Positions 1 through 64,000 of a DNA stretch of 64,000 nucleotides are shown here, one piece after another; position 1 is the first letter of the stretch; each line of letters opens with the position of its first letter. Where the stretch lies: NCBI RefSeq assembly GCF_011392125.1, contig NZ_JAAJBU010000001.1:372001-436000 (forward strand). Reading direction: 5' to 3'. The position numbers and the translations under genes were made by a program. Origin of the DNA: Flavobacterium lotistagni. Its GTDB lineage: Bacteria > Bacteroidota > Bacteroidia > Flavobacteriales > Flavobacteriaceae. The notes under the pieces were generated by a model. That model had not been told where the DNA came from, did not search any database, and saw only the letters and a program-made list of their open reading frames with translations.

Positions 1-801
1 GCTAACAAACTCAACCAGATTGTTTCTGCCAACGGAATTTCTGGCGGGGCCAACACCAGATTCATCATCACTCCAGACATTGATGTGGCAACTAAAGACT
101 TACTCGCGACAGCACCACCAATGACGGCGTTAACATTGAACGTAAATCTATATATTGGTGATGGGGTTGATGGAAAGAAATATTCCTCTCAAACAGTTAC
201 AGTCAAAGGAGTTGGTACCAACGAGACCAAAGCCTACATGGATGCTCTTAAAAACATCAAACCCAACGACGCCGGTATTCAGAGTTTTGTGTCGGGAGCG
301 AAAACCAAAATCATCAACTACTACAACGAGAGATGTGGTCAAATCATCAACGAAGCAAAATCTTTAGAAGCCCTATCGAACTTTGAAGGCGCACTAATGA
401 AACTGACTTCAATTCCTGAAGAAGCTACAGAATGCTACAACAAAAGCATGGCAGCTGCCGTTCCGGTTTGGAAAAAATTCATCGAACGCAATTGCAAAAT
501 CAAAATGAGCGAAGCCAACACCAAATGGAACGCCAACCAAAGTTGGGAAACCGCTAATGAAGTTGGAGCCATTTTAAGTACGATTGATCCAGAGGCATCT
601 TGCTACAAAGAAGCTAAAGCCTTGAACGACAAAATCGGAAAAAGAGTACTGGAAATCGATAAAAGAGAATGGAACTACAAGATGGAAATTGATGTTAATC
701 TGGAAAGAGACCGAATCAAAGCCATCCGCGATATTGGTGTAGCCTACGGAAACGGGCAACCGAAAAGCATCGCATACAACATCATTGGTTGGGGACGCTA
801 A
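1..801 (+). CDS. Hypothetical protein, C-terminal part (5' end outside window)
   Basis: The reading frame is already open at base 1 and runs to TAA at 799-801, so the true start lies upstream; the GTG at 85 is not a convincing start. The visible 266 residues begin inside a conserved-looking segment (ITPDIDVATKD). A predicted beta-rich first part with hydrophobic strands (TLNVNLYIGDG) is followed by an alpha-helical, Cys- and Lys-rich region of about 150 residues that resembles helical hairpin repeats (two YNERC/CYNKS-like segments). No catalytic motif, membrane segment or known family is recognised. It is followed by a good intrinsic terminator, so it ends its transcription unit. Function unknown. 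Confidence 0.7.
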   Translation, partial: ANKLNQIVSANGISGGANTRFIITPDIDVATKDLLATAPPMTALTLNVNLYIGDGVDGKKYSSQTVTVKGVGTNETKAYMDALKNIKPNDAGIQSFVSGAKTKIINYYNERCGQIINEAKSLEALSNFEGALMKLTSIPEEATECYNKSMAAAVPVWKKFIERNCKIKMSEANTKWNANQSWETANEVGAILSTIDPEASCYKEAKALNDKIGKRVLEIDKREWNYKMEIDVNLERDRIKAIRDIGVAYGNGQPKSIAYNIIGWGR

Positions 802-822
802 TAATCCTATACCTTAAAAATA

Positions 823-852
823 AACCTCGATTCCAGCAATCGGGGTTTTTTT
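823..852 (+). terminator. Intrinsic terminator after the partial gene
   Basis: The stem AACCTCGATT / AATCGGGGTT (one G-U pair) is followed by a run of T. It lies directly before the next gene, and its T tract touches the ATG at 853. That argues for the later ATG at 880 as the start of the transporter gene. Confidence 0.85.
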
Positions 853-879
853 ATGTCAAATCTTTACTTAAATTTAGCC

Positions 880-1524
880 ATGTTTAAATCCAAAAAAGAC
901 ACCGTTTATGTCGTGCTTGCAGGCATTTTCATCACCAACGCTGTTGTGGCCGAGCTCATTGGAGGTAAATTGATTTATGTAGGCGATGCCGTAATGAGCG
1001 TAGGAATTCTGCCTTGGCCGATTGTTTTTATCACCACTGATTTGATCAACGAGTACTTTGGCGAAAAAGGCGTTCGCAAGCTCTCCTTGATCACGGCTTG
1101 TTTGATTGCGTATTGTTTCGTTTTGCTTTATGGCGCGCTGCAGATTCCGGCCGTTAGTGGTCCGAACTTAGTGACTGATGCTCAATTTCACGCCGTATTT
1201 GGACAGAGTATGTGGATTATCATTGGAAGTATCACCGCCTTTTTGGTTTCGCAACTCATTGATGTAACGATATTCCATTTTGTAAAGAATAGAACTGGCA
1301 ATCGAATGATTTGGCTCAGAAGTACTGGTTCAACAGTAATTTCCCAACTTTTTGACAGTTTTATCGTGCTCGGGATCGCGTTTTGGATGACCGGAAAAAT
1401 GACCACTGCAGTCTTTATCTTATCCGCATTTACGGGTTATTTCGTTAAACTCATCATCGCCATATTACTCACGCCGCTGATTTATCTCGGACATTATTTA
1501 ATCGAAAAATACATTCACAACTAA
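880..1524 (+). CDS. Queuosine precursor transporter, YhhQ/VUT (DUF165) family
   Basis: Integral inner-membrane protein of about 214 residues with six or seven hydrophobic segments. It starts with a segment typical of the family (VLAGIFITNAVVAELIGGKL) and includes the conserved FITTDLINEYFGEKG region. YhhQ proteins take up preQ0/preQ1 bases for queuosine in tRNA. An ATG at 853 would add nine residues but falls in the upstream terminator tail, so 880 is preferred. The stop codon overlaps the start of tag (TAATG), so the two are translationally coupled. A partial queD-like gene, also linked to queuosine, lies at the far end of the window but is not adjacent. Substrate is inferred from the family. 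Confidence 0.8.
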   Translation: MFKSKKDTVYVVLAGIFITNAVVAELIGGKLIYVGDAVMSVGILPWPIVFITTDLINEYFGEKGVRKLSLITACLIAYCFVLLYGALQIPAVSGPNLVTDAQFHAVFGQSMWIIIGSITAFLVSQLIDVTIFHFVKNRTGNRMIWLRSTGSTVISQLFDSFIVLGIAFWMTGKMTTAVFILSAFTGYFVKLIIAILLTPLIYLGHYLIEKYIHN

Positions 1525-2087
1525 TGGAAAACAAAATTCGCTGCGCCTGGTGCGAAAAAGACGATTTCTACCGCGATTATCACGATAACGAATGGGGCAA
1601 CCCAGTTTATGATGACGACAAATTGTTTGAATTTCTTGTGTTGGAAACTTTTCAGGCCGGACTGAGTTGGTATACCATTTTAAAAAAACGCGAAAATTTC
1701 CGCAAAGCCTTTGATCATTTCGATTATAAGAAAGTGGCACAATACAACGAAGATAAAATCCAAGAACTACTGCAAAACGAAGGGATCATCAGAAACCAAC
1801 TCAAAATTAGAGGCACCATTGCCAATGCTGTTGCGTTTATGAAAGTACAGCAGGAATTCGGCAGTTTCTCCAAATACATTTGGGGTTTTGTAGACGGCAA
1901 ACCTATAGACAACAAACACCGAGACTTGATTAGCATTCAAGCCACGACGCCTTTGTCGGATACCATCAGCAAAGATTTGAAAAAACGTGGTTTTAAATTC
2001 GTTGGTTCTACGGTAGTCTATGCGCATATGCAAGCTACCGGCATGGTCAACGATCACGTAGCGGATTGCTGGAAAAGGGCTAAATAG
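1524..2087 (+). CDS. tag: DNA-3-methyladenine glycosylase I
   Basis: Cytoplasmic base-excision repair enzyme of 187 residues, the usual Tag length, that removes 3-methyladenine from alkylated DNA. The N-terminus carries the signature RCAWC...YHDNEWG. The zinc-binding set is visible: Cys7 or Cys10 and His20 at the N-terminus, His178 and Cys182 in the final HVADC motif. The helix-hairpin-helix-like core contains LETFQAGLSWYTILKKRENF, which provides the base-recognition Glu and Trp. The start overlaps the stop of the transporter gene by one base (TAATG). The 3' end overlaps the convergent aat gene by 8 bp. Confidence 0.96.
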   Translation: MENKIRCAWCEKDDFYRDYHDNEWGNPVYDDDKLFEFLVLETFQAGLSWYTILKKRENFRKAFDHFDYKKVAQYNEDKIQELLQNEGIIRNQLKIRGTIANAVAFMKVQQEFGSFSKYIWGFVDGKPIDNKHRDLISIQATTPLSDTISKDLKKRGFKFVGSTVVYAHMQATGMVNDHVADCWKRAK

Positions 2088-2724
2088 TTTCTCGATTTAA
2101 AATCTTCATAAAAGCAGCGCGCGGAATTTCGCGACAACCCAAACTTTCGAGATGTTCGTTGTAAACTTGTGCGTCAAGCAATAAATAGCCTTTTTCGTTT
2201 AGCGATTGCACTAAACTCAGAAAAGCCACCTTGGATGCATTTGACACCAATGAAAACATACTTTCTCCGCAAAAAACATGGCCCAAGTCGATGCCGTATA
2301 AACCCCCAACGAGTTCTTGATTTTGCCATACTTCAACTGATTTGGCGTGACCGAGTTCGTGCAATTTCAAATACGCTTCAATCATCGAATCGGTAATCCA
2401 AGTGCCGGTTTGGCCCTCGCGTTTTACTTTTTGGCAATGCGTGATTACTGCTCTAAAATTGTGGTTGAAAGTCACGGTGAAAATGCCTCGATTAAGAATA
2501 TTGCGCAGGCTTTTCGAAGCTTTGAATTCTTGCGGAAACAACACCATTCGTTGCGGTGGCGACCACCATAAAATCGGATCATCGGCTTCAAACCATGGAA
2601 ATATTCCGCTGCGATAAGCCAACAGCAAGCGCTCAGGGGAAAGATTGCCACCAAAAGCCAGAATTCCTTCAGGTGAAGCCAATTCGACAGGCGGAAAATA
2701 GAGTTCATCAGTGATATGGTACAT
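2080..2724 (-). CDS. aat: Leucyl/phenylalanyl-tRNA--protein transferase
   Basis: Cytoplasmic enzyme that transfers Leu or Phe from tRNA to proteins with N-terminal Arg or Lys, making them substrates for ClpS/ClpAP (bacterial N-degron pathway). The 214 residues show the family blocks FPPVELASPEGILAFGG, LLLAYRSGIFPWF, WWSPPQRMVL, GTWITDSMIEAY and VGGLYGIDLG..FCGESMFS. An upstream ATG at 2733 would add three residues, but homologues usually begin at the MYHITDELYFPP position, so 2724 is chosen. It converges on and overlaps tag by 8 bp. No dedicated promoter box is evident. Confidence 0.95.
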   Translation of the reverse strand: MYHITDELYFPPVELASPEGILAFGGNLSPERLLLAYRSGIFPWFEADDPILWWSPPQRMVLFPQEFKASKSLRNILNRGIFTVTFNHNFRAVITHCQKVKREGQTGTWITDSMIEAYLKLHELGHAKSVEVWQNQELVGGLYGIDLGHVFCGESMFSLVSNASKVAFLSLVQSLNEKGYLLLDAQVYNEHLESLGCREIPRAAFMKILNRETI

Positions 2725-2746
2725 TAGCTTCAATAAAATTGAGACA

Positions 2747-2788
2747 AAAAAAATCAGAAACTAGAACTGTCTAACTCCTGATTTTTTA
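2747..2788 (-). terminator. Bidirectional-looking terminator between DUF3127 gene and aat
   Basis: AAAAAAATCAG and CTGATTTTTTT form a long A/T-flanked stem around a 21-nt loop. On the minus strand it ends the transcript of the DUF3127 gene before aat starts. Confidence 0.75.
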
Positions 2789-2816
2789 TGTATGTTTTTG
2801 CTTTACAAAGCCTTTA

Positions 2817-3191
2817 TTAGAAAGGCAGGTCATCGTGCTCTTCTTCGGTAAAGCTAGGAGCGGGTTCAAAAGCGGGAGCGGCCGGCATTTGTGCTATTGG
2901 CTGCGGTGCTTCTGCTTGTAGTTTGCCGATTCTCCAACCTTGAATAGTGTTGAAGTAAACCGCTTCTCCTTGAGGATTGATCCACTCGCGGCCGCGTAAA
3001 TTAATATCCACTTTGACTACATCACCTACTGCATAACCGTTAAGCAACTCACACTTGTCTTGAACGAATTGCACCAAAATGTGCTGCGGATATTGCTCGT
3101 CTGTGGTAACAACCACATCTCTTTTTCTGAATCCTGAAGCGCCTACTTCTTTGGTGGCGTCAATCATTTTAATTTTCCCTGTTACTTCCAT
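2817..3191 (-). CDS. DUF3127 protein, SSB-like with acidic DDLPF tail
   Basis: Small protein of 124 residues. Residues 1-90 are beta-rich and match the DUF3127 pattern (GKIKMIDATKEVGASGFRKR, then VGDVVKVDINLRGREW), which resembles an OB fold. Residues 91-115 are a Pro/Ala-rich linker, and the last residues are acidic and end in DDLPF. That tail looks like the C-terminal peptide (DDDIPF type) with which SSB recruits repair and replication proteins. The bona fide ssb in this window (29.1 kb) ends in MPF. A role in single-stranded DNA or RNA binding is inference. It lies 30 bp downstream of the flavin reductase gene and is probably cotranscribed with it. Confidence 0.85.
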   Translation of the reverse strand: MEVTGKIKMIDATKEVGASGFRKRDVVVTTDEQYPQHILVQFVQDKCELLNGYAVGDVVKVDINLRGREWINPQGEAVYFNTIQGWRIGKLQAEAPQPIAQMPAAPAFEPAPSFTEEEHDDLPF

Positions 3192-3221
3192 CTTCTGTTT
3201 TTTTTATGTGTGATTATTTTT

Positions 3222-4100
3222 TTAAATGCTCGGAGCCAAAAGAATTTTCCAAGCGGCTGAAATTTCCTGACGACTTAAATACTCTTTTGCCTTGCGGTGT
3301 ATTTTGACCTGATCATCAGCACTCAAGAGCGCCTTGGCCTCGAAATTTTCTTTTACAAATATACTGACTTCTTCGGGCGTGGGCAAGGCTTCAATATTGC
3401 CCAACATGCCCAAATCATTGCCATCAAAAACCTCGCTATGGCGAATGAAATCTGGAATGGCATCCACGCCGATTCCCAAGTTGGCTATTGGTTTTGGAAC
3501 TTCGAACAAACCTTGATTGCTGCGCGAATACCAGTTGTTTCCCAAACGGGCGACCAAATCGATCTTGTGTTGGTCGATCATGCCGTTGGCGTCGAGGATT
3601 TTTTCGTCAATATGGATTTTGACTACTTCGCAGATAACTAAATTTCCTGCACCACCTTCTGTGCCCAAAGCAATGATTTGATTGACTTTACATTCGAACT
3701 GTACTGGTGATTCTTTGACTCGATAAGGTTTTACAAGGTCTGATGGAATTTGAGTCAGCCCTGATTTGACAAACTCGTTGACTCCATCAGCATATTCCGT
3801 GCTGGACAAAGAAGCTTGTTGCACCAAATCATAATTCACAATGTTGATGACGACTTCTTTGGTAGCTTCTGCATTCATTAACGTGTGCTTGGTAGTATTG
3901 TCGCGTACTCTTCTGGCAGGTGAAAAAATCAGAATTGGCGGATTGGAGCTGAAAACGTTGAAAAAACTGAACGGCGACAAATTGGGTTTCCCTGTGGTGC
4001 TAATGGTACTAGCAAAAGCTATCGGACGTGGTGCTATTGCACTTTGCAAATAGGCTTGTAGTTTTAAAGGCGTCAGGTTTTTGGGTTCGAGGCTCAGCAT
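3222..4100 (-). CDS. Flavin reductase-like, FMN-binding split-barrel protein
   Basis: About 292 residues. The N-terminal 190 residues form a flavin-reductase-like split barrel: SAIAPRPIAFASTIS, NLSPFSFFNVFSSNPPILIFSP and KEVVINIV are the typical FMN-contact segments. The last 100 residues are helical and not assigned. Such proteins use NAD(P)H to reduce FMN or act as FMN-binding oxidoreductases in the cytoplasm. A GTG at 4118 would extend the frame but overlaps the promoter -7 box TATTTTTG (4118-4125, minus strand). The ATG at 4100, 17 nt after that box, is therefore the start. Confidence 0.88.
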   Translation of the reverse strand: MLSLEPKNLTPLKLQAYLQSAIAPRPIAFASTISTTGKPNLSPFSFFNVFSSNPPILIFSPARRVRDNTTKHTLMNAEATKEVVINIVNYDLVQQASLSSTEYADGVNEFVKSGLTQIPSDLVKPYRVKESPVQFECKVNQIIALGTEGGAGNLVICEVVKIHIDEKILDANGMIDQHKIDLVARLGNNWYSRSNQGLFEVPKPIANLGIGVDAIPDFIRHSEVFDGNDLGMLGNIEALPTPEEVSIFVKENFEAKALLSADDQVKIHRKAKEYLSRQEISAAWKILLAPSI

Positions 4101-4117
4101 AATTGAAGGCGTTTGCA

Positions 4118-4125
4118 CAAAAATA
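4118..4125 (-). promoter_or_regulatory. Promoter -7 box for the flavin reductase gene
   Basis: TATTTTTG on the minus strand matches the Bacteroidetes TAnnTTTG element. It is 17 nt before the ATG at 4100. Confidence 0.6.
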
Positions 4126-4204
4126 ACGAATCACTAAACACCTTATAAAACGCTGTTAATAAGATGCTGTTTTTTTTGAAAAGTATTTTGATGGTTGCAG
4201 CGCC

Positions 4205-4290
4205 AGCCCTAGCCCTGATGGCAGCGGCATCCTTTTGCGCGATTTTTCTTCGTGCAAAAGATAGAGCGGACAGCAGGAATCAGCTTCAAA
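4205..4290 (+). repeat. Dispersed structured element, copy A
   Basis: Begins CCCTAGCCCTGATG and ends CAGCTTC followed by A6. A small hairpin GATG-GCAGCGG-CATC is followed by an 11-bp stem CTTTTGCGCGA / TCGTGCAAAAG and then AGCGGACAGCAGG. Five further copies are in the window (17.2, 33.0, 39.8, 42.4 and 52.2 kb). It lies in the 341-bp divergent gap between the flavin reductase and amylase genes; the rest of that gap (4291-4441) is AT-rich presumed promoter sequence with no further structure that I can identify. Confidence 0.85.
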
Positions 4291-4441
4291 AAACAACAAA
4301 ATATTTATCAACAATTCTCATTACTATAACGTTTTAGTTGCTGTATTGTAAAAAACTTTATGAGGTTATACGAGTATTTCGCAATAAAGTCTGAATTTAA
4401 TTTATAATTTCATAAAATATAAAACTCTAAAAACCAATTCA

Positions 4442-7348
4442 ATGAAAACAAAGCTCACGCGCATCCACATCGTTTTTGCGCTGGTTGGCTGGTGCTTTTT
4501 CGGCGCTACTCAAGCCAGTGCCCAATCGGCAGCAAACGTCAATGACATCATGCTACAAGCTTTTGGCTGGGATGTACACACCCAATCATCGGTTGCCAAT
4601 GAGGGCGGATTATATAATTATCTCAAGAACCGTTCGGCTGGTTATGCGGCTTCTGGGTTCAATGTAATTTGGTTGCCACCACCGAGCAAGTCTACCGGTG
4701 GCGTAGGTTATATTCCAACGGAACTTTTTAATTTCAGTCAAACCGTTTATGGATCTGAAGCGCAACTCCGAGCCATGCTTACTGCTTTCAATGGCAGTTC
4801 GCCACGAATTCATCCGATGGCTGATATTGTGGTAAACCATCGAGGCGGAACCACTAATTGGACAGATTTTACCAACCCTACTTGGGATTGCCATTCGATT
4901 ACCAATAACGACGAGGCGAATTATGTAGCCATTACCGGTGTTCGCCCTTGTGGAAATGCCGATACTGGTGAAGACTTCAACGGTGCACGCGATTTAGACC
5001 ACACCAATTTACAAGTGCAAAACGGCGTGAAAGAATACTTAACGCGACTCAAAGGGCTCGGTTTTGACAGTTGGCGTTGGGATGTAGCCAAAGGGTTTTC
5101 AGCTGGCTATTTCGGAGATTACATTAATGCATCTGCGCCTTATGCTTCAGTAGGCGAATATTGGGACGGAAATGTAAACGCCCTCAAATCATGGATCAAC
5201 GGCACCGGAAATCGTTCTGCTGCTTTTGACTTTGCTTTATATTACAACGCTTTGCAACCGGCAATCAACAATGGAAATTATGCCGCACTTGCTGGAAATC
5301 CGGGCTTGGCTGGACAGTTTGGTTATGCTGACAAAGCTGTGACTTTCATTGATAACCACGATACATTTGTAAAACCAGGTAGCTTTGTGAGCAGCGATAA
5401 TATCATGAAAGGCTATGCTTTTATCTTAACGCATCCGGGCATGCCCTGTGTCTTCTTTCCACATTACAATGGCGGTACCTATAGCAAAGACGGAGTAACG
5501 GTGACTTATACAAATAATAAAGTTGCGATAGACAAGCTCATGGCCATTCGAAGAAACAATGGGATTAATGCTTACAGCTCAGTGGTGGTTTCTAACTCAG
5601 GTTCGTTTTATTCGGCCACGATTGACAACAAAGTAGTGGTGAAAATTGGCCCGGGTTTGTGGAATCCGGGAACCGGTTGGGTTTTGAAAACTTCGGGAAC
5701 TGATTATGCCGTTTGGGAAAGAGAATCTGTAACCGATGTTCCGAGTTTGACCGTAGCGCCGGCTGGAGGAAGTTTCGTCAGCGGCACGACGACAAATGTA
5801 GTATTAACCGCGAACAACAGCAGCTCGACTATATACTATACCCTTGACGGATCGACCCCAACAACGGCTTCGGCATCGGCTGTAGGAACCAAATCCCTAG
5901 TGATTACGGCAACCACGACTGTGAAAGCTTTTGTTCGAAATACGGCGGGCGCTTCCTCTGCAATAAATACCCAAGTCTACACTTTTAGCACTCCGCCTAC
6001 TTTTACAGTCTACTTCAAAAAACCGGCAGCATGGAATTCGGCAGTAAAAATTTATTATTGGAATGTCACCGGAACGGCTCCGGCAGCAGCTTGGCCAGGA
6101 GTCGCAATGACTTTAGATTGTGGTAGTTGGTACAAATTTACTTTCCCTGCCACTGTGAGCGCTTCGAGTATTATTTTTAACGACGGTACTTCGCAAACCC
6201 CAGACTTAACCGCCACAGCAGGAATTCGCTATTATGACAATGCTTGGCTGGCTTCAGAACCGGCGAACCGTTGCCCTGTAGCTGCACCGGTATTATCCGT
6301 ATCACAAGCGGGCGGCACATTCACTAGTGGCACTTCGATAAATGTCTCTTTGACGGCCAACGTCAGTACTTTTACCATTTATTACACGCTCGACGGATCG
6401 ACGCCTACCACTGCCTCGCCATCGGCTATCGGTACCAAAGCACTTTCAATTACCAGCAACACGACACTAAAAGCTTTTGTTCGAAATACTGCCGGAGTGA
6501 ACTCTGCCATCAGAACTGAAGTTTATAATTTTTCAGCACCAACTACTTTTACGGTTTATTTCAAAAAGCCGAGCAATTGGGGCAATGCGGTAAAAATTTA
6601 TTATTGGAATGTGACCGGAACCGCAACAGCAGTGACTTGGCCCGGCGTGGCGATGACCCAAGATTGTGGCAGTTGGTACAAATATACTTTCCCTGCAACG
6701 GTCAGTGCTTCGAGTTTAATTTTTAACGATGGTAGTTTGCAAACTGCAGATTTAGCGGCCGCGGCAGGAATCCGCTATTATGACAATGCTTGGTTGGCTT
6801 CGGAACCAGTGAACCGTTGTCCGGCATCGATGACAGTGTATTTCAAGCCGCCGACTAGTTGGACCACCGCACCCAAAATTCACTATTGGAACGCTCTGCC
6901 GACAGGAAGTGCCGCCAACACCACTTGGCCCGGAATGACCATGAATGCTGATGTGAACGGATTTTATAAATACACTATTGTGGGGCCGACTTCGGTGAAC
7001 ATTGTCTTTAACAACGGTAATAGCGGTACGGGAAATCAAACTGCTGACTTGCTCAACAAAACTAACGGCTTCTCGTATACTTGGGGTGCAGCCGCGAGAA
7101 TGAGTGACGAAAATACGAGTGATGCAGCCGCCACGGTTTATCCTAATCCGGTGATCGATTGGCTACAAATTGAAACAAAAGCGGCTATATCTAATTTCAA
7201 ATTGCTGAACCTTCAAGGTGCAATTTTAAAACAAGGGCAAACCGGAGAAAATTCGATTCAAATGTCCGATTTGACTTCTGGAATTTATTTCTTACAAATA
7301 CAGTATGAAGACGGTCGCGAAGAAGTGCAAAAAGTCATGAAAAAATAA
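4442..7348 (+). CDS. Secreted alpha-amylase (GH13) with CBM26-type modules and T9SS sorting domain
   Basis: 968 residues. A signal peptide (1-28, ending ASAQ) precedes a GH13 barrel (about 33-425). The conserved regions are DIVVNH (about 127), WRWDVAKG with nucleophile Asp214, GEYWD with acid/base Glu239, and DNHD with Asp307. Residues 433-515 and 613-698 are chitobiase-type Ig-like repeats (YYTLDGSTPTTAS). Residues 520-612, 702-795 and 797-880 are starch-binding modules of CBM26 type (TVYFKKP..W, KIYYWN, WPG.AM). The last 70 residues (from VYPNPV) are a type A T9SS sorting domain. The enzyme is predicted to be exported through T9SS and to hydrolyse starch or glycogen outside the cell. Confidence 0.96.
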   Translation: MKTKLTRIHIVFALVGWCFFGATQASAQSAANVNDIMLQAFGWDVHTQSSVANEGGLYNYLKNRSAGYAASGFNVIWLPPPSKSTGGVGYIPTELFNFSQTVYGSEAQLRAMLTAFNGSSPRIHPMADIVVNHRGGTTNWTDFTNPTWDCHSITNNDEANYVAITGVRPCGNADTGEDFNGARDLDHTNLQVQNGVKEYLTRLKGLGFDSWRWDVAKGFSAGYFGDYINASAPYASVGEYWDGNVNALKSWINGTGNRSAAFDFALYYNALQPAINNGNYAALAGNPGLAGQFGYADKAVTFIDNHDTFVKPGSFVSSDNIMKGYAFILTHPGMPCVFFPHYNGGTYSKDGVTVTYTNNKVAIDKLMAIRRNNGINAYSSVVVSNSGSFYSATIDNKVVVKIGPGLWNPGTGWVLKTSGTDYAVWERESVTDVPSLTVAPAGGSFVSGTTTNVVLTANNSSSTIYYTLDGSTPTTASASAVGTKSLVITATTTVKAFVRNTAGASSAINTQVYTFSTPPTFTVYFKKPAAWNSAVKIYYWNVTGTAPAAAWPGVAMTLDCGSWYKFTFPATVSASSIIFNDGTSQTPDLTATAGIRYYDNAWLASEPANRCPVAAPVLSVSQAGGTFTSGTSINVSLTANVSTFTIYYTLDGSTPTTASPSAIGTKALSITSNTTLKAFVRNTAGVNSAIRTEVYNFSAPTTFTVYFKKPSNWGNAVKIYYWNVTGTATAVTWPGVAMTQDCGSWYKYTFPATVSASSLIFNDGSLQTADLAAAAGIRYYDNAWLASEPVNRCPASMTVYFKPPTSWTTAPKIHYWNALPTGSAANTTWPGMTMNADVNGFYKYTIVGPTSVNIVFNNGNSGTGNQTADLLNKTNGFSYTWGAAARMSDENTSDAAATVYPNPVIDWLQIETKAAISNFKLLNLQGAILKQGQTGENSIQMSDLTSGIYFLQIQYEDGREEVQKVMKK
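5740..6822 (+). repeat. Tandem duplication (about 543 bp) inside the amylase gene
   Basis: Two consecutive copies encode the pair [chitobiase-type Ig repeat + CBM26-type module]; TVYFKKP occurs at about 6004 and again at about 6547. Nucleotide similarity is still high (for example AAAATTTATTATTGGAATGT in both). A third, more divergent CBM26-type module follows without its Ig partner. Confidence 0.85.
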
Positions 7349-7368
7349 CTCAAACCTACCCTATTGAA

Positions 7369-7411
7369 TCAAAGCCCGAGCAAAAATCCGTTTGGGCTTT
7401 GCGCTTTTTGA
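7369..7411 (+). terminator. Terminator after the amylase gene
   Basis: AAAGCCC ... GGGCTTT (7371-7400) followed by GCGCTTTTT. Confidence 0.75.
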
Positions 7412-7471
7412 CCGAGTTGATTTTTGCGCTCAAGCCAATTATTTCTCTATATTTATGGCTCAAATTGACTT

Positions 7472-8617
7472 ATGGAATTTTCGACCCGAAAAAACATCAC
7501 ACGCTGGATTCTGATTGCTGCTTCTTTTGTAATCGTGACGATGATTCTATGGAATACTTATACCTTTTTCCAGATTTTCAAAGACGAAGAGCGTGTGAAA
7601 ATGGAGCATTGGGCCGAAGCGCAGAAAATGCTTAATAACGCTGATGTAGATACCGATATTGAATTGCCACTGAAAATCATTCAAAATGCAACTATTCCTA
7701 TTGTCTTGACCGAGCACAACAAAGTTCTCAATACGAAAAATATCGACGAGAGTATTGAAAAAGATTCCTTGAGAATTAAAGAATTAATTGCTAAACTCAA
7801 AAACCAAAACGACCCAATTGCCATCGAATATACTCCAGGGAAATTTCAGTACTTGTATTACGGCGACTCTTCTTTGTTGAACAAACTCAAATATTATCCG
7901 ATTGCGCTGGTTTTGATTATTGTACTTTTCGGCGCCTTGGTTTACAATTTTTACCGAAGCACCAAAATGGCCACGCAAAATAAACTTTGGGCAGGAATGG
8001 CAAAGGAAACCGCACACCAAATTGGAACACCTTTATCTTCACTGGTGGGCTGGCTTGAAATCATGAAACTCGACAACCTCGACCCGGCAACGGTAACAGA
8101 GATTGAAAAAGACATCAACCGCTTGCAAACCATCGCCGATCGTTTTTCTAAAATTGGCTCGGAACCAATTCTGGAGAAACGCGACATCATTAAGGAAACT
8201 CAGGATTCTTACGATTATTTGCAGGCTCGGTTTTCTAAGCAGATTGTCTTTTCATTCAAAGCACCTAAGAAGCCGATTGTGGTTTCGCTAAATCCGGCCT
8301 TACACAGTTGGACTATAGAAAACTTAGTCAAGAACGCCATCGACGCCATGAGAGGCAAAGGCAAACTTTCTGTAATAATTGAAGACGACGGAAAATTCGT
8401 AAAAATTAAAGTAACTGATACGGGAAAAGGCATTCCCAAAAATCAGTTCAAAAGCGTTTTCGAGCCAGGATTTACCACCAAAAAACGCGGTTGGGGCTTG
8501 GGTTTATCGCTAACCAAACGAATCGTTGAAGAATACCACAAAGGCAAAATCAAAGTGCTGCATTCTGAGGTCAACAAAGGAACTACTATGCAGGTGAGTT
8601 TTACAAAATCGGGATAG
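7472..8617 (+). CDS. Membrane sensor histidine kinase (orphan)
   Basis: 381 residues. TM1 at about 11-33, an extracytoplasmic sensor segment of roughly 105 residues, and TM2 at about 141-162. The dimerisation/H box is AKETAHQIGTPLSSL with phospho-acceptor His182. The HATPase_c domain shows the N box (ENLVKNAIDAM, about 283), G1 box (DTGKGIP, about 316), F box (FEPGFTTKK) and G2 box (GWGLGLSLTKR, about 341). No response regulator is adjacent, so its partner is unknown. The sensor region has no recognised domain. It converges on the HIT-greA operon, and a long hairpin separates the two. Confidence 0.93.
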   Translation: MEFSTRKNITRWILIAASFVIVTMILWNTYTFFQIFKDEERVKMEHWAEAQKMLNNADVDTDIELPLKIIQNATIPIVLTEHNKVLNTKNIDESIEKDSLRIKELIAKLKNQNDPIAIEYTPGKFQYLYYGDSSLLNKLKYYPIALVLIIVLFGALVYNFYRSTKMATQNKLWAGMAKETAHQIGTPLSSLVGWLEIMKLDNLDPATVTEIEKDINRLQTIADRFSKIGSEPILEKRDIIKETQDSYDYLQARFSKQIVFSFKAPKKPIVVSLNPALHSWTIENLVKNAIDAMRGKGKLSVIIEDDGKFVKIKVTDTGKGIPKNQFKSVFEPGFTTKKRGWGLGLSLTKRIVEEYHKGKIKVLHSEVNKGTTMQVSFTKSG

Positions 8618-8622
8618 ATATA

Positions 8623-8681
8623 AACACAGATTCCACAGATTTACACAAATTTTCTCTGTGCAAATCCGCGGAATCTGTGCT
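8623..8681. repeat. Word-palindrome hairpin (CACAGATT type)
   Basis: CACAGATTCC pairs with GGAATCTGTG, then GATTT/AAATC and CACA/TGTG, separated by short mismatches. This gives a stem of about 23 bp in the 71-bp gap between two convergent genes, where it may act as a two-way terminator. A related element built from the same word is at 21300-21358. Confidence 0.75.
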
Positions 8682-8688
8682 TACTTTT

Positions 8689-9078
8689 TTACAAGTTCGA
8701 TTGGATATTTTTCGCTAAAGTCTCGAATTCTTCTGGGGTTAATTTCACTTTATTCTGAAAGCGCATTTCGTCCATTTCGTTGAGTGGAATTAAATGCACA
8801 TGCGCGTGAGGAACCTCTAGCCCAATCACCGCCATGCCAATTCTTTTGCAAGGAACGGTTTTTTCTAGTCCCGCAGCTACTTTCTTGGCGAATTGCATCA
8901 AACCCAAATATGCCTCGTTTTCCATGTCAAAAAGCTTATCGACTTCCTGTTTCGGGATGCAAAGCGTGTGGCCTTTCGCGTTTGGATTTACATCTAAAAA
9001 CGCCAAATAATGCTCATCTTCGGCTACTTTATAGCACGGGATTTCGCCTTGTACGATTTTGGTGAAAATACTAGCCAT
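8689..9078 (-). CDS. HIT family nucleotide hydrolase/transferase
   Basis: Cytoplasmic 129-residue protein of the Hint branch of the histidine triad family. The catalytic triad motif is His91-Ala-His93-Val-His95 followed by LIP. The typical start SIFTKIVQGEIPCYKV and the DVNPNAKGHTLCIPK segment are also present. Hint proteins hydrolyse purine nucleoside phosphoramidates; the physiological substrate is unknown. The gene begins 1 bp after the greA stop codon, so it is cotranscribed with greA. Confidence 0.94.
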   Translation of the reverse strand: MASIFTKIVQGEIPCYKVAEDEHYLAFLDVNPNAKGHTLCIPKQEVDKLFDMENEAYLGLMQFAKKVAAGLEKTVPCKRIGMAVIGLEVPHAHVHLIPLNEMDEMRFQNKVKLTPEEFETLAKNIQSNL

Positions 9079-9079
9079 T

Positions 9080-9553
9080 TTATCTGGAGATTTCGAGCAC
9101 TTCGAATTTCAAAACACCGTTAGGCACCGTGATTTCAGCCACATCGCCTACAGATTTACCAAGTAAACCCTTGCCAATTGGCGAAGTAACCGAGATTTTG
9201 CCTGATTTGAGGTCGGCTTCGCTTTCAGCCACGAGCGTATATTTCATCTCGACGCCGTTGAGTTGGTTTTTAATCTTTACGTTGGAAAGCACTAAAGCCT
9301 TAGACAAATCGAGTTGCGACTCATCAATCAAGCGGGCGTTGGCATGCACTTCTTCTAGTTTGGCAATGCGCATCTCAAGCAAACCTTGGGCTTCTTTGGC
9401 CGCATCGTATTCGGCATTCTCAGACAAATCGCCTTTGTCTCGGGCATCAGCTATATCTTGCGACGCTTTCGGACGCGCCACATTTTTCAAATAATCTAAT
9501 TCTTCTCTTAGTTTTTTTAATCCTTCTGCTGTGTAATAAGATACTGCACTCAT
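9080..9553 (-). CDS. greA: Transcription elongation factor GreA
   Basis: 157 residues, the standard GreA length. The N-terminal coiled coil (about 1-75) carries the tip motif ARDKGDLSENAEYDAAKE with the acidic pair that stimulates transcript cleavage by RNA polymerase. The C-terminal FKBP-like domain contains VTSPIGKGLLGKSVGD. GreA rescues backtracked elongation complexes. An ATG at 9565 would add four residues; the MSAVSYYTAEGLKKL start at 9553 fits homologues. A TATCTTTG -7 box at 9609-9616 and a terminator-like hairpin in the leader (9577-9601) precede the gene. HIT follows in the same operon. Confidence 0.96.
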   Translation of the reverse strand: MSAVSYYTAEGLKKLREELDYLKNVARPKASQDIADARDKGDLSENAEYDAAKEAQGLLEMRIAKLEEVHANARLIDESQLDLSKALVLSNVKIKNQLNGVEMKYTLVAESEADLKSGKISVTSPIGKGLLGKSVGDVAEITVPNGVLKFEVLEISR

Positions 9554-9576
9554 AATTTCCGTCATTTATATAAATA

Positions 9577-9601
9577 GAAAAAATCCCTTGTTACGGGATT
9601 C
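9577..9601 (-). promoter_or_regulatory. Terminator-like hairpin in the greA leader
   Basis: On the minus strand GAATCCC GTAACAA GGGATT is followed by six T, then about 20 nt to the greA ATG. It sits immediately after the expected transcription start. It could attenuate greA or protect the 5' end of the mRNA. Confidence 0.55.
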
Positions 9602-9608
9602 CTCGCGG

Positions 9609-9616
9609 CAAAGATA
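9609..9616 (-). promoter_or_regulatory. Promoter -7 box of greA-HIT
   Basis: TATCTTTG on the minus strand matches TAnnTTTG. Transcription would start around 9603, giving a leader of about 50 nt that contains the hairpin above. Confidence 0.6.
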
Positions 9617-9674
9617 ACATAATTTACTATAGATAATTCTATGTTAATCACTGCCAAGCCAAATTTAATTAATT

Positions 9675-9682
9675 TATATTTG
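9675..9682 (+). promoter_or_regulatory. Promoter -7 box of the Rieske-like lipoprotein gene
   Basis: TATATTTG. It lies inside the longest reading frame (ATG 9641), which rules out that start and supports the ATG at 9713. Confidence 0.6.
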
Positions 9683-9712
9683 ACAACGTTATTATTTCTG
9701 ATTTTTTTATCG

Positions 9713-10141
9713 ATGCGAAAATACCTCATATTCCTACTATCGATGGTTTTGCTGATGGCTTGTGAAAAAGATTCCGGGCGAACTTACACCAATCCGTATT
9801 TGCCCAACTACAGCTTTTCAGCCACGTTGAATTTGAACTTGCCTTCCTATGTGGGATTGCGCTCAAACGGAAATCCGATTGCTTTTACTGTTGATGGCGA
9901 CATTCATATCGTGATGATTAAAGTCGGCGGAACCGATTACAGGGCTTGGAACGGCAACTGCCCCAACCAAACCCCGACGGCTTGTTCAAAACTTTCGATT
10001 CAATCTGGAATTGCCAAATGCAGCTGCGAAGATGGGTATCGGTACAGCTTATACGATGGCATAGCACCCAACGCCCAATATACTATGGTCGCTTATCGCG
10101 TGGAGGTCATCAACAGTTCTACAGTTCGGGTTTACAATTAA
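9713..10141 (+). CDS. Small lipoprotein with a Rieske-like fold lacking the iron ligands
   Basis: 142 residues with a lipoprotein signal (LIFLLSMVLLMAC; Cys17 is the predicted lipidated residue). The region after about residue 75 follows the Rieske pattern: GGTDYRAWNGNCPNQ, then AKCSCEDGYRYSLYDG. In a true Rieske protein these would be CxH and CxxH pairs. Here the histidines are replaced (CPN and CSC), so a 2Fe-2S cluster is unlikely. The annotation rests on pattern similarity only. The start at 9713 follows the promoter box at 9675. Its stop codon overlaps the convergent TonB receptor stop (shared TTAA). Confidence 0.75.
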   Translation: MRKYLIFLLSMVLLMACEKDSGRTYTNPYLPNYSFSATLNLNLPSYVGLRSNGNPIAFTVDGDIHIVMIKVGGTDYRAWNGNCPNQTPTACSKLSIQSGIAKCSCEDGYRYSLYDGIAPNAQYTMVAYRVEVINSSTVRVYN

Positions 10142-12381
10142 AAACCCAAAGTTAAACCCACTAAAAAATTCACACCGGCTTGTGGGTAATAGTACGGATA
10201 AATGTCATACATGTATCCGTTGGAAATGTATTTTTTATCCAAAACATTGTTGACCAAACCATTAATTACTATCGATTTGAAAACAGCTTTGGGCTTGATT
10301 TCGTAAGATAAATTCAAGTCATGAACCGAATAATCGGGCAGTTTTGCAGCTGGTGATTCAATGTTATTTAAGTATTGCTCACCAACGAACTTAAACAACC
10401 ACGAAATTTTCAAAGGCGCTATAGGCTGATAAGTGAGCTGATTTGCTGCAACGATATTGGGTGAATAGGCAATATTCCTGGTTCCGACGTTTTCACCATT
10501 CACTTGTAAATCGACATTTTTATTCTGGCTCAAACTAATATTGGGGCTCGTCGTGAGTTTTTTACCCAAAGTCATCGCCGCTTCGATTTCAATTCCGAGG
10601 CGGTAGCTTTTCTCGCTGTTGGAACGGATTGGATTGCCCACATCGTCAAGGTTTCCGGTCAAGATCAATTGGTCTTTATAGGCCATATAATAAAGGTTCG
10701 CGCTAAGTTTGAATTTCTCAGAATCATGCCGCCAACCCAATTCGTAATCATCGAGTTGCTCCGGCTTCGGATTCCCACTTTCGTAGTCGGTACGGTTCGG
10801 TTCTCGATGAGCTTTGGCATACGACACATAAGCGGTATTTTTTTGGTTTAAACTGTAAGTAAGACCTGCTTTCGGATTGAAAAAACCAAATCGCTCGTAT
10901 ACCAACTGCGGCTGCACTCCGTCGGCGTTGTATGTGACACTTCTGAATTGCAAATCGCCAAACAAGCCCAATTTTGACGTGAGTTGATAGTTGACCTTGG
11001 CAAAAGCGGTCGCATCAGTCTTGGTAGCGCGGTCGTCATAATAGCGGTATTGTGGATCTAAAACCAGATTGGTCGAGGTTCGGATAATTTTGCCGAAATG
11101 ACTTCCGAGGTATTGGTTCCAGCTTCCGCCCAGAATAATATCGAATTTTTCATTCTTGTAATTTCCGGAGAAAGTGGTACCGAAAAAATCATTGTCGAGC
11201 CATTTTCGATTGACCAAATCGGCTTCGGTGGTGCTATTGGCGACTAAACCATAATCTGACAAAGTCGCGTCTTCTTTGAAATTCTCGTAATAACCATTGC
11301 CTTTGGTATAATGCAAAGCGGCTTGCGTGCTGAAATGCTCGGTATACTGCTGGCTCCAATGTAATTGAAAATGATGTTGCTGGTAGTGGTCGATTTGATT
11401 GGCGTAAAAGCGCTCGTTGCCCTCATCATCAAAATAAGAACCTGCAGAATTATAAGTTGGGTCGGATTTGTAAGTATCGGCATCTATCCCGTTCCAAGAT
11501 TGGTAGGTTTTTTCGACACCGCCAAACAGTAGCGCTTTAATAAGCGTTTTTTTGTCAAGATAAGCCGACTGCAAAAAATAGGATTTCAAATCTGAAGCAG
11601 CGCGGTCGACGTATCCGTGAGAATTGATACTGGAGACGCGTCCGGACATTTCAAAATGGTCATTAAGTAGTCCGGAAGTAAATTTAAGTGTGTGTTTGTG
11701 CGTATCGAAACTGCCGTAAGTATTGGTAATTTCACCTTGGCTTTTCTTACTTACTGCGTCGGTTTGCAAATTCAGGCTCGCGCCAAAAGCACCGGAACCG
11801 TTGGTGGAAGTTCCCACTCCGCGCTGCAATTGAACGCTTTGCACCGATGAAGCAAAATCGGGCATATTGACCCAAAATGTACCGTGACTTTCTGAATCGT
11901 TGTAGGGAACACCGTTAATAGTAACATTGATACGCGTTGCATCGGAACCGCGTACTCGAATGCCGGTATAGCCCACGCCATTACCCGCATCTGACGTCGT
12001 GACTACCGAAGGCAAGAAATTGAGCAAAATGGGAATGTCTTGGCCTAAATTGCGCGAGGCTAATGCTTCTTTGGAAACATTGCTGAAACTCACTGGGGTT
12101 TTCTTTTGCGCGCGTGTGGCTTTGATTAAAACCTCATCGAGTGCTTGGACTTGGGTAGTGTCGGTTTTTTGTTGCTGGGCAACCGCCTGCATGGTCAAGA
12201 GTAAACTGGTGGCTAGCACTATAACCGCGTGAGGGATGGCAGCAGAAATCATGGCGCCGAAGCTGAGTGCGCGAGGCGAAGGCGACTTATTGGCGCGAAC
12301 AGCCCGGCCCACAGGGACACGCCCAAAATGAAATTGGATTTTTTTTGAGTCTGACAGACTCCGTGCGAATAAAGTTTTCAT
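10138..12381 (-). CDS. TonB-dependent outer-membrane receptor under TPP riboswitch control
   Basis: 747 residues. After a hydrophobic signal segment (VIVLATSLLLTMQAVAQ, ending about 68) come a TonB-box-like region (DEVLIKATRAQKKTPVSFSNV), the plug domain (GIRVRGSDATRINVTINGVPYND) and a 22-strand-type beta barrel ending in LVGLTLGF, a typical outer-membrane C-terminus. The TPP riboswitch upstream predicts import of thiamine or a thiamine precursor, driven by TonB-ExbBD. Residues about 15-52 are encoded by a dispersed intergenic repeat (12226-12338), an unusual origin. The start may be 12381, or 12252 (MISAAIPHAV), which gives a 25-residue signal peptide. It converges with the lipoprotein gene, sharing TTAA. 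Confidence 0.92.
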   Translation of the reverse strand: MKTLFARSLSDSKKIQFHFGRVPVGRAVRANKSPSPRALSFGAMISAAIPHAVIVLATSLLLTMQAVAQQQKTDTTQVQALDEVLIKATRAQKKTPVSFSNVSKEALASRNLGQDIPILLNFLPSVVTTSDAGNGVGYTGIRVRGSDATRINVTINGVPYNDSESHGTFWVNMPDFASSVQSVQLQRGVGTSTNGSGAFGASLNLQTDAVSKKSQGEITNTYGSFDTHKHTLKFTSGLLNDHFEMSGRVSSINSHGYVDRAASDLKSYFLQSAYLDKKTLIKALLFGGVEKTYQSWNGIDADTYKSDPTYNSAGSYFDDEGNERFYANQIDHYQQHHFQLHWSQQYTEHFSTQAALHYTKGNGYYENFKEDATLSDYGLVANSTTEADLVNRKWLDNDFFGTTFSGNYKNEKFDIILGGSWNQYLGSHFGKIIRTSTNLVLDPQYRYYDDRATKTDATAFAKVNYQLTSKLGLFGDLQFRSVTYNADGVQPQLVYERFGFFNPKAGLTYSLNQKNTAYVSYAKAHREPNRTDYESGNPKPEQLDDYELGWRHDSEKFKLSANLYYMAYKDQLILTGNLDDVGNPIRSNSEKSYRLGIEIEAAMTLGKKLTTSPNISLSQNKNVDLQVNGENVGTRNIAYSPNIVAANQLTYQPIAPLKISWLFKFVGEQYLNNIESPAAKLPDYSVHDLNLSYEIKPKAVFKSIVINGLVNNVLDKKYISNGYMYDIYPYYYPQAGVNFLVGLTLGF
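12226..12338 (-). repeat. Dispersed GGGCGT...CCATCCCT-ACGC element, copy R1, inside the receptor coding sequence
   Basis: The minus strand reads TTTTGGGCGTGTCCCTG, GGGCCGGGCTGTTCGC, a variable GC-rich middle, and GCTGCCATCCCTCACGC. The same blocks in the same order are found in the intergenic copy at 22185-22283. Here the element is read in frame as residues 15-52 of the TonB receptor. Confidence 0.8.
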
Positions 12382-12510
12382 CCGTAAAAGTTTTACGAAT
12401 AAAAGGGGTAATTATTCTGGTTATGTATAATTGATGTTTCTGGCTTTGCGTAGCATTCCGTCGCGAATTATGGAAAAGTAGCACGGCCAACGCACCACCT
12501 GGCTCCTTCG

Positions 12511-12537
12511 CTAAAAATGTCCACCGGACATTTTTTT
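12511..12537 (-). terminator. Candidate expression-platform terminator of the TPP riboswitch
   Basis: AAAAATGTCC GGT GGACATTTTT (10-bp perfect stem on the minus strand) lies directly after the aptamer and before the receptor gene. Its 3' arm supplies the U tract. Confidence 0.6.
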
Positions 12538-12542
12538 TACGC

Positions 12543-12627
12543 TCGGCCCTCCCTTGGCAGCATTACCTGCCCAGGTTCTTTGGGTATAATCTCAGCTCGT
12601 GATTTAGAGCACCCCTTTGAGACGCGG
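12543..12627 (-). promoter_or_regulatory. TPP riboswitch (THI element)
   Basis: On the minus strand the conserved THI-box blocks appear in order: GGGGTGC (12609-12615), CTGAGATTATACCC (12581-12594), GAACCTG (12570-12576), and GGTAATGCTGCC followed by AAGGGA (to about 12550). These match the thiamine-pyrophosphate aptamer core. It is oriented toward the TonB receptor gene, whose expression should fall when TPP is abundant. Intergenic 12382-12657 holds this riboswitch, the hairpin after it and an AT-rich repeat. Confidence 0.95.
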
Positions 12628-12631
12628 CAAA

Positions 12632-12667
12632 TGTAATTAATAATTAATAATGAATAATTAATAATTG
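12632..12667. repeat. AT-rich word palindrome (AATTAATAATT type)
   Basis: AATTAATAATTAATAATG followed by AATAATTAATAATT, a self-complementary run of TAAT words. It covers the arfB stop codon and separates arfB from the riboswitch. Confidence 0.6.
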
Positions 12668-13059
12668 GGCTTTTTTCGCGATTGCTTGATTTCAGATGCG
12701 TTGCGTTTGTCTTTGATGCGTTTCTCGATAGCTGCTCTAGGTATTTTTGTTGCCTTTCTGGTTTTGGGCACCACCAGCGCCATTTTGAGGATTTCAAAAA
12801 AACGTTGCGTAACCAGCTTTTTGTTTTTGAGTTGGCTGCGGTCTTCTTCGCCGTTCAAAATCAGTAGCGAATCGGTGGTTAAGCGACTGTTCAGCTTTGA
12901 TTTGAGCCTAGCTTTTTCTTCATCGGACAAACCTTGTGAGGCGTTTACGTCGAAAGTGAGCACTACTTTCGAGGCTACTTTATTGACATTTTGCCCGCCG
13001 GAACCTGAACTGCGGACTGCCTTATACTGTAATTCTGAAGTAATTTTATCGGTGTCCAT
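12658..13059 (-). CDS. arfB: Alternative ribosome-rescue peptidyl-tRNA hydrolase ArfB
   Basis: 133 residues. The RF-1 catalytic domain carries the GGQ motif at 21-23 (RSSGSGGQNVNKV). After about residue 95 the tail is rich in Lys and Arg (KTRKATKIPRAAIEKRIKDKR...). That basic tail is characteristic of ArfB/ICT1, which enters the empty mRNA channel of stalled ribosomes and releases the nascent chain without a stop codon. The gene overlaps the stop of the upstream fusion gene (TAATG), so it is the translationally coupled last gene of the PPTase-GGGPS-pnuC-kinase operon. Confidence 0.93.
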   Translation of the reverse strand: MDTDKITSELQYKAVRSSGSGGQNVNKVASKVVLTFDVNASQGLSDEEKARLKSKLNSRLTTDSLLILNGEEDRSQLKNKKLVTQRFFEILKMALVVPKTRKATKIPRAAIEKRIKDKRNASEIKQSRKKPNY

Positions 13060-15173
13060 TATTGGGGTTGGTGTGCCGCTTTAAGCAAATCGTTGACGGT
13101 TTTTACCGGATTGAAAGTGATTAGCGGCACTTCGACAAAAATGGTGATCCATTTAGCCATCGCGCCGTTCCACAAACCGGGCAGTTCGTAGGCTTTAAGT
13201 TCTCGACCGTTTTTGTTTTTATCGACAATAAAGCCGCTGTTGTGATCTACAAATTCGTTCAGATCAAATTTACCGCCTTGGAAATCTTTGATGCCACAAA
13301 CCAAATCGACCGGATTGAAATGCGTCGAATCTTTCAAAATTTGCAATTGCTGCGGATTGTTCAAATCAATTTGTGAAGTTTCAATAATCTGTAATGATTC
13401 ATGGCCTTTGATATCGCGAACCCAAAACGGACCGCCGCCGGGTTCTCCTTCGTTTTTGACCATGCCGCAAACCCGAATCGGACGATGCAACACTTCTTTG
13501 ATGTATAGAATTTTGTGCTCTATAGTATACTTTGAAAAGTCATCAATAACGGCAATATTAAGGTTCTTTTGCGCGAAATCTATAATGTTCGGAATCTCAC
13601 TTTCAGCCAATAATCCGTTTTCAATTTGCTGCAAAATACCAAAAACACGTTCTTGCAACTCGAGCAGAATTCCAGCCAATGCCTTTTTATACAAAGTGAT
13701 GGTCTCGATGTGGTTTTGGATGACATTGTCGATATTTTTAATAAAAATGACGTCGGCATCCATCTGGTTTAGGTTGTCAATGAGCGCGCCATGACCGGCC
13801 GGACGAAAAACAAGCCTTCCGGATTCGTTTCTAAACGGCGTATTATCGAGCCCGACAGCGATGGTATCAGTAGAAGGATTTTGAAACGAAAATGTAATGT
13901 TGATTTTGGTTTGGGTTTTCTGCTCGACCTTGCGGATTTCATTTTCAATAATCTTCTCAAACTGCGATTGGTGGATATCGGAAATCGTGAAATGCAAATT
14001 GGCCACGTCTTGCGCACTGGCATACAAAGCACTCTCGTTGAGATGTTCTTCAATTGGTGTGGCTGTATGCGTCGGGTATTTGTGAAAGGGCAAAATCGCT
14101 TTGGGCTTGTTGCTAAAATTGAAATATTCTGGATCGAGCAATAGCTTTATAAAATAGTAGTGCTTTTTATCGGCTTCCCAAGATTTGTAATCCGAATGCA
14201 GTTCGCGCAAGATGGAATCAATAGTATCGTAAAACGGAAACTTATCAATACCTGTTAAAAAAACCGTCAAACTTGCAGCATTCTTTTTATTGATATAACT
14301 GTTGATCGTGTCGTTCTGCGGATCAAACTCATTGAGAAACTCGTTCAAGAACTTAAACATTCTACTGGCTGCTCCGGAGGCCGGAACAAACTTGAGCAAT
14401 TTGAGGGCTGTTTTTCTTCGGTCGAAATAATTAGAAAAATCGCGAAAAACAACCTCGTCTAGTTTTACAATACCGTCGTTTACTTGGGCAGGACGAACTA
14501 AAACCGCCTTTGAAATACCATATCGGAACAGCTCTAAATGATGATTGATATGCGACAACTGAATGCCTTTTTTGTACACTTGCACGAAATCATGCGAATT
14601 CAAGCCCATACGTTTGGCTTCTTCAAGAGCGGCAATAATTTTAACGGCCTTGTCAAATCGTTCTTGCGCATTGCCTGTTAAGGTAATATAAGGTTTGTCA
14701 AGGTCGATGAGTGCTTGTCTGAAAATTGCGAAAGATTGATCCCGACCCTCAGGTGCATCGCGCAAATCGTCTTTCTCCCAAGGCACATCGATATCGGTTA
14801 AGAAAAACAAATCGTATTTATGCTTGCGCGCAGCCTTCTCTAGAGCCGGATCGCAAAAATTGTAATAGATTTCAGAGAATACCTTAGTCACTAGCAAACA
14901 AGTATCGCAAAACAAATATTTATTCGCAGTCAGCAAGGCTTCATTTTCCAGACGGGTTTGACCAATTGCTATTGGAATCAAGTCGTCTGGGTCACAAGTT
15001 TGCTGGTAGTCGTCCCATTTTTTCTGAAGATAATCTCTAGCATATTCTGGTGCCCAAGCGGTTTGAAAATGCTCGGCAAGTTGTTTGGCCAGTGTTGTTT
15101 TTCCGGTAGATTCCGGACCGAACAACGCTATTTTTGAGATGATGGTATGTTGTTGCTTAAGATTTTCTTCCAT
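13059..15173 (-). CDS. Fusion of a NadR-like P-loop kinase and a DUF4301 protein
   Basis: 704 residues. Residues 1-188 are a NadR-type ATPase/kinase (AAA_28). They contain Walker A GPESTGKTT (19-27), the NadR-typical WAPEYARDYL segment, and the DxxPWEKDDLRDAPEGR lid region. Such domains phosphorylate ribosylnicotinamide. Residues 189-704 are a complete DUF4301 protein that begins with its own Met (MGLNSHDFVQVYKKGIQLS), so the two are joined without a linker. DUF4301 shows FVPASGAASRMFKFL, RPAGHGAL and FIKNIDNV, which resemble UDP-sugar pyrophosphorylase motifs. The start overlaps pnuC by 46 bp and the stop overlaps arfB. Substrate unproven. Confidence 0.87.
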   Translation of the reverse strand: MEENLKQQHTIISKIALFGPESTGKTTLAKQLAEHFQTAWAPEYARDYLQKKWDDYQQTCDPDDLIPIAIGQTRLENEALLTANKYLFCDTCLLVTKVFSEIYYNFCDPALEKAARKHKYDLFFLTDIDVPWEKDDLRDAPEGRDQSFAIFRQALIDLDKPYITLTGNAQERFDKAVKIIAALEEAKRMGLNSHDFVQVYKKGIQLSHINHHLELFRYGISKAVLVRPAQVNDGIVKLDEVVFRDFSNYFDRRKTALKLLKFVPASGAASRMFKFLNEFLNEFDPQNDTINSYINKKNAASLTVFLTGIDKFPFYDTIDSILRELHSDYKSWEADKKHYYFIKLLLDPEYFNFSNKPKAILPFHKYPTHTATPIEEHLNESALYASAQDVANLHFTISDIHQSQFEKIIENEIRKVEQKTQTKINITFSFQNPSTDTIAVGLDNTPFRNESGRLVFRPAGHGALIDNLNQMDADVIFIKNIDNVIQNHIETITLYKKALAGILLELQERVFGILQQIENGLLAESEIPNIIDFAQKNLNIAVIDDFSKYTIEHKILYIKEVLHRPIRVCGMVKNEGEPGGGPFWVRDIKGHESLQIIETSQIDLNNPQQLQILKDSTHFNPVDLVCGIKDFQGGKFDLNEFVDHNSGFIVDKNKNGRELKAYELPGLWNGAMAKWITIFVEVPLITFNPVKTVNDLLKAAHQPQ

Positions 15174-15754
15174 TCTAAATAAGCCGAAACGGCCAAAATT
15201 GTAAAAATTAAATATTGTAAGGCCAGCATTCCTAGTCCGCGGTAAGCATAAAGCGGCGTTACAATTACATCACCTATGATCCAGAGCGTCCAGTTATCAA
15301 TTTTCTTGAGCGCCATATACCACATGGCCGTAAAAAAAAGACCGGATGCAAAAATATCAATATAGTTGTCTTCTTTGATCGTATTGCCAAAGATTTTATA
15401 GATACCGAAAACTACGAAAATCGTCATAAAGAACAATAGCGTGCCAATAACTTTTTCACGCTGAGTAGTCCGGGTGATTTGCAGGTCGTTGTTGGTTTTG
15501 CCTTGCGCCCACTTGTACCAGCCGTAGAGGCTCATCACCGAAAAATAAGCATTAACCATCATATCGCCCAGATAACCCGCTTCCCATAAAAGATAAGTCG
15601 TAATGACCGTAGCAATTAATCCGGTCGGGTAAACCCATATATTTTCCTTTTTGGCGAACCACACACTTAAAATACCAAACAGAAACGCTGTGAATTCGAG
15701 CCAGATTTGCATCAAACTAGCGTCTTTATAGGTGTGGAATAAAAAATCGAGCAT
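15128..15754 (-). CDS. pnuC: PnuC-family vitamin permease (nicotinamide riboside or thiamine)
   Basis: 208-residue inner-membrane protein with about seven hydrophobic segments. The PnuC signature is present: ENIWVYPTGLIATVITTYLLW, NAYFSVMSLYGWYKW, and DNWTLWIIGDVIVTPLYAYRGL. PnuC proteins are facilitated-diffusion channels whose substrate is trapped by a cytoplasmic kinase. The downstream gene, overlapping by 46 bp, supplies a NadR-type kinase. A TPP riboswitch-controlled receptor lies beyond, so a thiamine (PnuT-like) role is possible. GGGP synthase ends 3 bp upstream. Confidence 0.9.
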   Translation of the reverse strand: MLDFLFHTYKDASLMQIWLEFTAFLFGILSVWFAKKENIWVYPTGLIATVITTYLLWEAGYLGDMMVNAYFSVMSLYGWYKWAQGKTNNDLQITRTTQREKVIGTLLFFMTIFVVFGIYKIFGNTIKEDNYIDIFASGLFFTAMWYMALKKIDNWTLWIIGDVIVTPLYAYRGLGMLALQYLIFTILAVSAYLEWKKILSNNIPSSQK

Positions 15755-15757
15755 GGT

Positions 15758-16474
15758 TTAGGAATTAAAAAAATCGTTGTCGTTTTCAAACGCAGTTCCG
15801 ATAACTACCATATCTGCTCCTGCCTCATGTGCTTTTTGAATACCTTGTATACTGCGAATGCCGCCGCCAACAATCAGTGGTATTTGCGTGTTCTTACTTA
15901 CGGTTTGAATAATTGTTGTTGGAATCGGATTTTTCGCACCACTGCCAGCTTCGAGGTAAATTAGCTTCTTTCCGAGCATTTCACCAGCTTGTGCGGTGTG
16001 CAAAATGGCTTCTATATCAGATTGGTCCATCGGCTGGGTTTGGCTCACTCGCGCAACAGCTGTCTGATGACCGCTTTCAATGAGCAAATAAGCCGTTGGG
16101 ATAATTTCGAGCTTGGTTTTCTTGAGCTTCGGAACCGCCGCCACCTGATGCCCTATGAGATAATCAGGATTTCTTCCCGAGAGCAAAGAAAGTAACAAAA
16201 TAGCATCTGCCTTGTCGCAAATTTGAGAAGAATCCCCTGGAAAAAGCACTATCGGCAAATTGCAATTTTCTTTAATCTGAATAATTAACTCCTCTAGAAT
16301 ATCTGTTTTTACTATACTGCCGCCGACAAAAATATGGGTAGCCGGCGATTGGTTGATTTTCTGTAGTAGCAAATCCAAAGCGTCCAAATTGATTTTGTCG
16401 GGATCGAGCAGAATGGCTAACAATTTCTGGCTTTGTGTTTTGGCTTTGAGTATTTCGTTGTAGAGATTTTTCAT
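15758..16474 (-). CDS. Geranylgeranylglyceryl/heptaprenylglyceryl phosphate synthase family
   Basis: 238-residue cytoplasmic TIM-barrel enzyme of the PcrB/GGGPS family. It contains LLAILLDPDK, THIFVGGSIVKTD, LPIVLFPGD, IYLEAGSGAKNPIP and PLIVGGGIRSIQGIQKAHEAGADMVVIGTA, which bind glycerol-1-phosphate and the prenyl diphosphate. It couples a polyprenyl diphosphate to glycerol-1-phosphate to form an ether lipid precursor. Bacteroidetes carry this family, but its physiological product in them is poorly defined. It lies in the middle of the PPTase-pnuC operon, with gaps of 15 bp upstream and 3 bp downstream. Confidence 0.92.
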   Translation of the reverse strand: MKNLYNEILKAKTQSQKLLAILLDPDKINLDALDLLLQKINQSPATHIFVGGSIVKTDILEELIIQIKENCNLPIVLFPGDSSQICDKADAILLLSLLSGRNPDYLIGHQVAAVPKLKKTKLEIIPTAYLLIESGHQTAVARVSQTQPMDQSDIEAILHTAQAGEMLGKKLIYLEAGSGAKNPIPTTIIQTVSKNTQIPLIVGGGIRSIQGIQKAHEAGADMVVIGTAFENDNDFFNS

Positions 16475-16489
16475 GTTTCGCTGGGACGA

Positions 16490-17119
16490 TTATTTTTCAA
16501 AAGCATAAACTAACGTAAAATTTTCGACTTCTTCGAAAAACAATTCATAGGTGATTTTATTGCCGGCAAAATTCAAAACGGCTGTAGTTTTTTTCGAAGC
16601 AAGATCAAAAGCAGCCACTTCGATGTGGTTGTTGAAACTGATACCGACTTCGTTTCGGATTTTGAAAATCGCTTCCTTAGCCCCCCAAATGATTGTAAGT
16701 TTTCGGATGTAATCTGCACTTTCCGGATTTAAAAATCGTAATTCTCTTTCTGCAAATTTGAATCCGATAACCGCTATTTTCTCGCGCTGCATTTCTAGGT
16801 CGATGCCTACGTTGCGGTGGGTGATGATGATACTGGAAAATTCGTGGGAATGTGATATGGAAATGTGTTTGCCGTCGTCGAAATACGGTTTGCCGAATGG
16901 GTCATAATGTAAATTAAAATCGGTGTAGCCAGCGGTTTGAAGCAATTTGCGGACGCTTAGAAAACCGCGCTGGTGTTGTTCAGACTTCATGCTTTGCAAG
17001 CGCTGAAGGCTTTTGTCTTTCAGAGTAACCTCGTCTAGTAATTGGCTAAGTGGCTCGGTGATTTTCCAGAGGTAGATCGTGGTTTGCGCGTCGGGTTGGA
17101 TGATTTGATGCAGCGGCAT
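16490..17119 (-). CDS. 4'-phosphopantetheinyl transferase superfamily protein
   Basis: 209 residues with the two-domain Sfp-like layout. Motifs in order are GKPYFDDGKHISISHSHEF, VGIDLEMQ (Mg2+-binding Asp and Glu) and WGAKEAIFK. It transfers phosphopantetheine from CoA to carrier proteins such as the acyl carrier protein. Its length suits the Sfp type rather than the short AcpS type. It is the first gene of the leftward operon that continues with GGGP synthase, pnuC, the kinase-DUF4301 fusion and arfB. The link to lipid synthesis (ACP activation beside an ether-lipid enzyme) is plausible but inferred. Confidence 0.9.
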   Translation of the reverse strand: MPLHQIIQPDAQTTIYLWKITEPLSQLLDEVTLKDKSLQRLQSMKSEQHQRGFLSVRKLLQTAGYTDFNLHYDPFGKPYFDDGKHISISHSHEFSSIIITHRNVGIDLEMQREKIAVIGFKFAERELRFLNPESADYIRKLTIIWGAKEAIFKIRNEVGISFNNHIEVAAFDLASKKTTAVLNFAGNKITYELFFEEVENFTLVYAFEK

Positions 17120-17188
17120 TTTAGTTCGTGGTTGATAGTTGGTGGTTGATGGATGCCTTTCGTTGCGAAAACGTCTGGTTTCCCTACA

Positions 17189-17276
17189 ACCCTAGCCCTG
17201 ATAGTAGCGGCTATCCTTTTGCGGCGGGGTTCGCCGTAAAAGATAATAGCGGATAGCAGGTTCTCGGCTCCTGAAT
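17189..17276 (+). repeat. Dispersed structured element, copy B
   Basis: CCCTAGCCCTGATAG...CTATCCTTTTGC. Compared with copy A the small hairpin changes to GATAG/CTATC and the central stem to CTTTTGCGGCG / CGCCGTAAAAG, so both stay paired. It ends in CAGGTTCTCGGCTCCTG, shared with copy D. It lies in the 286-bp divergent gap between the PPTase and ahcY genes. Confidence 0.85.
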
Positions 17277-17363
17277 CTTATTATTTTATTGATTTTTAAA
17301 ATCTTAGGACGCTAAACAACTTATAATTATTAACAAATACTTTTTTAATCTTGGGTTATTGTC

Positions 17364-17371
17364 TAAATTTG
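17364..17371 (+). promoter_or_regulatory. Promoter -7 box of ahcY
   Basis: TAAATTTG, matching TAnnTTTG, 34 nt before the ATG. Confidence 0.55.
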
Positions 17372-17405
17372 CGCTCAAAATTTAAATAACACAAATATAC
17401 TATAA

Positions 17406-18722
17406 ATGAGTACGACAACTATGCCTTATGTGGCTTACAAAGTAAAAGACATTTCTCTGGCGGCTTGGGGAAGAAAAGAAATTGAATTGGCCGAAGCTGA
17501 AATGCCGGGATTGATGGCACTTCGCAAAGAATATGGCGCTTCACAACCACTGAAAGGCGCGCGCATTGCCGGTTGTTTGCACATGACCATTCAGACGGCG
17601 GTTTTGATTGAAACCTTAATCGCTTTAGGCGCTGAAGTAACTTGGTCTTCTTGCAATATTTTCTCAACACAAGATCAGGCTGCTGCTGCGATTGCTGCGG
17701 CCGGAATTCAGGTGTACGCCTGGAAAGGTTTGAACGAAGAGGATTTTGACTGGTGTATCGAGCAGACTTTGTTCTTTGGTGAAGACAGAAAACCGCTCAA
17801 TATGATTTTGGATGACGGAGGCGATTTGACCAATATGGTTTTTGACCGCTACCCAGAATTGGTGGCAGGAATCAGAGGTTTGTCTGAAGAAACTACTACC
17901 GGTGTTCACAGATTGTACGAAAGAATGAAAAACGGAACTTTGGTGATGCCGGCAATCAACGTAAACGATTCGGTAACCAAGTCTAAATTTGATAACAAAT
18001 ACGGTTGTAAAGAATCGGCTGTAGATGCTATCCGTCGTGCTACCGATGTGATGTTGGCCGGAAAAAGAGTAGTAGTTTGCGGATACGGCGACGTGGGTAA
18101 AGGTACTGCGGCTTCTTTCCGTGGCGCGGGTTCGATTGTTACGGTTACTGAAATCGACCCGATCTGTGCTTTGCAAGCGGCGATGGACGGTTTTGAAGTA
18201 AAAAGATTAGACACTGTGGTAGCCAACGCAGATATCGTCATCACCACTACTGGAAACAAAGACATCGTTTTGGGCAGCCACTTCGAGAAAATGAAAGACA
18301 AAACCATCGTGTGCAACATCGGTCACTTCGACAACGAGATCGACATGGCTTGGCTCAATAAAAACCACGGTGCGTCTAAAGTAGAAATCAAACCGCAAGT
18401 AGACAAATATACCATCAACGGGAAAGACATTATCATCTTGGCTGAAGGTCGTTTGGTGAACTTAGGTTGCGCAACCGGTCACCCAAGTTTTGTAATGAGT
18501 AACTCGTTTACCAACCAGACTTTGGCGCAGATTGAATTGTGGAACCACAGCGACAAATACAACAACGAAGTATACATGTTGCCAAAACACTTAGATGAAA
18601 AAGTAGCTGCTCTACACCTAGAGAAATTAGGCGTTGAGTTGGAAACCTTGAGAGAAGACCAAGCGGCTTACATCGGTGTGGAAGTCAAAGGGCCTTTTAA
18701 GCCTGAGTATTACAGATACTAA
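17406..18722 (+). CDS. ahcY: Adenosylhomocysteinase (S-adenosylhomocysteine hydrolase)
   Basis: 438-residue cytoplasmic enzyme that splits S-adenosylhomocysteine into adenosine and homocysteine and so recycles the product of methyltransferases. Family blocks include [32 protein letters not shown], the Lys/Asp segment in [18 protein letters not shown], the NAD-binding [17 protein letters not shown], and the C-terminal [13 protein letters not shown]...KPEYYRY, whose Lys and Tyr reach into the neighbouring subunit's NAD site. Length and motifs are complete. It is a single transcription unit with a TAnnTTTG box upstream and a strong terminator. Confidence 0.98.
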
Positions 18723-18739
18723 GAGTTAATTAATAATTA

Positions 18740-18769
18740 GACCCTCGTTTTTTCGGCGAGGGTTTTTTT
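18740..18769 (+). terminator. Terminator after ahcY
   Basis: ACCCTCG ... CGAGGGT followed by seven T. Confidence 0.9.
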
Positions 18770-18800
18770 ATAACTTTCGCTTCCACTAAACAGAAATTTT

Positions 18801-19205
18801 ATGAGAACAAACCTAAGAACTTTAGCAATCGCAGTAGTTGGAACCTTGACTCTGATTTGCTGCAAGAAAGAAACCGTTGAAACCACAACCACAAATCAGA
18901 TCGATTCAGATACCGTAGTGACCACAACCACAGAAACCACTTCAATCAGCCCCAATGTAGAAACCGATTCCATCAAGGCCCGTTGGGAAAAAGCCAAAGC
19001 CGACCTTAAAGCGGCGATAGAAAAAGGTGATAAAAAGGCTGAAGCCGCGGCTCAAAAAACTGCCGATGAAGCAGAAGCTGCCTGGAACAAACTCAAGGCT
19101 AATGTAAAAGAAACCTCCGAGGAAGTAAAAGCAGATCTCGACAAGGCTGGAAAAGATGCCAAGGAAAAGTACAATGAGGCTTTAGAGAAAGCCAAGGCAA
19201 AATAA
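18801..19205 (+). CDS. Lys/Ala/Glu-rich coiled-coil lipoprotein
   Basis: 134 residues. The N-terminal signal LRTLAIAVVGTLTLICC ends in a lipobox-like ICC, so a lipid anchor is predicted. Residues 25-50 are Thr-rich (TTTTNQ, TTTTETTS), a probable flexible linker. Residues 58-134 form a charged amphipathic helix of KAKADLKAAIEKG-like repeats (LEA- or YtxH-like), probably a coiled coil. No enzymatic motif. It could tether the membrane to the cell wall or act as a stress protein; function unknown. It has its own terminator with a GCAA tetraloop. Confidence 0.82.
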   Translation: MRTNLRTLAIAVVGTLTLICCKKETVETTTTNQIDSDTVVTTTTETTSISPNVETDSIKARWEKAKADLKAAIEKGDKKAEAAAQKTADEAEAAWNKLKANVKETSEEVKADLDKAGKDAKEKYNEALEKAKAK

Positions 19206-19212
19206 GTTCAGG

Positions 19213-19240
19213 ACCGCTTCGCAAGAGGCGGTTTTTCTTT
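19213..19240 (+). terminator. Terminator with GNRA-type loop
   Basis: ACCGCTTC GCAA GAGGCGGT (8 bp with one G-U pair) followed by T5. Confidence 0.85.
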
Positions 19241-19290
19241 TATATTTACGAGCCTGACCGATTCATTATCAGGTAACAAACACCATATCT

Positions 19291-21297
19291 ATGAAAAAAA
19301 TTACTTTATTGGCCTTGCTGTTGCTCAAATTCATTGCTTCGGCTCAAATTGTCAATACCGCACCCTATATTTTAACGATAGACGAGCTCAAAGCATGGAC
19401 GCCAACAGGCGCCACGGCTTCCGACAATTTAATTTCAACCGTTCCCCTCGCTACGCGATTCATCAACACCGCAACCCAAACCAATCCGGCGTTGTCGAAT
19501 GACATGAAAATCGCTTATTTGCCCGACGGCATGAACAATTTCGGGAATTATTACGGTGAGCAAAGTCAGTTTAACCTATACAATTTTACGCATTGGCAAT
19601 ACATTGACAAATTGGTTTGGTTTGGAGGCACTGCTTCTCAAACTGTACAATTGCCTTCCTCGCCTTGGGCCAACGCCGCGCATAAAAATGGAGTGAAAGT
19701 TTTTGGTAATGTCTTTTTTGCTCCGACGGCATTTGGCGGTTCCACCGCCACACTGACCAATTTTCTGGAACAAGACGGAAGCGGCAATTTTGTTGTGATT
19801 CCCAAAATGATTGCGATGATGCAACACTATAATTTCGACGGTTGGTTCATCAATCAAGAAACCGCCACTAATGCTACCACTGCTGGGTTAATGCATGATT
19901 TCGTAAGAGATTTGAGCGCACAGGCTGAATCGTTGGGTAAAGAAGTCATGTGGTACGATGCGATGCGACTCAATGGCGTAGTAGGTTGGCAGAATAGGCT
20001 TAATGCCGTGAATAGTCCATTTGTACAAGACGATGCTGATTTGGATGGCTCCTTCGAAACTCGTGTCAGCAGCAATATCTTTATCAACTTTTTTTGGAGC
20101 AGCAATGCCTTTCCGACAGCTTCCAGAACCAGGGCACAGTTAATCGGAAGATCTCAGTTCGATGTTTTTACTGGCGTGGATATTTGGCCCGGCCGCAACC
20201 AAGGTAATTTCGAAACGTCAGGCAATACATTTATGACCAACCTGCACGAGAATGCAACTACACCTTACACATCACTAGGGATTTTTGCTCCGAACTGCGT
20301 TTACAACAATTCGACTTTTTCTAATTTCAACAACGACCCTGCCGATTACGCTTCGTTTTACAATGCCGAAAACCATTTGTTTTCTGGCGACGACAACAAC
20401 CCGGCGAATGTCGATGCAACCGGATTCAAAGGGCTGTGCAACTGGATTCCGGAAGCTTCGGTGATCAATACATTGCCTTTCAACACCGATTTCTGCACAG
20501 GGCACGGGCTTAAAAAGTTCGCCAATGGTACACAAATCAGCTCCGATTCCTGGCACGATATGAATGCCCAAGACATTCTCCCTACGTGGCAATGGGCTTT
20601 TTCGCAAAACAACACGCTGACGGCCAATTGGGATTTTACCGACGCGTATTCCAAAGGAAATTCGATAAAGATTACCGGAAACCTTCCGACCAGCCAAGCT
20701 ATCGATCTGCCCTTGTATCAAACCAAACTTTCGATTGGCGAAGGCATTTTCAGATTCAACATCGCCTACAAAAATGCGAATCCCAATGATTCGAAAATGA
20801 AGTTATTTCTCATATTCACAGACGAACCCGGCCAAAAATATGAATTCCCGATTACCTATCTGGTTGGTTTGTCCAATAATTGGTCTGCCGGTGAAACAGT
20901 CATCGGTTCAGAATACTCCACCCGCGAAATCGCCGTGATTGGCCTGCGTTTCGAAACCGACGAGGCTGTGGCGGGATACAGCATCAATGTCGGTGAAATC
21001 TCGATTGAGAATGTGGTTTTAGGAATCGACAACTATATCAGAAGCAATAATTTCGTTACCGTAAGCTATCCGGCAGCAGACAAAAACATCGTCTTCAACC
21101 TCAACTGGCCCGCGACAAAAGAACTACAATATGTGGTAAGTGACCTGCAAGGAAAAGTCGTCACAAAAAATACGATTTCGCTCCATGGCCCGATGAGCTA
21201 TCCGTTTCCAACTGGCGATTTAGCTGCCGGAACCTACATCGTGAAATTCACCGACGCAAGCAACCACTTCGAAACACGAAAGATTATCATAAAATAA
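19291..21297 (+). CDS. Secreted endo-beta-N-acetylglucosaminidase (GH85) with T9SS sorting domain
   Basis: 668 residues. A signal peptide (1-19, ending ASAQ) is followed by a GH85 barrel with YIDKLVWFGG, HKNGVKVFGNVFFAP, YNFDGWFINQE and EVMWYDAM. In the INQE motif Asn188 and Glu190 correspond to the GH85 pair that orients the substrate 2-acetamido group and acts as acid/base. Residues about 410-585 form a beta-sandwich. The last 75 residues (YVVSDLQGKVV...AGTYIVKF) are a T9SS sorting domain. It would cut the chitobiose core of N-linked glycans outside the cell, supplying sugars from host or algal glycoproteins. It ends at a CACAGATT word hairpin. Confidence 0.92.
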   Translation: MKKITLLALLLLKFIASAQIVNTAPYILTIDELKAWTPTGATASDNLISTVPLATRFINTATQTNPALSNDMKIAYLPDGMNNFGNYYGEQSQFNLYNFTHWQYIDKLVWFGGTASQTVQLPSSPWANAAHKNGVKVFGNVFFAPTAFGGSTATLTNFLEQDGSGNFVVIPKMIAMMQHYNFDGWFINQETATNATTAGLMHDFVRDLSAQAESLGKEVMWYDAMRLNGVVGWQNRLNAVNSPFVQDDADLDGSFETRVSSNIFINFFWSSNAFPTASRTRAQLIGRSQFDVFTGVDIWPGRNQGNFETSGNTFMTNLHENATTPYTSLGIFAPNCVYNNSTFSNFNNDPADYASFYNAENHLFSGDDNNPANVDATGFKGLCNWIPEASVINTLPFNTDFCTGHGLKKFANGTQISSDSWHDMNAQDILPTWQWAFSQNNTLTANWDFTDAYSKGNSIKITGNLPTSQAIDLPLYQTKLSIGEGIFRFNIAYKNANPNDSKMKLFLIFTDEPGQKYEFPITYLVGLSNNWSAGETVIGSEYSTREIAVIGLRFETDEAVAGYSINVGEISIENVVLGIDNYIRSNNFVTVSYPAADKNIVFNLNWPATKELQYVVSDLQGKVVTKNTISLHGPMSYPFPTGDLAAGTYIVKFTDASNHFETRKIIIK

Positions 21298-21299
21298 AT

Positions 21300-21358
21300 A
21301 ACACAGATTGCACAGATTACCACAGATTAAATCCGTGCAATTTGTGATAATCTGTGTT
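21300..21358. repeat. Word-palindrome hairpin (CACAGATT x3)
   Basis: Three CACAGATT-like words on the left (21302, 21311, 21321) face three complements on the right (ATCCGTG, ATTTGTG, AATCTGTG). The outer arms AACACAGATT / AATCTGTGTT pair perfectly over 10 bp. Confidence 0.75.
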
Positions 21359-21364
21359 CAATAA

Positions 21365-21392
21365 AAAAACCCGACTCAATGAATCGGGTTTT
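21365..21392. terminator. Bidirectional terminator between the GH85 gene and rpmA
   Basis: AAAACCCGA ... TCGGGTTTT with A and T runs on both sides; it can serve both convergent genes. Confidence 0.85.
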
Positions 21393-21416
21393 CTATATAG
21401 GATTTAAATCCGGTTC

Positions 21417-21677
21417 TTATGCTTCGAACGGAAGAATAGAAACGTATGATTTGTTATCCGCTTTTTTCTGGAACTTTACAATCCCGTCCACTTTTGCGTG
21501 CAATGTGTGGTCTTTGCTGATGTAAACGTTTTGTCCTGGGTTGTGCTTAGAACCTCTTTGTCTTACGATGATGTTCCCGGCAATAGCAGCTTGTCCACCA
21601 AAAATCTTAACACCTAAACGTTTCGATTCTGATTCTCTACCATTCTTGGAACTACCGACACCTTTCTTGTGAGCCAT
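21417..21677 (-). CDS. rpmA: 50S ribosomal protein L27
   Basis: 86 residues. It starts [24 protein letters not shown], the L27 N-terminus that reaches the peptidyl-transferase centre. Then come [15 protein letters not shown] and [17 protein letters not shown]. There is no N-terminal extension of the type removed by a processing protease in Firmicutes. It lies 24 bp downstream of rplU, the usual L21-L27 pair. Confidence 0.98.
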
Positions 21678-21701
21678 GACGTATTAGTTTTTTAAGATTA
21701 A

Positions 21702-22076
21702 TTATTCTTCAGTTTTTGCTTCAGTGGCCTCCGCTTTCTTGGCAGGAGCTTTTTTCTTAGCGCCAGTAGCACTGATGCCTTCAATCACGATTTGCGTCAA
21801 AGACTGTCTGTGACCGTTTCTTTTTTTGAATCCTTTTCTTCTTTTTTTCTTGAAAACGATTACTTTGTCTCCTTTTAAATGCTGGAGTACTTTGGCTTCT
21901 ACTGAAGCACCTTCTATAGCCGGGGCGCCTAAAGTTACGTTGCCGTTATCGTCTAGTAAAAGAACTTTGTCAAAAGAAACTTTTGAACCTTCTTCGTTAG
22001 CCAAACGGTGCACATAAACCTTCAAGTCTTTGCTTACTTTAAATTGTTGCCCTGCTATCTCTACGATTGCGTACAT
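21702..22076 (-). CDS. rplU: 50S ribosomal protein L21 with charged C-terminal extension
   Basis: 124 residues. Residues 1-103 are a normal L21 (MYAIVEIAGQQFKVSKDLKVYVHRL; FKKKRRKGFKKRNGHRQSLTQI). The last about 20 residues are an added Lys/Ala/Glu tail (KKKAPAKKAEATEAKTEE). It is first in the rplU-rpmA operon, with an excellent promoter (TTG-N19-TATATTTG). Confidence 0.97.
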   Translation of the reverse strand: MYAIVEIAGQQFKVSKDLKVYVHRLANEEGSKVSFDKVLLLDDNGNVTLGAPAIEGASVEAKVLQHLKGDKVIVFKKKRRKGFKKRNGHRQSLTQIVIEGISATGAKKKAPAKKAEATEAKTEE

Positions 22077-22110
22077 AACAATGTGGTTTTATTTGTTTAT
22101 AAAATGAGCG

Positions 22111-22140
22111 CAAATATACAACTAAATCCCATCGGTGCAA
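22111..22140 (-). promoter_or_regulatory. rplU-rpmA promoter (-33 TTG, -7 TATATTTG)
   Basis: On the minus strand TTG (22138-22140) is separated by exactly 19 nt from TATATTTG (22111-22118), a good match to the Bacteroidetes sigma-ABfr consensus. The leader to the ATG is about 30 nt. Confidence 0.8.
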
Positions 22141-22184
22141 CCTCTTGCAGAAATTTTTTGTAAAATATCCGGATTGGGCAGATT

Positions 22185-22283
22185 TTTCTTTGGGCGTTGC
22201 CTGCGGCCGGGCTGTACGCACTCGCTTTTGGGCTCCGCTGCGCTGCGCCCAAAGAGCTCAAACAATGCTGCCATCCCTAACGC
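22185..22283 (+). repeat. Dispersed GGGCGT...CCATCCCT-ACGC element, copy R2
   Basis: TTTGGGCGTTGCCTGCGG, CCGGGCTGTACGC, a hairpin TTTTGGGC/GCCCAAAG, then GCTGCCATCCCTAACGC. The conserved blocks match copy R1, which is embedded in the TonB receptor gene. It occupies the 340-bp divergent gap between rplU and the M16 peptidase; apart from the two promoters, I see nothing else in that gap. Confidence 0.8.
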
Positions 22284-22361
22284 ATCACTTCCTCATCCGG
22301 TACTTTCACATGTGAAAAACAATTCTTCACTCCATCCATTTTTCCATTTCAACTAAAAAAC

Positions 22362-22369
22362 TACTTTTG
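22362..22369 (+). promoter_or_regulatory. Promoter -7 box of the M16 peptidase operon
   Basis: TACTTTTG, 48 nt before the ATG at 22418. The longest frame begins at 22367, inside this box, which argues for the later start. Confidence 0.5.
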
Positions 22370-22417
22370 GTGAAACTTTCGGCCCAGTTCCGATACCAAC
22401 ACCGAAACTTTTTCTGC

Positions 22418-23740
22418 ATGAAAAAAACACTGTTCACCCTTTGCACTTTAGCCCTTGCCCATTTGGCTTGCGCTCAAAAAGTCACTTTTGAAGAATTCGC
22501 CCTCGACAATGGCCTGCACGTCATTTTGCACAAAGACACTTCGGCTCCGGTAGTGGTAACATCGGTAATGTACCACGTCGGCACCAAAAACGAAAACCCG
22601 AACCGTACCGGATTTGCGCATTTCTTTGAGCATCTTTTATTCGAAGGCACCAAAAACATCGGTCGCGGCGAGTGGATGAAAATCGTCTCGGGCAACGGTG
22701 GCAACAACAACGCAAACACTTCGGTAGACCGCACTTATTACTACGAAGTCTTCCCGTCGAACAACCTCGAACTTGGCCTTTGGATGGAAGCCGAACGCAT
22801 GTTGCACCCAGTCATCAACCAAATCGGCGTCGATACACAGAAGGAAGTCGTCAAGGAAGAAAAACGCCTCAAGGTAGACAATCAGCCTTATGGTAATGTT
22901 ATTAAGGAAGTCAAGAGCCATCTGTTTTTCAAACATCCTTACCGCTGGGACATTGACGGCGCTATGGAAGACATCAACGCCGCCACCCTAGAAGAATTCC
23001 AAGCGTTTTTCAAAAAATTCTATTTGCCCAACAATGCGGTTTTGGTCGTAGCGGGAAATATCGATGTCGCGCAAACCAAACAATGGGTCAAGAAATATTT
23101 CAATCCGATTAAAAAAGGGCCAACTCCGGAGAAAATCAACATCACCGAAGCGCCAATTACCGAAACCTTACGCGCCCGATACGAAGATCCGAACATTCAA
23201 ATTCCCGGCATAGTAGCAGCTTACCGTACACCATCGATGAAAACCCGCGATGCCAGAGTGTTGGAATTGATTTCTACGATTCTCAGCGACGGTAAAAGTT
23301 CGAGGTTGTACAAGAAAATTGTCGATGATAAAAAAATGGCTTTGCAAGTGGGCGCCTTCAGTTTGAGCCAAGAAGATTATGGCGCGTACGTACTTTATGG
23401 CTTGCCACTAGGCGAAAATACAACCGAAAGCATCTTAAAAGAAATGGACGAGGAAATCGTGAAGTTGCAAACCGAACTCATCTCTGAACGCGATTATCAG
23501 AAACTACAGAATACCATCGAAAATGATTTCGTGAATAACAATGCCTCTTTAGAAGGAGTTGCAGAAAGCCTCGCTACTTATTATTTGCTGCACGGCGACG
23601 TGAACCTGATCAATACCGACATGGACCAGTACCGCTCGATTACCCGTGAAGAAATTCGCGATGTGGCCAAAAAATACCTCAACCCGAACCAGCGACTGTT
23701 GCTCGATTATGTTCCGGCCAAAGAAAATCTCAAAAATTAA
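22418..23740 (+). CDS. M16 zinc peptidase, catalytic partner
   Basis: 440 residues with a signal peptide (1-20, ending ACAQ). The inverted zinc motif HxxEH is His68-Phe-Phe-Glu71-His72 in RTGFAHFFEHLLFEGTKN. The distal Glu ligand region is EVVKEEKRLKVDNQPYG. The second half contains the non-catalytic M16 fold (PGIVAAYRTPSMKTRDARVLELI; ILSDGKSSRLYKKIV). It is predicted to cut small unfolded peptides in the periplasm. The next gene, 6 bp downstream, encodes an M16 relative without the zinc motif, the arrangement of heterodimeric M16B peptidases such as mitochondrial processing peptidase. Confidence 0.94.
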   Translation: MKKTLFTLCTLALAHLACAQKVTFEEFALDNGLHVILHKDTSAPVVVTSVMYHVGTKNENPNRTGFAHFFEHLLFEGTKNIGRGEWMKIVSGNGGNNNANTSVDRTYYYEVFPSNNLELGLWMEAERMLHPVINQIGVDTQKEVVKEEKRLKVDNQPYGNVIKEVKSHLFFKHPYRWDIDGAMEDINAATLEEFQAFFKKFYLPNNAVLVVAGNIDVAQTKQWVKKYFNPIKKGPTPEKINITEAPITETLRARYEDPNIQIPGIVAAYRTPSMKTRDARVLELISTILSDGKSSRLYKKIVDDKKMALQVGAFSLSQEDYGAYVLYGLPLGENTTESILKEMDEEIVKLQTELISERDYQKLQNTIENDFVNNNASLEGVAESLATYYLLHGDVNLINTDMDQYRSITREEIRDVAKKYLNPNQRLLLDYVPAKENLKN

Positions 23741-23746
23741 AACCAC

Positions 23747-25786
23747 ATGAAAAACATATTTTTAGCCATCGTTTGTTTGTTGGGTTTGAATTTATTTGCC
23801 CAAAATGACGCACAACCCAAATCCGGGCCGTCGCCTACCGTTAATATTGGCAAACCCCAATATTTTGAATTGGTCAACGGTTTAAAAGTCATGGTCGTAG
23901 AAAACCACAAACTGCCACGGGTAGCCTTTCATCTTACTCTCGACAATCCGCCTTATCTGGAAGGAAACAAAAAAGGTGTAGCTAATTTGACAAGTGCTTT
24001 AATGGGCAGCGGCAGTGAAACAATTACCAAAGCGGCCTTCGACGAGGAAATCGACTTTTTAGGCGCCGACATTCATTTTAGCAACAGCGGTGCGAGCGCA
24101 TCTGGTTTGTCGAAATATTCCAAAAGGATTCTCGAGCTTATGGCTGAAGGCGCTCTGCATACGGTCTTTACCCAAACTGAATTCGATAAGGAAAAATCCA
24201 AACTCATCGAAAGCCTCAAAGCCACCGAGAAAAGCGTTCCTGGAGTTTCGCGCCGTGTAGAAAACTTGCTCAGTTACGGAAAAAGCCATCCGTTTGGCGA
24301 ATTCATGACCGAGGCTACAATCAACAACATCACTTTGAATGACGTTATCTTGAATTACAATACTTATTTTGTTCCTGAAAATGCGTATTTGGTTGTCGTC
24401 GGCGATGTGGATTTTCACACCCTCAAGCCTCAAATCGAAACTTTATTCGGGCCTTGGCTCAAAGCTTCCGCCCCGAACAATACTTACACTTCCCCTAAAG
24501 ACTTGCAATACACCCAAATCGCTTTTGTAGATATGCCCAATGCGGTACAATCTGAAATTTCGGTCATGAACCCGGCGCTACTGAAGATGTCAGACAAAGA
24601 CTATTTCGCAGTCATCGTGGCCAACCAAATTCTCGGCGGGGATTACAACAGCTATCTGATGTCGAACCTGCGCGAGAAACACGGTTGGACATACGGAGCC
24701 GGTTCAAATCTTTCTGCAAGTAAGTACCCTACACGTTTTATTGCTTATTCACAAGTGCGTAATGCCGTTACCGACAGCGCCGTGGTGGAAACCTTGAACG
24801 AAATCAAACGCATCCGTACTCAGAAAGTAACAGACACCGAGCTAAAAAACGTGAAGGCCAGTTATATTGGGCAGTTTGTAATGGACACCGAAAAGCCGCA
24901 AGCCATTGCAGGTTATGCTTTAAGAATCAAAACACAACAACTTCCGGAAGATTTTTATGAGAACTACATCAAGAACATTAACGCAGTAACCGCAGAAGAT
25001 GTTCAGCGAGTGGCCAACCAATATTTTCATCCTGAAACGGCCCGCATTCTAGTAGTCGGCAAAGGCGAAGAAATTTTACCCTCCTTAGAGAAACTCAAAA
25101 TTCCGATTTTCTATTTCGACAAATATGGCGCGCCCACCGAAAAGCCCAATTACAAAAGAGCAGTTCCAACTGGGGCTACGGCAAAATCAGTTATAGAGAA
25201 ATACATAGAAGCCATCGGCGGAGAAAAAGCGCTTCGCAACGTCAAATCCATCGTGACGATTTCCTCAGGAACCATTCAAGGCGCACCGGTAGAATTGACT
25301 TCAAAAACCACCGCAAGCCACAAACAAATGCGCGAGATTAAAGTCATGGGCATGTCGATGATGAAACAAGTGGTGAATGATAAAATCGCCTATGTCATAC
25401 AGCAAGGCCAACGCAAGGAAATCACTGGAGAAGATTTGAAACAAATGCGTCAGCGCGCTGTGCCTTTCGACGAACTGGAGCTGCTCAATCAGACTGGTTT
25501 GACCTTAGAAGGAATCGAAGTTTACAACGACGCTGATACTTATATTCTTAAAGACGAACATTCTAAATATTATTATGATGTGAAATCCGGACTCAAAGTG
25601 GCAGAAACCAAAAGCGCAGAAATGGGCGGGCAGCAATTGTCACTGACGACCAGTTTCAGCGATTATCGTGAAATCAATGGTATCAAAATCCCTTATGTGA
25701 CCAACTTGAACATCGGTATGGAAATTCTACTCACGACCACCGACGTGAAAATCAACGAGAACATTCCCGATGCGGAATTCGAATGA
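23747..25786 (+). CDS. M16-family protein without zinc site, with fused C-terminal LolA/DUF4292-like domain
   Basis: 679 residues with a signal peptide (1-19, ending LFAQ). Residues about 30-455 have the M16 fold. Where HxxEH should be the sequence reads GVANLTSALMGSGS, so it cannot bind zinc. The substrate-binding REKHGWTYGAGS motif is kept. Residues about 475-679 (KSVIEKYIEAIGGEKALRNVKSI ...) form a beta-rich domain resembling outer-membrane lipoprotein-sorting (LolA-like) folds. It is probably the regulatory or substrate-binding partner of the upstream active peptidase, with which it forms an operon (6-bp gap). Confidence 0.88.
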   Translation: MKNIFLAIVCLLGLNLFAQNDAQPKSGPSPTVNIGKPQYFELVNGLKVMVVENHKLPRVAFHLTLDNPPYLEGNKKGVANLTSALMGSGSETITKAAFDEEIDFLGADIHFSNSGASASGLSKYSKRILELMAEGALHTVFTQTEFDKEKSKLIESLKATEKSVPGVSRRVENLLSYGKSHPFGEFMTEATINNITLNDVILNYNTYFVPENAYLVVVGDVDFHTLKPQIETLFGPWLKASAPNNTYTSPKDLQYTQIAFVDMPNAVQSEISVMNPALLKMSDKDYFAVIVANQILGGDYNSYLMSNLREKHGWTYGAGSNLSASKYPTRFIAYSQVRNAVTDSAVVETLNEIKRIRTQKVTDTELKNVKASYIGQFVMDTEKPQAIAGYALRIKTQQLPEDFYENYIKNINAVTAEDVQRVANQYFHPETARILVVGKGEEILPSLEKLKIPIFYFDKYGAPTEKPNYKRAVPTGATAKSVIEKYIEAIGGEKALRNVKSIVTISSGTIQGAPVELTSKTTASHKQMREIKVMGMSMMKQVVNDKIAYVIQQGQRKEITGEDLKQMRQRAVPFDELELLNQTGLTLEGIEVYNDADTYILKDEHSKYYYDVKSGLKVAETKSAEMGGQQLSLTTSFSDYREINGIKIPYVTNLNIGMEILLTTTDVKINENIPDAEFE

Positions 25787-25793
25787 TCAAGTT

Positions 25794-26657
25794 TTATTTC
25801 TTACTCGAAAGATATACTCCTATAAGAATGATAACCGCGCCGATACACTGAACAAGCGTTAGAAACTCTCCGTCGAGTACGCCCCAAAAGAAAGCTACTA
25901 TCGGAATCAGATAAGTGACCGTGGTAGCAAAAACAGGCGACGAGAGATGAATCAACCGGTAAAAAAGAAGGTTGGCTACACCAGTTCCCACAACGCCAAG
26001 TATCAGAATAAAATAGGCCGAATGCTGCACCGGCGCTCGATCGATAATACTGAAAAAACCTGAACAGTACAGAATGATAGCCGCAGGAACCGACATCACC
26101 AAAAAGTTTCCGGTACTGATGCTGAGCGGACTTAAATCGGATAAATATTTTTTAATCAGATTCACGTTGATGCCGTAACAAACCGCGCCCAATATGGCAA
26201 AACCGGCATAGAAATAATTCTGGCTCGGATGGTTCGCCGCACCATTAAGAATCAAAACAGCCGTGCCGACAAACCCGATAATTACGCCTAAAACCTGAGC
26301 GCGTTTGTATTCGAGCTTGAATATCAGCAAACCTAAAATCAAGGCATTGAGCGGTGTTAAGGAATTCAAGATTGAAGTAATGGAACTTTCGATATTGGTT
26401 TCAGCCAAGGCAAACAAATAGGCAGGCATAAAAGTGCCAAACAAAGCAGTCAGGGCAATGAACTTCCATTTGTGCAACGGAATATTGGGTAGCGTTCTAA
26501 AACCAATCAACAACAAAAACAAAGCAGCAAAAATAATTCGGAGTGATCCCAACTGCATCGGGTTCAAGCCCACCAAGCCTTTCTTGATTAGAATGAAAGA
26601 GCTGCCCCAAATTAAGGCCAAAACTGCAAGTAAAATCCATTTGAGTTGCCGCGCCAT
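25794..26657 (-). CDS. EamA/DMT-family transporter
   Basis: 287-residue inner-membrane protein with ten hydrophobic segments arranged as two EamA repeats: LALIWGSSFILIKKGL near the N-terminus, and YGINVNLIKKYLSDLSPLSISTGNFL at the start of the second half. The second repeat ends LVQCIGAVIILIGVYL. Substrates are usually metabolites or amino acids exported from the cell, but none can be assigned here. It converges on the M16 operon with only 7 bp between the stop codons. Confidence 0.92.
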   Translation of the reverse strand: MARQLKWILLAVLALIWGSSFILIKKGLVGLNPMQLGSLRIIFAALFLLLIGFRTLPNIPLHKWKFIALTALFGTFMPAYLFALAETNIESSITSILNSLTPLNALILGLLIFKLEYKRAQVLGVIIGFVGTAVLILNGAANHPSQNYFYAGFAILGAVCYGINVNLIKKYLSDLSPLSISTGNFLVMSVPAAIILYCSGFFSIIDRAPVQHSAYFILILGVVGTGVANLLFYRLIHLSSPVFATTVTYLIPIVAFFWGVLDGEFLTLVQCIGAVIILIGVYLSSKK

Positions 26658-26727
26658 TTTATCTTAATAGTTAGTTAAGAGGCCAAAGTTTGTAATAATT
26701 TTATGAAATGTCGCATCTTTTTTTGGT

Positions 26728-26735
26728 TATTTTTG
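26728..26735 (+). promoter_or_regulatory. Promoter -7 box of the heavy-metal lipoprotein gene
   Basis: TATTTTTG. It lies inside the longest frame (ATG 26703) and supports the start at 26787. Confidence 0.55.
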
Positions 26736-26786
26736 CTGCAGTTTCTCAGTAGAAAATGTTCTAATTGTTCATTAAAAATCCCCATC

Positions 26787-27158
26787 ATGACTATTTCAAA
26801 ATTACTTTTAGCCGCTTCGATTACCGGAATATCCCTGATAAGCTGTAAACAAACCGCCAGCGCACCGCCAGTCGATGACAAAGTGGCTACGGTTAAACAC
26901 ACCATTAATCCTGAAAAAGTACAAACCGCATCTTTTACTATCACTGGAATGACCTGCGCCATCGGTTGTGCCAAAACCATTGAAGAAAAATTAACCGATA
27001 CTGACGGCGTACAAAAAGCCACGGTAGATTTCGACAAAAAACTCGCTACGGTGGCCTATGACTCCTCATTGCAAAACCCAGAAAGTCTGACCAAAATTGT
27101 AGAATCTGCAGCAGACGGAAAGACCTATAAGGTTTCTGATATGATTGCCTCAAAGTAA
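26787..27158 (+). CDS. Heavy-metal-associated (HMA) domain lipoprotein with CX3C motif
   Basis: 123 residues. The lipoprotein signal ends SLISC (Cys20 lipidated). Residues about 48-118 form an HMA ferredoxin-like fold: ASFTITGMTCAIGCAKTIEEKLTDTDGVQKATVDFDKKLATV would normally carry GMTCxxC. Here three residues separate the two cysteines (C-A-I-G-C). It is predicted to bind a soft metal (Cu, Hg or similar) at the outer face of the inner membrane or in the outer membrane. No ATPase or efflux gene is adjacent. The start at 26787 follows the promoter box. Confidence 0.85.
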   Translation: MTISKLLLAASITGISLISCKQTASAPPVDDKVATVKHTINPEKVQTASFTITGMTCAIGCAKTIEEKLTDTDGVQKATVDFDKKLATVAYDSSLQNPESLTKIVESAADGKTYKVSDMIASK

Positions 27159-27171
27159 AATTTACAGAGAA

Positions 27172-27232
27172 AAAGAAGCAAGAGCCAAGAAGCAAGATGT
27201 AATATTCTTAGCTCTTGGCTCTTTCCTCTTTA
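27172..27232. repeat. Word-palindrome hairpin (AAGAGCCAAGA type)
   Basis: AAGAGCCAAGA (27180-27190) and TCTTGGCTCTT (27213-27223) are perfect complements over 11 bp, with further GCAAGA/TCTT words inside. It sits between convergent genes and is probably a terminator. A related half-element is at 52726-52771. Confidence 0.75.
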
Positions 27233-27243
27233 AAAAACCGACT

Positions 27244-27807
27244 TTACTTCCAACGCAAACTTTCCATGAGCCGTTGCATATCGTTTTTCACGTAGCTCGC
27301 TGCCGGCATCACCGAATCGAAATTGGGTTTGGCGTAGAAATAAACCGAGCAATCCAGAAAATGCTTCACGCTATCGGTCACGTAAAACTGTGCATTGGTA
27401 GCTGCATTGCCATTAACGCGATAGAACATTCCGTATACTTTGTTTTGAGAGTTGACAAACGGTTGCTCTGAAATATCATCGGCTTTAATTACGTGCTCAT
27501 AAGTAAGCTTCTGGGCGTCGCGCAGTAATACATTGATGTTGTTGTTTACCGGTTTGTAACTCAAATAAATCGTCGCTTTCATCTTCGGATAGTCGATGGT
27601 GAAATTGCAACCGGGTTTCCCTTTGATAATCGCTTGGGCATTCATATCGAAAGTAAACGGGCAATCATTCTCAAAATGAGCATATTCAGCTTCCGGATAG
27701 TCGAGCCGCAATTGGCTTGAAGGCTTTGGCAGCACATCATCCTTACAACTTACCGCTGCAAAACACAAAATACAAAGTAAAATAACGGGCAAAGTTTTTA
27801 GATTCAT
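27244..27807 (-). CDS. gldD: Gliding motility lipoprotein GldD
   Basis: 187 residues. Lipoprotein signal with FAAVSCKD (Cys21 lipidated). The GldD pattern follows: LPKPSSQLRLDYPEAEYAHFENDCPFTFDMN and CNFTIDYPKMKATIYLSYKPV. GldD is required for gliding in Flavobacterium johnsoniae and is part of the set linked to type IX secretion; its biochemical role is unclear. It is 3 bp downstream of gldE in the conserved ssb-gldE-gldD order. Confidence 0.95.
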   Translation of the reverse strand: MNLKTLPVILLCILCFAAVSCKDDVLPKPSSQLRLDYPEAEYAHFENDCPFTFDMNAQAIIKGKPGCNFTIDYPKMKATIYLSYKPVNNNINVLLRDAQKLTYEHVIKADDISEQPFVNSQNKVYGMFYRVNGNAATNAQFYVTDSVKHFLDCSVYFYAKPNFDSVMPAASYVKNDMQRLMESLRWK

Positions 27808-27810
27808 GGC

Positions 27811-29106
27811 TTATTCAATAGTGACTTTTATTTGTTTGATGCGTTTCTTATCGACGGCTTCAACGGTAAAACGGTAATGGTCGAAATAAATTTTCTGCGC
27901 CTTTCGAGGGAAATTACCCAAAACTTCTAGAAGAAAACCCGCCAAGGTTTCCGCTTCGCCTTTCCTTTCCTCGAAAACAGCTTCTTCAGCGCCCATAATT
28001 CGGTAAAAATCCTTGAGGTTGATTTTGCCTTCGAAAAGGAAATTCTTATCGTCAATCTGCGAATAATTGATGTTCTCGTCATCAAACTCGTCGCTGATAT
28101 CACCCACAATTTCTTCAATCACATCTTCAAGGGAAACCAGTCCGGAAGTGCCGCCATATTCATCTACCACAATTGCCAGATGGCTTTTCATACTTTGGAA
28201 ATCCTTGAGCAAATTGTCTAGTTTTTTATTTTCAGGAACGAAGAACGGCTCGCGCATTAGGGTTTTCCAGTCGAACTCTTTTTTATGGATGTGCGGAATT
28301 AAATCTTTTACAAACAATACGCCTTCCACTTGATCGATATTGTCTCGATAAACCGGAATCCTGGAATAGCCTTTCTCGGAAATCTTAGGCAAAATCTCGG
28401 CAAAAGACTCATCGATTGCTATTGAAAAAATATCAATTCTTGGGCTCATGACTTGCTTGGTATCGGTATTCCCAAACGACACAATGCCTTCCAAGATTTT
28501 CTGTTCCTGATGTGAAGTATCTTCTGGCGAAGTTAGTTCTAAGGCCTGTGAGAGCTGATCGACCGAAAAATTGCTTTTCTGTTTGCCGAGCTTCTGGTGT
28601 AGATAGACCGAAATGGCACGCATGGGCAAACTAATTGGCGAAAGCAAAGCATCGAGCACCGACAACGGATAAGCAAAAAACCTCGCAAACTTGACGTTGT
28701 TGCGGTTGGCATATACTTTCGGAATCACTTCTCCGAACAATAAAATCAGAAAAGTTACCAGAATAACCTCGATAATGAATTTAAGCAGCGGCGAATCGAT
28801 CGCTTCGAACCAATCTTTGCCTACAACCGAAAACAGAATTACTACGCAGATGTTGATAAAATTATTGGCTACCAACAAAGTAGCGAGCAATTTTTTAGGT
28901 TTCTCGAGCAGGGTTTGAATGAGTCGGGCTTTCTCCGGATGATGGGCCGCGCACTGATTCAAATCATTGGGTGTGAGCGAAAAAAAAGCAACTTCCGCGG
29001 CAGAAACCATTGCAGAACACAACAGCAGCACAAATATCCCCATAAGACCAAAAAGCAGATTGGAATCGATGGTAGAAATTAAACTGAAACTGGGTTCCGG
29101 GTCCAA
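27811..29106 (-). CDS. gldE: Gliding-associated membrane protein GldE (CNNM/CBS/CorC type)
   Basis: 431 residues. An N-terminal CNNM domain has three or four hydrophobic segments (LFGLMGIFVLLLCSAMVSAAEVAFFSLT; LLATLLVANNFINICVVI; FLILLFGEVIPKVYANRN). A pair of CBS domains (about 210-335) follows (VMSPRIDIFSIAIDES, LAIVVDEYGGTSGLVSLEDVIEEIVGDI). The C-terminus is a CorC/HlyC domain (about 350-431). GldE is homologous to Mg2+/Co2+ efflux proteins and is genetically linked to GldD, whose loss it can partly compensate in F. johnsoniae. It is in an operon with ssb upstream and gldD downstream. Confidence 0.95.
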   Translation of the reverse strand: MDPEPSFSLISTIDSNLLFGLMGIFVLLLCSAMVSAAEVAFFSLTPNDLNQCAAHHPEKARLIQTLLEKPKKLLATLLVANNFINICVVILFSVVGKDWFEAIDSPLLKFIIEVILVTFLILLFGEVIPKVYANRNNVKFARFFAYPLSVLDALLSPISLPMRAISVYLHQKLGKQKSNFSVDQLSQALELTSPEDTSHQEQKILEGIVSFGNTDTKQVMSPRIDIFSIAIDESFAEILPKISEKGYSRIPVYRDNIDQVEGVLFVKDLIPHIHKKEFDWKTLMREPFFVPENKKLDNLLKDFQSMKSHLAIVVDEYGGTSGLVSLEDVIEEIVGDISDEFDDENINYSQIDDKNFLFEGKINLKDFYRIMGAEEAVFEERKGEAETLAGFLLEVLGNFPRKAQKIYFDHYRFTVEAVDKKRIKQIKVTIE

Positions 29107-29130
29107 ATTTTGGGCGATTGGTTATACAAT

Positions 29131-29550
29131 TTAGAACGGCATATCGTTCTCTGGCATTGGGGTTTGGTTGGCGTCGTAACTCGGGGCAGCATTGCGGCTA
29201 GATTCGATTTCCTTTTTCACGTTTAGAAAAGTGAATTCGGTGACTTGGATTTCGGTAGTGTATTTGGTTACGCCGTCTTCGGTTTGCCATTGGCGCGATT
29301 TGATTCGGCCTTCGACGTAGATTTTATCACCTTTGGAAAGATATTTTTCGCAGATTTCGGCGGCCTTGTTACGTACTACCAAATTGTGCCATTCGGTAGA
29401 GGTAATTTTCTCGTTGGTGGATTTGTTGATGTAGGTTTCGTTCGTGGCCAGTGGGAATCGACCGATGCAGTTTCCGCCGTCGAAATAATGCATTTTGACA
29501 TCTTCGCCTAGGTGGCCGATTAACATGACTTTGTTTAAGGTACCGCTCAT
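29131..29550 (-). CDS. ssb: Single-stranded DNA-binding protein
   Basis: 139 residues. The OB fold starts MSGTLNKVMLIGHLGEDVKMHYFDGG and contains TEWHNLVVRNKAAEICEKYLSKGDKIYVEGRIKSRQW. A disordered linker follows, and the acidic tail ends ENDMPF, which recruits partner proteins. It is the first gene of the ssb-gldE-gldD unit, with a TACATTTG promoter box 26 nt before the start. Confidence 0.96.
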   Translation of the reverse strand: MSGTLNKVMLIGHLGEDVKMHYFDGGNCIGRFPLATNETYINKSTNEKITSTEWHNLVVRNKAAEICEKYLSKGDKIYVEGRIKSRQWQTEDGVTKYTTEIQVTEFTFLNVKKEIESSRNAAPSYDANQTPMPENDMPF

Positions 29551-29576
29551 TTTATTTTGGGATATTGTAATTTATC

Positions 29577-29584
29577 CAAATGTA
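29577..29584 (-). promoter_or_regulatory. Promoter -7 box of ssb-gldE-gldD
   Basis: TACATTTG on the minus strand (TAnnTTTG). Confidence 0.6.
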
Positions 29585-29599
29585 GTAAAATTTTAAAAA

Positions 29600-30640
29600 C
29601 TACATCCAATCGTTTTTTATAAAATTAAATATCACTATTGGAAAAGGAAGCTCAAGCAAAGAACCATAATCTGTAGCCTCGGGAAGTTTGCCTTCGACTT
29701 TGACCTTGATGAATTTAATATGTAAGTGACGGTGTGTCAGCTTGTGGATGATGCTTTTCGTATGAGCTTCAGCGACAGAGATGATTGGGTTTTCAACCCA
29801 GTTATTAGCACGCAGCAATTCAACAAAATCATCTAGACCTATTTCAGTTTCAGTTTCAATTAGCGGAAATTCGTACAAATTATGCCAGATTCCTTTCTCG
29901 ACACGTTTGTTAACCATAGTATGGTGCTGCTGATCTAAGAAAACCACATAATTAAAGTAGCGATGAATAATCTTTGTCTTTTTGGATTTTACCGGCAGCA
30001 GGTTTACTTTATTTTTCTGAATCGCAAAACAACTCGAACTTAAGGGACAAATGCTACAATCGGGACTTTTCGGCACACACTGCAAAGCGCCAAATTCCAT
30101 AATCGATTGATTAAAAATCGCTGCTTGGTGTTTGGACATTAGTTCTTTTGCTAAGGCGGCAAACTCTTTTTTTGCTCCGGCAGACGATATATCGGTTTCA
30201 ATACCAAAATAACGGGAAAGCACTCTAAAGACATTTCCATCGACCACCGGAACTGGTTCGTCAAAGGAAAATGAAGCGATGGCTGCAGCAGTATATTCGC
30301 CGATTCCTTTTAATTGAATAAGCTCTTTATAGGTAGAAGGAAATCTACCATCAAACTGAAAAGCGACTTCCTTGGCCGTTTGGTGCAAATTCCTCGCTCG
30401 TGAATAATAACCCAAGCCTTGCCAGAGTTTCAAAACTTGTTCCTCGTGAGCTTGAGCCAAATCAAATACGGTTGGAAAAGCTTCTGTAAATGCTTTATAG
30501 TAAGGTAACCCTTGCGCTACGCGGGTTTGTTGCAGCATGATTTCCGAAAGCCAAATCAAGTACGGATTTCTGGTATAGCGCCAGGGCAAATCGCGCTTGT
30601 TTTGCTCATACCAACGGATTATTGAAGTGGCAAAATCCAT
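29600..30640 (-). CDS. mutY: A/G-specific adenine glycosylase
   Basis: 346 residues. The helix-hairpin-helix glycosylase core contains LPWRYTRNPYLIWLSEIMLQQT (catalytic Glu), LKGIGEYTAAAIASF and VPVVDGNVFRVL (catalytic Asp). The 4Fe-4S cluster is C-X6-C-X2-C-X5-C in CVPKSPDCSICPLSSSC. The C-terminal 130 residues are the MutT-like domain that recognises 8-oxoguanine. MutY removes adenine mispaired with 8-oxoG. A GTG at 30658 would add six residues but overlaps the -7 box, so 30640 is chosen. It is divergent from HU. Confidence 0.96.
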   Translation of the reverse strand: MDFATSIIRWYEQNKRDLPWRYTRNPYLIWLSEIMLQQTRVAQGLPYYKAFTEAFPTVFDLAQAHEEQVLKLWQGLGYYSRARNLHQTAKEVAFQFDGRFPSTYKELIQLKGIGEYTAAAIASFSFDEPVPVVDGNVFRVLSRYFGIETDISSAGAKKEFAALAKELMSKHQAAIFNQSIMEFGALQCVPKSPDCSICPLSSSCFAIQKNKVNLLPVKSKKTKIIHRYFNYVVFLDQQHHTMVNKRVEKGIWHNLYEFPLIETETEIGLDDFVELLRANNWVENPIISVAEAHTKSIIHKLTHRHLHIKFIKVKVEGKLPEATDYGSLLELPFPIVIFNFIKNDWM

Positions 30641-30657
30641 GTTTAATTTTTGGTTCA

Positions 30658-30665
30658 CAAAACTA
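30658..30665 (-). promoter_or_regulatory. Promoter -7 box of mutY
   Basis: TAGTTTTG on the minus strand, 17 nt before the ATG at 30640. It overlaps the alternative GTG start. Confidence 0.6.
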
Positions 30666-30698
30666 TAAGATTATGTAATTAAATTTTAATCATTTAGG

Positions 30699-30730
30699 TT
30701 GATTATTTGTTTTTTAAATTCCTATATTTG
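30699..30730 (+). promoter_or_regulatory. HU gene promoter
   Basis: TTG (30699-30701), 21 nt, TATATTTG (30723-30730). The leader is about 35 nt and A-rich. Confidence 0.75.
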
Positions 30731-30770
30731 CAACCTCAAAAAAATCAAAAATTATTAAACAAGAAAGAAA

Positions 30771-31061
30771 ATGACGAAAGCAGATATCGTAGCGAAAATT
30801 TCAGAAAAGTTAGGTCTTGAAAAAGGAGACGTTCAAGCCACTGTAGAATCTTTTATGGAAGAAGTAAAAACTTCACTAGAAACAGGAGATAATGTTTATT
30901 TGAGAGGTTTTGGTAGCTTCATCATCAAGACTAGAGCTGAGAAAACTGGAAGAAATATCTCTAAAAACACGACTATCAAAATCCCTGCTCACAACATTCC
31001 GGCATTCAAACCTGCGAAAGTATTTGTTGAAGGAGTAAAAACGAATAACGAAGCAAAATAA
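30771..31061 (+). CDS. HU-family nucleoid DNA-binding protein
   Basis: 96 residues. The N-terminal helices (MTKADIVAKISEKLGLEKGDVQATVESFMEEV) and beta-arm region (NVYLRGFGSFIIKTRAEKTGRNISKNTTIKIPAHNIPAFKPAKVF) include the conserved Pro in the arm (KIPAHN) that intercalates in bent DNA. It dimerises and compacts the chromosome. Strong promoter and A-rich leader suggest high expression. The tiny basic gene at 31092 follows 30 bp downstream, then rng. Confidence 0.96.
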   Translation: MTKADIVAKISEKLGLEKGDVQATVESFMEEVKTSLETGDNVYLRGFGSFIIKTRAEKTGRNISKNTTIKIPAHNIPAFKPAKVFVEGVKTNNEAK

Positions 31062-31091
31062 AAATATTTATTAATCAAAATCACCGACTCT

Positions 31092-31184
31092 ATGCCAAGT
31101 GGTAAAAAAAGAAAAAGACATAAGGTAGCGACGCACAAGAGAAAAAAACGTGCAAGAGCTAACCGTCACAAGAAGAAAAAGTAG
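31092..31184 (+). CDS. 30-residue very basic protein, AURKAIP1/COX24-like (mS38-type) ribosomal candidate
   Basis: The reading frame is too short for most ORF callers. It encodes MPSGKKRKRHKVATHKRKKR plus ten more residues (ARANRHKKKK); 19 of 30 are Lys, Arg or His. This pattern matches small proteins annotated as AURKAIP1/COX24-domain proteins in Bacteroidetes, related to mitochondrial ribosomal mS38, so it probably sits in small-subunit rRNA. The position between HU and rng fits. The stop codon lies inside the stem of the terminator that follows. Confidence 0.85.
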   Translation: MPSGKKRKRHKVATHKRKKRARANRHKKKK

Positions 31185-31207
31185 TCTCACCACTACTTTT
31201 TTCTTTT
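31176..31207 (+). terminator. Terminator overlapping the stop of the 30-residue gene
   Basis: AAAAAGTAGT CTCACC ACTACTTTTTT. The TAG stop is part of the left arm, so a ribosome at the stop codon would melt the hairpin. Confidence 0.75.
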
Positions 31208-31308
31208 TAACGTTCATTGAAATCGAATTTGGCCACTGCCTAACAGTGCTGCTAAATTCACCGGGTAAACAAATACCTGTTTAAAATATTGTTTAATCCA
31301 TCCTTACT

Positions 31309-31386
31309 TCAAGCAACAAGCAATAAGCAATAAGCATTAGGCCATTCAATTGAGCTTACAGCTTACGGCATACGGCTTACAGCTTC
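31309..31386. repeat. Word-repeat element (AAGCAATAAGC / AGCTTACAGCTTACGG)
   Basis: The left half is AAGCAACAAGCAATAAGC, then AATAAGCATTAGG; the right half is AGCTTACAGCTTACGG, CATACGGCTTACAGCTT, imperfectly complementary to the left. The 224-bp gap 31185-31408 holds this and the terminator; nothing else recognised. Confidence 0.65.
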
Positions 31387-31408
31387 CCGTACGGATAAAA
31401 ACTTACAG

Positions 31409-32950
31409 ATGAATAAAGAATTAATCATCCGATCTAGTTCTGACGCTGTAGATTTTGCCTTATTAAAAGATGGAAAACTCATTGAATTACACAAAGAACA
31501 AGAAGCCAGCAACTTTCAGGTAGGCGATATATTTATTGCTAAAATCAGAAAGCCGGTTGCTGGGCTAAATGCCGCGTTTGTTAACGTAGGCTTCGAGAAA
31601 GATGCGTTTTTGCATTACCACGACCTTGGGCCCAATCTTGCTTCCCAACTGAAATTCATAAAACTTGTAAGCACAGGTAAAATAAAAGATTTCTCCCTAA
31701 AGAACTTTCAGTTTGAAAAAGAGATTGATAAGAATGGCGCCATAGCCGACGTGCTTAGTGTCAATCAATCCGTTTTAGTACAAGTAGTTAAGGAACCGAT
31801 ATCGACCAAAGGCCCAAGAATCAGCTCAGAGCTTTCCTTGGCCGGACGTTTTATCGTACTGGTTCCGTTCTCAGACCGCGTTTCTGTATCGCAGAAAATC
31901 GCAGAAAAGAGCGAAAAAGACCGACTTAAGAAACTCGTACAAACCATCAGACCAAAAGGATTCGGCATCATTGTGCGTACAGTGGCCGAAGGCAAAAAAA
32001 CAGCCGAAATAGAAAAAGATTTGCAGAACCTGCTCAGCCGGTGGAATGCAATGTGTAAAAAAATACCAACTGCCCATCATCCGTCCAAGGTACTCGGAGA
32101 GCTCAATCGGGCTTCCTCTATCTTGCGGGATGTATTCAACGATACCTTCAGTGGTATTTACATCGATGATGAGGAGTTGTATCAAGAAACCAAGGACTAT
32201 GTGCAGGAAATCGCACCGTCCAAACAATCAATTGTCAAGTTCTACCAATCGCGCGACACGCCGATTTTCGAGAAATACAATATCGAAAGACAGATCAAAA
32301 CCTCGTTCGGCAAAACCGTATCGATGGCCAAAGGCGCTTATCTGATTATTGAGCATACCGAAGCATTGCACGTTATCGATGTCAATTCGGGCAACCGCTC
32401 CAACAAAGCGACCAATCAGGAAGACACCGCGCTTGAAGTCAATATGATTGCAGCGGCCGAAATCGCCAGACAATTACGCCTTCGCGACATGGGCGGCATC
32501 ATCGTGATTGATTTCATCGATATGCAAAATCCCGACAACCGCAAAGTGCTTTTTGACCGATTGCGAGACGAAATGAGCGACGATAAAGCCAAGCATAAAA
32601 TCTTGCCACCGAGCAAATTTGGGCTCGTGCAAATTACCAGACAAAGGGTGCGCCCGGAAGTCAACATTAAAACCAGGGAAGAAGATCCGAGCGGAAACGG
32701 CGAAATCGAAGCGCCAATCCAAATCATCGACAAGATCAATTTCGACCTAGAAAGAATACTCAAAATCCACAAAAGTGTCGTACTCAATGTACATCCGTTT
32801 GTGGCTGCCTACCTCAGTAAAGGTTTTCCATCCTTGCGCCAGAAGTGGTTTCTCGAGCACAAGAAATGGGTGAAAATCATACCGCGTGATGCTTACACGT
32901 TCCTCGAATACCATTTCTACGACAAAGAAGGAAATCGCATTCGGGATTAA
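31409..32950 (+). CDS. rng: Ribonuclease G/E family endoribonuclease
   Basis: 513 residues, RNase G length. The S1 domain at about 35-125 ([34 protein letters not shown]) is followed by the RNase E/G catalytic core ([50 protein letters not shown]), with Mg2+-binding Asp residues in [10 protein letters not shown]. The C-terminal segment is [15 protein letters not shown]. There is no degradosome scaffold. It would process rRNA 5' ends and start mRNA decay. Its placement beside ribosomal-type and nucleoid genes is conserved in flavobacteria. Confidence 0.95.
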   Translation: [513 protein letters not shown]

Positions 32951-32954
32951 AAAT

Positions 32955-32990
32955 AAAAACCGCCTTTCACAACGATTGGCGGTTTTTTTA
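32955..32990 (+). terminator. Terminator after rng
   Basis: AAAACCGCC ... GGCGGTTTT followed by T and A residues. Confidence 0.88.
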
Positions 32991-33003
32991 TGTCTTTTTT
33001 TTT

Positions 33004-33113
33004 TAGAAGCTGATCCGGCTATCCGTTACAATCTTTTTTGTTTATCATCTTCCGGTTGCCAACGAACTTTTCGCAAACAAAAAAGGATTTCCACTGCTAT
33101 CCGGGCTAGGGCA
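33004..33113 (-). repeat. Dispersed structured element, copy C
   Basis: The minus strand reads CCCTAGCCCGGATAGC..., with GGAT/AATCC flanking, a central stem CTTTTTTGTTT / AAACAAAAAAG around a long loop of about 30 nt, then ACGGATAGCCGG and CAGCTTC. It is the most diverged copy and the one with the longest loop. It lies 3' of tadA, between convergent rng and tadA. Confidence 0.75.
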
Positions 33114-33170
33114 TTTGGGCCCAAAAAAATATATCGGAAACAAAGAACTCAGGTTAATCCACAATCAAAT

Positions 33171-33190
33171 AATTCGTGCTAATTCGTGTT
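33171..33190. repeat. AATTCGTG tandem word
   Basis: AATTCGTGCT AATTCGTGTT, two tandem words just before the tadA stop. It is a half-element of the word-repeat type without a visible complementary arm. Confidence 0.5.
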
Positions 33191-33197
33191 CATCCAT

Positions 33198-33641
33198 TCA
33201 CTTCCTTCTTTGCGCGAAAAACCGCAACATCAAATCCGCCGCCTGATCGGCCATCACACCAGAAACCACTACAGTTTTCGGATGCAATTGCGTGCCCATC
33301 ACCGTAAAACCGCGTTGCGCATCCGAAGCGCCATACACAATTTTAGAAATCTGGCTCCAATACAAAGCACCGGCACACATCTGGCATGGCTCCAAAGTCA
33401 CATACAAAGTGCAATCCTTAAGATACTTTCCACCTAGAAAATTCGCTGCAGCCGTGATCGATTGCATTTCCGCATGCGCCGTGACGTCATTGAGCATTTC
33501 GGTTAGATTATGCGAACGAGCAATCACTTTATTGTCAATCACGATAACAGCGCCTACTGGAATCTCCCCTTTCTCGAAAGCGGTTTCGGCTTCCTGCAAG
33601 GCCTTTTTCATGAAGTAAGCGTCGTTGAAAATGTTTTCCAT
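33198..33641 (-). CDS. tadA: tRNA-specific adenosine deaminase TadA (or guanine deaminase-like)
   Basis: 147 residues. The zinc and catalytic motifs are His56-Ala-Glu58 and Pro85-Cys86-Gln-Met-Cys89. Other blocks are MKKALQEAETAFEKGEIPVGAVIV, ARSHNLTEMLNDVTAHAEM and GALYWSQISKIVYGASD. TadA converts A34 to inosine in tRNA-Arg(ACG). The start at 33641 is 4 nt after a TATTTTTG -7 box, so the mRNA is predicted to be leaderless; the upstream in-frame start at 33662 lies beyond the promoter. It is divergent from dxs. Confidence 0.93.
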   Translation of the reverse strand: MENIFNDAYFMKKALQEAETAFEKGEIPVGAVIVIDNKVIARSHNLTEMLNDVTAHAEMQSITAAANFLGGKYLKDCTLYVTLEPCQMCAGALYWSQISKIVYGASDAQRGFTVMGTQLHPKTVVVSGVMADQAADLMLRFFAQRRK

Positions 33642-33645
33642 GCCA

Positions 33646-33653
33646 CAAAAATA
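33646..33653 (-). promoter_or_regulatory. tadA promoter -7 box, 4 nt from the ATG
   Basis: TATTTTTG followed by TGGC and then ATG on the minus strand; predicts a leaderless transcript. Confidence 0.65.
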
Positions 33654-33667
33654 GGGATTCAATTTCT

Positions 33668-33675
33668 TACCTTTG
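33668..33675 (+). promoter_or_regulatory. dxs promoter -7 box, 4 nt from the ATG
   Basis: TACCTTTG followed by CTTC and then ATG; predicts a leaderless transcript. Confidence 0.65.
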
Positions 33676-33679
33676 CTTC

Positions 33680-35449
33680 ATGCCTGTAAAATTGCTTCCA
33701 CAGATTCAAAACCCTGCAGATTTGCGCCGTTTGACCGAAGAACAACTTCCCGAACTGGCTCAAGAACTGCGCGATTTTATCATCGATATCGTTTCTGTAA
33801 AAGAAGGGCATCTTGGAGCAAGTTTGGGCGTAGTCGAACTCACCATTGCCCTGCATTACGTTTTCAATACGCCGGAAGATTTGTTAGTTTGGGATGTCGG
33901 GCACCAAGCCTACGGACACAAAATACTGACCGACCGCCGAGAAAAATTCGATACCAACCGTCAACTTGGCGGGATTTCAGGTTTTCCTAAAAGAAGTGAA
34001 AGCGTATATGATACCTTCGGCGTCGGACATTCCTCAACAGCGATTTCAGCAGCCTTGGGTATGGCTTTGGCCTCTCAATTAAAAGGCGATTTTGACAAAC
34101 ACCATATTGCCTTAGTAGGCGACGCTTCGATTGCTTCAGGAATGGCTTTCGAAGGCTTGAACCACGCTGGCGTCACTGACGCTAATTTGCTTGTTATCCT
34201 GAATGACAATGCGATTGGCATTGATCCAAGTGTCGGCGCTTTGAAGAATTATTTTACGGCCGTTAAGGAAGGCAAAAACCCTCGGCAGAACAACATGATC
34301 AAATCACTGAATTTTGATTACTCAGGCCCTATTGACGGACATGATATCTTCAGCATTATAAAAGAACTTAAGCGTTTGAAAAAAGTCAAAGGACCGAAAT
34401 TCCTTCATTTGCTGACCACCAAAGGCAAAGGACTACAACAGGCCGAAGAAAACCAAGTGAAATACCACGCCCCGGGAAAGTTTGACAAAGCTACCGGCGA
34501 AATCCTTCTAAAATCCGAAGAGAACTTGCCTCCGAAATACCAGGATGTTTTCGGTTTAACGTTGGTCGAATTGGCGCAAAAGAATCCAAAAATTGTAGGC
34601 ATCACCCCGGCTATGCCCACGGGTTGTTCTTTAAAATACATGATGGATGCTTTTCCAGAACGGGCGCTCGATGTTGGGATTGCCGAACAACACGCGGTGA
34701 CTTTATCGGCAGGAATGGCCACACAAGGCATGGTAGTTTTTTGCAACATTTACTCTACCTTTTTGCAAAGAGCCTACGACCAAGTAATCCACGACGTTGC
34801 GCTACAGAATTTGCCTGTTATTTTCTGCCTGGACCGCGCAGGATTGGTGGGCGAAGACGGAGCCACACACCACGGCGTTTTTGACATTGCCTATTTACGC
34901 TGTATCCCGAACATGATTGTCTATGCTCCGAAAGACGAAATCGCGCTGCGGAACATACTTTACACCGCACAATTGGGACTAGAACATCCTATCGCTATCC
35001 GTTATCCACGAGGCCGTGGCATCCATACTGATTGGCAAAAACCGTTTGAAAAAATTGAAATAGGAAAAAGTTATTGTCTAAAGCCAGGAACGAAAATAGC
35101 AGTTTTAAGTTGCGGCACCATTGGTAATAATGTAATCGAAGCATTGTCTGTAATGGCCAATGCGCAACACATAGCCCACTATGATTTTGGCTTTGTAAAA
35201 CCCTTAGACGAACCTTTGCTGCACGAAATATTCAAAAGCTTCCTGCAAATCATTACCGTTGAAGATGGCGTTATTAAAGGCGGTTTCGGAAGCGCCATTA
35301 ACGAATTTGCACAACAGCATCGCTACACCGCCACCATCCAAACTTTAGGCATTCCCGATATCTTTATTGAACACGGATCGGTTCCGGAATTGCAAAAAAT
35401 CTGTGGAATTGACACTGAAAGTTTGGTTGCTATTTTCAAGCAAGCGTAA
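33680..35449 (+). CDS. dxs: 1-deoxy-D-xylulose-5-phosphate synthase
   Basis: 589-residue thiamine-diphosphate enzyme that condenses pyruvate and glyceraldehyde-3-phosphate, the first step of the MEP isoprenoid pathway. ThDP-binding motifs: VKEGHLGASLGVVELT, VGDASIASGMAFEGLNHAG with the Mg2+-binding NDNAIGID, and the catalytic-Glu region ALDVGIAEQHAVTLSAGMA. The C-terminal transketolase domain has VEDGVIKGGFGSAINEF. It is somewhat shorter than the roughly 620-residue E. coli enzyme. Its isoprenoid products also feed enzymes such as the GGGP synthase at 15.8 kb, and its cofactor comes from thiamine uptake. Confidence 0.97.
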   Translation: MPVKLLPQIQNPADLRRLTEEQLPELAQELRDFIIDIVSVKEGHLGASLGVVELTIALHYVFNTPEDLLVWDVGHQAYGHKILTDRREKFDTNRQLGGISGFPKRSESVYDTFGVGHSSTAISAALGMALASQLKGDFDKHHIALVGDASIASGMAFEGLNHAGVTDANLLVILNDNAIGIDPSVGALKNYFTAVKEGKNPRQNNMIKSLNFDYSGPIDGHDIFSIIKELKRLKKVKGPKFLHLLTTKGKGLQQAEENQVKYHAPGKFDKATGEILLKSEENLPPKYQDVFGLTLVELAQKNPKIVGITPAMPTGCSLKYMMDAFPERALDVGIAEQHAVTLSAGMATQGMVVFCNIYSTFLQRAYDQVIHDVALQNLPVIFCLDRAGLVGEDGATHHGVFDIAYLRCIPNMIVYAPKDEIALRNILYTAQLGLEHPIAIRYPRGRGIHTDWQKPFEKIEIGKSYCLKPGTKIAVLSCGTIGNNVIEALSVMANAQHIAHYDFGFVKPLDEPLLHEIFKSFLQIITVEDGVIKGGFGSAINEFAQQHRYTATIQTLGIPDIFIEHGSVPELQKICGIDTESLVAIFKQA

Positions 35450-35450
35450 A

Positions 35451-35482
35451 AAAAATCCAAACCTTTCGATTTGGATTTTTCT
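35451..35482. terminator. Bidirectional terminator between dxs and the M36 peptidase
   Basis: AAAATCCAAA CCTTTCGA TTTGGATTTT, flanked by A on the left and T on the right. Confidence 0.88.
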
Positions 35483-35503
35483 TAATCAATTAGAAGCGAA
35501 TTT

Positions 35504-38230
35504 CTAATTTTTGATGATTTTTTCTGTGTAATTCAAACGATCGCCTGTTACCTTCATGATGTAAACACCTTTCTGTAAAGAACTAATGTTGATCGATTTT
35601 TCATTGTTGAACTTGTCATCAGTCTGGTTGTAAACGGAACGCCCGTTGAGATCAACAATCTGAATGCTCACTTTTCCCGCATACTGATTCACATGAACAT
35701 TGACTGTTCCTGAAGTTGGATTTGGAAATACTCTCACGGCCGCAGGTTGGTCAAAGCCTACTGTAGCCAGCGAAGTAAAATCTTCTACCTGGTCGTTACA
35801 ATCATTGGCACTACCAGAAGATGCGTTCAATCCCATTCCTCTTCTGCGGAAAACCTCAGCTATTAAGTTGTAATTGGCTCCGCCTGTAATCGCTTGATCT
35901 GCTGCAAACAAGTTGTTTCTTCCAGTAATGATACTAGTCTGACCACAAGTTTCTAATTTCAAGGCATCCAATACTAATTGCATTACCTTGTTGTTTCCTC
36001 CTGTTCCATTGTAAATATCTGGATCAAAACCATATTGCCCGATATACGCCCAAGTCAAATCCCAAAGTACCGATGCCCATACATCGCCTACATTATACCT
36101 GTAATAGGTATCTGCTGGATCTGTCGGAATCGGAATATTAGAGTTTGCAAACGTCAATGGATTAATAGACATATCAGTAGAATAAGGATAATCAGCACCA
36201 TAAGGTAAAGTTCCTCTTAAACCACCACCATCATTCGGTTGATTAATGGCATACGTTCCTATTGGTTTTGGATCTGCCCCTGAGTCGCCAGCTTTGATTT
36301 GCATCATCAACGAAAACCAGTCAGACCAACCTTCTCCCATTTGCTCGTAGTTGCCCATACAACCTGACAAACCTCCACCTACTAAACGGTTAGAAATTCC
36401 ATGACCATATTCGTGGGAAATAATTCCGTTATCGAAACTACCATCAGCATACAAATATAAGTCTGAAGGCACTTCAATTTTAATATTAACGGTTCCGGTT
36501 GCCATCTCGGCCAAAAGCAAATCCGCTTTTTCTTTTGAAATAAAAATCGCAGGAATAGTGATGCCTAACAAACCTGTAGAACTCATTTGAAGACGAACTG
36601 GATTATTGACTACAGTATCATAAACTACTGCCGCCAAAGCGCCTGCGTCTTGAGCATTTTTCACTTTATTTGAGAAATTACAATTTCCTCTTCTAATTAA
36701 GGCAATCTTACCACTTAAATCAAACACATTAGACGCCGGGATACAGGCATTGTGAATACTGATTGGATTGGTATTCGGATTTGGGTCATTGGTGTAGTGC
36801 ACCAAATCTGCTGTAATACCATTAGGTGCAACCGGCACCGGAATTCTATCAGTTCCTTCAAATACATTAGTCGTAGCACTCATTGGGCCAGCAATGCTAG
36901 AAGGCGAATTGATTTGAATAAAGTTTGTTGGAGGCGCTCCCTCGGTCCACATGAACATTTGGATTCTTGGTCTTACTCCATCGTTAGTTGGGGTAAAGTT
37001 AGCGTTGTTGTTGGTTGGAGTAGTTTGTGAATAACCATCCTGAGAATCTGCCTGAACGACATCTCCTGTTGTAGTAACTGCTCCTCCTCTACCATAGTTT
37101 TGTTGCTGATAATTCCCGTTAGCTTCATCGAAACCATAGTTATACCAAACGTCATGCATGATGTTGGTCATGTAAAACAAGTTGGTAGTAGATGCCGAAG
37201 TGTATGCGGTCGGTTGTTGGGTTTGCGAAACACCGTTCACATATGGAAAGTCAAAAATCAATGAAGCGCCTCCATCAGGACGTAAACCGGTTCCGTTGTC
37301 TCCATTGGCATCTTCTTGTGCCCAAATGTTGTTCCCTCTTGTATAAGTGAATATTAATCCAGCAGTTGTTCCTGTTAAGGTATTTGCATTATGCCACCCT
37401 CTTGGAGAAGCGGTCAAATTCGCGTAAGGATTTACTAACTCAAAAGGACTATGGTTTGGGCTTACATAGTTGTAAGGAATTACACGATAGGTCCCGGGGT
37501 TTTCCAGAGCTGAAAGACTAGTACTTTTACCTCCAAACAATACGTCTGAAAAATCAAACTTTGATTTTGTGCCTTCCTTTTCTCCACAATAGTCATGACT
37601 TTCATGCTTTTTACCAAAAGCACAGCTGATTGTGAGATCTTTTTGCTCTAGAACATTCCCATTCAATGCATCAATTTTAATATCCCAGTAGTATTTACCG
37701 TCTGGAGCGTAGAACTGATAACCCCATGCCAATTTCAATTTAGAATCAGAAGTAGGCAAATAGGCCAATTTAGCAACAATAGGATCCTCGTGCGTTCCGT
37801 CGGAAATGGTAAATTTCTTACCATCTGGAGATTCTAAAATTGAGAAATTAGGCAAAGAATATCCTAATGCAGTATACGCCTTATTTAAGGCCTCAATCAC
37901 TGACAAAGACGGAGAAGTAGCATTCACCTTCTGCGCCATGTTAGGCTGGAAGTTACTCCCTACTTTAATTACCTCTCCATTCTTAATGGCGATGGTCGAC
38001 TGTCCGTTAAAAACATCAATGCCATTGTATCTTTGAACTACATAGCAACTAGTTATTTGCGTTCCTTTTCCTTGAAACTCGTTGATAATGCTCAAATCCG
38101 AAATGTCTTGAGTACTCAATCCCCATTGTGCACGATGGGTTTCTAAATAATTTTGTATCGTCTTCTTATTGGCTTGTGAAAAACCTATGAAAGAACACAA
38201 TACAGCGGTTAATAGTGTAATTTTTTTCAT
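35504..38230 (-). CDS. Secreted M36 (fungalysin-type) metallopeptidase with PA insert and T9SS sorting domain
   Basis: 908 residues. Signal peptide 1-20; FTP-type propeptide (about 30-200, ISDLSIINEFQGKGTQ...). The M36 catalytic domain (about 240-800) is interrupted by a protease-associated (PA) domain (about 440-580, FDLSGKIALIRRGNCNFSNKV). The zinc motif is His606-Glu607-Tyr-Gly-His610, with the third ligand in EQMGEGWSDW. The last 70 residues (VRVFPNPTSG...VYIMKVTG...) form a T9SS type A sorting domain. It should be secreted as a zymogen, pass through T9SS and degrade external protein. A TAAGTTTG promoter lies upstream. Confidence 0.95.
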   Translation of the reverse strand: MKKITLLTAVLCSFIGFSQANKKTIQNYLETHRAQWGLSTQDISDLSIINEFQGKGTQITSCYVVQRYNGIDVFNGQSTIAIKNGEVIKVGSNFQPNMAQKVNATSPSLSVIEALNKAYTALGYSLPNFSILESPDGKKFTISDGTHEDPIVAKLAYLPTSDSKLKLAWGYQFYAPDGKYYWDIKIDALNGNVLEQKDLTISCAFGKKHESHDYCGEKEGTKSKFDFSDVLFGGKSTSLSALENPGTYRVIPYNYVSPNHSPFELVNPYANLTASPRGWHNANTLTGTTAGLIFTYTRGNNIWAQEDANGDNGTGLRPDGGASLIFDFPYVNGVSQTQQPTAYTSASTTNLFYMTNIMHDVWYNYGFDEANGNYQQQNYGRGGAVTTTGDVVQADSQDGYSQTTPTNNNANFTPTNDGVRPRIQMFMWTEGAPPTNFIQINSPSSIAGPMSATTNVFEGTDRIPVPVAPNGITADLVHYTNDPNPNTNPISIHNACIPASNVFDLSGKIALIRRGNCNFSNKVKNAQDAGALAAVVYDTVVNNPVRLQMSSTGLLGITIPAIFISKEKADLLLAEMATGTVNIKIEVPSDLYLYADGSFDNGIISHEYGHGISNRLVGGGLSGCMGNYEQMGEGWSDWFSLMMQIKAGDSGADPKPIGTYAINQPNDGGGLRGTLPYGADYPYSTDMSINPLTFANSNIPIPTDPADTYYRYNVGDVWASVLWDLTWAYIGQYGFDPDIYNGTGGNNKVMQLVLDALKLETCGQTSIITGRNNLFAADQAITGGANYNLIAEVFRRRGMGLNASSGSANDCNDQVEDFTSLATVGFDQPAAVRVFPNPTSGTVNVHVNQYAGKVSIQIVDLNGRSVYNQTDDKFNNEKSINISSLQKGVYIMKVTGDRLNYTEKIIKN

Positions 38231-38252
38231 AATTTTTTTGTGTTTTGGAAAA

Positions 38253-38283
38253 CAAACTTAATCCAATTTTTTTAATATTTCAA
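38253..38283 (-). promoter_or_regulatory. Promoter of the M36 peptidase gene
   Basis: On the minus strand TTG (38281-38283), 20 nt, TAAGTTTG (38253-38260). Confidence 0.65.
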
Positions 38284-38307
38284 AATTAAAACTAAAACAT
38301 TAACAGT

Positions 38308-39651
38308 CTACTGTTTAAAACCGATAATGTTCTGATAATATAGCAAGGCATTACCATCGGTAAGCAGCGAAATAAAGTGGCAAATATGTAGCAAACGGTC
38401 GTATAGACTTTCTTTCTCAAAATGGTGCTTTTCAGGCAAAGTCTTCAGTAATAATTTGTCATAATTGGTTGCTCTGCCCTCGAATTGGTTATTGTAAGCA
38501 GTGATAAACTTATCGAGTAAAGTATTGATAATCTGATAGCCTTTCAGTTCTTTGTCGATGACCTCACGGCTCTGGTAAATGTTCTTCACACTGAGGGAAA
38601 TAATATCGTCCATCTGTACTTTGTACTTGCTTTTGTCGGTGAGCGCATACGGAAATTTTCCTTGCAAAATCGCTTCTTCATTTTCGATGAAAACCCGAAC
38701 CGCGTCATTAATCAAATTCCCGATAGCCAGTGCACGCAAATAACTGATGCGGTCTTCTCGCGTAGTGAGCGTTTTGTATTTCGCTGTATCGATGGTGTCT
38801 TTGACAAGTTTAATTAGGTACTCGAGCGCGTAATCCTCCGAAACCAAACCTAAGTTGATGCCGTCTTCAAAATCGATAATCGTGTAGCAGATATCGTCGG
38901 CAGCTTCTACCAGATACGCCAGCGGATGCCTTTCAAAACCAATGTCATTACCAGTTTTATTTGGAATCAGCCCGAGTTCTGAAGCAACTTCTGCAAAGAA
39001 TTCTTTATCGGCTTGGAAGAAACCGTACTTCTTATCAGAAATATTTTTAGTTGGTTTTTTCGGAAGGCTTTCTTTTGGATATTTGATGAACGCGCCTAAG
39101 GTAGCGTACGAAATCCTGAGTCCGCCTTCAATGCCCGGACGGCTGCCGGTAAGCACTGAAAACCCGTTGGCGTTGCCTTCAAAATCGATCAAGTCTTGCC
39201 ATTGCTTTTCGGTGAGCTGGTCTTTGAACCGCAAGCCTTTACCGATCGAAAAATATTCGCCGATGGCTTTTTCACCAGAATGCCCGAACGGCGGATTCCC
39301 GATATCGTGCGCGAGTGAAGCCGCAGCCACAATCGCCCCGAAGTCGTTCATATGGAAACCATGCACTTCGCTCAGGTACGGATACTTCTCGATGATTTTC
39401 TTGCCAACCAACCTGCCAAGCGAACGCCCGACGACCGAAACTTCCAGACTATGCGTAAGCCGCGTGTGCACGAAATCGGTTTTGGAAAGCGGAATCACTT
39501 GTGTTTTGTCTTGCAGGCTTCGGAACGCCGAGGAAAAGATAATGCGGTCATAATCGACTTCGAAGCCCAGGCGCGTATCGTCTTGCTCTTTGCGCAAACG
39601 TTTGCTAGTGTCGCCTTGTCGTTTGAGTGATAAAAGTTGTTCCCAGTTCAT
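38308..39651 (-). CDS. dgt: Deoxyguanosinetriphosphate triphosphohydrolase (dGTPase)
   Basis: 447-residue HD-domain enzyme that hydrolyses dGTP to deoxyguanosine and triphosphate. Metal ligands are seen in FVHTRLTHSLEVS (H), AAASLAHDIGNPPFGHSG (HD) and LVEAADDICYTIIDFEDG (D). The start MNWEQLLSLKRQ and the DYDRIIFSSAFRSLQDKTQV block are typical. Next to nrdA and nrdB it suggests local clustering of dNTP-pool genes. Some dGTPases restrict phages; nothing here shows that specifically. Confidence 0.95.
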   Translation of the reverse strand: MNWEQLLSLKRQGDTSKRLRKEQDDTRLGFEVDYDRIIFSSAFRSLQDKTQVIPLSKTDFVHTRLTHSLEVSVVGRSLGRLVGKKIIEKYPYLSEVHGFHMNDFGAIVAAASLAHDIGNPPFGHSGEKAIGEYFSIGKGLRFKDQLTEKQWQDLIDFEGNANGFSVLTGSRPGIEGGLRISYATLGAFIKYPKESLPKKPTKNISDKKYGFFQADKEFFAEVASELGLIPNKTGNDIGFERHPLAYLVEAADDICYTIIDFEDGINLGLVSEDYALEYLIKLVKDTIDTAKYKTLTTREDRISYLRALAIGNLINDAVRVFIENEEAILQGKFPYALTDKSKYKVQMDDIISLSVKNIYQSREVIDKELKGYQIINTLLDKFITAYNNQFEGRATNYDKLLLKTLPEKHHFEKESLYDRLLHICHFISLLTDGNALLYYQNIIGFKQ

Positions 39652-39660
39652 TGATGAATT

Positions 39661-39750
39661 TTTAGATTATTAGATTTTAAGACAGTAAGATTACAGGACA
39701 AAGATGTATCTCAAAATCGTACAGTCCTAAAGTCTTAAAGTCTTACAGTC
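39661..39750. repeat. Word-repeat element (AGTCTTA type)
   Basis: The left part has TTAGATTATTAGATTTTAAGAC and AGTAAGATTACAGGAC; the right part GTCCTAAAGTCTTAAAGTCTTACAGTC-like words. The two halves are imperfect complements, ending 6 bp before repeat copy D. Confidence 0.6.
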
Positions 39751-39755
39751 CCCAA

Positions 39756-39846
39756 TCCCTAGCCCTGATCGCAGCGACATCCTTTTACGTAGCCTTAACG
39801 AAGTAAAAGATACAGCGAAGAGCAGGTTCTCGGCTCCTGAAAAAAA
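39756..39846 (+). repeat. Dispersed structured element, copy D
   Basis: CCCTAGCCCTGATCGCAGCG..., central stem CTTTTAC / GTAAAAG (7 bp), 3' part CAGGTTCTCGGCTCCTGA as in copy B. It lies between nrdA (3' end) and dgt (5' end), in the opposite orientation to both. Confidence 0.8.
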
Positions 39847-39874
39847 TAAAACAGCTACCCAAAGATAGCTGTTT
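39838..39874 (-). terminator. Terminator after nrdA
   Basis: On the minus strand AAACAGCTA TCTTTGGG TAGCTGTTTT followed by ATTTTTTT. Confidence 0.8.
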
Positions 39875-39900
39875 AATCAGGATAGTAATCGTCCCAGTAA

Positions 39901-42315
39901 TTACGATCCACACATTTCGCAGTCGTCCGGCCCTGCGTTTCGGGCGCGTTCGATCATAGCTGCAAAATCTTCTGCCGACATTTCTCCGGTTTCGTTCGGC
40001 TCGGCTACCTCAACGGCGACGGCTTCTGAAATTGGTTCGGCTTTTTTATCGTTGTTCAGTGTAAACTTGATGGCGTCTACCGCTGACTTGGTTCTTAGGT
40101 AATACATTCCTGTTTTAAGGCCCGACTGCCAAGCGTAGAAGTGCATCGAGGTCAGTTTGGCATAGTTCGCGTCTTGCATGAACAAATTCAGCGATTGCGA
40201 CTGGTCGATGAAATAACCTCTGTGGCGCGACATGTCGATGATGTCTTTCATAGACATTTCCCAAACGGTTTTGTATAGTTCTTTAAGGTCTGCCGGAATG
40301 CCGTCGATGTTCTGCACCGAACCGTTGTGGCGCATGATTTCCTGCTTGATTTCCTCGTTCCACAAACCGCGCTGCACCAAATCTTCGAGCAAGTGTTTGT
40401 TCACGACGATGAACTCGCCGGATAAAACCCTTCTGGTGTAAATGTTTGAAGTGTAAGGCTCGAATGCTTCGTTGTTTCCTAAAATTTGTGAAGTGGACGC
40501 AGTCGGCATCGGTGCTACCAGAAGCGAGTTTCTAACGCCGTGCGCCATGACTTCTTTTCTGAGCGAAGCCCAATCCCAACGACCGGAAAGCTCTTCGTCT
40601 TTGAGGCCCCAAAGGTTGTGCTGGAATTCTCCTTGCGAGATCGGCGAACCCTTGAATGATGAGTAAGGTCCTTCTTCTTTGGCCATTTCCATCGAAGCGG
40701 TGACGGCAGCAAAGTATAAGGTTTCGAAAATATCCTGGTTAAGTTTTTTGGCTTCATCGCTAGTGAACGGCATGCGCAACAAAATGAACGCATCGGCCAA
40801 ACCTTGAACGCCCAATCCTACCGGACGGTGGCGCATATTCGAGTTTTCGGCTTCTTTAACCGGATAGTAATTTCGGTCTATGACTTTATTGAGGTTTCTG
40901 GTCACGCGCTTGGTCACGTTGAACAGCAACTCGTGGTTGAATGCGCCATTCTCAACAAACATTGGAAGCGAGATCGAAGCCAAGTTACAAACTGCAATTT
41001 CGTCATCAGAAGTATACTCCATGATTTCGGTGCACAGGTTCGACGAGCGGATCGTTCCTAAATTTTTCTGGTTTGATTTTCTGTTCGCCGCATCTTTGTA
41101 AAGCATGTAAGGCGTTCCGGTCTCAATTTGTGACTCGAGAATTTTCTCCCACAATTCGCGCGCTTTGATCGTTTTTCTTCCTTTGCCAGCGGCTTCGTAT
41201 CCGGTGTAAAGTTTATCGAATTCTTCTCCGTAAACATCGTACAACCCCGGGCATTCATTCGGGCACATCAAGGTCCAGGTGGAATCTTCCTGTACGCGCT
41301 TCATGAACAAGTCGCAGGTCCACATCGCGAAGAACAAATCACGCGCACGCATTTCCTCTTTTCCGGTGTTCTTTTTCAAATCGAGAAAATCGAACACATC
41401 GGCGTGCCAAGGCTCGAGGTAAATCGCGAAACTTCCCTTTCTCTTGCCGCCGCCTTGGTCTACGTAACGGGCCGTGTCGTTGAATACACGCAACATCGGG
41501 ACAATTCCGTTCGAAGTTCCGTTCGTGCCGCGGATGTATGAACCTGTTGCTCTCACATTGTGGATAGAAAGTCCAATTCCTCCGGCCGATTGCGAGATTT
41601 TTGCCGTGTTTTTAAGTGTGTCGTAGATACCGTCGATACTGTCGTCTTTCATTGAAAGCAAGAAACATGAAGACATTTGCGGCTTCGGTGTTCCTGCGTT
41701 GAAAAGTGTCGGCGTAGCGTGCGTGAAGAATTTCTTCGACATCAAGTCGTAAGTTTCGATTACCGCATCCAAATCATCTAAGTGGATTCCAACAGAAACC
41801 CTCATCAACATGTGCTGCGGGCGCTCTACGATTTTACCATTGATCTTCAAAAGGTAAGAACGCTCTAAAGTTTTAAAACCGAAATAATCGTAATTGAAAT
41901 CGCGGTTATAAATCACGTGGGAATCCAGAAATTCAGCATTGGCTTGAATCACCCTGTGCACTTCATCTGAAAGCAACGGCGATTGTTTCCCGGTTCTCGG
42001 GTTCACGTAATGGTACATTTCGTTCATCGTTTCTGAGAACGACTTGGTGGTATTTTTATGCAAATTCGAAATCGCGATGCGCGCGGCCAACTGGGCATAA
42101 TCTGGGTGTGCAATGGTCATCGACGCAGCGGTTTCGGCAGCGAGGTTGTCTAATTCAGAAGTGGTCACGCCGTCGTACAATCCCTCAATAACGCGCATGG
42201 CTACTTTTACGGCATCAACCAAATCGTTGAGACCATAACATAATTTCTTGATTCTGTCCGTGATTTTGTCGAACATGACCGGCTCTTTGTGGCCGTCTCT
42301 TTTTACTACATACAT
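39901..42315 (-). CDS. nrdA: Ribonucleoside-diphosphate reductase, alpha subunit (class I)
   Basis: 804 residues. An N-terminal ATP-cone ([20 protein letters not shown]) for overall allosteric control is followed by the ten-stranded barrel with [40 protein letters not shown] (catalytic cysteines and Asn/Glu) and the radical-transfer Tyr region near the C-terminus. The C-terminal tail ends CEMCGS, the swinging dithiol that reloads the active site. An ATG at 42351 would add 12 residues; MYVVKRDG at 42315 is preferred. It is 3' of nrdB, separated by repeat copy E and a second repeat. Confidence 0.96.
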
Positions 42316-42372
42316 AGAGTTAGGTTTTAGTGGAGCAGCAAATCCCTTCACTGGCCCGGGTATTTGTAATTG

Positions 42373-42461
42373 ATTTTTTTTGGAAGCTGTTCCCGCTGTT
42401 CGCTGTATCTTTTGCTTTTTAAAGAAAAAACCAAAAGGATGCCGCTGCCATCGGGGCTAGG
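42373..42461 (-). repeat. Dispersed structured element, copy E
   Basis: The minus strand reads CCTAGCCCCGATGGCAGCGG, the hairpin GATG/CATC, a central stem CTTTTG-G-TTTTT / AAAAA-G-CAAAAG (11 bp with one G-G mismatch), then CAGCGGGAACAGCTTCC and A8. It lies in the 322-bp nrdB-nrdA gap, in the same orientation as both genes. Confidence 0.85.
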
Positions 42462-42529
42462 CAATCCGGAGTTTAGGCGTGTAGATTTTGGATTGGCGTG
42501 TAAGTAAAAATGTCGATTTTGTTATATCT

Positions 42530-42596
42530 TGCAAAGACGCAAAGGCGCCAATAAAAAACTTTAAAGACTATTGAACTTTGAGGCTCTGCGTCTTTA
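42530..42596. repeat. Word-palindrome hairpin (AAAGACGCAAAG type)
   Basis: TGCAAAGACGCAAAGGCGCC faces ACTTTGAGGCTCTGCGTCTTT, imperfectly paired. It lies 43 bp after the nrdB stop and may form its 3' end. Confidence 0.65.
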
Positions 42597-42638
42597 CTTC
42601 GTCAGTTCGCTCCGCTCGGGTGCGAGAGAACATTTTTT

Positions 42639-43616
42639 CTAAAAATCAGCGTCAAATGAAATCTTTTGGGCGTCAGAATCGGTATTCATCACTCCGGCTT
42701 TCTGATATTCGGCCACGCGTTTTTCGAAGAAATTGGTTTTGCCCTGAAGCGAAATCATGTCCATAAAATCAAACGGGTTCGAAGCGTTGTATTCTCTAGT
42801 ACAACCCAATTCAACCAACAAACGATCTGCAACAAACTCGAGGTATTGCGTCATCAGTGTCGCATTCATTCCTATCAAGCTCACCGGCAAAGATTCGGTA
42901 ATGAATTCGCGCTCGATGTTGAGCGCATCTACGATGATTTCCTTGATTCTAGCTTTTGGCACTTTGTTGACCAAATGGTGATTGTGCAAATGCACAGCAA
43001 AATCGCAATGCACACCTTCGTCCCTAGAAATCAGTTCGTTAGAGAAAGTCAAGCCCGGCATCAATCCTCTTTTCTTGAGCCAGAAAATCGAACAAAATGC
43101 GCCCGAAAAGAAAATACCTTCTACAGCAGCAAAAGCAATCAATCTTTCAGCAAAAGAATCCGACTCAATCCAACGCAAAGCCCAATCTGCTTTTTTCTTG
43201 ATGGCCGGAAACACTTCAATCGCATGAAACAACTCGTTCTTTTCGGCTTCGTCTTTCACGTAGGTATCAATCAACAGCGAGTAGGTTTCGCTGTGGATAT
43301 TCTCCATCATGATCTGAAACCCGTAGAAAAATTTAGCTTCGGCGTATTGCACCTCGTTCACAAAATTCTCCGCGAGATTCTCGTTGACGATACCATCAGA
43401 TGCGGCAAAAAAGGCAAGTATGTGTTTGATAAAATACTTTTCGTCGGCGTTGAGCTTGTTGTTCCAATCAGATAAGTCTTGGTGAAGGTCAATTTCTTCA
43501 GCAGTCCAGAAACTGGCTTCCATTTTTTTATACCATTCCCAAATGTCGTGGTGTTTGATCGGGAATATCACAAAACGGTTCTTGTTTTCTTGAAGAATGG
43601 GTTCTATAACTGACAT
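42639..43616 (-). CDS. nrdB: Ribonucleoside-diphosphate reductase, beta subunit
   Basis: 325 residues, ferritin-like di-iron radical subunit. Iron ligands are seen in [19 protein letters not shown] (Glu/Asp), [16 protein letters not shown] (E..H) and [14 protein letters not shown]...[17 protein letters not shown] (E..H); a Tyr for the radical falls in the SETYSLLI-type helix. The C-terminus (residues after about 300) would dock into NrdA. An upstream ATG at 43652 would add 12 residues; [20 protein letters not shown] is taken as start. Confidence 0.95.
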
Positions 43617-43814
43617 GGTGTTTGTGTGATTTTTGTGAGAATTTAACATCAAAAAAACGCTGCTTTTTGACTGCTACAAAGATGGCGTTTTGTCTCGGAT
43701 AATGAAAGTCAAACTTATCCACAATCGGTTCTAGTTTTTAACAAAAACTCATTTTAACACGTTTTTTCACTCGCTTTTTAAACTCCTGAAAAACAGTTAT
43801 TTAAAAATAAAATA

Positions 43815-43843
43815 AATAAAAAAGCGCCTGTTTTTGGCGCATT
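43815..43843 (-). terminator. Terminator after the DUF3109 gene
   Basis: On the minus strand TGCGCC AAAAACA GGCGCT followed by TTTTTTATTT. The rest of the 271-bp gap to nrdB (43617-43814) is AT-rich upstream region of nrdB; only a weak CATCTTTG box near 43681 is seen. Confidence 0.8.
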
Positions 43844-43887
43844 CAGAAGTATTGTTGTGCAGGCATAATTTTGCTATTAAGGCAGCA

Positions 43888-44475
43888 TTAGCGCCTACGG
43901 TTCGAGGGATTTTTTTTGAGTTCTTCGGCTACTTTTTCAAGCTCTGCATACCAGTCTTCCCCAAAGCGCCGAATGAGTGCTTCCTTGACAAATTTATAGA
44001 CGGGAACTTGTAGTTCTTTACCAAGAGAACAAGCGTCATCGCAAATCTCCCAACGGTCATAATTTACCGCAGCAAACTCAGTAAAATCCTTAACTCGAAT
44101 GGGATACAAATGACAAGACACCGGCTTTTTCCAATTCACAACACCTTGATTATAGGCTTGCTCGATTCCGCATAGGGCTGTTTTTCCGTCGAAGATGACA
44201 TAAGCACAGTCTTTCTCGTCGATTAGTGGCGTTTCAAAATCCTTGTCTGTGCCGATTCTCCAAGTGCCTTGCGCTTCAATTGCGGCAATCCCTTCTGGGC
44301 GTAAAAAAGGTTTTATTTTGGGGTAGATATCTTCTAAAATTTGCGTTTCTTCTTTACTTAAAGGAGCTCCGGCATCGCCATCAATACAACAAGCGCCGTG
44401 GCAGGCCGAAAGATTGCACACAAACTCTTTTTCTAAAATGTCTTCAGAGACGATGGTTTTTCCGAGTTGAAACAT
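43888..44475 (-). CDS. DUF3109 family Cys-rich protein
   Basis: 195 residues. Conserved Cys clusters: EFVCNLSACHGACCIDGDAGAPLS at the N-terminus, CAYVIFDGKTALCGIEQAY, KPVSCHLYPIRV and WEICDDACSLG. Similar CxxCxGxCC and CxxxP patterns occur in proteins with zinc or iron-sulfur sites (YkgJ-like), so a bound metal is likely; function unknown. The start at 44475 lies exactly 4 nt after a TATCTTTG -7 box, predicting a leaderless mRNA and excluding the longer frame from 44493. Confidence 0.9.
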   Translation of the reverse strand: MFQLGKTIVSEDILEKEFVCNLSACHGACCIDGDAGAPLSKEETQILEDIYPKIKPFLRPEGIAAIEAQGTWRIGTDKDFETPLIDEKDCAYVIFDGKTALCGIEQAYNQGVVNWKKPVSCHLYPIRVKDFTEFAAVNYDRWEICDDACSLGKELQVPVYKFVKEALIRRFGEDWYAELEKVAEELKKNPSNRRR

Positions 44476-44479
44476 GCGG

Positions 44480-44487
44480 CAAAGATA
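44480..44487 (-). promoter_or_regulatory. DUF3109 promoter -7 box, 4 nt from the ATG
   Basis: TATCTTTG followed by CCGC and then ATG on the minus strand. Confidence 0.65.
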
Positions 44488-44540
44488 CTTCAACTTTCAT
44501 AATGCCAAAGCAAAACAAGTAAATTAACAGCTAATTAATT

Positions 44541-46145
44541 TTAACGAGAAATGAGGATTTTGTGAACCGATCTAAGCCCATTGCTGTTTTCCAAATGGAT
44601 GAAATACAGGCCAGAGGAAACATGCTCCACATTCATTGTTTTAATGTCCGTCGCAACCCACTGGCTGATCAGAGCACATCGAATATCGAAAAGGCCTGCT
44701 TTGACAATGGCGGTTTGCGAAGATAAACTAATGCTGTTTTGCGCAGGATTTGGAGCAAGAGTTATCATTGGCTGATCGAATCCAAGTACAGCAAAACTAC
44801 CTTCTGCGCCATAAACCGATGAAAAATATTGCGTATTGTCGAAAGGCCCAGATTTTACACTTGTGATGAACTTGTAAGGAAGCCCGGGAAATGTACTCAG
44901 ATAACCTGCTGTTGCTTCATTCAGCGATAGCAAAACAGTTCCGTCTTCTTTTACCAAATTGGTATGATAATGACCTCCATCAAGCGTGTTGGAATTAATC
45001 GTGTAAGCCACCTCAAGTTGGTTGTCCTGATCTATTATATTTTCTGAAACCGAAACGTTGGTAATGGTTTCATCGAGACTGGACACAGCAACCGGAATGG
45101 TTTTCCACAAGGTGTGATCGCTGTTATAAACTTCAATCTGGTCGGCTGCATAGTTGTAATTATCGATATAGTATTTTTCACCGGAATTGTCAAGATTTAT
45201 TCTTTTCAATGTGCCTGAGTAGCTATGCTCTAAGTTAAAATCCGAAACTGAATATACCTCTGTGCGATAACTCACTATCACATCATCCTGAGAAACATCT
45301 GCAAATAATTTGGTCGACATTCCGTTCACCGCATTGACCCACATGTCTCTGACATCGGCAAAGGTCTTAAGTATCGTTCCGTTTTCATTGATTATACTGG
45401 CCGGTAGCGGCGGTTGAGTTACCAATGGCAAATAATAGCCATAGCCTAATTCAATCAGATTATCATCATTGATTTGCTTTTCAGACAGAAAATAAAGCCT
45501 CGAGAAACTGTAGCCTTGAGGCTTTATGAGCGGAATACTTTTCCAAAAAGAATAATCTGCGTTGTAAAGGTTTACGATTCCACTACCACGGTCAAAAACG
45601 CAGTATTTTTCACCCGAAACCTCAAGCCGCAACCTTTGGATATCATAATAATTCGCTTGAAAATAATGTTCCGGGAAAAAATCCGGAGCCGAGTAAACCG
45701 TCAGGCCCGACGCAGATGCGGCTAGCACCTTCACCTGAAGCCCACCGGTTTCATCCACATGCAGGTAACTACAGTTATCAACGCTTTTAAGCACCGCACC
45801 CGATTCGTCAACAATCTTACTTTGCGGAGACAAAGGAGACGAAGCATAAGAGGTGTAAGAAATCTCAATAGCGTCGTCAGGGTTAATTTTCGTTTGAGAA
45901 ACATGCGTTACAGCAACGTCGTAAGGATTGGGCAATGTAGATATTGGAACGGTTTTCCAAAGTGAATAATCTGCGTTATAAAAAACAATCGCACTATTGG
46001 CCTTGTCATACAGATAATATTTTTCACCTGAATTTTCCAATACAACCCTTGAAACTACACCATCGTAAAAAGTATGTTCATGTCCGATCTGGCAAAAAGA
46101 CAAAGCGCTAAAGAAAAGAAAAGGAACGAGTAATATTTTTTTCAT
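44541..46145 (-). CDS. Secreted triple-repeat protein with T9SS sorting domain
   Basis: 534 residues. Signal peptide 1-18 (ALSFCQ). Three repeats of about 150 residues start with LENSGEKYYLYDKANSAIVF, LEVSGEKYCVFDRGSGIVNL and LDNSGEKYYIDNYNYAADQIE; each continues with YNADYSLWKTVPI and a strand ending in ILKSF/VLLSL. The pattern suggests beta-propeller or beta-sandwich surface modules. A C-terminal T9SS type A sorting domain (from about 462: ITLAPNPAQNSISL...SGLYFIHLENSNG) directs export. No enzyme motif. It may be an adhesin or surface-binding protein. Confidence 0.88.
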   Translation of the reverse strand: MKKILLVPFLFFSALSFCQIGHEHTFYDGVVSRVVLENSGEKYYLYDKANSAIVFYNADYSLWKTVPISTLPNPYDVAVTHVSQTKINPDDAIEISYTSYASSPLSPQSKIVDESGAVLKSVDNCSYLHVDETGGLQVKVLAASASGLTVYSAPDFFPEHYFQANYYDIQRLRLEVSGEKYCVFDRGSGIVNLYNADYSFWKSIPLIKPQGYSFSRLYFLSEKQINDDNLIELGYGYYLPLVTQPPLPASIINENGTILKTFADVRDMWVNAVNGMSTKLFADVSQDDVIVSYRTEVYSVSDFNLEHSYSGTLKRINLDNSGEKYYIDNYNYAADQIEVYNSDHTLWKTIPVAVSSLDETITNVSVSENIIDQDNQLEVAYTINSNTLDGGHYHTNLVKEDGTVLLSLNEATAGYLSTFPGLPYKFITSVKSGPFDNTQYFSSVYGAEGSFAVLGFDQPMITLAPNPAQNSISLSSQTAIVKAGLFDIRCALISQWVATDIKTMNVEHVSSGLYFIHLENSNGLRSVHKILISR

Positions 46146-46267
46146 AAGCCTGCGGATGGTTTTAAATCATAAATATATATAAAATTAACTGCATGTACTA
46201 CATCCGGAAGAAAAGTTAATCCTTTCAAAATTAACCTCGTTTTGGCATTTGCCCGCTGTAGATTGAA

Positions 46268-46275
46268 TACTTTTG
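46268..46275 (+). promoter_or_regulatory. Promoter -7 box of marC operon
   Basis: TACTTTTG, 18 nt before the ATG at 46294. The longer frame from 46273 overlaps it and is rejected. Confidence 0.6.
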
Positions 46276-46293
46276 CCAAGAAAAACAACCTAT

Positions 46294-46869
46294 ATGAATT
46301 TCGATTTAAGAGAAATTGCCACAGTCAGCATGGTGCTTTTTGCAGTTATTGATATCGTCGGAACTATTCCGATTGTCGTCGACTTGCGCAACAAACACGG
46401 CCACATCGAATCTGAAAAAGCGACTTTAGCGGCGGCAGTAATCATGATTACATTCCTTTTTGTTGGCGAAGGTTTATTGAAATTAATTGGGATTGATGTG
46501 CATTCCTTTGCTGTGGCGGGTTCATTCGTTTTGTTTTTCATTGCCTTGGAAATGATTCTGGGCATCCGGATTTACCGCGACACCGAAGCGAGCTCTGCCT
46601 CTATAGTTCCGTTGGCTTTCCCTTTGATTGCCGGCGCGGGCACGATGACCACTTTGCTTTCTTTGCGTTCGCAGTTTTACACTGAAAATATTTTAGTGGC
46701 TATTTTGTTGAATATTGTCTTAGTATATGGCGTTTTGAAATCGTCGGCCAAAATCGAAAAAATGCTCGGCCAAACCGGTCTGGGCGTGATTCGGAAAACC
46801 TTTGGCGTGGTGCTTTTGGCCATTGCTGTTAAGCTTTTTGCCTCAAATGTCAAAGGCTTGTTTGTTTAA
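46294..46869 (+). CDS. MarC (UPF0056) family membrane protein
   Basis: 191-residue inner-membrane protein with six hydrophobic segments. The MarC/NAAT pattern is present: FAVIDIVGTIPIVVDL, GIDVHSFAVAGSFVLFFIALEMILG, PLAFPLIAGAGTMTTLLSL and IRKTFGVVLLAIAVKLFASNV. MarC proteins are putative transporters of unknown substrate; an early link to multiple antibiotic resistance was not upheld. First gene of a three-gene run (MarC, two-TM protein, FAD protein). Confidence 0.92.
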   Translation: MNFDLREIATVSMVLFAVIDIVGTIPIVVDLRNKHGHIESEKATLAAAVIMITFLFVGEGLLKLIGIDVHSFAVAGSFVLFFIALEMILGIRIYRDTEASSASIVPLAFPLIAGAGTMTTLLSLRSQFYTENILVAILLNIVLVYGVLKSSAKIEKMLGQTGLGVIRKTFGVVLLAIAVKLFASNVKGLFV

Positions 46870-46905
46870 TTGATTTGTATTATTTTTCACCCAAATTTCA
46901 ACCAC

Positions 46906-47106
46906 ATGAAAATTTTTACTACGATATTGGTGGTAATCGCCATAGCCTTAATTGTCTTCAATATTACTTTGCTGGATTTTGACCATCTGTTCGAAGGCAA
47001 TAGCGTCGTTGCTCTAATTGGGATTGTCGCTTCGATTTGCGCGGTTTGCATTTTGCTAATTTTTCGGATGTCGAAGATGATTGTCGAAAAAACCAAAGAC
47101 CAATAA
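46906..47106 (+). CDS. Small two-TM membrane protein
   Basis: 66 residues with two hydrophobic helices (FTTILVVIAIALIVFNITLL and VVALIGIVASICAVCILLIF) joined by a short loop DFDHLFEGN; the C-terminus is positively charged. No known family. It is cotranscribed between MarC (37-bp gap) and the FAD gene (no gap: TAA is followed directly by ATG). A longer frame from 46870 is unlikely. Confidence 0.75.
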   Translation: MKIFTTILVVIAIALIVFNITLLDFDHLFEGNSVVALIGIVASICAVCILLIFRMSKMIVEKTKDQ

Positions 47107-47721
47107 ATGACATTCGACGTCTTAATTATCGGAGGCGGCGTGGCAGGCGTTTCTTGTGCACTCGTCTTGGGTTCTGCCCATAAAAAGCCATTTGTTACCG
47201 ATAAAAAAATCGGCCTGATTGCCCACCAAAAAACTTCATCTTTACAGGAAGCCTTATTTAATAACGCCTACGGAATAACACCCGGAACGCTCGGCGCTGA
47301 TTTATTGACCCATAGCCTAGAGCAATTGTCCGACTTATACCCGCACGTTCGTCAAATCGAAAATGAAAAAGTAATACGGATTGAAGGGGATTTTCCTGAA
47401 TTTAATGTGGTTACCAATAAAAACACTTACGTTGCAAAAACCATTGTAGTGGCTATTGGCTATTCTAACACTTTTGATATTCAAGGATTGATGGACTTCG
47501 TTGCGCCGCATCCGAAAGCGGTGAAAGAAAAACAACGCATTTTCCTTCGCAATGATGACCACAAAGTAGCCGACGGAATTTACGCCGCCGGAACACTCGC
47601 CGGTTGGCGCAGTCAGCTCTCAATTGCAGCCGGAAGCGGAGCCGCCGTAGCCACCGATATTCTGACTTTATGGAACGACGGCATCGATTCGCAAAGCCAC
47701 GACAGCATCAAGAAAGTTTAA
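47107..47721 (+). CDS. Single-domain FAD-binding oxidoreductase-like protein (thioredoxin reductase type)
   Basis: 204 residues. The FAD-binding start VLIIGGGVAGVSCALVLG (GxGxxG) and the closing ADGIYAAGTLAGWRSQLSIAAGSGAAVATDI motif are those of thioredoxin-reductase-like flavoproteins. The inserted NADPH domain and the CxxC redox pair are missing, so it cannot work as a normal thioredoxin reductase. It may be a flavin carrier or act with a separate reductase. Its stop overlaps the convergent S41 protease stop (shared TTAA). Confidence 0.85.
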   Translation: MTFDVLIIGGGVAGVSCALVLGSAHKKPFVTDKKIGLIAHQKTSSLQEALFNNAYGITPGTLGADLLTHSLEQLSDLYPHVRQIENEKVIRIEGDFPEFNVVTNKNTYVAKTIVVAIGYSNTFDIQGLMDFVAPHPKAVKEKQRIFLRNDDHKVADGIYAAGTLAGWRSQLSIAAGSGAAVATDILTLWNDGIDSQSHDSIKKV

Positions 47722-49295
47722 GATTTTAGTGCGGCCTGCACCATCGGATCTTCTTTAAGGACAATTTCGTAGAACTTTTGCTCGCCGTATAATTGCGAGG
47801 CAAACTCAGCCGTCAGATATCTTTTTACCAACATTTTATTACTCGAAAGATTTAACTTCACGCCGCTGGAAGTAAGGTATTGTTGCAAATGATCGAAATA
47901 CAAATCGGTCGACTTCATCTTGGTAAGAAATTCTGGATACGACATTCCTTTGAACGTTTCGCGGTATTTGTCGAGTTGTTCAAAAACAAAATGATTGACA
48001 ATGCCCGACTGTTCCATGACATAAACAATCGCCGCTTCACCGGACTTGCCCTCCATGGGAACAAAAACATCAGGCACAATACCGCCGCCACCGTATACAA
48101 TTTTCCCTTTCGGGGTTTTGAATTTTAAAGTATCTGCGATTTTGATGCTGTCTTTTTTATACAACTCGCCATTTTCGAACCGTTTGGAAAATTCATTTTC
48201 GTAAGCCGCTTCATCGCCTTTGACGTAGGGTTTCTGAATTGACCTTCCCGTCGGAGTGAAATACCTGGCAATTGTTAATCTAACTGCAGAGCCATCGTCG
48301 AAGTTCATCTCGCGTTGTACCAAACCTTTGCCGAAAGAACGACGGCCGATTATGGTTCCGCGATCATTGTCTTGAATCGCTCCGGCTAAGATTTCACTGG
48401 CAGACGCCGAGCTTTCATCAATTAATATGGCTACTTTTCCGGTTTCAAATTCACCTTTTGCAGTAGCGTAGGTTTTCTCGACTTGTCCTTTTTTGTTCTT
48501 CATATAAACGATGAGTTGCTTTTGCTTTAAAAACTCATCGGCAATTTTGGTCGCCATTTCTACATAACCACCACCGTTTTCGCGCACATCGACTATTAGT
48601 GACATTGCTCCTTTTTTCTTCAAATCGAGCAATCCTTTTTTGAATTCGTCATAAGTGGTTTCTGCAAAACGATTGATTTTGATATAACCTGTATTGGCAT
48701 TGAGCATCAAAGCAGCATCAACACTTTTAATCGGAACCACTTCCCGCGCCACTTTCACTTTAAATTTCTTGTGCTGGCTTTTGCGGTACACGGTCAACTC
48801 CACTACAGAACCTTCTTCGCCTTTGAGTTTAGAAAACAACGTATCCGAAGGCAATTTTCGTCCGTAAAGTTGGGTTTTACCTGCGTACAAAATCCGGTCA
48901 CCAGGCTCGATTCCTGCTTTTGCGGATGGCCCGTTCTCAAGTGGCTTTACTACGGCAACTGTATCTTTATACATATAGAAATTCACCCCGATACCTACGA
49001 AATTACCTTTCATGCTTTCGGCCTCATCGCTTTGGATACTCGGCGGCAAGTACATCGAATGCGGATCGAGTTGCGCCAAGATATTGGTAACGGTCAAATC
49101 GACAATAGAGTCAGTATTGACCTGATCGACATATTCGTTGTCAATAAAATCGATAAGTTTGTTGAGCTTATTTCTAGAATGATTTTGCGAAAAACTGGGC
49201 CGGTCTACCGGAAAATTGAGCATGCCGCCCAGCAGTACCCCAACGGCCAGCATCAAAAAAAGCAGCAACGGCAAGTAAACAGAACCCTTTTTCAT
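47718..49295 (-). CDS. S41 (C-terminal processing) peptidase
   Basis: 525 residues with a non-cleaved or cleaved N-terminal hydrophobic segment (VYLPLLLFLMLAVGVLLGG). A PDZ domain at about 90-175 (GIGVNFYMYKDTVAVVKPLENGPSAKAGIEPGDRIL) precedes the S41 core: DVRENGGGYVEMATKIADEF, the nucleophile in DESSASASEILAGAIQDN, and the general-base Lys in RRSFGKGLVQ. It cuts C-termini of periplasmic proteins. The ATG at 49295 fits; a longer frame from 49331 overlaps the upstream gene. Operon: hupE - deaminase - S41. Confidence 0.94.
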   Translation of the reverse strand: MKKGSVYLPLLLFLMLAVGVLLGGMLNFPVDRPSFSQNHSRNKLNKLIDFIDNEYVDQVNTDSIVDLTVTNILAQLDPHSMYLPPSIQSDEAESMKGNFVGIGVNFYMYKDTVAVVKPLENGPSAKAGIEPGDRILYAGKTQLYGRKLPSDTLFSKLKGEEGSVVELTVYRKSQHKKFKVKVAREVVPIKSVDAALMLNANTGYIKINRFAETTYDEFKKGLLDLKKKGAMSLIVDVRENGGGYVEMATKIADEFLKQKQLIVYMKNKKGQVEKTYATAKGEFETGKVAILIDESSASASEILAGAIQDNDRGTIIGRRSFGKGLVQREMNFDDGSAVRLTIARYFTPTGRSIQKPYVKGDEAAYENEFSKRFENGELYKKDSIKIADTLKFKTPKGKIVYGGGGIVPDVFVPMEGKSGEAAIVYVMEQSGIVNHFVFEQLDKYRETFKGMSYPEFLTKMKSTDLYFDHLQQYLTSSGVKLNLSSNKMLVKRYLTAEFASQLYGEQKFYEIVLKEDPMVQAALKS

Positions 49296-49296
49296 T

Positions 49297-49725
49297 TTAA
49301 TCCAAATCTTCAATTTGTTCGACCATGACACCAGCTTTTCTCAAAAAATCAACACCAGTCGTATCGCGGTAACCTAATTGGTAAACGACTCTTTTTATCC
49401 CGGATTGGTGAATGAGTTTGCTGCATTCCTTACACGGGGAAAGCGTAATATATAAAGTAGCGCCTTCGCAGCTTTGAGTAGAACGCGCGACCTTCAAAAT
49501 AGCATTGGCCTCGGCGTGCAAAACATACCAATTGGTGAGTCCTTGCTCGTCTTCACAGCAATTCTCGAATCCGGTGGGCGTGCCGTTGTACCCGTCGGAA
49601 ATAATCATTCGGTCTCGAACGATAATAGCACCTACTTTCTTGCGCTTGCAATAAGACAATTGGCTCCATTCGTTGGCGATTCTCAGATACGCCTTATCAT
49701 ATTTGTTAAGTTTGATAGATTCCAT
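49297..49725 (-). CDS. dCMP deaminase family protein
   Basis: 142 residues. The zinc and catalytic motifs are VLHAEANAIL (HAE) and LSPCKECSKLI (PCxxC). Other blocks are KRKKVGAIIVRDRMIISDGYNGTPTGFENCCEDE. It probably deaminates dCMP to dUMP for thymidylate synthesis, alongside nrdA/nrdB and dgt in the same window; a ComE-type role is an alternative. The ATG at 49725 overlaps the hupE stop (TGATG), supporting translational coupling and this start rather than 49734. Confidence 0.92.
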   Translation of the reverse strand: MESIKLNKYDKAYLRIANEWSQLSYCKRKKVGAIIVRDRMIISDGYNGTPTGFENCCEDEQGLTNWYVLHAEANAILKVARSTQSCEGATLYITLSPCKECSKLIHQSGIKRVVYQLGYRDTTGVDFLRKAGVMVEQIEDLD

Positions 49726-50315
49726 CAATTCCAAATTTCATTTTGTATAATCATCGGCACTACCACACCGATTATAAAAGCAGAGGTGACGATAGTACAA
49801 TCGCGCTTATTGAACCTGAAAAATGTTTGCGCCGTGTAAAGCAGCGTCAATACTCCCAATACAATAAGGGCTTGTGACAACTCAATGCCTAGCGCAAATT
49901 CGAGCAAAGGTACTATTTTGTCTGAAGCGCTGCCGGGCAATAGGGTTTTAAAATAATTCGAAAAACCCAAGCCGTGAATGATGCCAAAAAACAAGGTAAT
50001 TAAAACCACCACATTGTTTGAGTCGCTTTTGGCGGTTTTTCCGGCTATAAAAAAGTTCGAAACTGCCGTGATAAAAATAGTAATTGGAATAAGCAATTCT
50101 ACCAGTTGCGGTTTAATCATCATGATTTCAAAAACCGATGCGACGAGCGCCAAAGTATGACCTGTTGAGAAAACGGTGACCAATACCAGCAGCTTTTTCC
50201 AATCTTTGAAGGTATGTGGAACAGCCAAGGCAACTAAAAACAACAAATGGTCATAACAGTTGAGGTTCAGTACGTGCCGAAAACCGATTTCGAGATAAAT
50301 CCAAAAGTCTGACAT
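49725..50315 (-). CDS. HupE/UreJ family membrane protein
   Basis: 196-residue inner-membrane protein with six or seven hydrophobic segments. HupE/UreJ_2 signatures are GFRHVLNLNCYDHLLFLVAL (here CYDH rather than the more usual GYDH), VTVFSTGHTLALV and ITLFFGIIHGLGFSNYF; the His and Asp could bind Ni or Co, as proposed for the family. No hydrogenase or urease genes are nearby, so the metal role is uncertain. It is first in an operon with the dCMP deaminase and S41 protease. Confidence 0.9.
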   Translation of the reverse strand: MSDFWIYLEIGFRHVLNLNCYDHLLFLVALAVPHTFKDWKKLLVLVTVFSTGHTLALVASVFEIMMIKPQLVELLIPITIFITAVSNFFIAGKTAKSDSNNVVVLITLFFGIIHGLGFSNYFKTLLPGSASDKIVPLLEFALGIELSQALIVLGVLTLLYTAQTFFRFNKRDCTIVTSAFIIGVVVPMIIQNEIWN

Positions 50316-50434
50316 TTGCGTTGTTGTTTATGATTCAAGGCGTGTAAACTTACAACTAATTTCAATAGGTAAATCCTTCCGAAATCATAAAAACCAAGTC
50401 CGAAAAATAAATTAAATCGAGCCGAAAACCTGAC

Positions 50435-50463
50435 TTGAATACGAAAAAATAAATTTATATTTG
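50435..50463 (+). promoter_or_regulatory. Promoter of the TerB-like gene
   Basis: TTG (50435-50437), 18 nt, TATATTTG (50456-50463); the ATG follows at 50485. This excludes the longer TTG-started frame. Confidence 0.75.
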
Positions 50464-50484
50464 CAGCAAATTAAACCTCTTAAT

Positions 50485-50916
50485 ATGTCAATCTCCGATT
50501 TATTCGATAGCGAATTCAAATCCCGCAACAAAGGGCACTTTTCTGCTATAGCGCGTGTTGCTTTGGCCGATGGAAACGTTTCTGAACAAGAAAAAGAATT
50601 CTTAAACAAGTTGGCCAACCGCTTGGAAATTTCAGCTTCGGAATACGAAGAAATTATTGAAAACCCACTAAAATATCCTATCAATCCGCCTTACCTCTAC
50701 ACCCAACGTCTGGAGCGTTTGTACGATTTAGCACGCATGGTGCATGTTGATCACCAATTGGGCGACAAGCAAGACAAACTATTGCGCAAATTCGGAATTG
50801 CACTTGGGTTTACGCCAAGCAATGTGAATTACATCGTAGACAAAGCACTTTCTTTGGTCGACAAAAGAGTAGACTCTGACACCTTTGTTTACGAAATGCA
50901 AAACATGAACAAATAA
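50485..50916 (+). CDS. TerB-like helical protein
   Basis: 143 residues, all alpha. The signature ARVALADGNVSEQEKEFLNKLANRLEIS resembles the TerB fold, where acidic residues in the ADGxVxxxE segment may bind a metal. The second half (ERLYDLARMVHVDHQLGDKQDKLLRKFGIALGF) repeats a similar helical motif. TerB proteins are linked to tellurite resistance and membrane stress, but single-gene forms like this have no known task. It stands alone between its promoter and a terminator shared with fbp. Confidence 0.85.
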   Translation: MSISDLFDSEFKSRNKGHFSAIARVALADGNVSEQEKEFLNKLANRLEISASEYEEIIENPLKYPINPPYLYTQRLERLYDLARMVHVDHQLGDKQDKLLRKFGIALGFTPSNVNYIVDKALSLVDKRVDSDTFVYEMQNMNK

Positions 50917-50935
50917 AAGCTTTTGATACCAAATA

Positions 50936-50967
50936 AAAATCCTGCCCAAACCGAGCAGGATTTTTTT
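50936..50967. terminator. Bidirectional terminator between TerB-like gene and fbp
   Basis: AAAATCCTGC CCAAACCGA GCAGGATTTT, A-rich left flank and T-rich right flank. Confidence 0.9.
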
Positions 50968-50982
50968 ATGCTTGAACCGAAG

Positions 50983-51990
50983 TTATTGAGCAGTTCGCAT
51001 GAACTCCTCGGCTTTCTCAACCATGTTCAGGCTGCCGCAGAAAAATGGCACGCGTTGGTGCAACTCGGTCGGTTGGATCTCCATGATGCGACCGAAACCA
51101 TCTGAGGCTTTTCCGCCGGCTTGTTCGGCAATGAATGCCATTGGGTTGCATTCGTAAAGCAGACGCAATTTCCCTTTGGGTGCTTTGGAGCTCGTCGGGT
51201 AAATGTAGATTCCGCCTTTGATCATGTTGCGGTGAATGTCTGACACCAAGCTGCCGATGTATCTGGAAGTGTAAGGGCGATCACCTTCTTCGAGCTGGCA
51301 ATATTTGATATAATTTTTTACGCCTTGTGGGAAATGTACGTAATTGCCTTCATTAATGGAGTAAATAGTGCCGTCTTTAGAAAATTGCATGTTCGGATGC
51401 GATAGATAAAAAGTACCGATAGCCGGATTCAAAGTAAATCCGTTTACGCCGTGACCTGTGGTGTACACGAGCATGGTTGAAGTTCCGTAAATCACGTAAC
51501 CGGCAGCGACTTGATTGACTCCTGGTTGCAGGAAATCTTCTAAAGTAACCGGTGTTCCTACTGGTGTGATGCGGCGATACACAGAGAAAATTGTACCTAC
51601 AGGAACATTTACGTCGATATTAGAAGAGCCATCGAGCGGATCCATCAAAACGACGTATTTGTTATTGTGGCTTTTATCGGAACCGCTCACCGTGATAAAG
51701 TCGTCGTTCTCCTCGGAAGCGATACCACAAACAATTTCGCGGTTGATTAAGGTTTGGATGAAGATTTCATTGGCATAGACATCGAGTTTCTGCTGGTCTT
51801 CGCCTTGGATATTTTGTTCTCCTGCTGCGCCGATGATGTCGACCAAACCGGCTTTGTTGACTTTGTAATTGACCACCTTAGCAGCCAATCGGATGGAGTT
51901 GATGATGCGGGAAAGTTCACCTGAGGAATACTGAAAAGCATTCTGGTTCTCTATGATAAATTCCCCTAGTGTTTTGTTGCGTTCTTCCAT
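50983..51990 (-). CDS. fbp: Fructose-1,6-bisphosphatase, class 1
   Basis: 335 residues. Gluconeogenic enzyme releasing phosphate from fructose-1,6-bisphosphate. Metal-binding motif [26 protein letters not shown]; earlier GIASEEND supplies the acidic ligands; substrate loop [17 protein letters not shown] and [24 protein letters not shown]. The long frame opens at 52059, but a TATATTTG promoter box lies within it (52016-52023), so [12 protein letters not shown] at 51990 is the start. Confidence 0.96.
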
Positions 51991-52015
51991 GGCGAAATCG
52001 TTGTAGTTAGTGGTG

Positions 52016-52023
52016 CAAATATA
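52016..52023 (-). promoter_or_regulatory. Promoter -7 box of fbp
   Basis: TATATTTG on the minus strand, 25 nt upstream of the ATG at 51990. Confidence 0.65.
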
Positions 52024-52139
52024 GCGGGAAATTCGAATAATCGATTTCAAAATTTTCATATTTATAAACGCGTTTGCAATTCGTGTTGGAGTGCATTAAA
52101 ATTCGTTGTTTTCTCTATATTTGTTTTTGGAAACCTGTG

Positions 52140-52246
52140 CCCTAGCCCTGATGGCAGCGGCATCCTTTTGCGGGAATTTGCTCAACCAAAACCCGATAGT
52201 AACTTCGCAAAAGATATAGCGGACAGCAGGAAACAGCTTCAAAAAA
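52140..52246 (+). repeat. Dispersed structured element, copy F
   Basis: CCCTAGCCCTGATGGCAGCGG..., central stem CTTTTGCG / CGCAAAAG with an enlarged loop that contains GGG/CCC, then AGCGGACAGCAGG and CAGCTTC. The element ends in A7 that runs straight into the ATG of the GNAT gene at 52247. Confidence 0.85.
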
Positions 52247-52720
52247 ATGATTATAAGAAAAGGCCAAAAACATGACATGCCCGCCGTGCTGGAACTCATC
52301 CGGGAACTTGCCGTATTTGAAAAAGAACCCGATGCTGTAGTAGTAACGGTTCCTGATTTAGAGCGCGACGGCTTTGGTGATAAGCCTTTATTTCACACTT
52401 TTGTGGCTGAGTTAAACAGAGCAATTGTGGGCGTGGCCTTGTATTATTACCGCTATTCAACTTGGAAAGGCAAAACCATCCATTTGGAAGATTTGATTGT
52501 GAAAGAGAAAATGCGCGGCTCGGGAATTGGTTTTAAATTGTATGCCGAGGTCATTGCCCAAGGGAAAAGAGACGGCGTTCGCAGAATAGAATGGGCTGTG
52601 CTAGAATGGAATACACCTGCTATTGACTTTTACAAAAAATCAGGCGCGAAAGTGCTCGACGATTGGCGTGTGGCTCAGATGGATGAGCATGGAATCGAGA
52701 AATTTACGAATACAAAATAA
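52247..52720 (+). CDS. GNAT-family N-acetyltransferase (spermidine/diamine acetyltransferase-like)
   Basis: 157 residues. Acetyl-CoA-binding motif A is LIVKEKMRGSGIGFKLYAEV; motif B contains EWNTPAIDFYKKSGAKVLDDW. The segment FVAELNRAIVGVALYYYRYSTWKGKTIHLED is characteristic of SSAT-type (diamine/thialysine) acetyltransferases. It would acetylate a small amine, possibly a polyamine. The start codon directly follows the A-run of repeat copy F, so the element forms its upstream leader or promoter region. Aspartate kinase follows 66 bp downstream. Confidence 0.9.
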   Translation: MIIRKGQKHDMPAVLELIRELAVFEKEPDAVVVTVPDLERDGFGDKPLFHTFVAELNRAIVGVALYYYRYSTWKGKTIHLEDLIVKEKMRGSGIGFKLYAEVIAQGKRDGVRRIEWAVLEWNTPAIDFYKKSGAKVLDDWRVAQMDEHGIEKFTNTK

Positions 52721-52725
52721 AATCA

Positions 52726-52771
52726 AAAACAAAGAAATAAGAAAAATCTTGGTTCTTTGCTCTTGGCTCTA
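52726..52771. repeat. Word-repeat half-element (CTTGGTTCTTTGCTCTTGGCTCT)
   Basis: ATCTTGGTTCTTTGCTC and TTGGCTCT words match the right arm of the 27172-27232 hairpin; the left part (AACAAAGAAATAAGA) is only weakly complementary. It lies in the leader of the aspartate kinase gene. Confidence 0.55.
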
Positions 52772-52786
52772 AAAAACCCTAATAAA

Positions 52787-54049
52787 ATGAGAGTTTTCAA
52801 ATTTGGCGGCGCTTCGGTGAAAGACGCAGCAGGAATCAACAATGTTTTCGATGTTTTGCAAAAAGTGGGCTACGACGATGTGTTGCTCGTGGTTTCGGCC
52901 ATGGGAAAAACCACTAACGCGCTCGAAGTGGTGGTGAAAGATTATTTCGATAAATCGGCCGCCTTAAAAGCCTCGGTGCAGGAAGTAAGAAAATACCACA
53001 ACCAGATTCTGTTGGATTTGTTCGAAGACGAAAGACACCCGGTGTTCAAAGCTGTGAACGATTTGTTTGCCGAACTTGATTACTTTCTCGGGCACAACAA
53101 ATCGCCGAATTACAATTTTGTGTACGACCAGATTGTGAGTTTCGGTGAATTGGTTTCCACGACGATTCTCTCGTATTATATGAACCACCGCGGAATTAAA
53201 ACCCATTGGATTGATGTGCGCCAGTTCATTAAAACCGATGCCACTTATCGCGACGCCGAAGTGAACTGGGAACTCACGCAAAAGAACATTTCCAAGGGAA
53301 TCAAAAAGAAAACATTGCACATTACCCAAGGATTTTTAGGTTCGGATGAAAACGGCTTTACCACTACCTTAGGCCGTGAAGGCTCGGATTATACGGCAGC
53401 AATTTTCGCATATTGTCTCGGCGCAGAAAGCGTTACGATTTGGAAAGACGTACCCGGTGTGATGAACGCCGATCCGCGTTATTTTGAAAACGCCACTTTG
53501 CTGAACCAGATTTCCTACCGCGAAGCCATCGAATTGGCTTTTTACGGGGCGAGTGTGATACATCCGAAAACGTTACAACCATTGCAGCGAAAGGAAATTC
53601 CGTTGTTTGTAAAATCTTTTGTGGAGCCTTTATTGCCCGGCACCAGCGTTTCTAAAGGCGCTGATTTAGAGCCATATCTGCCTTGTTTCATCGTCAAAAA
53701 AAACCAACTTTTAATTTCGCTATCCTCGATTGACTTTTCGTTTATCATGGAAGAAAACATCAGCGAGATTTTTGCACTCTTGCACCAATTCAAGATGAAA
53801 GTGAGCCTGATTCAGAACTCGGCGATTAGTTTTTCGGTCTGTATTGAAGACAAATTCGGGAACTTTAACGAACTCAAAAACAAACTTTCGAAAAAATTCA
53901 AAGTGGCTTATAATGAGAACGTTTCACTTTACACCATCAGACATTTCAATGAAAAGGCGGCGGAAATGGTGCAAGAAAACAAAACCGTGTTACTCAAACA
54001 AAGCAGTCGTGAAACGATGCAGGTAGTGACCAAAGAAATCACTAGCTAA
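52787..54049 (+). CDS. Aspartate kinase (monofunctional)
   Basis: 420 residues. The N-terminal kinase motif is VFKFGGASVKDAAGI (KFGGxSV). Further blocks are VSAMGKTTNALE, VSFGELVSTTILSYYM, TTTLGREGSDYTAAIFAYCLGAESVTIWKDVPGVMNADPR and GASVIHPKTLQP. The C-terminal 120 residues form ACT-type regulatory folds. It phosphorylates aspartate, the first step to lysine, threonine, methionine and diaminopimelate. An ATG at 52757 would add ten residues from the repeat; 52787 is preferred. Confidence 0.94.
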   Translation: MRVFKFGGASVKDAAGINNVFDVLQKVGYDDVLLVVSAMGKTTNALEVVVKDYFDKSAALKASVQEVRKYHNQILLDLFEDERHPVFKAVNDLFAELDYFLGHNKSPNYNFVYDQIVSFGELVSTTILSYYMNHRGIKTHWIDVRQFIKTDATYRDAEVNWELTQKNISKGIKKKTLHITQGFLGSDENGFTTTLGREGSDYTAAIFAYCLGAESVTIWKDVPGVMNADPRYFENATLLNQISYREAIELAFYGASVIHPKTLQPLQRKEIPLFVKSFVEPLLPGTSVSKGADLEPYLPCFIVKKNQLLISLSSIDFSFIMEENISEIFALLHQFKMKVSLIQNSAISFSVCIEDKFGNFNELKNKLSKKFKVAYNENVSLYTIRHFNEKAAEMVQENKTVLLKQSSRETMQVVTKEITS

Positions 54050-54149
54050 TTTTTTTAGTGCGAAAGCAATTTTTATTTCATTATCTATCAAATTATTGCT
54101 AATATTGCTTCGCACAATTAACTTCTAACCAACCCTTTAATTTTAGCTC

Positions 54150-55586
54150 ATGAAAAAAATTACTCTTTTGTTGGCGCTTGTAGCCTTGTCATTCCAAAGC
54201 AAAGCCCAAATCGCTCCGGGAAGTGTAGCTCCGGATTTTACCGTAACCGACATTAACGGGAATACGCATCACTTGGCAGATTATATCGCTGCCGGTAAAA
54301 CAGTTATCATGGACATTTCCGCTACTTGGTGTGGCCCATGCTGGAATTTCCATAATTCTAAAGCTTTAGAAGATATTTATAATTCTTACGGACAAGGCGG
54401 TTCTAGCGAAGTGGTCGTGCTTTTCGTGGAAGGCGACGGAACTACTGGAGAGGATGACCTCTACGGACAGACTCCTGCTTCCAGAGGTAACTGGGTAGAA
54501 CATACACCTTATCCAATTCTAGACGCTTCTAGCATCAGTGATTTGTATCAGATTACTTATTTCCCGACTTTGTTCAGAATTTGCCCTGACGGTTTGGTTT
54601 CTGAAATTAGCGCCGGAACTGCCAGTTCTATCAGAACAAGTATTAATGCTAACTGCGGCACGTTGACCGGAACCCAAAACAACGTGGGTTCTTTAGAAAA
54701 TACGAACTCATTTTGTTCTGCTAACGGAAACGCTGTTGCCAAAATCAGAAACTATGGAGAAAATTCCATTACTGCTGCTACGCTTAACTTAAAAGAAGAC
54801 GGTAATGTCGTGGCCACGAAAAACTTTTCTGGTTTAATGCCAAGATTTACCACCAGAACAGTAACCTTTGACACTTATGCTTACAATCCTGATGCAGATT
54901 ATTCTGTTGAAGTGGTATCGGCCAACAGTGCTACTCCATTCAATGCAAATATTACTTCTGCCGAAATGGGCGTAAGTATCGCAGTACAAGCACCAACAGA
55001 CGTTGTGGTTAAAATATACACCGACAATTATCCTACAGAAATTTCATGGAACATTAAAAACAGTGCGGGAACTATTGTTGCCAATGGCGGTCCGTATACT
55101 GGAAATGCCAACGGCGGTGGCGCAGATGCTAATACAGTTAAAACACACAACGTAAGTTTGCCTTCTAATGAGTGCTATACTATTAACTTGTTAGATTCTT
55201 ACGGCGACGGCTGGACTTATGGTGCCACGCAACACGGAGTGGAAGTTTACGACAACAGCAACAATGCAATTTACAGCTATTTGAGTGGTAATTTCACTTC
55301 TAGTTTGCCGTTATCAAATGCTTTAACCACAACCGCTTTGGCTAACGAAACTTTTGAAGCAACAACCTTGAGAGTATTTCCAAATCCAACTAGCGGTATG
55401 ATTAACATCAATACTGAAGAAACGGTGACCGTGAATATCATCGATGTAACTGGAAAAGTAATCTTGACTGCAAACAACGTAACAAAAGATAAAAATATCG
55501 ATTTGTCAGGTTTCCAAAAAGGAATGTATCTTGCGAAAATCGTTAGCGCTAACGGTACTACCACTGAAAAAATCATTTTAAAATAA
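54150..55586 (+). CDS. Secreted thioredoxin-fold protein with T9SS sorting domain
   Basis: 478 residues. Signal peptide 1-19 (SKAQ). A TlpA/thioredoxin-like domain (about 22-170) has the redox pair ISATWCGPCWNFH and a cis-Pro region in YFPTLFRICPDG. Residues about 175-395 are Ig-like or beta-sandwich domains (SFCSANGNAVAKIRNYGENSI; CYTINLLDSYGDGWTYGA). A T9SS sorting domain starts at about 405 (LRVFPNPTSGMININ). A disulfide-active protein secreted through T9SS is plausible. It forms an operon with the next gene (6-bp gap). Confidence 0.92.
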   Translation: MKKITLLLALVALSFQSKAQIAPGSVAPDFTVTDINGNTHHLADYIAAGKTVIMDISATWCGPCWNFHNSKALEDIYNSYGQGGSSEVVVLFVEGDGTTGEDDLYGQTPASRGNWVEHTPYPILDASSISDLYQITYFPTLFRICPDGLVSEISAGTASSIRTSINANCGTLTGTQNNVGSLENTNSFCSANGNAVAKIRNYGENSITAATLNLKEDGNVVATKNFSGLMPRFTTRTVTFDTYAYNPDADYSVEVVSANSATPFNANITSAEMGVSIAVQAPTDVVVKIYTDNYPTEISWNIKNSAGTIVANGGPYTGNANGGGADANTVKTHNVSLPSNECYTINLLDSYGDGWTYGATQHGVEVYDNSNNAIYSYLSGNFTSSLPLSNALTTTALANETFEATTLRVFPNPTSGMININTEETVTVNIIDVTGKVILTANNVTKDKNIDLSGFQKGMYLAKIVSANGTTTEKIILK

Positions 55587-55592
55587 TTCACA

Positions 55593-56321
55593 ATGAAAAG
55601 TTTATTTCTTTCCATCATCGGTTTGGCTTCGTTTATAGCCACAGCGCAAATGTCGCTTAAAAAGCTAGATGGAACCCCAATCAACGATGGTGATGTATTC
55701 ACTTTTGATACTGCTGAAGAGCCCGGTTCCTACATGGGAATTAAGATTTTCAACAATTCTGACAACGACATCAATATCAAAGTAAAAGTGCTCAGTATTG
55801 AAAATTCAACCGGAACCAACTTGCAATTGTGCGTCGGTAATGTTTGTTTGAGTACCATTACAGCAGGAAGTTCGTATCCTAATTTTCCAGCAGTGATTGA
55901 AGCCAACGGACAAAACGGAGATTTCGACCACTTCCTAAACCTAAATTCTGGGATTAACCCGGCTTTGCCCGTGGAATACGGTTTGAAATTCTTCCAAGTA
56001 GATGAAAACGGTGTAGAAACAGGTAATTCCGTTTCTTTCACTTACCGTTTTGTTTCGGCTTTAGGCGTTTCTGACTTTAACAACTTGGCGCAAACTGGTG
56101 TGACTTTGAAATCTAATGTGGTTGCATCGGAAATCGAAATGGACTTAGCCAAAAACGTTCAATACGATTTGTATGATGTTTCCGGAAAATCAATCTTGCA
56201 CCAAAATGCTACCACTGGGGAGCACCGTGTGGATGTTTCTAATTTGAACGCCGGAGTTTATATCTTATATTTCCAAAATGACCTTGGGCAGAAATCATCA
56301 GCCAGAATCATTAAGAAATAA
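55593..56321 (+). CDS. Small secreted protein with T9SS sorting domain
   Basis: 242 residues. Signal peptide 1-19 (FIATAQ). The middle (20-160) is a beta-rich domain with Cys pair LQLCVGNVCLSTITAG. The last 70 residues (VASEIEMDLAKNVQYDLYDVSGKSIL...LNAGVYILYFQNDLGQ) form a T9SS sorting domain. No enzyme motif. Cotranscribed with the preceding thioredoxin-fold T9SS protein, so the pair may act together at the cell surface. Confidence 0.88.
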   Translation: MKSLFLSIIGLASFIATAQMSLKKLDGTPINDGDVFTFDTAEEPGSYMGIKIFNNSDNDINIKVKVLSIENSTGTNLQLCVGNVCLSTITAGSSYPNFPAVIEANGQNGDFDHFLNLNSGINPALPVEYGLKFFQVDENGVETGNSVSFTYRFVSALGVSDFNNLAQTGVTLKSNVVASEIEMDLAKNVQYDLYDVSGKSILHQNATTGEHRVDVSNLNAGVYILYFQNDLGQKSSARIIKK

Positions 56322-56340
56322 ACTAATAAAATTCTTTATC

Positions 56341-56372
56341 AAAACCGTCTGATTCCTCAGGCGGTTTTTTTA
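56341..56372 (+). terminator. Terminator after the T9SS pair
   Basis: AAAACCGTCTGA TTCC TCAGGCGGTTTTTTT. Confidence 0.9.
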
Positions 56373-56411
56373 TTGCCTATACCTCACATTCAAAATACCA
56401 CAAAAACACAC

Positions 56412-56419
56412 TACTTTTG
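56412..56419 (+). promoter_or_regulatory. Promoter -7 box of the SprA-like gene
   Basis: TACTTTTG, 22 nt before the ATG at 56442. Confidence 0.6.
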
Positions 56420-56441
56420 AGGTCAATCCGTTATAGCCTTT

Positions 56442-59400
56442 ATGTTTAAAAAAATCCTTTTCGGTTTACTGCTATTAGGCTATGGCTTACAAGCCCAGGA
56501 AATCCAAACACCCTATCGGGCCAAGAAAATTGTTGCCACACGCGACACCATTAGGATTGATTCGGTCAGCGTGAATTCAAGTTTTTTTAAACTGCTTGAC
56601 ACCCAATCAAAACCAATCGACACCGCTTATTACCAAGTGAATTTCGAGAAAGGAATTTTAGTTTTTAAAGACAACTATCCGTTCAATAGTGATACACTAA
56701 CGATTCGATTTTTGAAATTTCCAAAAGCCTTAACCAAAGTTTACAGTATTTATGACCCAAACCGAGTAGTAAAATCCGAAACCGGACAATATGGTCTTTA
56801 TCAAGTGTCGCGCGATCCGTTCAAAAAATTTGTTCCATTTGAAGGATTAAACACTTCTGGAAGCATTACTCGAGGTATTACAGTAGGCAACAATCAAAAT
56901 GCGGTGGTCAACTCCAATCTGGATTTGCAGATTACCGGAAAAATTTCAGACAAAGTCAGTTTGCGCGCTTCCATCCAAGACAATAATATTCCTTTGCAAG
57001 ACAGCGGTTATTCGCAAAAACTGGACGAATTCGACCAGATTTTTATTGAACTTTTCTCAGACAAATGGAGTATCCGCGCCGGTGATTTGTTTCTAGAGAA
57101 TCGCCAATCCCGATTTCTCAACTTCAATAAAAAAGTTCAAGGTCTATCAACTAATTTTAATTTCGGCAACCAAGGCAACAAGACCAACGTATTTGCTTCG
57201 GCGGCTCTGGTTCGCGGGCAATATGCCCGAAGCAACTTCATCGGCCAAGAAGGCAACCAAGGCCCATATAAACTTAAAGGTTCGAGCGGTGAATTGTTTA
57301 TTTTAGTGGTTTCTGGTTCGGAGCGGGTATATGTAAATGGCATTCTGCTCAAACGTGGTGAAAACAATGATTATGTAATTGATTACAACGCCGGAGAGAT
57401 TACTTTCACTTCCCTATTTCCGATTACCTCCGAGATGCGAATTTCCATTGAATACCAGTTTTCAGACAGAAATTACAGTCGCTTTGTGACGTATTTTGGA
57501 GCTTCGCACGAGCAGGATTCTTGGAGCATTGGCACCAACGTGTATTCAGAAAGTGATCTCAAAAACCAGCCTTTACAGCAAAACCTTTCTGCAGAGCAAG
57601 CGCAAATATTGGTCAATGCCGGAGATGATTCGAATTCGATGGTGGCTCCTTCAGCTTATCAAGACGATTATTCCGAGAACAAAATTTTGTATGAAAAAGT
57701 CATTCAAGATGGTGTAGCAACTTTCGTTTACTCGAATGATCCGACTGCGGTTCTGTATAATGTGAAGTTTAGTTTCGTTGGAGAAAAACAAGGGAACTAC
57801 CAACTTTCTAACAGTGCTGCTGTTGGGAAAATTTATAAATATATCCAGCCAGTTAACGGAGAAAAGCAAGGTAGCTACGAACCTATTATTCGTTTGATTG
57901 CGCCGACTAAAATTCAAATTGCAACCGTTTTTGGAAAATACGCGACTTCTGAAAAAACCTACTTAGACTTTGAAGCTGCATTGAGTAACAACGATTTGAA
58001 TTTATTTTCTTCATTGGACGACAAAGACAACCAAGGCGTGGCAGGAAAAGTCAATACACGTCAACGGCTACTGACCAAAAAATGGGAAATCGACGCTTTT
58101 GCCAATTATCAGTTTGTGCAGAAAGAATTCCGCACCATTGAACGTTTGTATAACATCGAGTTTGACCGCGATTGGAACCTTTCTTTGGCCACAGGCAATC
58201 AGAGTCTTTTGGTCGCTGGACTTGAGTTTAAATTGCCGAAAAAAGGAAATTTGACCTATCAACTAGAAAACCTCAACTTCTCTGAAAGCTTCAATGGCAA
58301 CCGTCACAGCATGGTTGGCAATTTCGTACTCAATCATTGGAACATCCATCATAAAAGCAGCTTGATGACCAGCAATGGAACCGCTTCGACTTCGCGCTTT
58401 TTAAGAAACCAATCGGTAGTGAAATACAATTTCAAGAAAAATTGGGTAGGTTCCTCACTGCGGTTAGAAAACAACCAAGAACGCAATAAAGAAACCAATT
58501 TGCTCAATACTCTTAGCCAACGATTTACTGAATACGGTGCGCTTCTGGGTCGTGGTGACAGTACGAAAGTTTATGCTGAATTGGGCTATCTGCATCGTTT
58601 CAACGACAGTTTGCAAAACGGAAAACTCCAGCGCGTGAATGTTTCCCAATCGTATTACCTAAAATCGAAATTAATTCAGAACCAAAAAAGTGATTTAGCG
58701 GTTTACCTCAACTATAGAAATTTAAAATACGAAGACCCCAATCGCCAAAACGAACCTTCACTAAATTCAAGAATCTTATATAACGATCGCTTTTTCAACC
58801 AGTTTGTGCAAACTACAACAGCTTATGAAACCAATTCAGGTCAAATCGCGCAACAGGAATTTACTTATCTCGAGGTCGATGCCGGAAAAGGAGTGTATGC
58901 TTGGATTGATTACAACAACAACGGCATTCAGGAATTGCAGGAATTTGAAATTGCCCCTTTTCCGGACCAAGCCAAGTATGTTCGGGTGTTTTTACCCAAC
59001 CAGATTTTCATCAAAACCCATCAAAATAAATTCTCTGAATCTTTAACGCTCAACCCCAGTCAATGGCAGAACAAAACCGGTTTACGAAAGATTTTGTCGC
59101 ATTTTTATAACCAAACTTCTTTTCTGATTGACCGCAAACTCAAACGCGACGGCAACAATTTCGACTTGAATCCGTTCAGCTCAACTAAAGAAAATTTATT
59201 GGGCTTGAGCACGAGTTATCGCAACAGTTTGTTTTTCAATCGCGGCAAGCAAAGCCATTCGGTAACTTATACTTATCTGAACAACAAAACAAAAAACCTC
59301 TTGTCGGTAGGTTCTCAAGAAAGTAAAAACAGTTCCCATCAGTTACAGTATGTGCATCTGTATCGAAAATCGTGGTTGTTCGAACTTTCGGGAAAAACCT

Positions 59401-59849
59401 TAAAATCGAATGCTGTGACCGAAACTTATGCTTCAAGAAATTACATTATAAAAGGCTACCAAATCGCACCAAAGATTGCCTATTTGTTCTCTGAAAATGC
59501 CAGTTGGGATATTTTCTATGAATATCAAGACAAGCAAAACAAAATTGCTGATTTCGAAACCTTGAAACAAACCCGCTTAGGCACTTCGTTTACTTATTCC
59601 AGCACTAAGAAATTGACCATGAATGGAGAGTTCTCATTGTACGAGAATGAGTTCGTTGGAAATGCGTTAACTCCGGTGGCTTTTCAAATGCTGGAAGGTT
59701 TACAGCCTGGACAAAATACCACATGGCGATTGCTAATTCAGAAAAACCTGACGGATTATCTCGATATTAATATCAATTACCAAGGCCGAAAAAGCGAAAA
59801 CAGCCAGACCATTCACAACGGCAATATTCAATTGCGAGCTTACTTTTAA
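56442..59849 (+). CDS. Large outer-membrane beta-barrel protein with SprA-like N-terminal domain
   Basis: 1135 residues. Signal peptide 1-18 (GLQAQ). Residues about 130-260 carry segments found repeatedly in SprA-type proteins: NTSGSITRGITVGNNQNAVV, NLDLQITGKISDKVSLRASI and DKWSIRAGDLFLENRQSRFL. Long alternating beta segments to the end (GNIQLRAYF, aromatic terminus) fit an outer-membrane barrel. SprA itself (about 2,400 residues) is the T9SS translocon; this is half its size, so it is a relative, not SprA. A DYNNNGIQELQEFEIAPF stretch resembles a calcium-binding loop. Export- or uptake-related function is inference. Confidence 0.75.
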   Translation: MFKKILFGLLLLGYGLQAQEIQTPYRAKKIVATRDTIRIDSVSVNSSFFKLLDTQSKPIDTAYYQVNFEKGILVFKDNYPFNSDTLTIRFLKFPKALTKVYSIYDPNRVVKSETGQYGLYQVSRDPFKKFVPFEGLNTSGSITRGITVGNNQNAVVNSNLDLQITGKISDKVSLRASIQDNNIPLQDSGYSQKLDEFDQIFIELFSDKWSIRAGDLFLENRQSRFLNFNKKVQGLSTNFNFGNQGNKTNVFASAALVRGQYARSNFIGQEGNQGPYKLKGSSGELFILVVSGSERVYVNGILLKRGENNDYVIDYNAGEITFTSLFPITSEMRISIEYQFSDRNYSRFVTYFGASHEQDSWSIGTNVYSESDLKNQPLQQNLSAEQAQILVNAGDDSNSMVAPSAYQDDYSENKILYEKVIQDGVATFVYSNDPTAVLYNVKFSFVGEKQGNYQLSNSAAVGKIYKYIQPVNGEKQGSYEPIIRLIAPTKIQIATVFGKYATSEKTYLDFEAALSNNDLNLFSSLDDKDNQGVAGKVNTRQRLLTKKWEIDAFANYQFVQKEFRTIERLYNIEFDRDWNLSLATGNQSLLVAGLEFKLPKKGNLTYQLENLNFSESFNGNRHSMVGNFVLNHWNIHHKSSLMTSNGTASTSRFLRNQSVVKYNFKKNWVGSSLRLENNQERNKETNLLNTLSQRFTEYGALLGRGDSTKVYAELGYLHRFNDSLQNGKLQRVNVSQSYYLKSKLIQNQKSDLAVYLNYRNLKYEDPNRQNEPSLNSRILYNDRFFNQFVQTTTAYETNSGQIAQQEFTYLEVDAGKGVYAWIDYNNNGIQELQEFEIAPFPDQAKYVRVFLPNQIFIKTHQNKFSESLTLNPSQWQNKTGLRKILSHFYNQTSFLIDRKLKRDGNNFDLNPFSSTKENLLGLSTSYRNSLFFNRGKQSHSVTYTYLNNKTKNLLSVGSQESKNSSHQLQYVHLYRKSWLFELSGKTLKSNAVTETYASRNYIIKGYQIAPKIAYLFSENASWDIFYEYQDKQNKIADFETLKQTRLGTSFTYSSTKKLTMNGEFSLYENEFVGNALTPVAFQMLEGLQPGQNTTWRLLIQKNLTDYLDININYQGRKSENSQTIHNGNIQLRAYF

Positions 59850-59913
59850 ATTTTGGTTGCGAGTAAGAATATATTTTCTACCTTTATTTAACGTATAACT
59901 TAATTTTTTACCC

Positions 59914-60393
59914 ATGAAGAAAATACTCGTATTGTGTTTGCTTTTCGTATTCTCGACCAGTTTCTACGCTCAGGAAACCAAAGCAAAAAAGAAAGCCAAA
60001 ACGGAAAAAGCAGCCGAGGCCAAAGAAAAAGCTAAAGCCAAAAAAGAAGCCGCTAAAGAGAAAAAGGAAAAAGCTGAAGCTAAGAAAGAAAAGGCTGAAA
60101 CCAAAGTTAAAAAGGCAACAGAGAAAGCTGAAAAAAAAGTAGAAAAGGCCAAAGAGGTCACTAAAAAAACTACCGAAAAAGCAGCAGACAAAACCAAGAA
60201 AACAACTGAAAAAGCCAAAGAATCGGCTACAAAAAAAGCGGCAAAAGTGCGTGAAACCAACGAAAAAGCACCAAGAGTAGCCGACAAAGTGACCGGCACA
60301 TACAACGGTAAAAAAGTTTATACCGGGCCAAGAGGAGGAAGATATTATATCAATTCCAACGGGAACAAGACTTATATTTCTGACGACAAATAA
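59914..60393 (+). CDS. Secreted Lys/Ala/Glu-rich protein with PBCV basic-adaptor-type C-terminus
   Basis: 159 residues. Signal peptide 1-20 (TSFYAQ). Residues 22-118 are almost only Lys, Ala, Glu and Thr in heptad-like repeats (KEKAKAKKEAAKEKKEKAEAK), a long charged helix of histone-H1-like composition. The last 32 residues contain YNGKKVYTGPRGGRYYINSN, which matches the PBCV-specific basic adaptor pattern (GPRGGxYYI...GNKTYI). The signal peptide argues against a nucleoid role; binding to polyanions or cell-surface polymers is possible. Terminator follows. Confidence 0.83.
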   Translation: MKKILVLCLLFVFSTSFYAQETKAKKKAKTEKAAEAKEKAKAKKEAAKEKKEKAEAKKEKAETKVKKATEKAEKKVEKAKEVTKKTTEKAADKTKKTTEKAKESATKKAAKVRETNEKAPRVADKVTGTYNGKKVYTGPRGGRYYINSNGNKTYISDDK

Positions 60394-60418
60394 TTCAAGA
60401 AAGAAATTCTAAAAAAAC

Positions 60419-60453
60419 AAAAAACTCCAAGTTAAATTACTTGGAGTTTTTTT
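60419..60453. terminator. Bidirectional terminator between Lys-rich gene and tRNA-Ala
   Basis: AAAAACTCCAAGT TAAATT ACTTGGAGTTTTT; a 13-bp stem usable in both directions. Confidence 0.9.
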
Positions 60454-60454
60454 G

Positions 60455-60528
60455 TGGAGAATACCGGATTCGAACCGGTCACCTCTTGCCTGCCAGGCAA
60501 GCGCTCTAGCCAAATGAGCTAATCCCCC
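60455..60528 (-). tRNA. tRNA-Ala(GGC)
   Basis: The minus strand folds as a complete 74-nt tRNA: acceptor GGGGGAT / ATTCTCC, D arm with AGCTCATTTGGCTAGAGC, anticodon stem CTTGC / GCAAG with loop CTGGCAG (anticodon GGC, reading GCC), and T arm ACCGGTTCGAATCCGGT. The 3' CCA is not encoded. It lies between the Lys-rich gene and the DUF6029 gene. Confidence 0.95.
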
Positions 60529-60548
60529 GTTTCGCCGTGGCAAATATA

Positions 60549-62216
60549 TTAAAAAGTTGTATTTAACGACAAAGAAATTCCGGAACTTTCTGGAACAAAT
60601 CGGCAAACACCACCTACACAGACCAAACCGCCTCTTTGGCGTCCGTAGTTTAGGGCAATGCGCGTTGATTTTTGCCTGAAGGCTCCACCCACATTATAGT
60701 AATGGTTTCTAAGTTCCGGATCATCATTCCCGTAATTATACATGTCGGCTATAAAAAAAGAGTATTTTGAATTCAAGTTGAACTCAATTGTTGAAGCCGT
60801 CCAGTTTTTTTTGTCGGTATCGGCCCACATGTGTTCACTCACTATGCGAATCGATTTGTTATCAGTAAACTTGTATGTTGCTTCTGCACCCAAAATATTA
60901 GTATTAACAACATCAAAAGTTTCTTCGATGAGTTTTTTGTTATAATACTGATTGATATAAGAAAAAGCTGTTTGCCATTTCGGACTTATTTTTTTTGTGA
61001 TTTCGATGTTGTAATCCGAGAAGTACTTTCTGCCGAAACCAAGAAAATCGGTTTGATAATCTTTATTTGGCAAATAGAACTTCCCGCCAAGCGCATTCCA
61101 ATTCGAAATATTGACTGCGACTTTTGTTCCGTACTTTCCGCCGAAAGCGGTTTGCTTTTTAAAATTGTAGAACACATCGATTTGCCCACCGATTTCGCCG
61201 GTTTTCAATAAGCTTTCATCGGATAACAATACATTGGGCTGCGATTGATAAACATAAATATTCGCTAAATTGTAGTGGTGCTGCTTGGTCAAGCTCGGAA
61301 TGAAATTCATGATCCGGTCGTTAAAGGCATTCCCTTTGGCATTACGCTCTGAGAAAAAACCCATGTTTTCAAGTCTTCTAAAAGTTCCATCAAGTCCAAA
61401 TCCCTTGGTAGAATAACCCATATTGACCAATAAAGCGCTGCCTGGCTTAATAAAATCATGCGCAATCTGTTCTTTTACTTCGACTATAGCATCTTTAGAT
61501 TTGATATTATATTCCGATGAAAAGTAAAACCCTTGATGGTTAAAATCTACTCTTGCGGCATAACCACTAGTGAGGCTGTTGTATTTCGGATTGACAATAG
61601 CACTTTTTTCTTCACGTCCTACGTAGGTAAAGCCCAACGACCATTCAGTAGTTTCGAAATGGAACAAATCCGAGAGTACGATTTCTGCATCGGTACCATA
61701 AATCTCGCCTTCACTGATATCAAAACCGGTGCGTTGACGTCCGTAAATTCCTTTGATTGTAAAGAATGGGGCTGGTTTGAAAATCACTCTTGCTCCGCGC
61801 AAAGCATTATTAATGCCCAAGGCACGATCTTCCCAGCTGCGATAAAGCAAACCACTACCGAATTGCTCATAAAAGTAACCGCCTGTAATGTCGATTTTTT
61901 CGTTTTTATATTGGATGAAATAAGTCGCTACATCCGTTTTGTCATACTTCGGATTGTAGTTCAATAGCGCTTGGTCTTCGTAGGATTCGGCTTGAATACC
62001 AGCTGTCCAGTTTTTAAATTTGGTGTTCAGGAATAGATAATTGTTCGAACGCAAAGGAACCTCAGGATGATCCACTCCCAGCGGTTTGTCGTTCAAATAC
62101 CATTGCGAATTCGACTCAAATCCGCCGTAAAATTGAATTTTGTCTTTTGGCTTTACTTCTTGCGAATGGGAGTAGATTCCGAAAAAAACTGCTAAAACAA
62201 GGATGCTGTTTTTCAT
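60549..62216 (-). CDS. DUF6029-type outer-membrane beta-barrel protein
   Basis: 555 residues. Signal peptide 1-19 (SHSQ). The remainder alternates polar and hydrophobic residues in barrel-like strands (QFYGGFESNSQWYLND; TAGIQAESYEDQALLNY; ITGGYFYEQFGSGLLYRSWEDRALGINNALRGARV) and ends in SGISLSLNTTF, an outer-membrane aromatic terminus. A Cys pair (GGLVCVGGVCRF) near the end may form a disulfide. The family is common in Bacteroidetes next to TlpA- and Omp28-type genes, as here; function unknown. Confidence 0.85.
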   Translation of the reverse strand: MKNSILVLAVFFGIYSHSQEVKPKDKIQFYGGFESNSQWYLNDKPLGVDHPEVPLRSNNYLFLNTKFKNWTAGIQAESYEDQALLNYNPKYDKTDVATYFIQYKNEKIDITGGYFYEQFGSGLLYRSWEDRALGINNALRGARVIFKPAPFFTIKGIYGRQRTGFDISEGEIYGTDAEIVLSDLFHFETTEWSLGFTYVGREEKSAIVNPKYNSLTSGYAARVDFNHQGFYFSSEYNIKSKDAIVEVKEQIAHDFIKPGSALLVNMGYSTKGFGLDGTFRRLENMGFFSERNAKGNAFNDRIMNFIPSLTKQHHYNLANIYVYQSQPNVLLSDESLLKTGEIGGQIDVFYNFKKQTAFGGKYGTKVAVNISNWNALGGKFYLPNKDYQTDFLGFGRKYFSDYNIEITKKISPKWQTAFSYINQYYNKKLIEETFDVVNTNILGAEATYKFTDNKSIRIVSEHMWADTDKKNWTASTIEFNLNSKYSFFIADMYNYGNDDPELRNHYYNVGGAFRQKSTRIALNYGRQRGGLVCVGGVCRFVPESSGISLSLNTTF

Positions 62217-62219
62217 GCA

Positions 62220-62696
62220 TTATAAGGTTTTGAGTTTTTCCAGCAATTCTTTCTCGTTCCCGGGAACATATCCGTTTTGGATATGAACGATTTCGCCATT
62301 CTTGACTACAATCGTATAGGGAATATTCACAATAGACATCGCACGCTTGAAATCTTGGTTGGTATCGAGCAAGACCTGATAGTCCCAGCCTTTGCCATTA
62401 ATGAGCGGCTTCACTCTTTTCTGAGTTCGGGTATCATCTGTTGAAATGGCAATCACTTCAAAATTGACCGATTTTTTCCAATCTTCCTGCACCTCATTGA
62501 GTTCGTCAAGTTCGCTAATACAAGGCGTACACCAAGTAGCCCAAAACGAGAATACATAGAGTTTGTCTTTTTCGGCAAAATTGTTTTTTAAAGAAATTGA
62601 TTTGCCTTCAAGGTTGTTAAGGCTTAAATCAGGAATTTGCTTTTGAGCGGAAACCGTCCATCCGACAAAAAGCAACAGTAAGCAGAATTTATTCAT
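62220..62696 (-). CDS. TlpA-family thiol-disulfide oxidoreductase
   Basis: 158 residues with signal peptide 1-17 (TVSAQ). Thioredoxin fold with redox pair FWATWCTPCISELDEL and cis-Pro in VNIPYTIVVKNG. It is predicted to reduce or isomerise disulfides in the periplasm. The first Met in frame (62852) is far upstream and would start in the divergent gene's region; MNKFCLLLLFVGW at 62696 gives a proper signal peptide. It is 3 bp upstream of the DUF6029 gene and in one operon with it. Confidence 0.93.
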   Translation of the reverse strand: MNKFCLLLLFVGWTVSAQKQIPDLSLNNLEGKSISLKNNFAEKDKLYVFSFWATWCTPCISELDELNEVQEDWKKSVNFEVIAISTDDTRTQKRVKPLINGKGWDYQVLLDTNQDFKRAMSIVNIPYTIVVKNGEIVHIQNGYVPGNEKELLEKLKTL

Positions 62697-62790
62697 AATT
62701 GCGTTGTTTTGACTGCAAATAAATAAATTATAATCATGAAAATAAAATATAATTTGCTTTATTTGCAATGTAAAATTCAATTCTGGCGCT

Positions 62791-63624
62791 ATGAAAAAAT
62801 CCGCACTGTTAGGGCTGCTTTTAATCCCTATATTGTTGCTTTCTTGCAGCAAAACTGAAATGATTTATGCCCCAATCGAGGTAGATGATCGCGTAGATGC
62901 CGAACCCATCTCAGGCTTGTTTCAGAAAAACATGCTCATCGAAGATTACACAGGAACTTGGTGTGGCAACTGTACGCGTGTTTCTGAAGCCATAGAAAGA
63001 GTAAAAGAACAGACAGATCGTTCAGTAACCATTGCCATTCACAACGGACTGGATCCTTATCATTTTGCCGCCATTGGCCCTTTACAAGATTTGGTTTCGC
63101 CAGGCCGCGACTTAGAATTGCCCATTTCTCGCTTGAACCGAACCATTGTTTGGACCAGCCCAGAACCAGATCATGTGCAACAAGCCGTCAATCTGACCAG
63201 CAACAATTGCGGTTTAGGATTGGCGATGAAATCCATAGTGGCTGACGGCAATATTGAGTTAGATGTAAATATAAAATTCGCTCAGAATTACGAAAACGTA
63301 AAATTGGTAGTTTGTCTTCTTGAAAATCATTTACTGTATCGCCAGACAAACTATTTCTCAGCCTACGGACCGGTTCCTTACATTCAAGGTTTCGAACACA
63401 ACCACGTTTTGCGTGCTTCTTTAACACCATTGCTCGGTGAGGGTTTATCAGGCACTAATTTCAACCAAACCGTATCAAAGCGTTTCTCGGTTCCAGTACC
63501 GGCAAATGTTTCCAATTTAGAAAACATTAGTTTTGTCGCTTTTGTGGTCGATAGTAATAATACCGTAATCAATGTCCGTGAAGCGGAAATCAACCAAGAA
63601 CAAGTCTTCGAACAGAACCCGTAA
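62791..63624 (+). CDS. Omp28-like lipoprotein with thioredoxin-type CGNC motif
   Basis: 277 residues. Lipoprotein signal LLIPILLLSCSK (Cys19 lipidated). Residues about 45-150 have a thioredoxin-like fold with LIEDYTGTWCGNCTRVSEAI, the mark of Omp28-related proteins of Bacteroidetes. Residues about 155-277 form a beta domain (ELDVNIKFAQNYENVKLVVCLLENHL). Probably an outer-membrane lipoprotein with disulfide or binding function; Omp28 of Porphyromonas was described as an adhesin-like surface protein. Divergent from TlpA. Confidence 0.88.
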   Translation: MKKSALLGLLLIPILLLSCSKTEMIYAPIEVDDRVDAEPISGLFQKNMLIEDYTGTWCGNCTRVSEAIERVKEQTDRSVTIAIHNGLDPYHFAAIGPLQDLVSPGRDLELPISRLNRTIVWTSPEPDHVQQAVNLTSNNCGLGLAMKSIVADGNIELDVNIKFAQNYENVKLVVCLLENHLLYRQTNYFSAYGPVPYIQGFEHNHVLRASLTPLLGEGLSGTNFNQTVSKRFSVPVPANVSNLENISFVAFVVDSNNTVINVREAEINQEQVFEQNP

Positions 63625-63637
63625 AACTTATCAAATC

Positions 63638-63663
63638 AAGTCGCTTTAATAGCGGCTTTTTTA
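63638..63663 (+). terminator. Terminator after the Omp28-like gene
   Basis: AAGTCGCT TTAAT AGCGGCTT (one G-U pair) then TTTT. Confidence 0.88.
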
Positions 63664-63675
63664 TTGTAAACTAGT

Positions 63676-63683
63676 TACCTTTG
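63676..63683 (+). promoter_or_regulatory. Promoter -7 box of queD
   Basis: TACCTTTG, 17 nt before the ATG at 63701. Confidence 0.6.
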
Positions 63684-63700
63684 TCATAAATTTTCACTGC

Positions 63701-64000
63701 ATGAGCAACATCAGGATTACTAAAGAATTCAGCTTCGAAACCGGCCATGCACTTTATGGCTATGACGGCAAATGCAAAAACGTTCACGGACACAGTTATA
63801 AGCTCTCAGTCACGGTGATTGGAGTGCCTATTTCCGATAAAACGAATGTGAAATACGGCATGGTCATCGACTTCTCGGATTTGAAAAAAATAGTCACCGA
63901 AGAAATCGTAGACCACTTTGACCACGCGACGGTTTTCAACCAAACCACGCCACACATCGAATTAGCCAATGAACTCAAAAACCGTGGGCATCACGTGATT
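63701..64000 (+). CDS. queD: 6-carboxytetrahydropterin synthase family (QueD/PTPS), 5' part
   Basis: The first 100 residues are present; the gene runs off the window. SFETGHALYGYDGKCKNVHGHSYKLSVTV contains the His ligands (His in TGHA and in HGHSY) and the catalytic Cys (GKCKNVHGH) of the PTPS family; VIDFSDLKKIV and LDH-like DHFDHATVFN follow. QueD converts 7,8-dihydroneopterin triphosphate to 6-carboxytetrahydropterin for queuosine. The YhhQ-type queuosine-precursor transporter at 0.9 kb serves the same modification by salvage. Confidence 0.9.
   Translation, partial: MSNIRITKEFSFETGHALYGYDGKCKNVHGHSYKLSVTVIGVPISDKTNVKYGMVIDFSDLKKIVTEEIVDHFDHATVFNQTTPHIELANELKNRGHHVI

Follow-up and report, generated by a model that had tools for sequence, protein, structure and literature searches.

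The Flavo-1 copies of the window

The window analysed here is a 64,000 nt stretch of the Flavobacterium lotistagni genome (contig NZ_JAAJBU010000001.1, positions 372,001 to 436,000), in which a structured element lies six times in the spacers around genes that include ahcY, rng, nrdB, nrdA and fbp. Copy 1 (4207..4298, plus strand; Rfam match 4207-4284, 72.3 bits) occupies the divergent spacer between a flavin-reductase-like gene on the minus strand and, on the plus strand, an alpha-amylase-like gene with a T9SS sorting tail, while copy 2 (17190..17281, plus; match 17190-17267, 66.4 bits) lies between a 4'-phosphopantetheinyl-transferase-like gene (minus) and ahcY (plus). Copy 3 (32994..33111, minus; match 33008-33111, 75.2 bits) sits behind rng, a gene of the RNase E/G family. 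Two copies border nrdA, namely copy 4 (39757..39847, plus; match 39757-39833, 58.1 bits) on its 3' side and antisense to it, and copy 5 (42371..42462, minus; match 42385-42462, 71.5 bits), which is sense within the nrdB-nrdA spacer. Copy 6 (52140..52251, plus; match 52140-52237, 63.8 bits) falls in the divergent spacer between fbp (minus) and a GNAT acetyltransferase gene (plus).

The identity of all six as Flavo-1, a known family, is secure. The Rfam model RF01705 covers each of them full-length at 58.1-75.2 bits (E 9.5e-15 to 4.9e-10), above its gathering score of 42 bits, and besides these six matches one tRNA alone passes the Rfam family thresholds in the window. A preliminary description, made from the letters alone, had given the same positions and strands, had named Flavo-1 as a possible family, and had proposed a covariance model run against the genome and Rfam as the check. 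Such a model, R1, was built from 21 copies of the window's genome (G000), and it finds the identical six and none extra, with the copies at 4207 and 42371 belonging to its 21 training sequences. Flavobacterium records lead the list of NrdA matches; among them Flavobacterium sp. CYK-55, at 94 % amino-acid identity, is also closest to the window genome on the nrdA tree. Four loci titled as Sphingobacterium thalpophilum or Bifidobacterium breve MAGs (L224, L226, L235 and L274) carry an NrdA 89-95 % identical to that of the window and are probably mislabelled bins.

Copy number and distribution

Further copies, which the preliminary description had expected of a genuine family, are abundant: the window genome holds at least 149 by the Rfam model, from 150 candidates scored, a lower bound because 885 candidates were found at first look. 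In 794 kb of the genome R1 gives 50 matches at E up to 0.01, including a few weak ones, against 38 on the Rfam list, so that by proportion there are perhaps about 195 copies genome-wide. The copies read for this work number 148 of the 149, the remaining one lying outside the stretches taken. Flavo-1 also occurs in 21 of 31 relatives; these comprise 18 of the 19 genomes of the genus, the window's own included, with G018 the sole genus member without it; across the order its distribution is patchy (40 of 148 genomes, under stricter filters).

Within G000 some copies appear related to one another. Those at C11:94742, C15:17703 and C15:46981 are identical over their inner 32 nt, as after recent duplication, and those at C11:4388, C14:191 and C15:32700 bear long palindromic apical hairpins that resemble each other (AAACCT...AGGTTT type), again as if from recent duplication. 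Among the matches listed, the flanks of many copies resemble each other via short intergenic repeats other than Flavo-1, and these swamped an attempt to cluster the copies by their flanks; at C1:120525, a short tandem CTCAGGCA unit lies downstream of the Flavo-1 copy.

Structure and covariation

On the top (Rfam) strand the 5' side reads CCCTAGCC-CxG-A-Ty-GnA-Gz-GGn-ATCC-TTTT and leads into a variable apical stem; the 3' side resumes with AAAAGAT and continues with a partner arm ending in AGCxGG, a tail AGCTTCT and an A-rich stretch. The Rfam model ends before the end of this conserved 3' tail (AGCTTCT, then A-rich). The top strand folds as a long hairpin made irregular by a bulged C and by internal loops that bear G.A; its apical hairpin is variable, and the loops differ among the at least 149 copies. 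Pairs were counted in 134 of 148 copies, the other 14 not fitting the simple pattern used. Pair 10-67 of the outer arm is T-A in 60, C-G in 39, G-C in 34 and A-T in one, with no wobble or mismatch, and pair 14-63 takes all four Watson-Crick types with five exceptions; the choices at these two pairs occur in wide combination. In the same 134 copies mismatches are conserved at 12-65 (A.G in 132, G.A in 2), 15-62 (G.A in 130), 17-60 (A.G in 133) and 20-57 (G.A in 130), and the bulged C is kept in 132.

Covariation was measured on 21 own-genome copies drawn from the 30 best-scoring, with long-loop copies and two odd-flanked ones excluded. In this set 98.1 % of cells are paired, against 80.6 % in shuffled alignments, and 11 pairs have changed on both sides; none of 500 shuffles scores as high on four of five measures, and 10 of 500 do so on the fifth (further pair types), while slid controls of the same alignment reach 39-58 % paired. 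The covariation is real, and it spans the entire stem. The central covarying hairpin of the preliminary description thus stands as strongly covarying, whereas its restriction to the centre does not, since the outer arms covary too (pair 10-67). The same description had taken compensatory change as a sign that structure, of RNA or of single-stranded DNA, is under selection, and had named a lack of significant covariation as grounds for giving that reading up; the strength of the covariation bears the reading out.

Two variants of the architecture were seen. Read by eye, ten of the 148 copies (G000 C12:81696, C13:67070, C3:46028, C3:182021, C3:213885, C3:266922, C6:4255, C6:6256, C6:29237 and C6:85009) have another foot. 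In most of them the 5' side has GCGT followed by AGGGAT or AAGGAT, and the 3' side has AGCCC or AGCCT, a possible side hairpin, and next ACGCCC; such a foot could close a three-way junction absent from the Rfam model. Three copies in three genomes (G000 C15:45573, L108 and L128) hold an extra module of about 45 nt, of GGAGTTCGGTGAA or GGAGTTCAGTGAA type, inside one arm and beside GATT, twice in the 5' arm and once in the 3' arm.

The folding strand, and DNA versus RNA

Where a single strand folds, G.T pairs should be tolerated on it and A.C pairs should not. Among the imperfect pairs of the own-genome copies, G.T exceeds A.C by 8 to 3 in the arms, by 52 to 7 at apical positions 1-8 and by 60 to 10 in total, a ratio for which the sign-test p-value is no true probability because the copies share descent. 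In 79 named-record copies, a set aligned to the model and hence leaning towards it, G.T outnumbers A.C by 33 to 1 (28 rows against 1), and in the group on the 3' side of nrdA, which is antisense to nrdA, by 7 to 0. This large excess identifies the Rfam strand as the folding strand.

Folding energies also favour the top strand, with mean z over 148 copies of -1.90 (top) and -1.02 (bottom) under DNA parameters and of -1.12 and -0.67 under RNA parameters. Because tRNA controls (n=28) shift alike from RNA to DNA parameters (-1.46 to -1.76), the larger DNA effect is a hint from a weak test of DNA versus RNA. Individual window copies have unremarkable RNA folds (z -1.77 to 0.15; DNA top strand -2.35 to 0.38), so that single-copy RNA folds alone would reveal no structure. 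Replication-strand bias is weak, at 37 (or 36, by placement of the skew switch) of 59 copies in G010 and 89 of 148 in G000, where the contig skew is noisy. DNA is preferred over RNA as the level at which the fold acts, at about even odds.

Orthologous sites

The sites at ahcY and nrdB-nrdA were compared in 30 loci each, from 112 matching genomes among 121 searched in the genus. Upstream of ahcY a copy is present in 20 of 30 loci and in the nrdB-nrdA spacer in 12 of 30, the window's own included in both counts, and every one has the orientation seen in the window. Two more nrdB-nrdA copies, both interrupted, came from R1 (L108 and L128). A second set, of named records, comprised the best 80 of 594 loci around nrdA, in which R1 made 88 matches; the two sets may share species. 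Here the nrdB-nrdA spacer has a copy in 23 of 80 loci, 21 in the same orientation and 2 opposite. The 3' side of nrdA has a copy in 25 of 80, all 25 antisense to nrdA as in the window, with one lying 692 nt off. At rng, 7 of 7 copies stand at the window site in the same orientation, and between fbp and the GNAT gene 3 of the 44 loci with both genes adjacent have a copy, all three in the same orientation. At p49725, a site empty in the window, 5 of 5 copies share one orientation, all or most of them weak matches. In the remainder of this set 17 matches were unplaceable, and two beyond dxs, where rng falls outside the DNA covered, point either way. Orientation is thus nearly fixed per orthologous site across species, and the earlier statement that copies have no fixed orientation to genes applies over the genome and fails site by site. 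A decayed remnant was seen by eye at ahcY in L149. Beyond the end of ahcY, and antisense to it, a further Flavo-1-like copy occurs in four genomes of the genus, L148 (512-593), L152 (54-133), L158 (505-588) and, weakly, L159 (501-556).

Compensatory change is clear within single orthologous sites, at the two sites tested. The ahcY orthologs have 99.3 % of cells paired and 27 double-change cells, the nrdB-nrdA orthologs 96.4 % and 19, and at either site none of 500 shuffles is as high in cells paired, double-change cells or covariation score. Two count measures do not exceed shuffles in these ortholog sets: pairs changed on both sides are matched in 50 (ahcY) and 96 (nrdB-nrdA) of 500 shuffles, and further pair types in 372 and 259 of 500. 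On the nrdA FastTree presence is clustered, needing 12 changes where shuffles average 21.2 (minimum 17), and 16 where they average 22.3 (minimum 17). Among the 19 records in which more than one site has a copy, mean identity is 0.615 for paralogs in a genome, 0.615 for non-orthologs between species and 0.644 for orthologs; ortholog identity reaches 0.82 in close pairs and lies above paralog identity in 46 of 79 species pairs. As copies within a genome are no more alike than unrelated sites of other species, gene conversion is unlikely. The sharing of sites could be due to recurrent insertion with site-specific orientation instead of descent.

A sequence-only model turned up no place beyond those of the structural model (47 rows against 50 in the own genome; 39 and 39 in the ortholog loci). 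The intact structure therefore does not simply reflect structural searching, although the sequence-only model came from the same intact copies and could overlook those that are badly decayed.

Gene context and transcription

The placement counts rest on home-made gene calls in stretches chosen around copies, with 5 of 148 copies unassigned. The other 143 fall into tandem (94), divergent (28) and convergent (21) spacers, whose shares of total spacer length are 67, 24 and 9 %. This set shows no preference for divergent spacers, and it uses convergent ones, if anything, more than expected; the corresponding counts in the unselected 794 kb (22, 11 and 4) are near background. Between co-directional genes (n=94) the copy is antisense in 60 cases and sense in 34. 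Copies crowd near gene 3' ends: of those whose 3' side faces a gene end, 34 of 75 lie within 25 nt of it (one of 76 being out of range), and of the 53 whose 3' side faces a gene start, 8 come as close. Many of the 24 nrdA-3' copies inspected lie just past a palindrome that resembles a terminator of nrdA, as judged by eye.

The copies are not typical of sRNA genes. The Bacteroidota housekeeping -7 promoter motif, TANNTTTG, occurs in the 100 nt preceding 8 of 88 copies; shuffled flanks give 8.7 %, so that no promoter excess is seen with this single consensus. As a positive control, all 30 of 30 loci have the motif upstream of ahcY. At ahcY, 132-169 nt separate the end of the Flavo-1 copy from the start codon, and the promoter motif, within 100 nt of that codon, lies downstream of the copy. 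A role as an intrinsic terminator was considered and rejected: the 3' flank is A-rich, with T at 0.07-0.23 at positions 18-25 after AGCxGG, and there is no T-run on the folding strand. In the portions of the F. psychrophilum transcriptome study available to us, Flavo-1 matches are indifferent to transcript strand and many lie outside transcribed regions, while some 5' transcribed regions coincide with such matches (PMC9723704).

Candidate mobilisers

The preliminary description would have been refuted by copies that are fragments of a transposon with terminal transposase genes. No match to PF01797 (Y1_Tnp) exists in G000, nor in the copy-rich G004, although the family is present in 17 of 31 genomes; a single RAYT-like query also gave no match in G000, in a search without positive control, and 12 Y1 loci of relatives, searched up to 1.5 kb each side, held no Flavo-1 match at E up to 1. 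RAYT/Y1 was accordingly rejected as the mobiliser, as was reverse transcriptase, found in 17 of 31 relatives (own included) and missing in the copy-rich G001, G003, G008 and G013. BLAST with one 96-base query gave no match in plasmid and phage collections, though an element this diverged makes the test a weak one. Comparisons of filled with empty sites, at ahcY and downstream of it, yielded no clean boundary and no target duplication of the kind expected of a MITE, the spacers being too diverged.

What Flavo-1 may be

Of the readings that the preliminary description left open, these data favour a REP/ERIC-like dispersed element over an sRNA. The best explanation, to which we give roughly an equal chance of being right or wrong, is that Flavo-1 is a high-copy REP/ERIC-like intergenic element kept for a strand-specific single-strand fold, in DNA likelier than in RNA. 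The orthologous sites would be old and vertically inherited, and the fold would act in DNA, where a strand left single in replication, repair or transcription would adopt it and be bound by a putative host protein. The element would have been spread by a putative mobiliser, absent from the searches made here, and the copies that the cell came to need would be held in place by selection. Against this explanation count the nrdB-nrdA copies, which are sense and may be co-transcribed, the weak replication-strand bias, the two ortholog measures that do not exceed shuffles, and the failure to find a protein partner, an empty site with clean edges or a target duplication.

A selfish, non-autonomous mobile repeat with no host function, whose orthologous copies are recurrent insertions or slow-decaying relics, would suit the patchy distribution in the order (40 of 148 genomes), the proximity to gene 3' ends, the three own copies with identical inner 32 nt and the several with similar apical palindromes, the decayed or interrupted copies in L149, L128 and L108, and an ortholog identity barely above that of paralogs over all pairs. 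We nevertheless consider it unlikely, given compensatory changes within single orthologous sites, an orientation fixed per site, a sequence-only search that yields no further broken copies, the lack of a Y1 transposase match in G000, and the one copy without a BLAST match in the plasmid and phage collections. Arms kept matched by mutation bias instead of selection can be set aside with more assurance, as highly improbable: long hairpins can self-correct by quasi-palindrome template switching, but that process should also erase internal mismatches, and those at 12-65, 15-62, 17-60 and 20-57 are conserved together with the bulged C.

Two further readings have the copies work as RNA. That they are cis-acting elements of untranslated regions, serving stability, processing or stoichiometry (as of nrdB versus nrdA), seems rather improbable; the sense, intercistronic position at nrdB-nrdA in 21 of 23 named-record loci, the tolerance of G.T on the top strand and some F. 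psychrophilum 5' transcribed regions that coincide with Flavo-1 matches (PMC9723704) speak for it, and set against these are the 60 of 94 copies antisense to co-directional genes, the 25 of 25 antisense copies behind nrdA, and the ahcY copies, which end 132-169 nt before the start codon and upstream of the promoter motif. Less probable still are genes for trans-acting small RNAs, as the Rfam type 'Gene; sRNA' has it. The strong covariation of the 21 own copies would be expected of them, the 2010 table of Weinberg, in the part available, enters the family as RNA 'y' and cis-regulatory 'n' (PMC2864571), and the palindrome seen by eye beside many nrdA-3' copies could end transcripts from either side; yet such genes sit poorly with at least 149 copies of differing loops, with the lack of any excess of the -7 motif (8 of 88 copies; background 8.7 %, control 30 of 30), and with a transcriptome that, in the portion seen, is strand-indifferent (PMC9723704). 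Most copies are probably mislabelled as sRNA, and the pairing counts show which strand folds.

Returning to the preferred reading, a dispersed element kept for its single-strand fold, a more specific form can be put forward as a possible but doubtful proposal: that Flavo-1 is a chromosomal single-strand DNA-fold element and not an RNA family, with about 150-200 sites per genome, a folded form bound by a conserved flavobacterial protein, and nrdBA and ahcY copies under purifying selection for a chromosome-level role in replication, repair or nucleoid organisation. The copies at nrdB-nrdA, behind nrdA and at ahcY look selected in place, which makes the question testable by single-site allele swaps.

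Comparison with known systems

Flavo-1 is among the most abundant annotated bacterial sRNA families, according to the part of the survey available (PMC9029176), and Rfam labels RF01705 an sRNA gene, a label that the promoter and orientation data given here do not support. The accessible text of the open literature on Flavo-1 offers no explanation of its function, and that on Flavo-1 or REP elements proposes no DNA role for it (PMC2864571, PMC9029176, PMC9723704, PMC3733652, PMC6006769). REP elements with RAYT/TnpA-REP (Y1) are likewise short, intergenic, high-copy and hairpin-forming, with one folding strand, and in Bacteroidetes, as far as the source is available, TnpA genes of subclass 2.6 are reported to lie between 'atypical secondary structures' that recur at other places in the genome (PMC6006769). 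Flavo-1 differs from these in being longer, in its purine-bearing internal loops and in showing no GTAG foot to the eye, and also in that no Y1_Tnp was found in G000 and no Flavo-1 at 12 Y1 loci of relatives. ERIC/IRU repeats are imperfect palindromes of about 80-130 bp, intergenic, with no known mobiliser and retained at orthologous sites. Flavo-1 is like them in size, palindromic form, intergenic position, lack of a known mobiliser and orthologous retention, whereas its sequence is unrelated, its phylum is different, and the strand-specific fold is a feature of Flavo-1.
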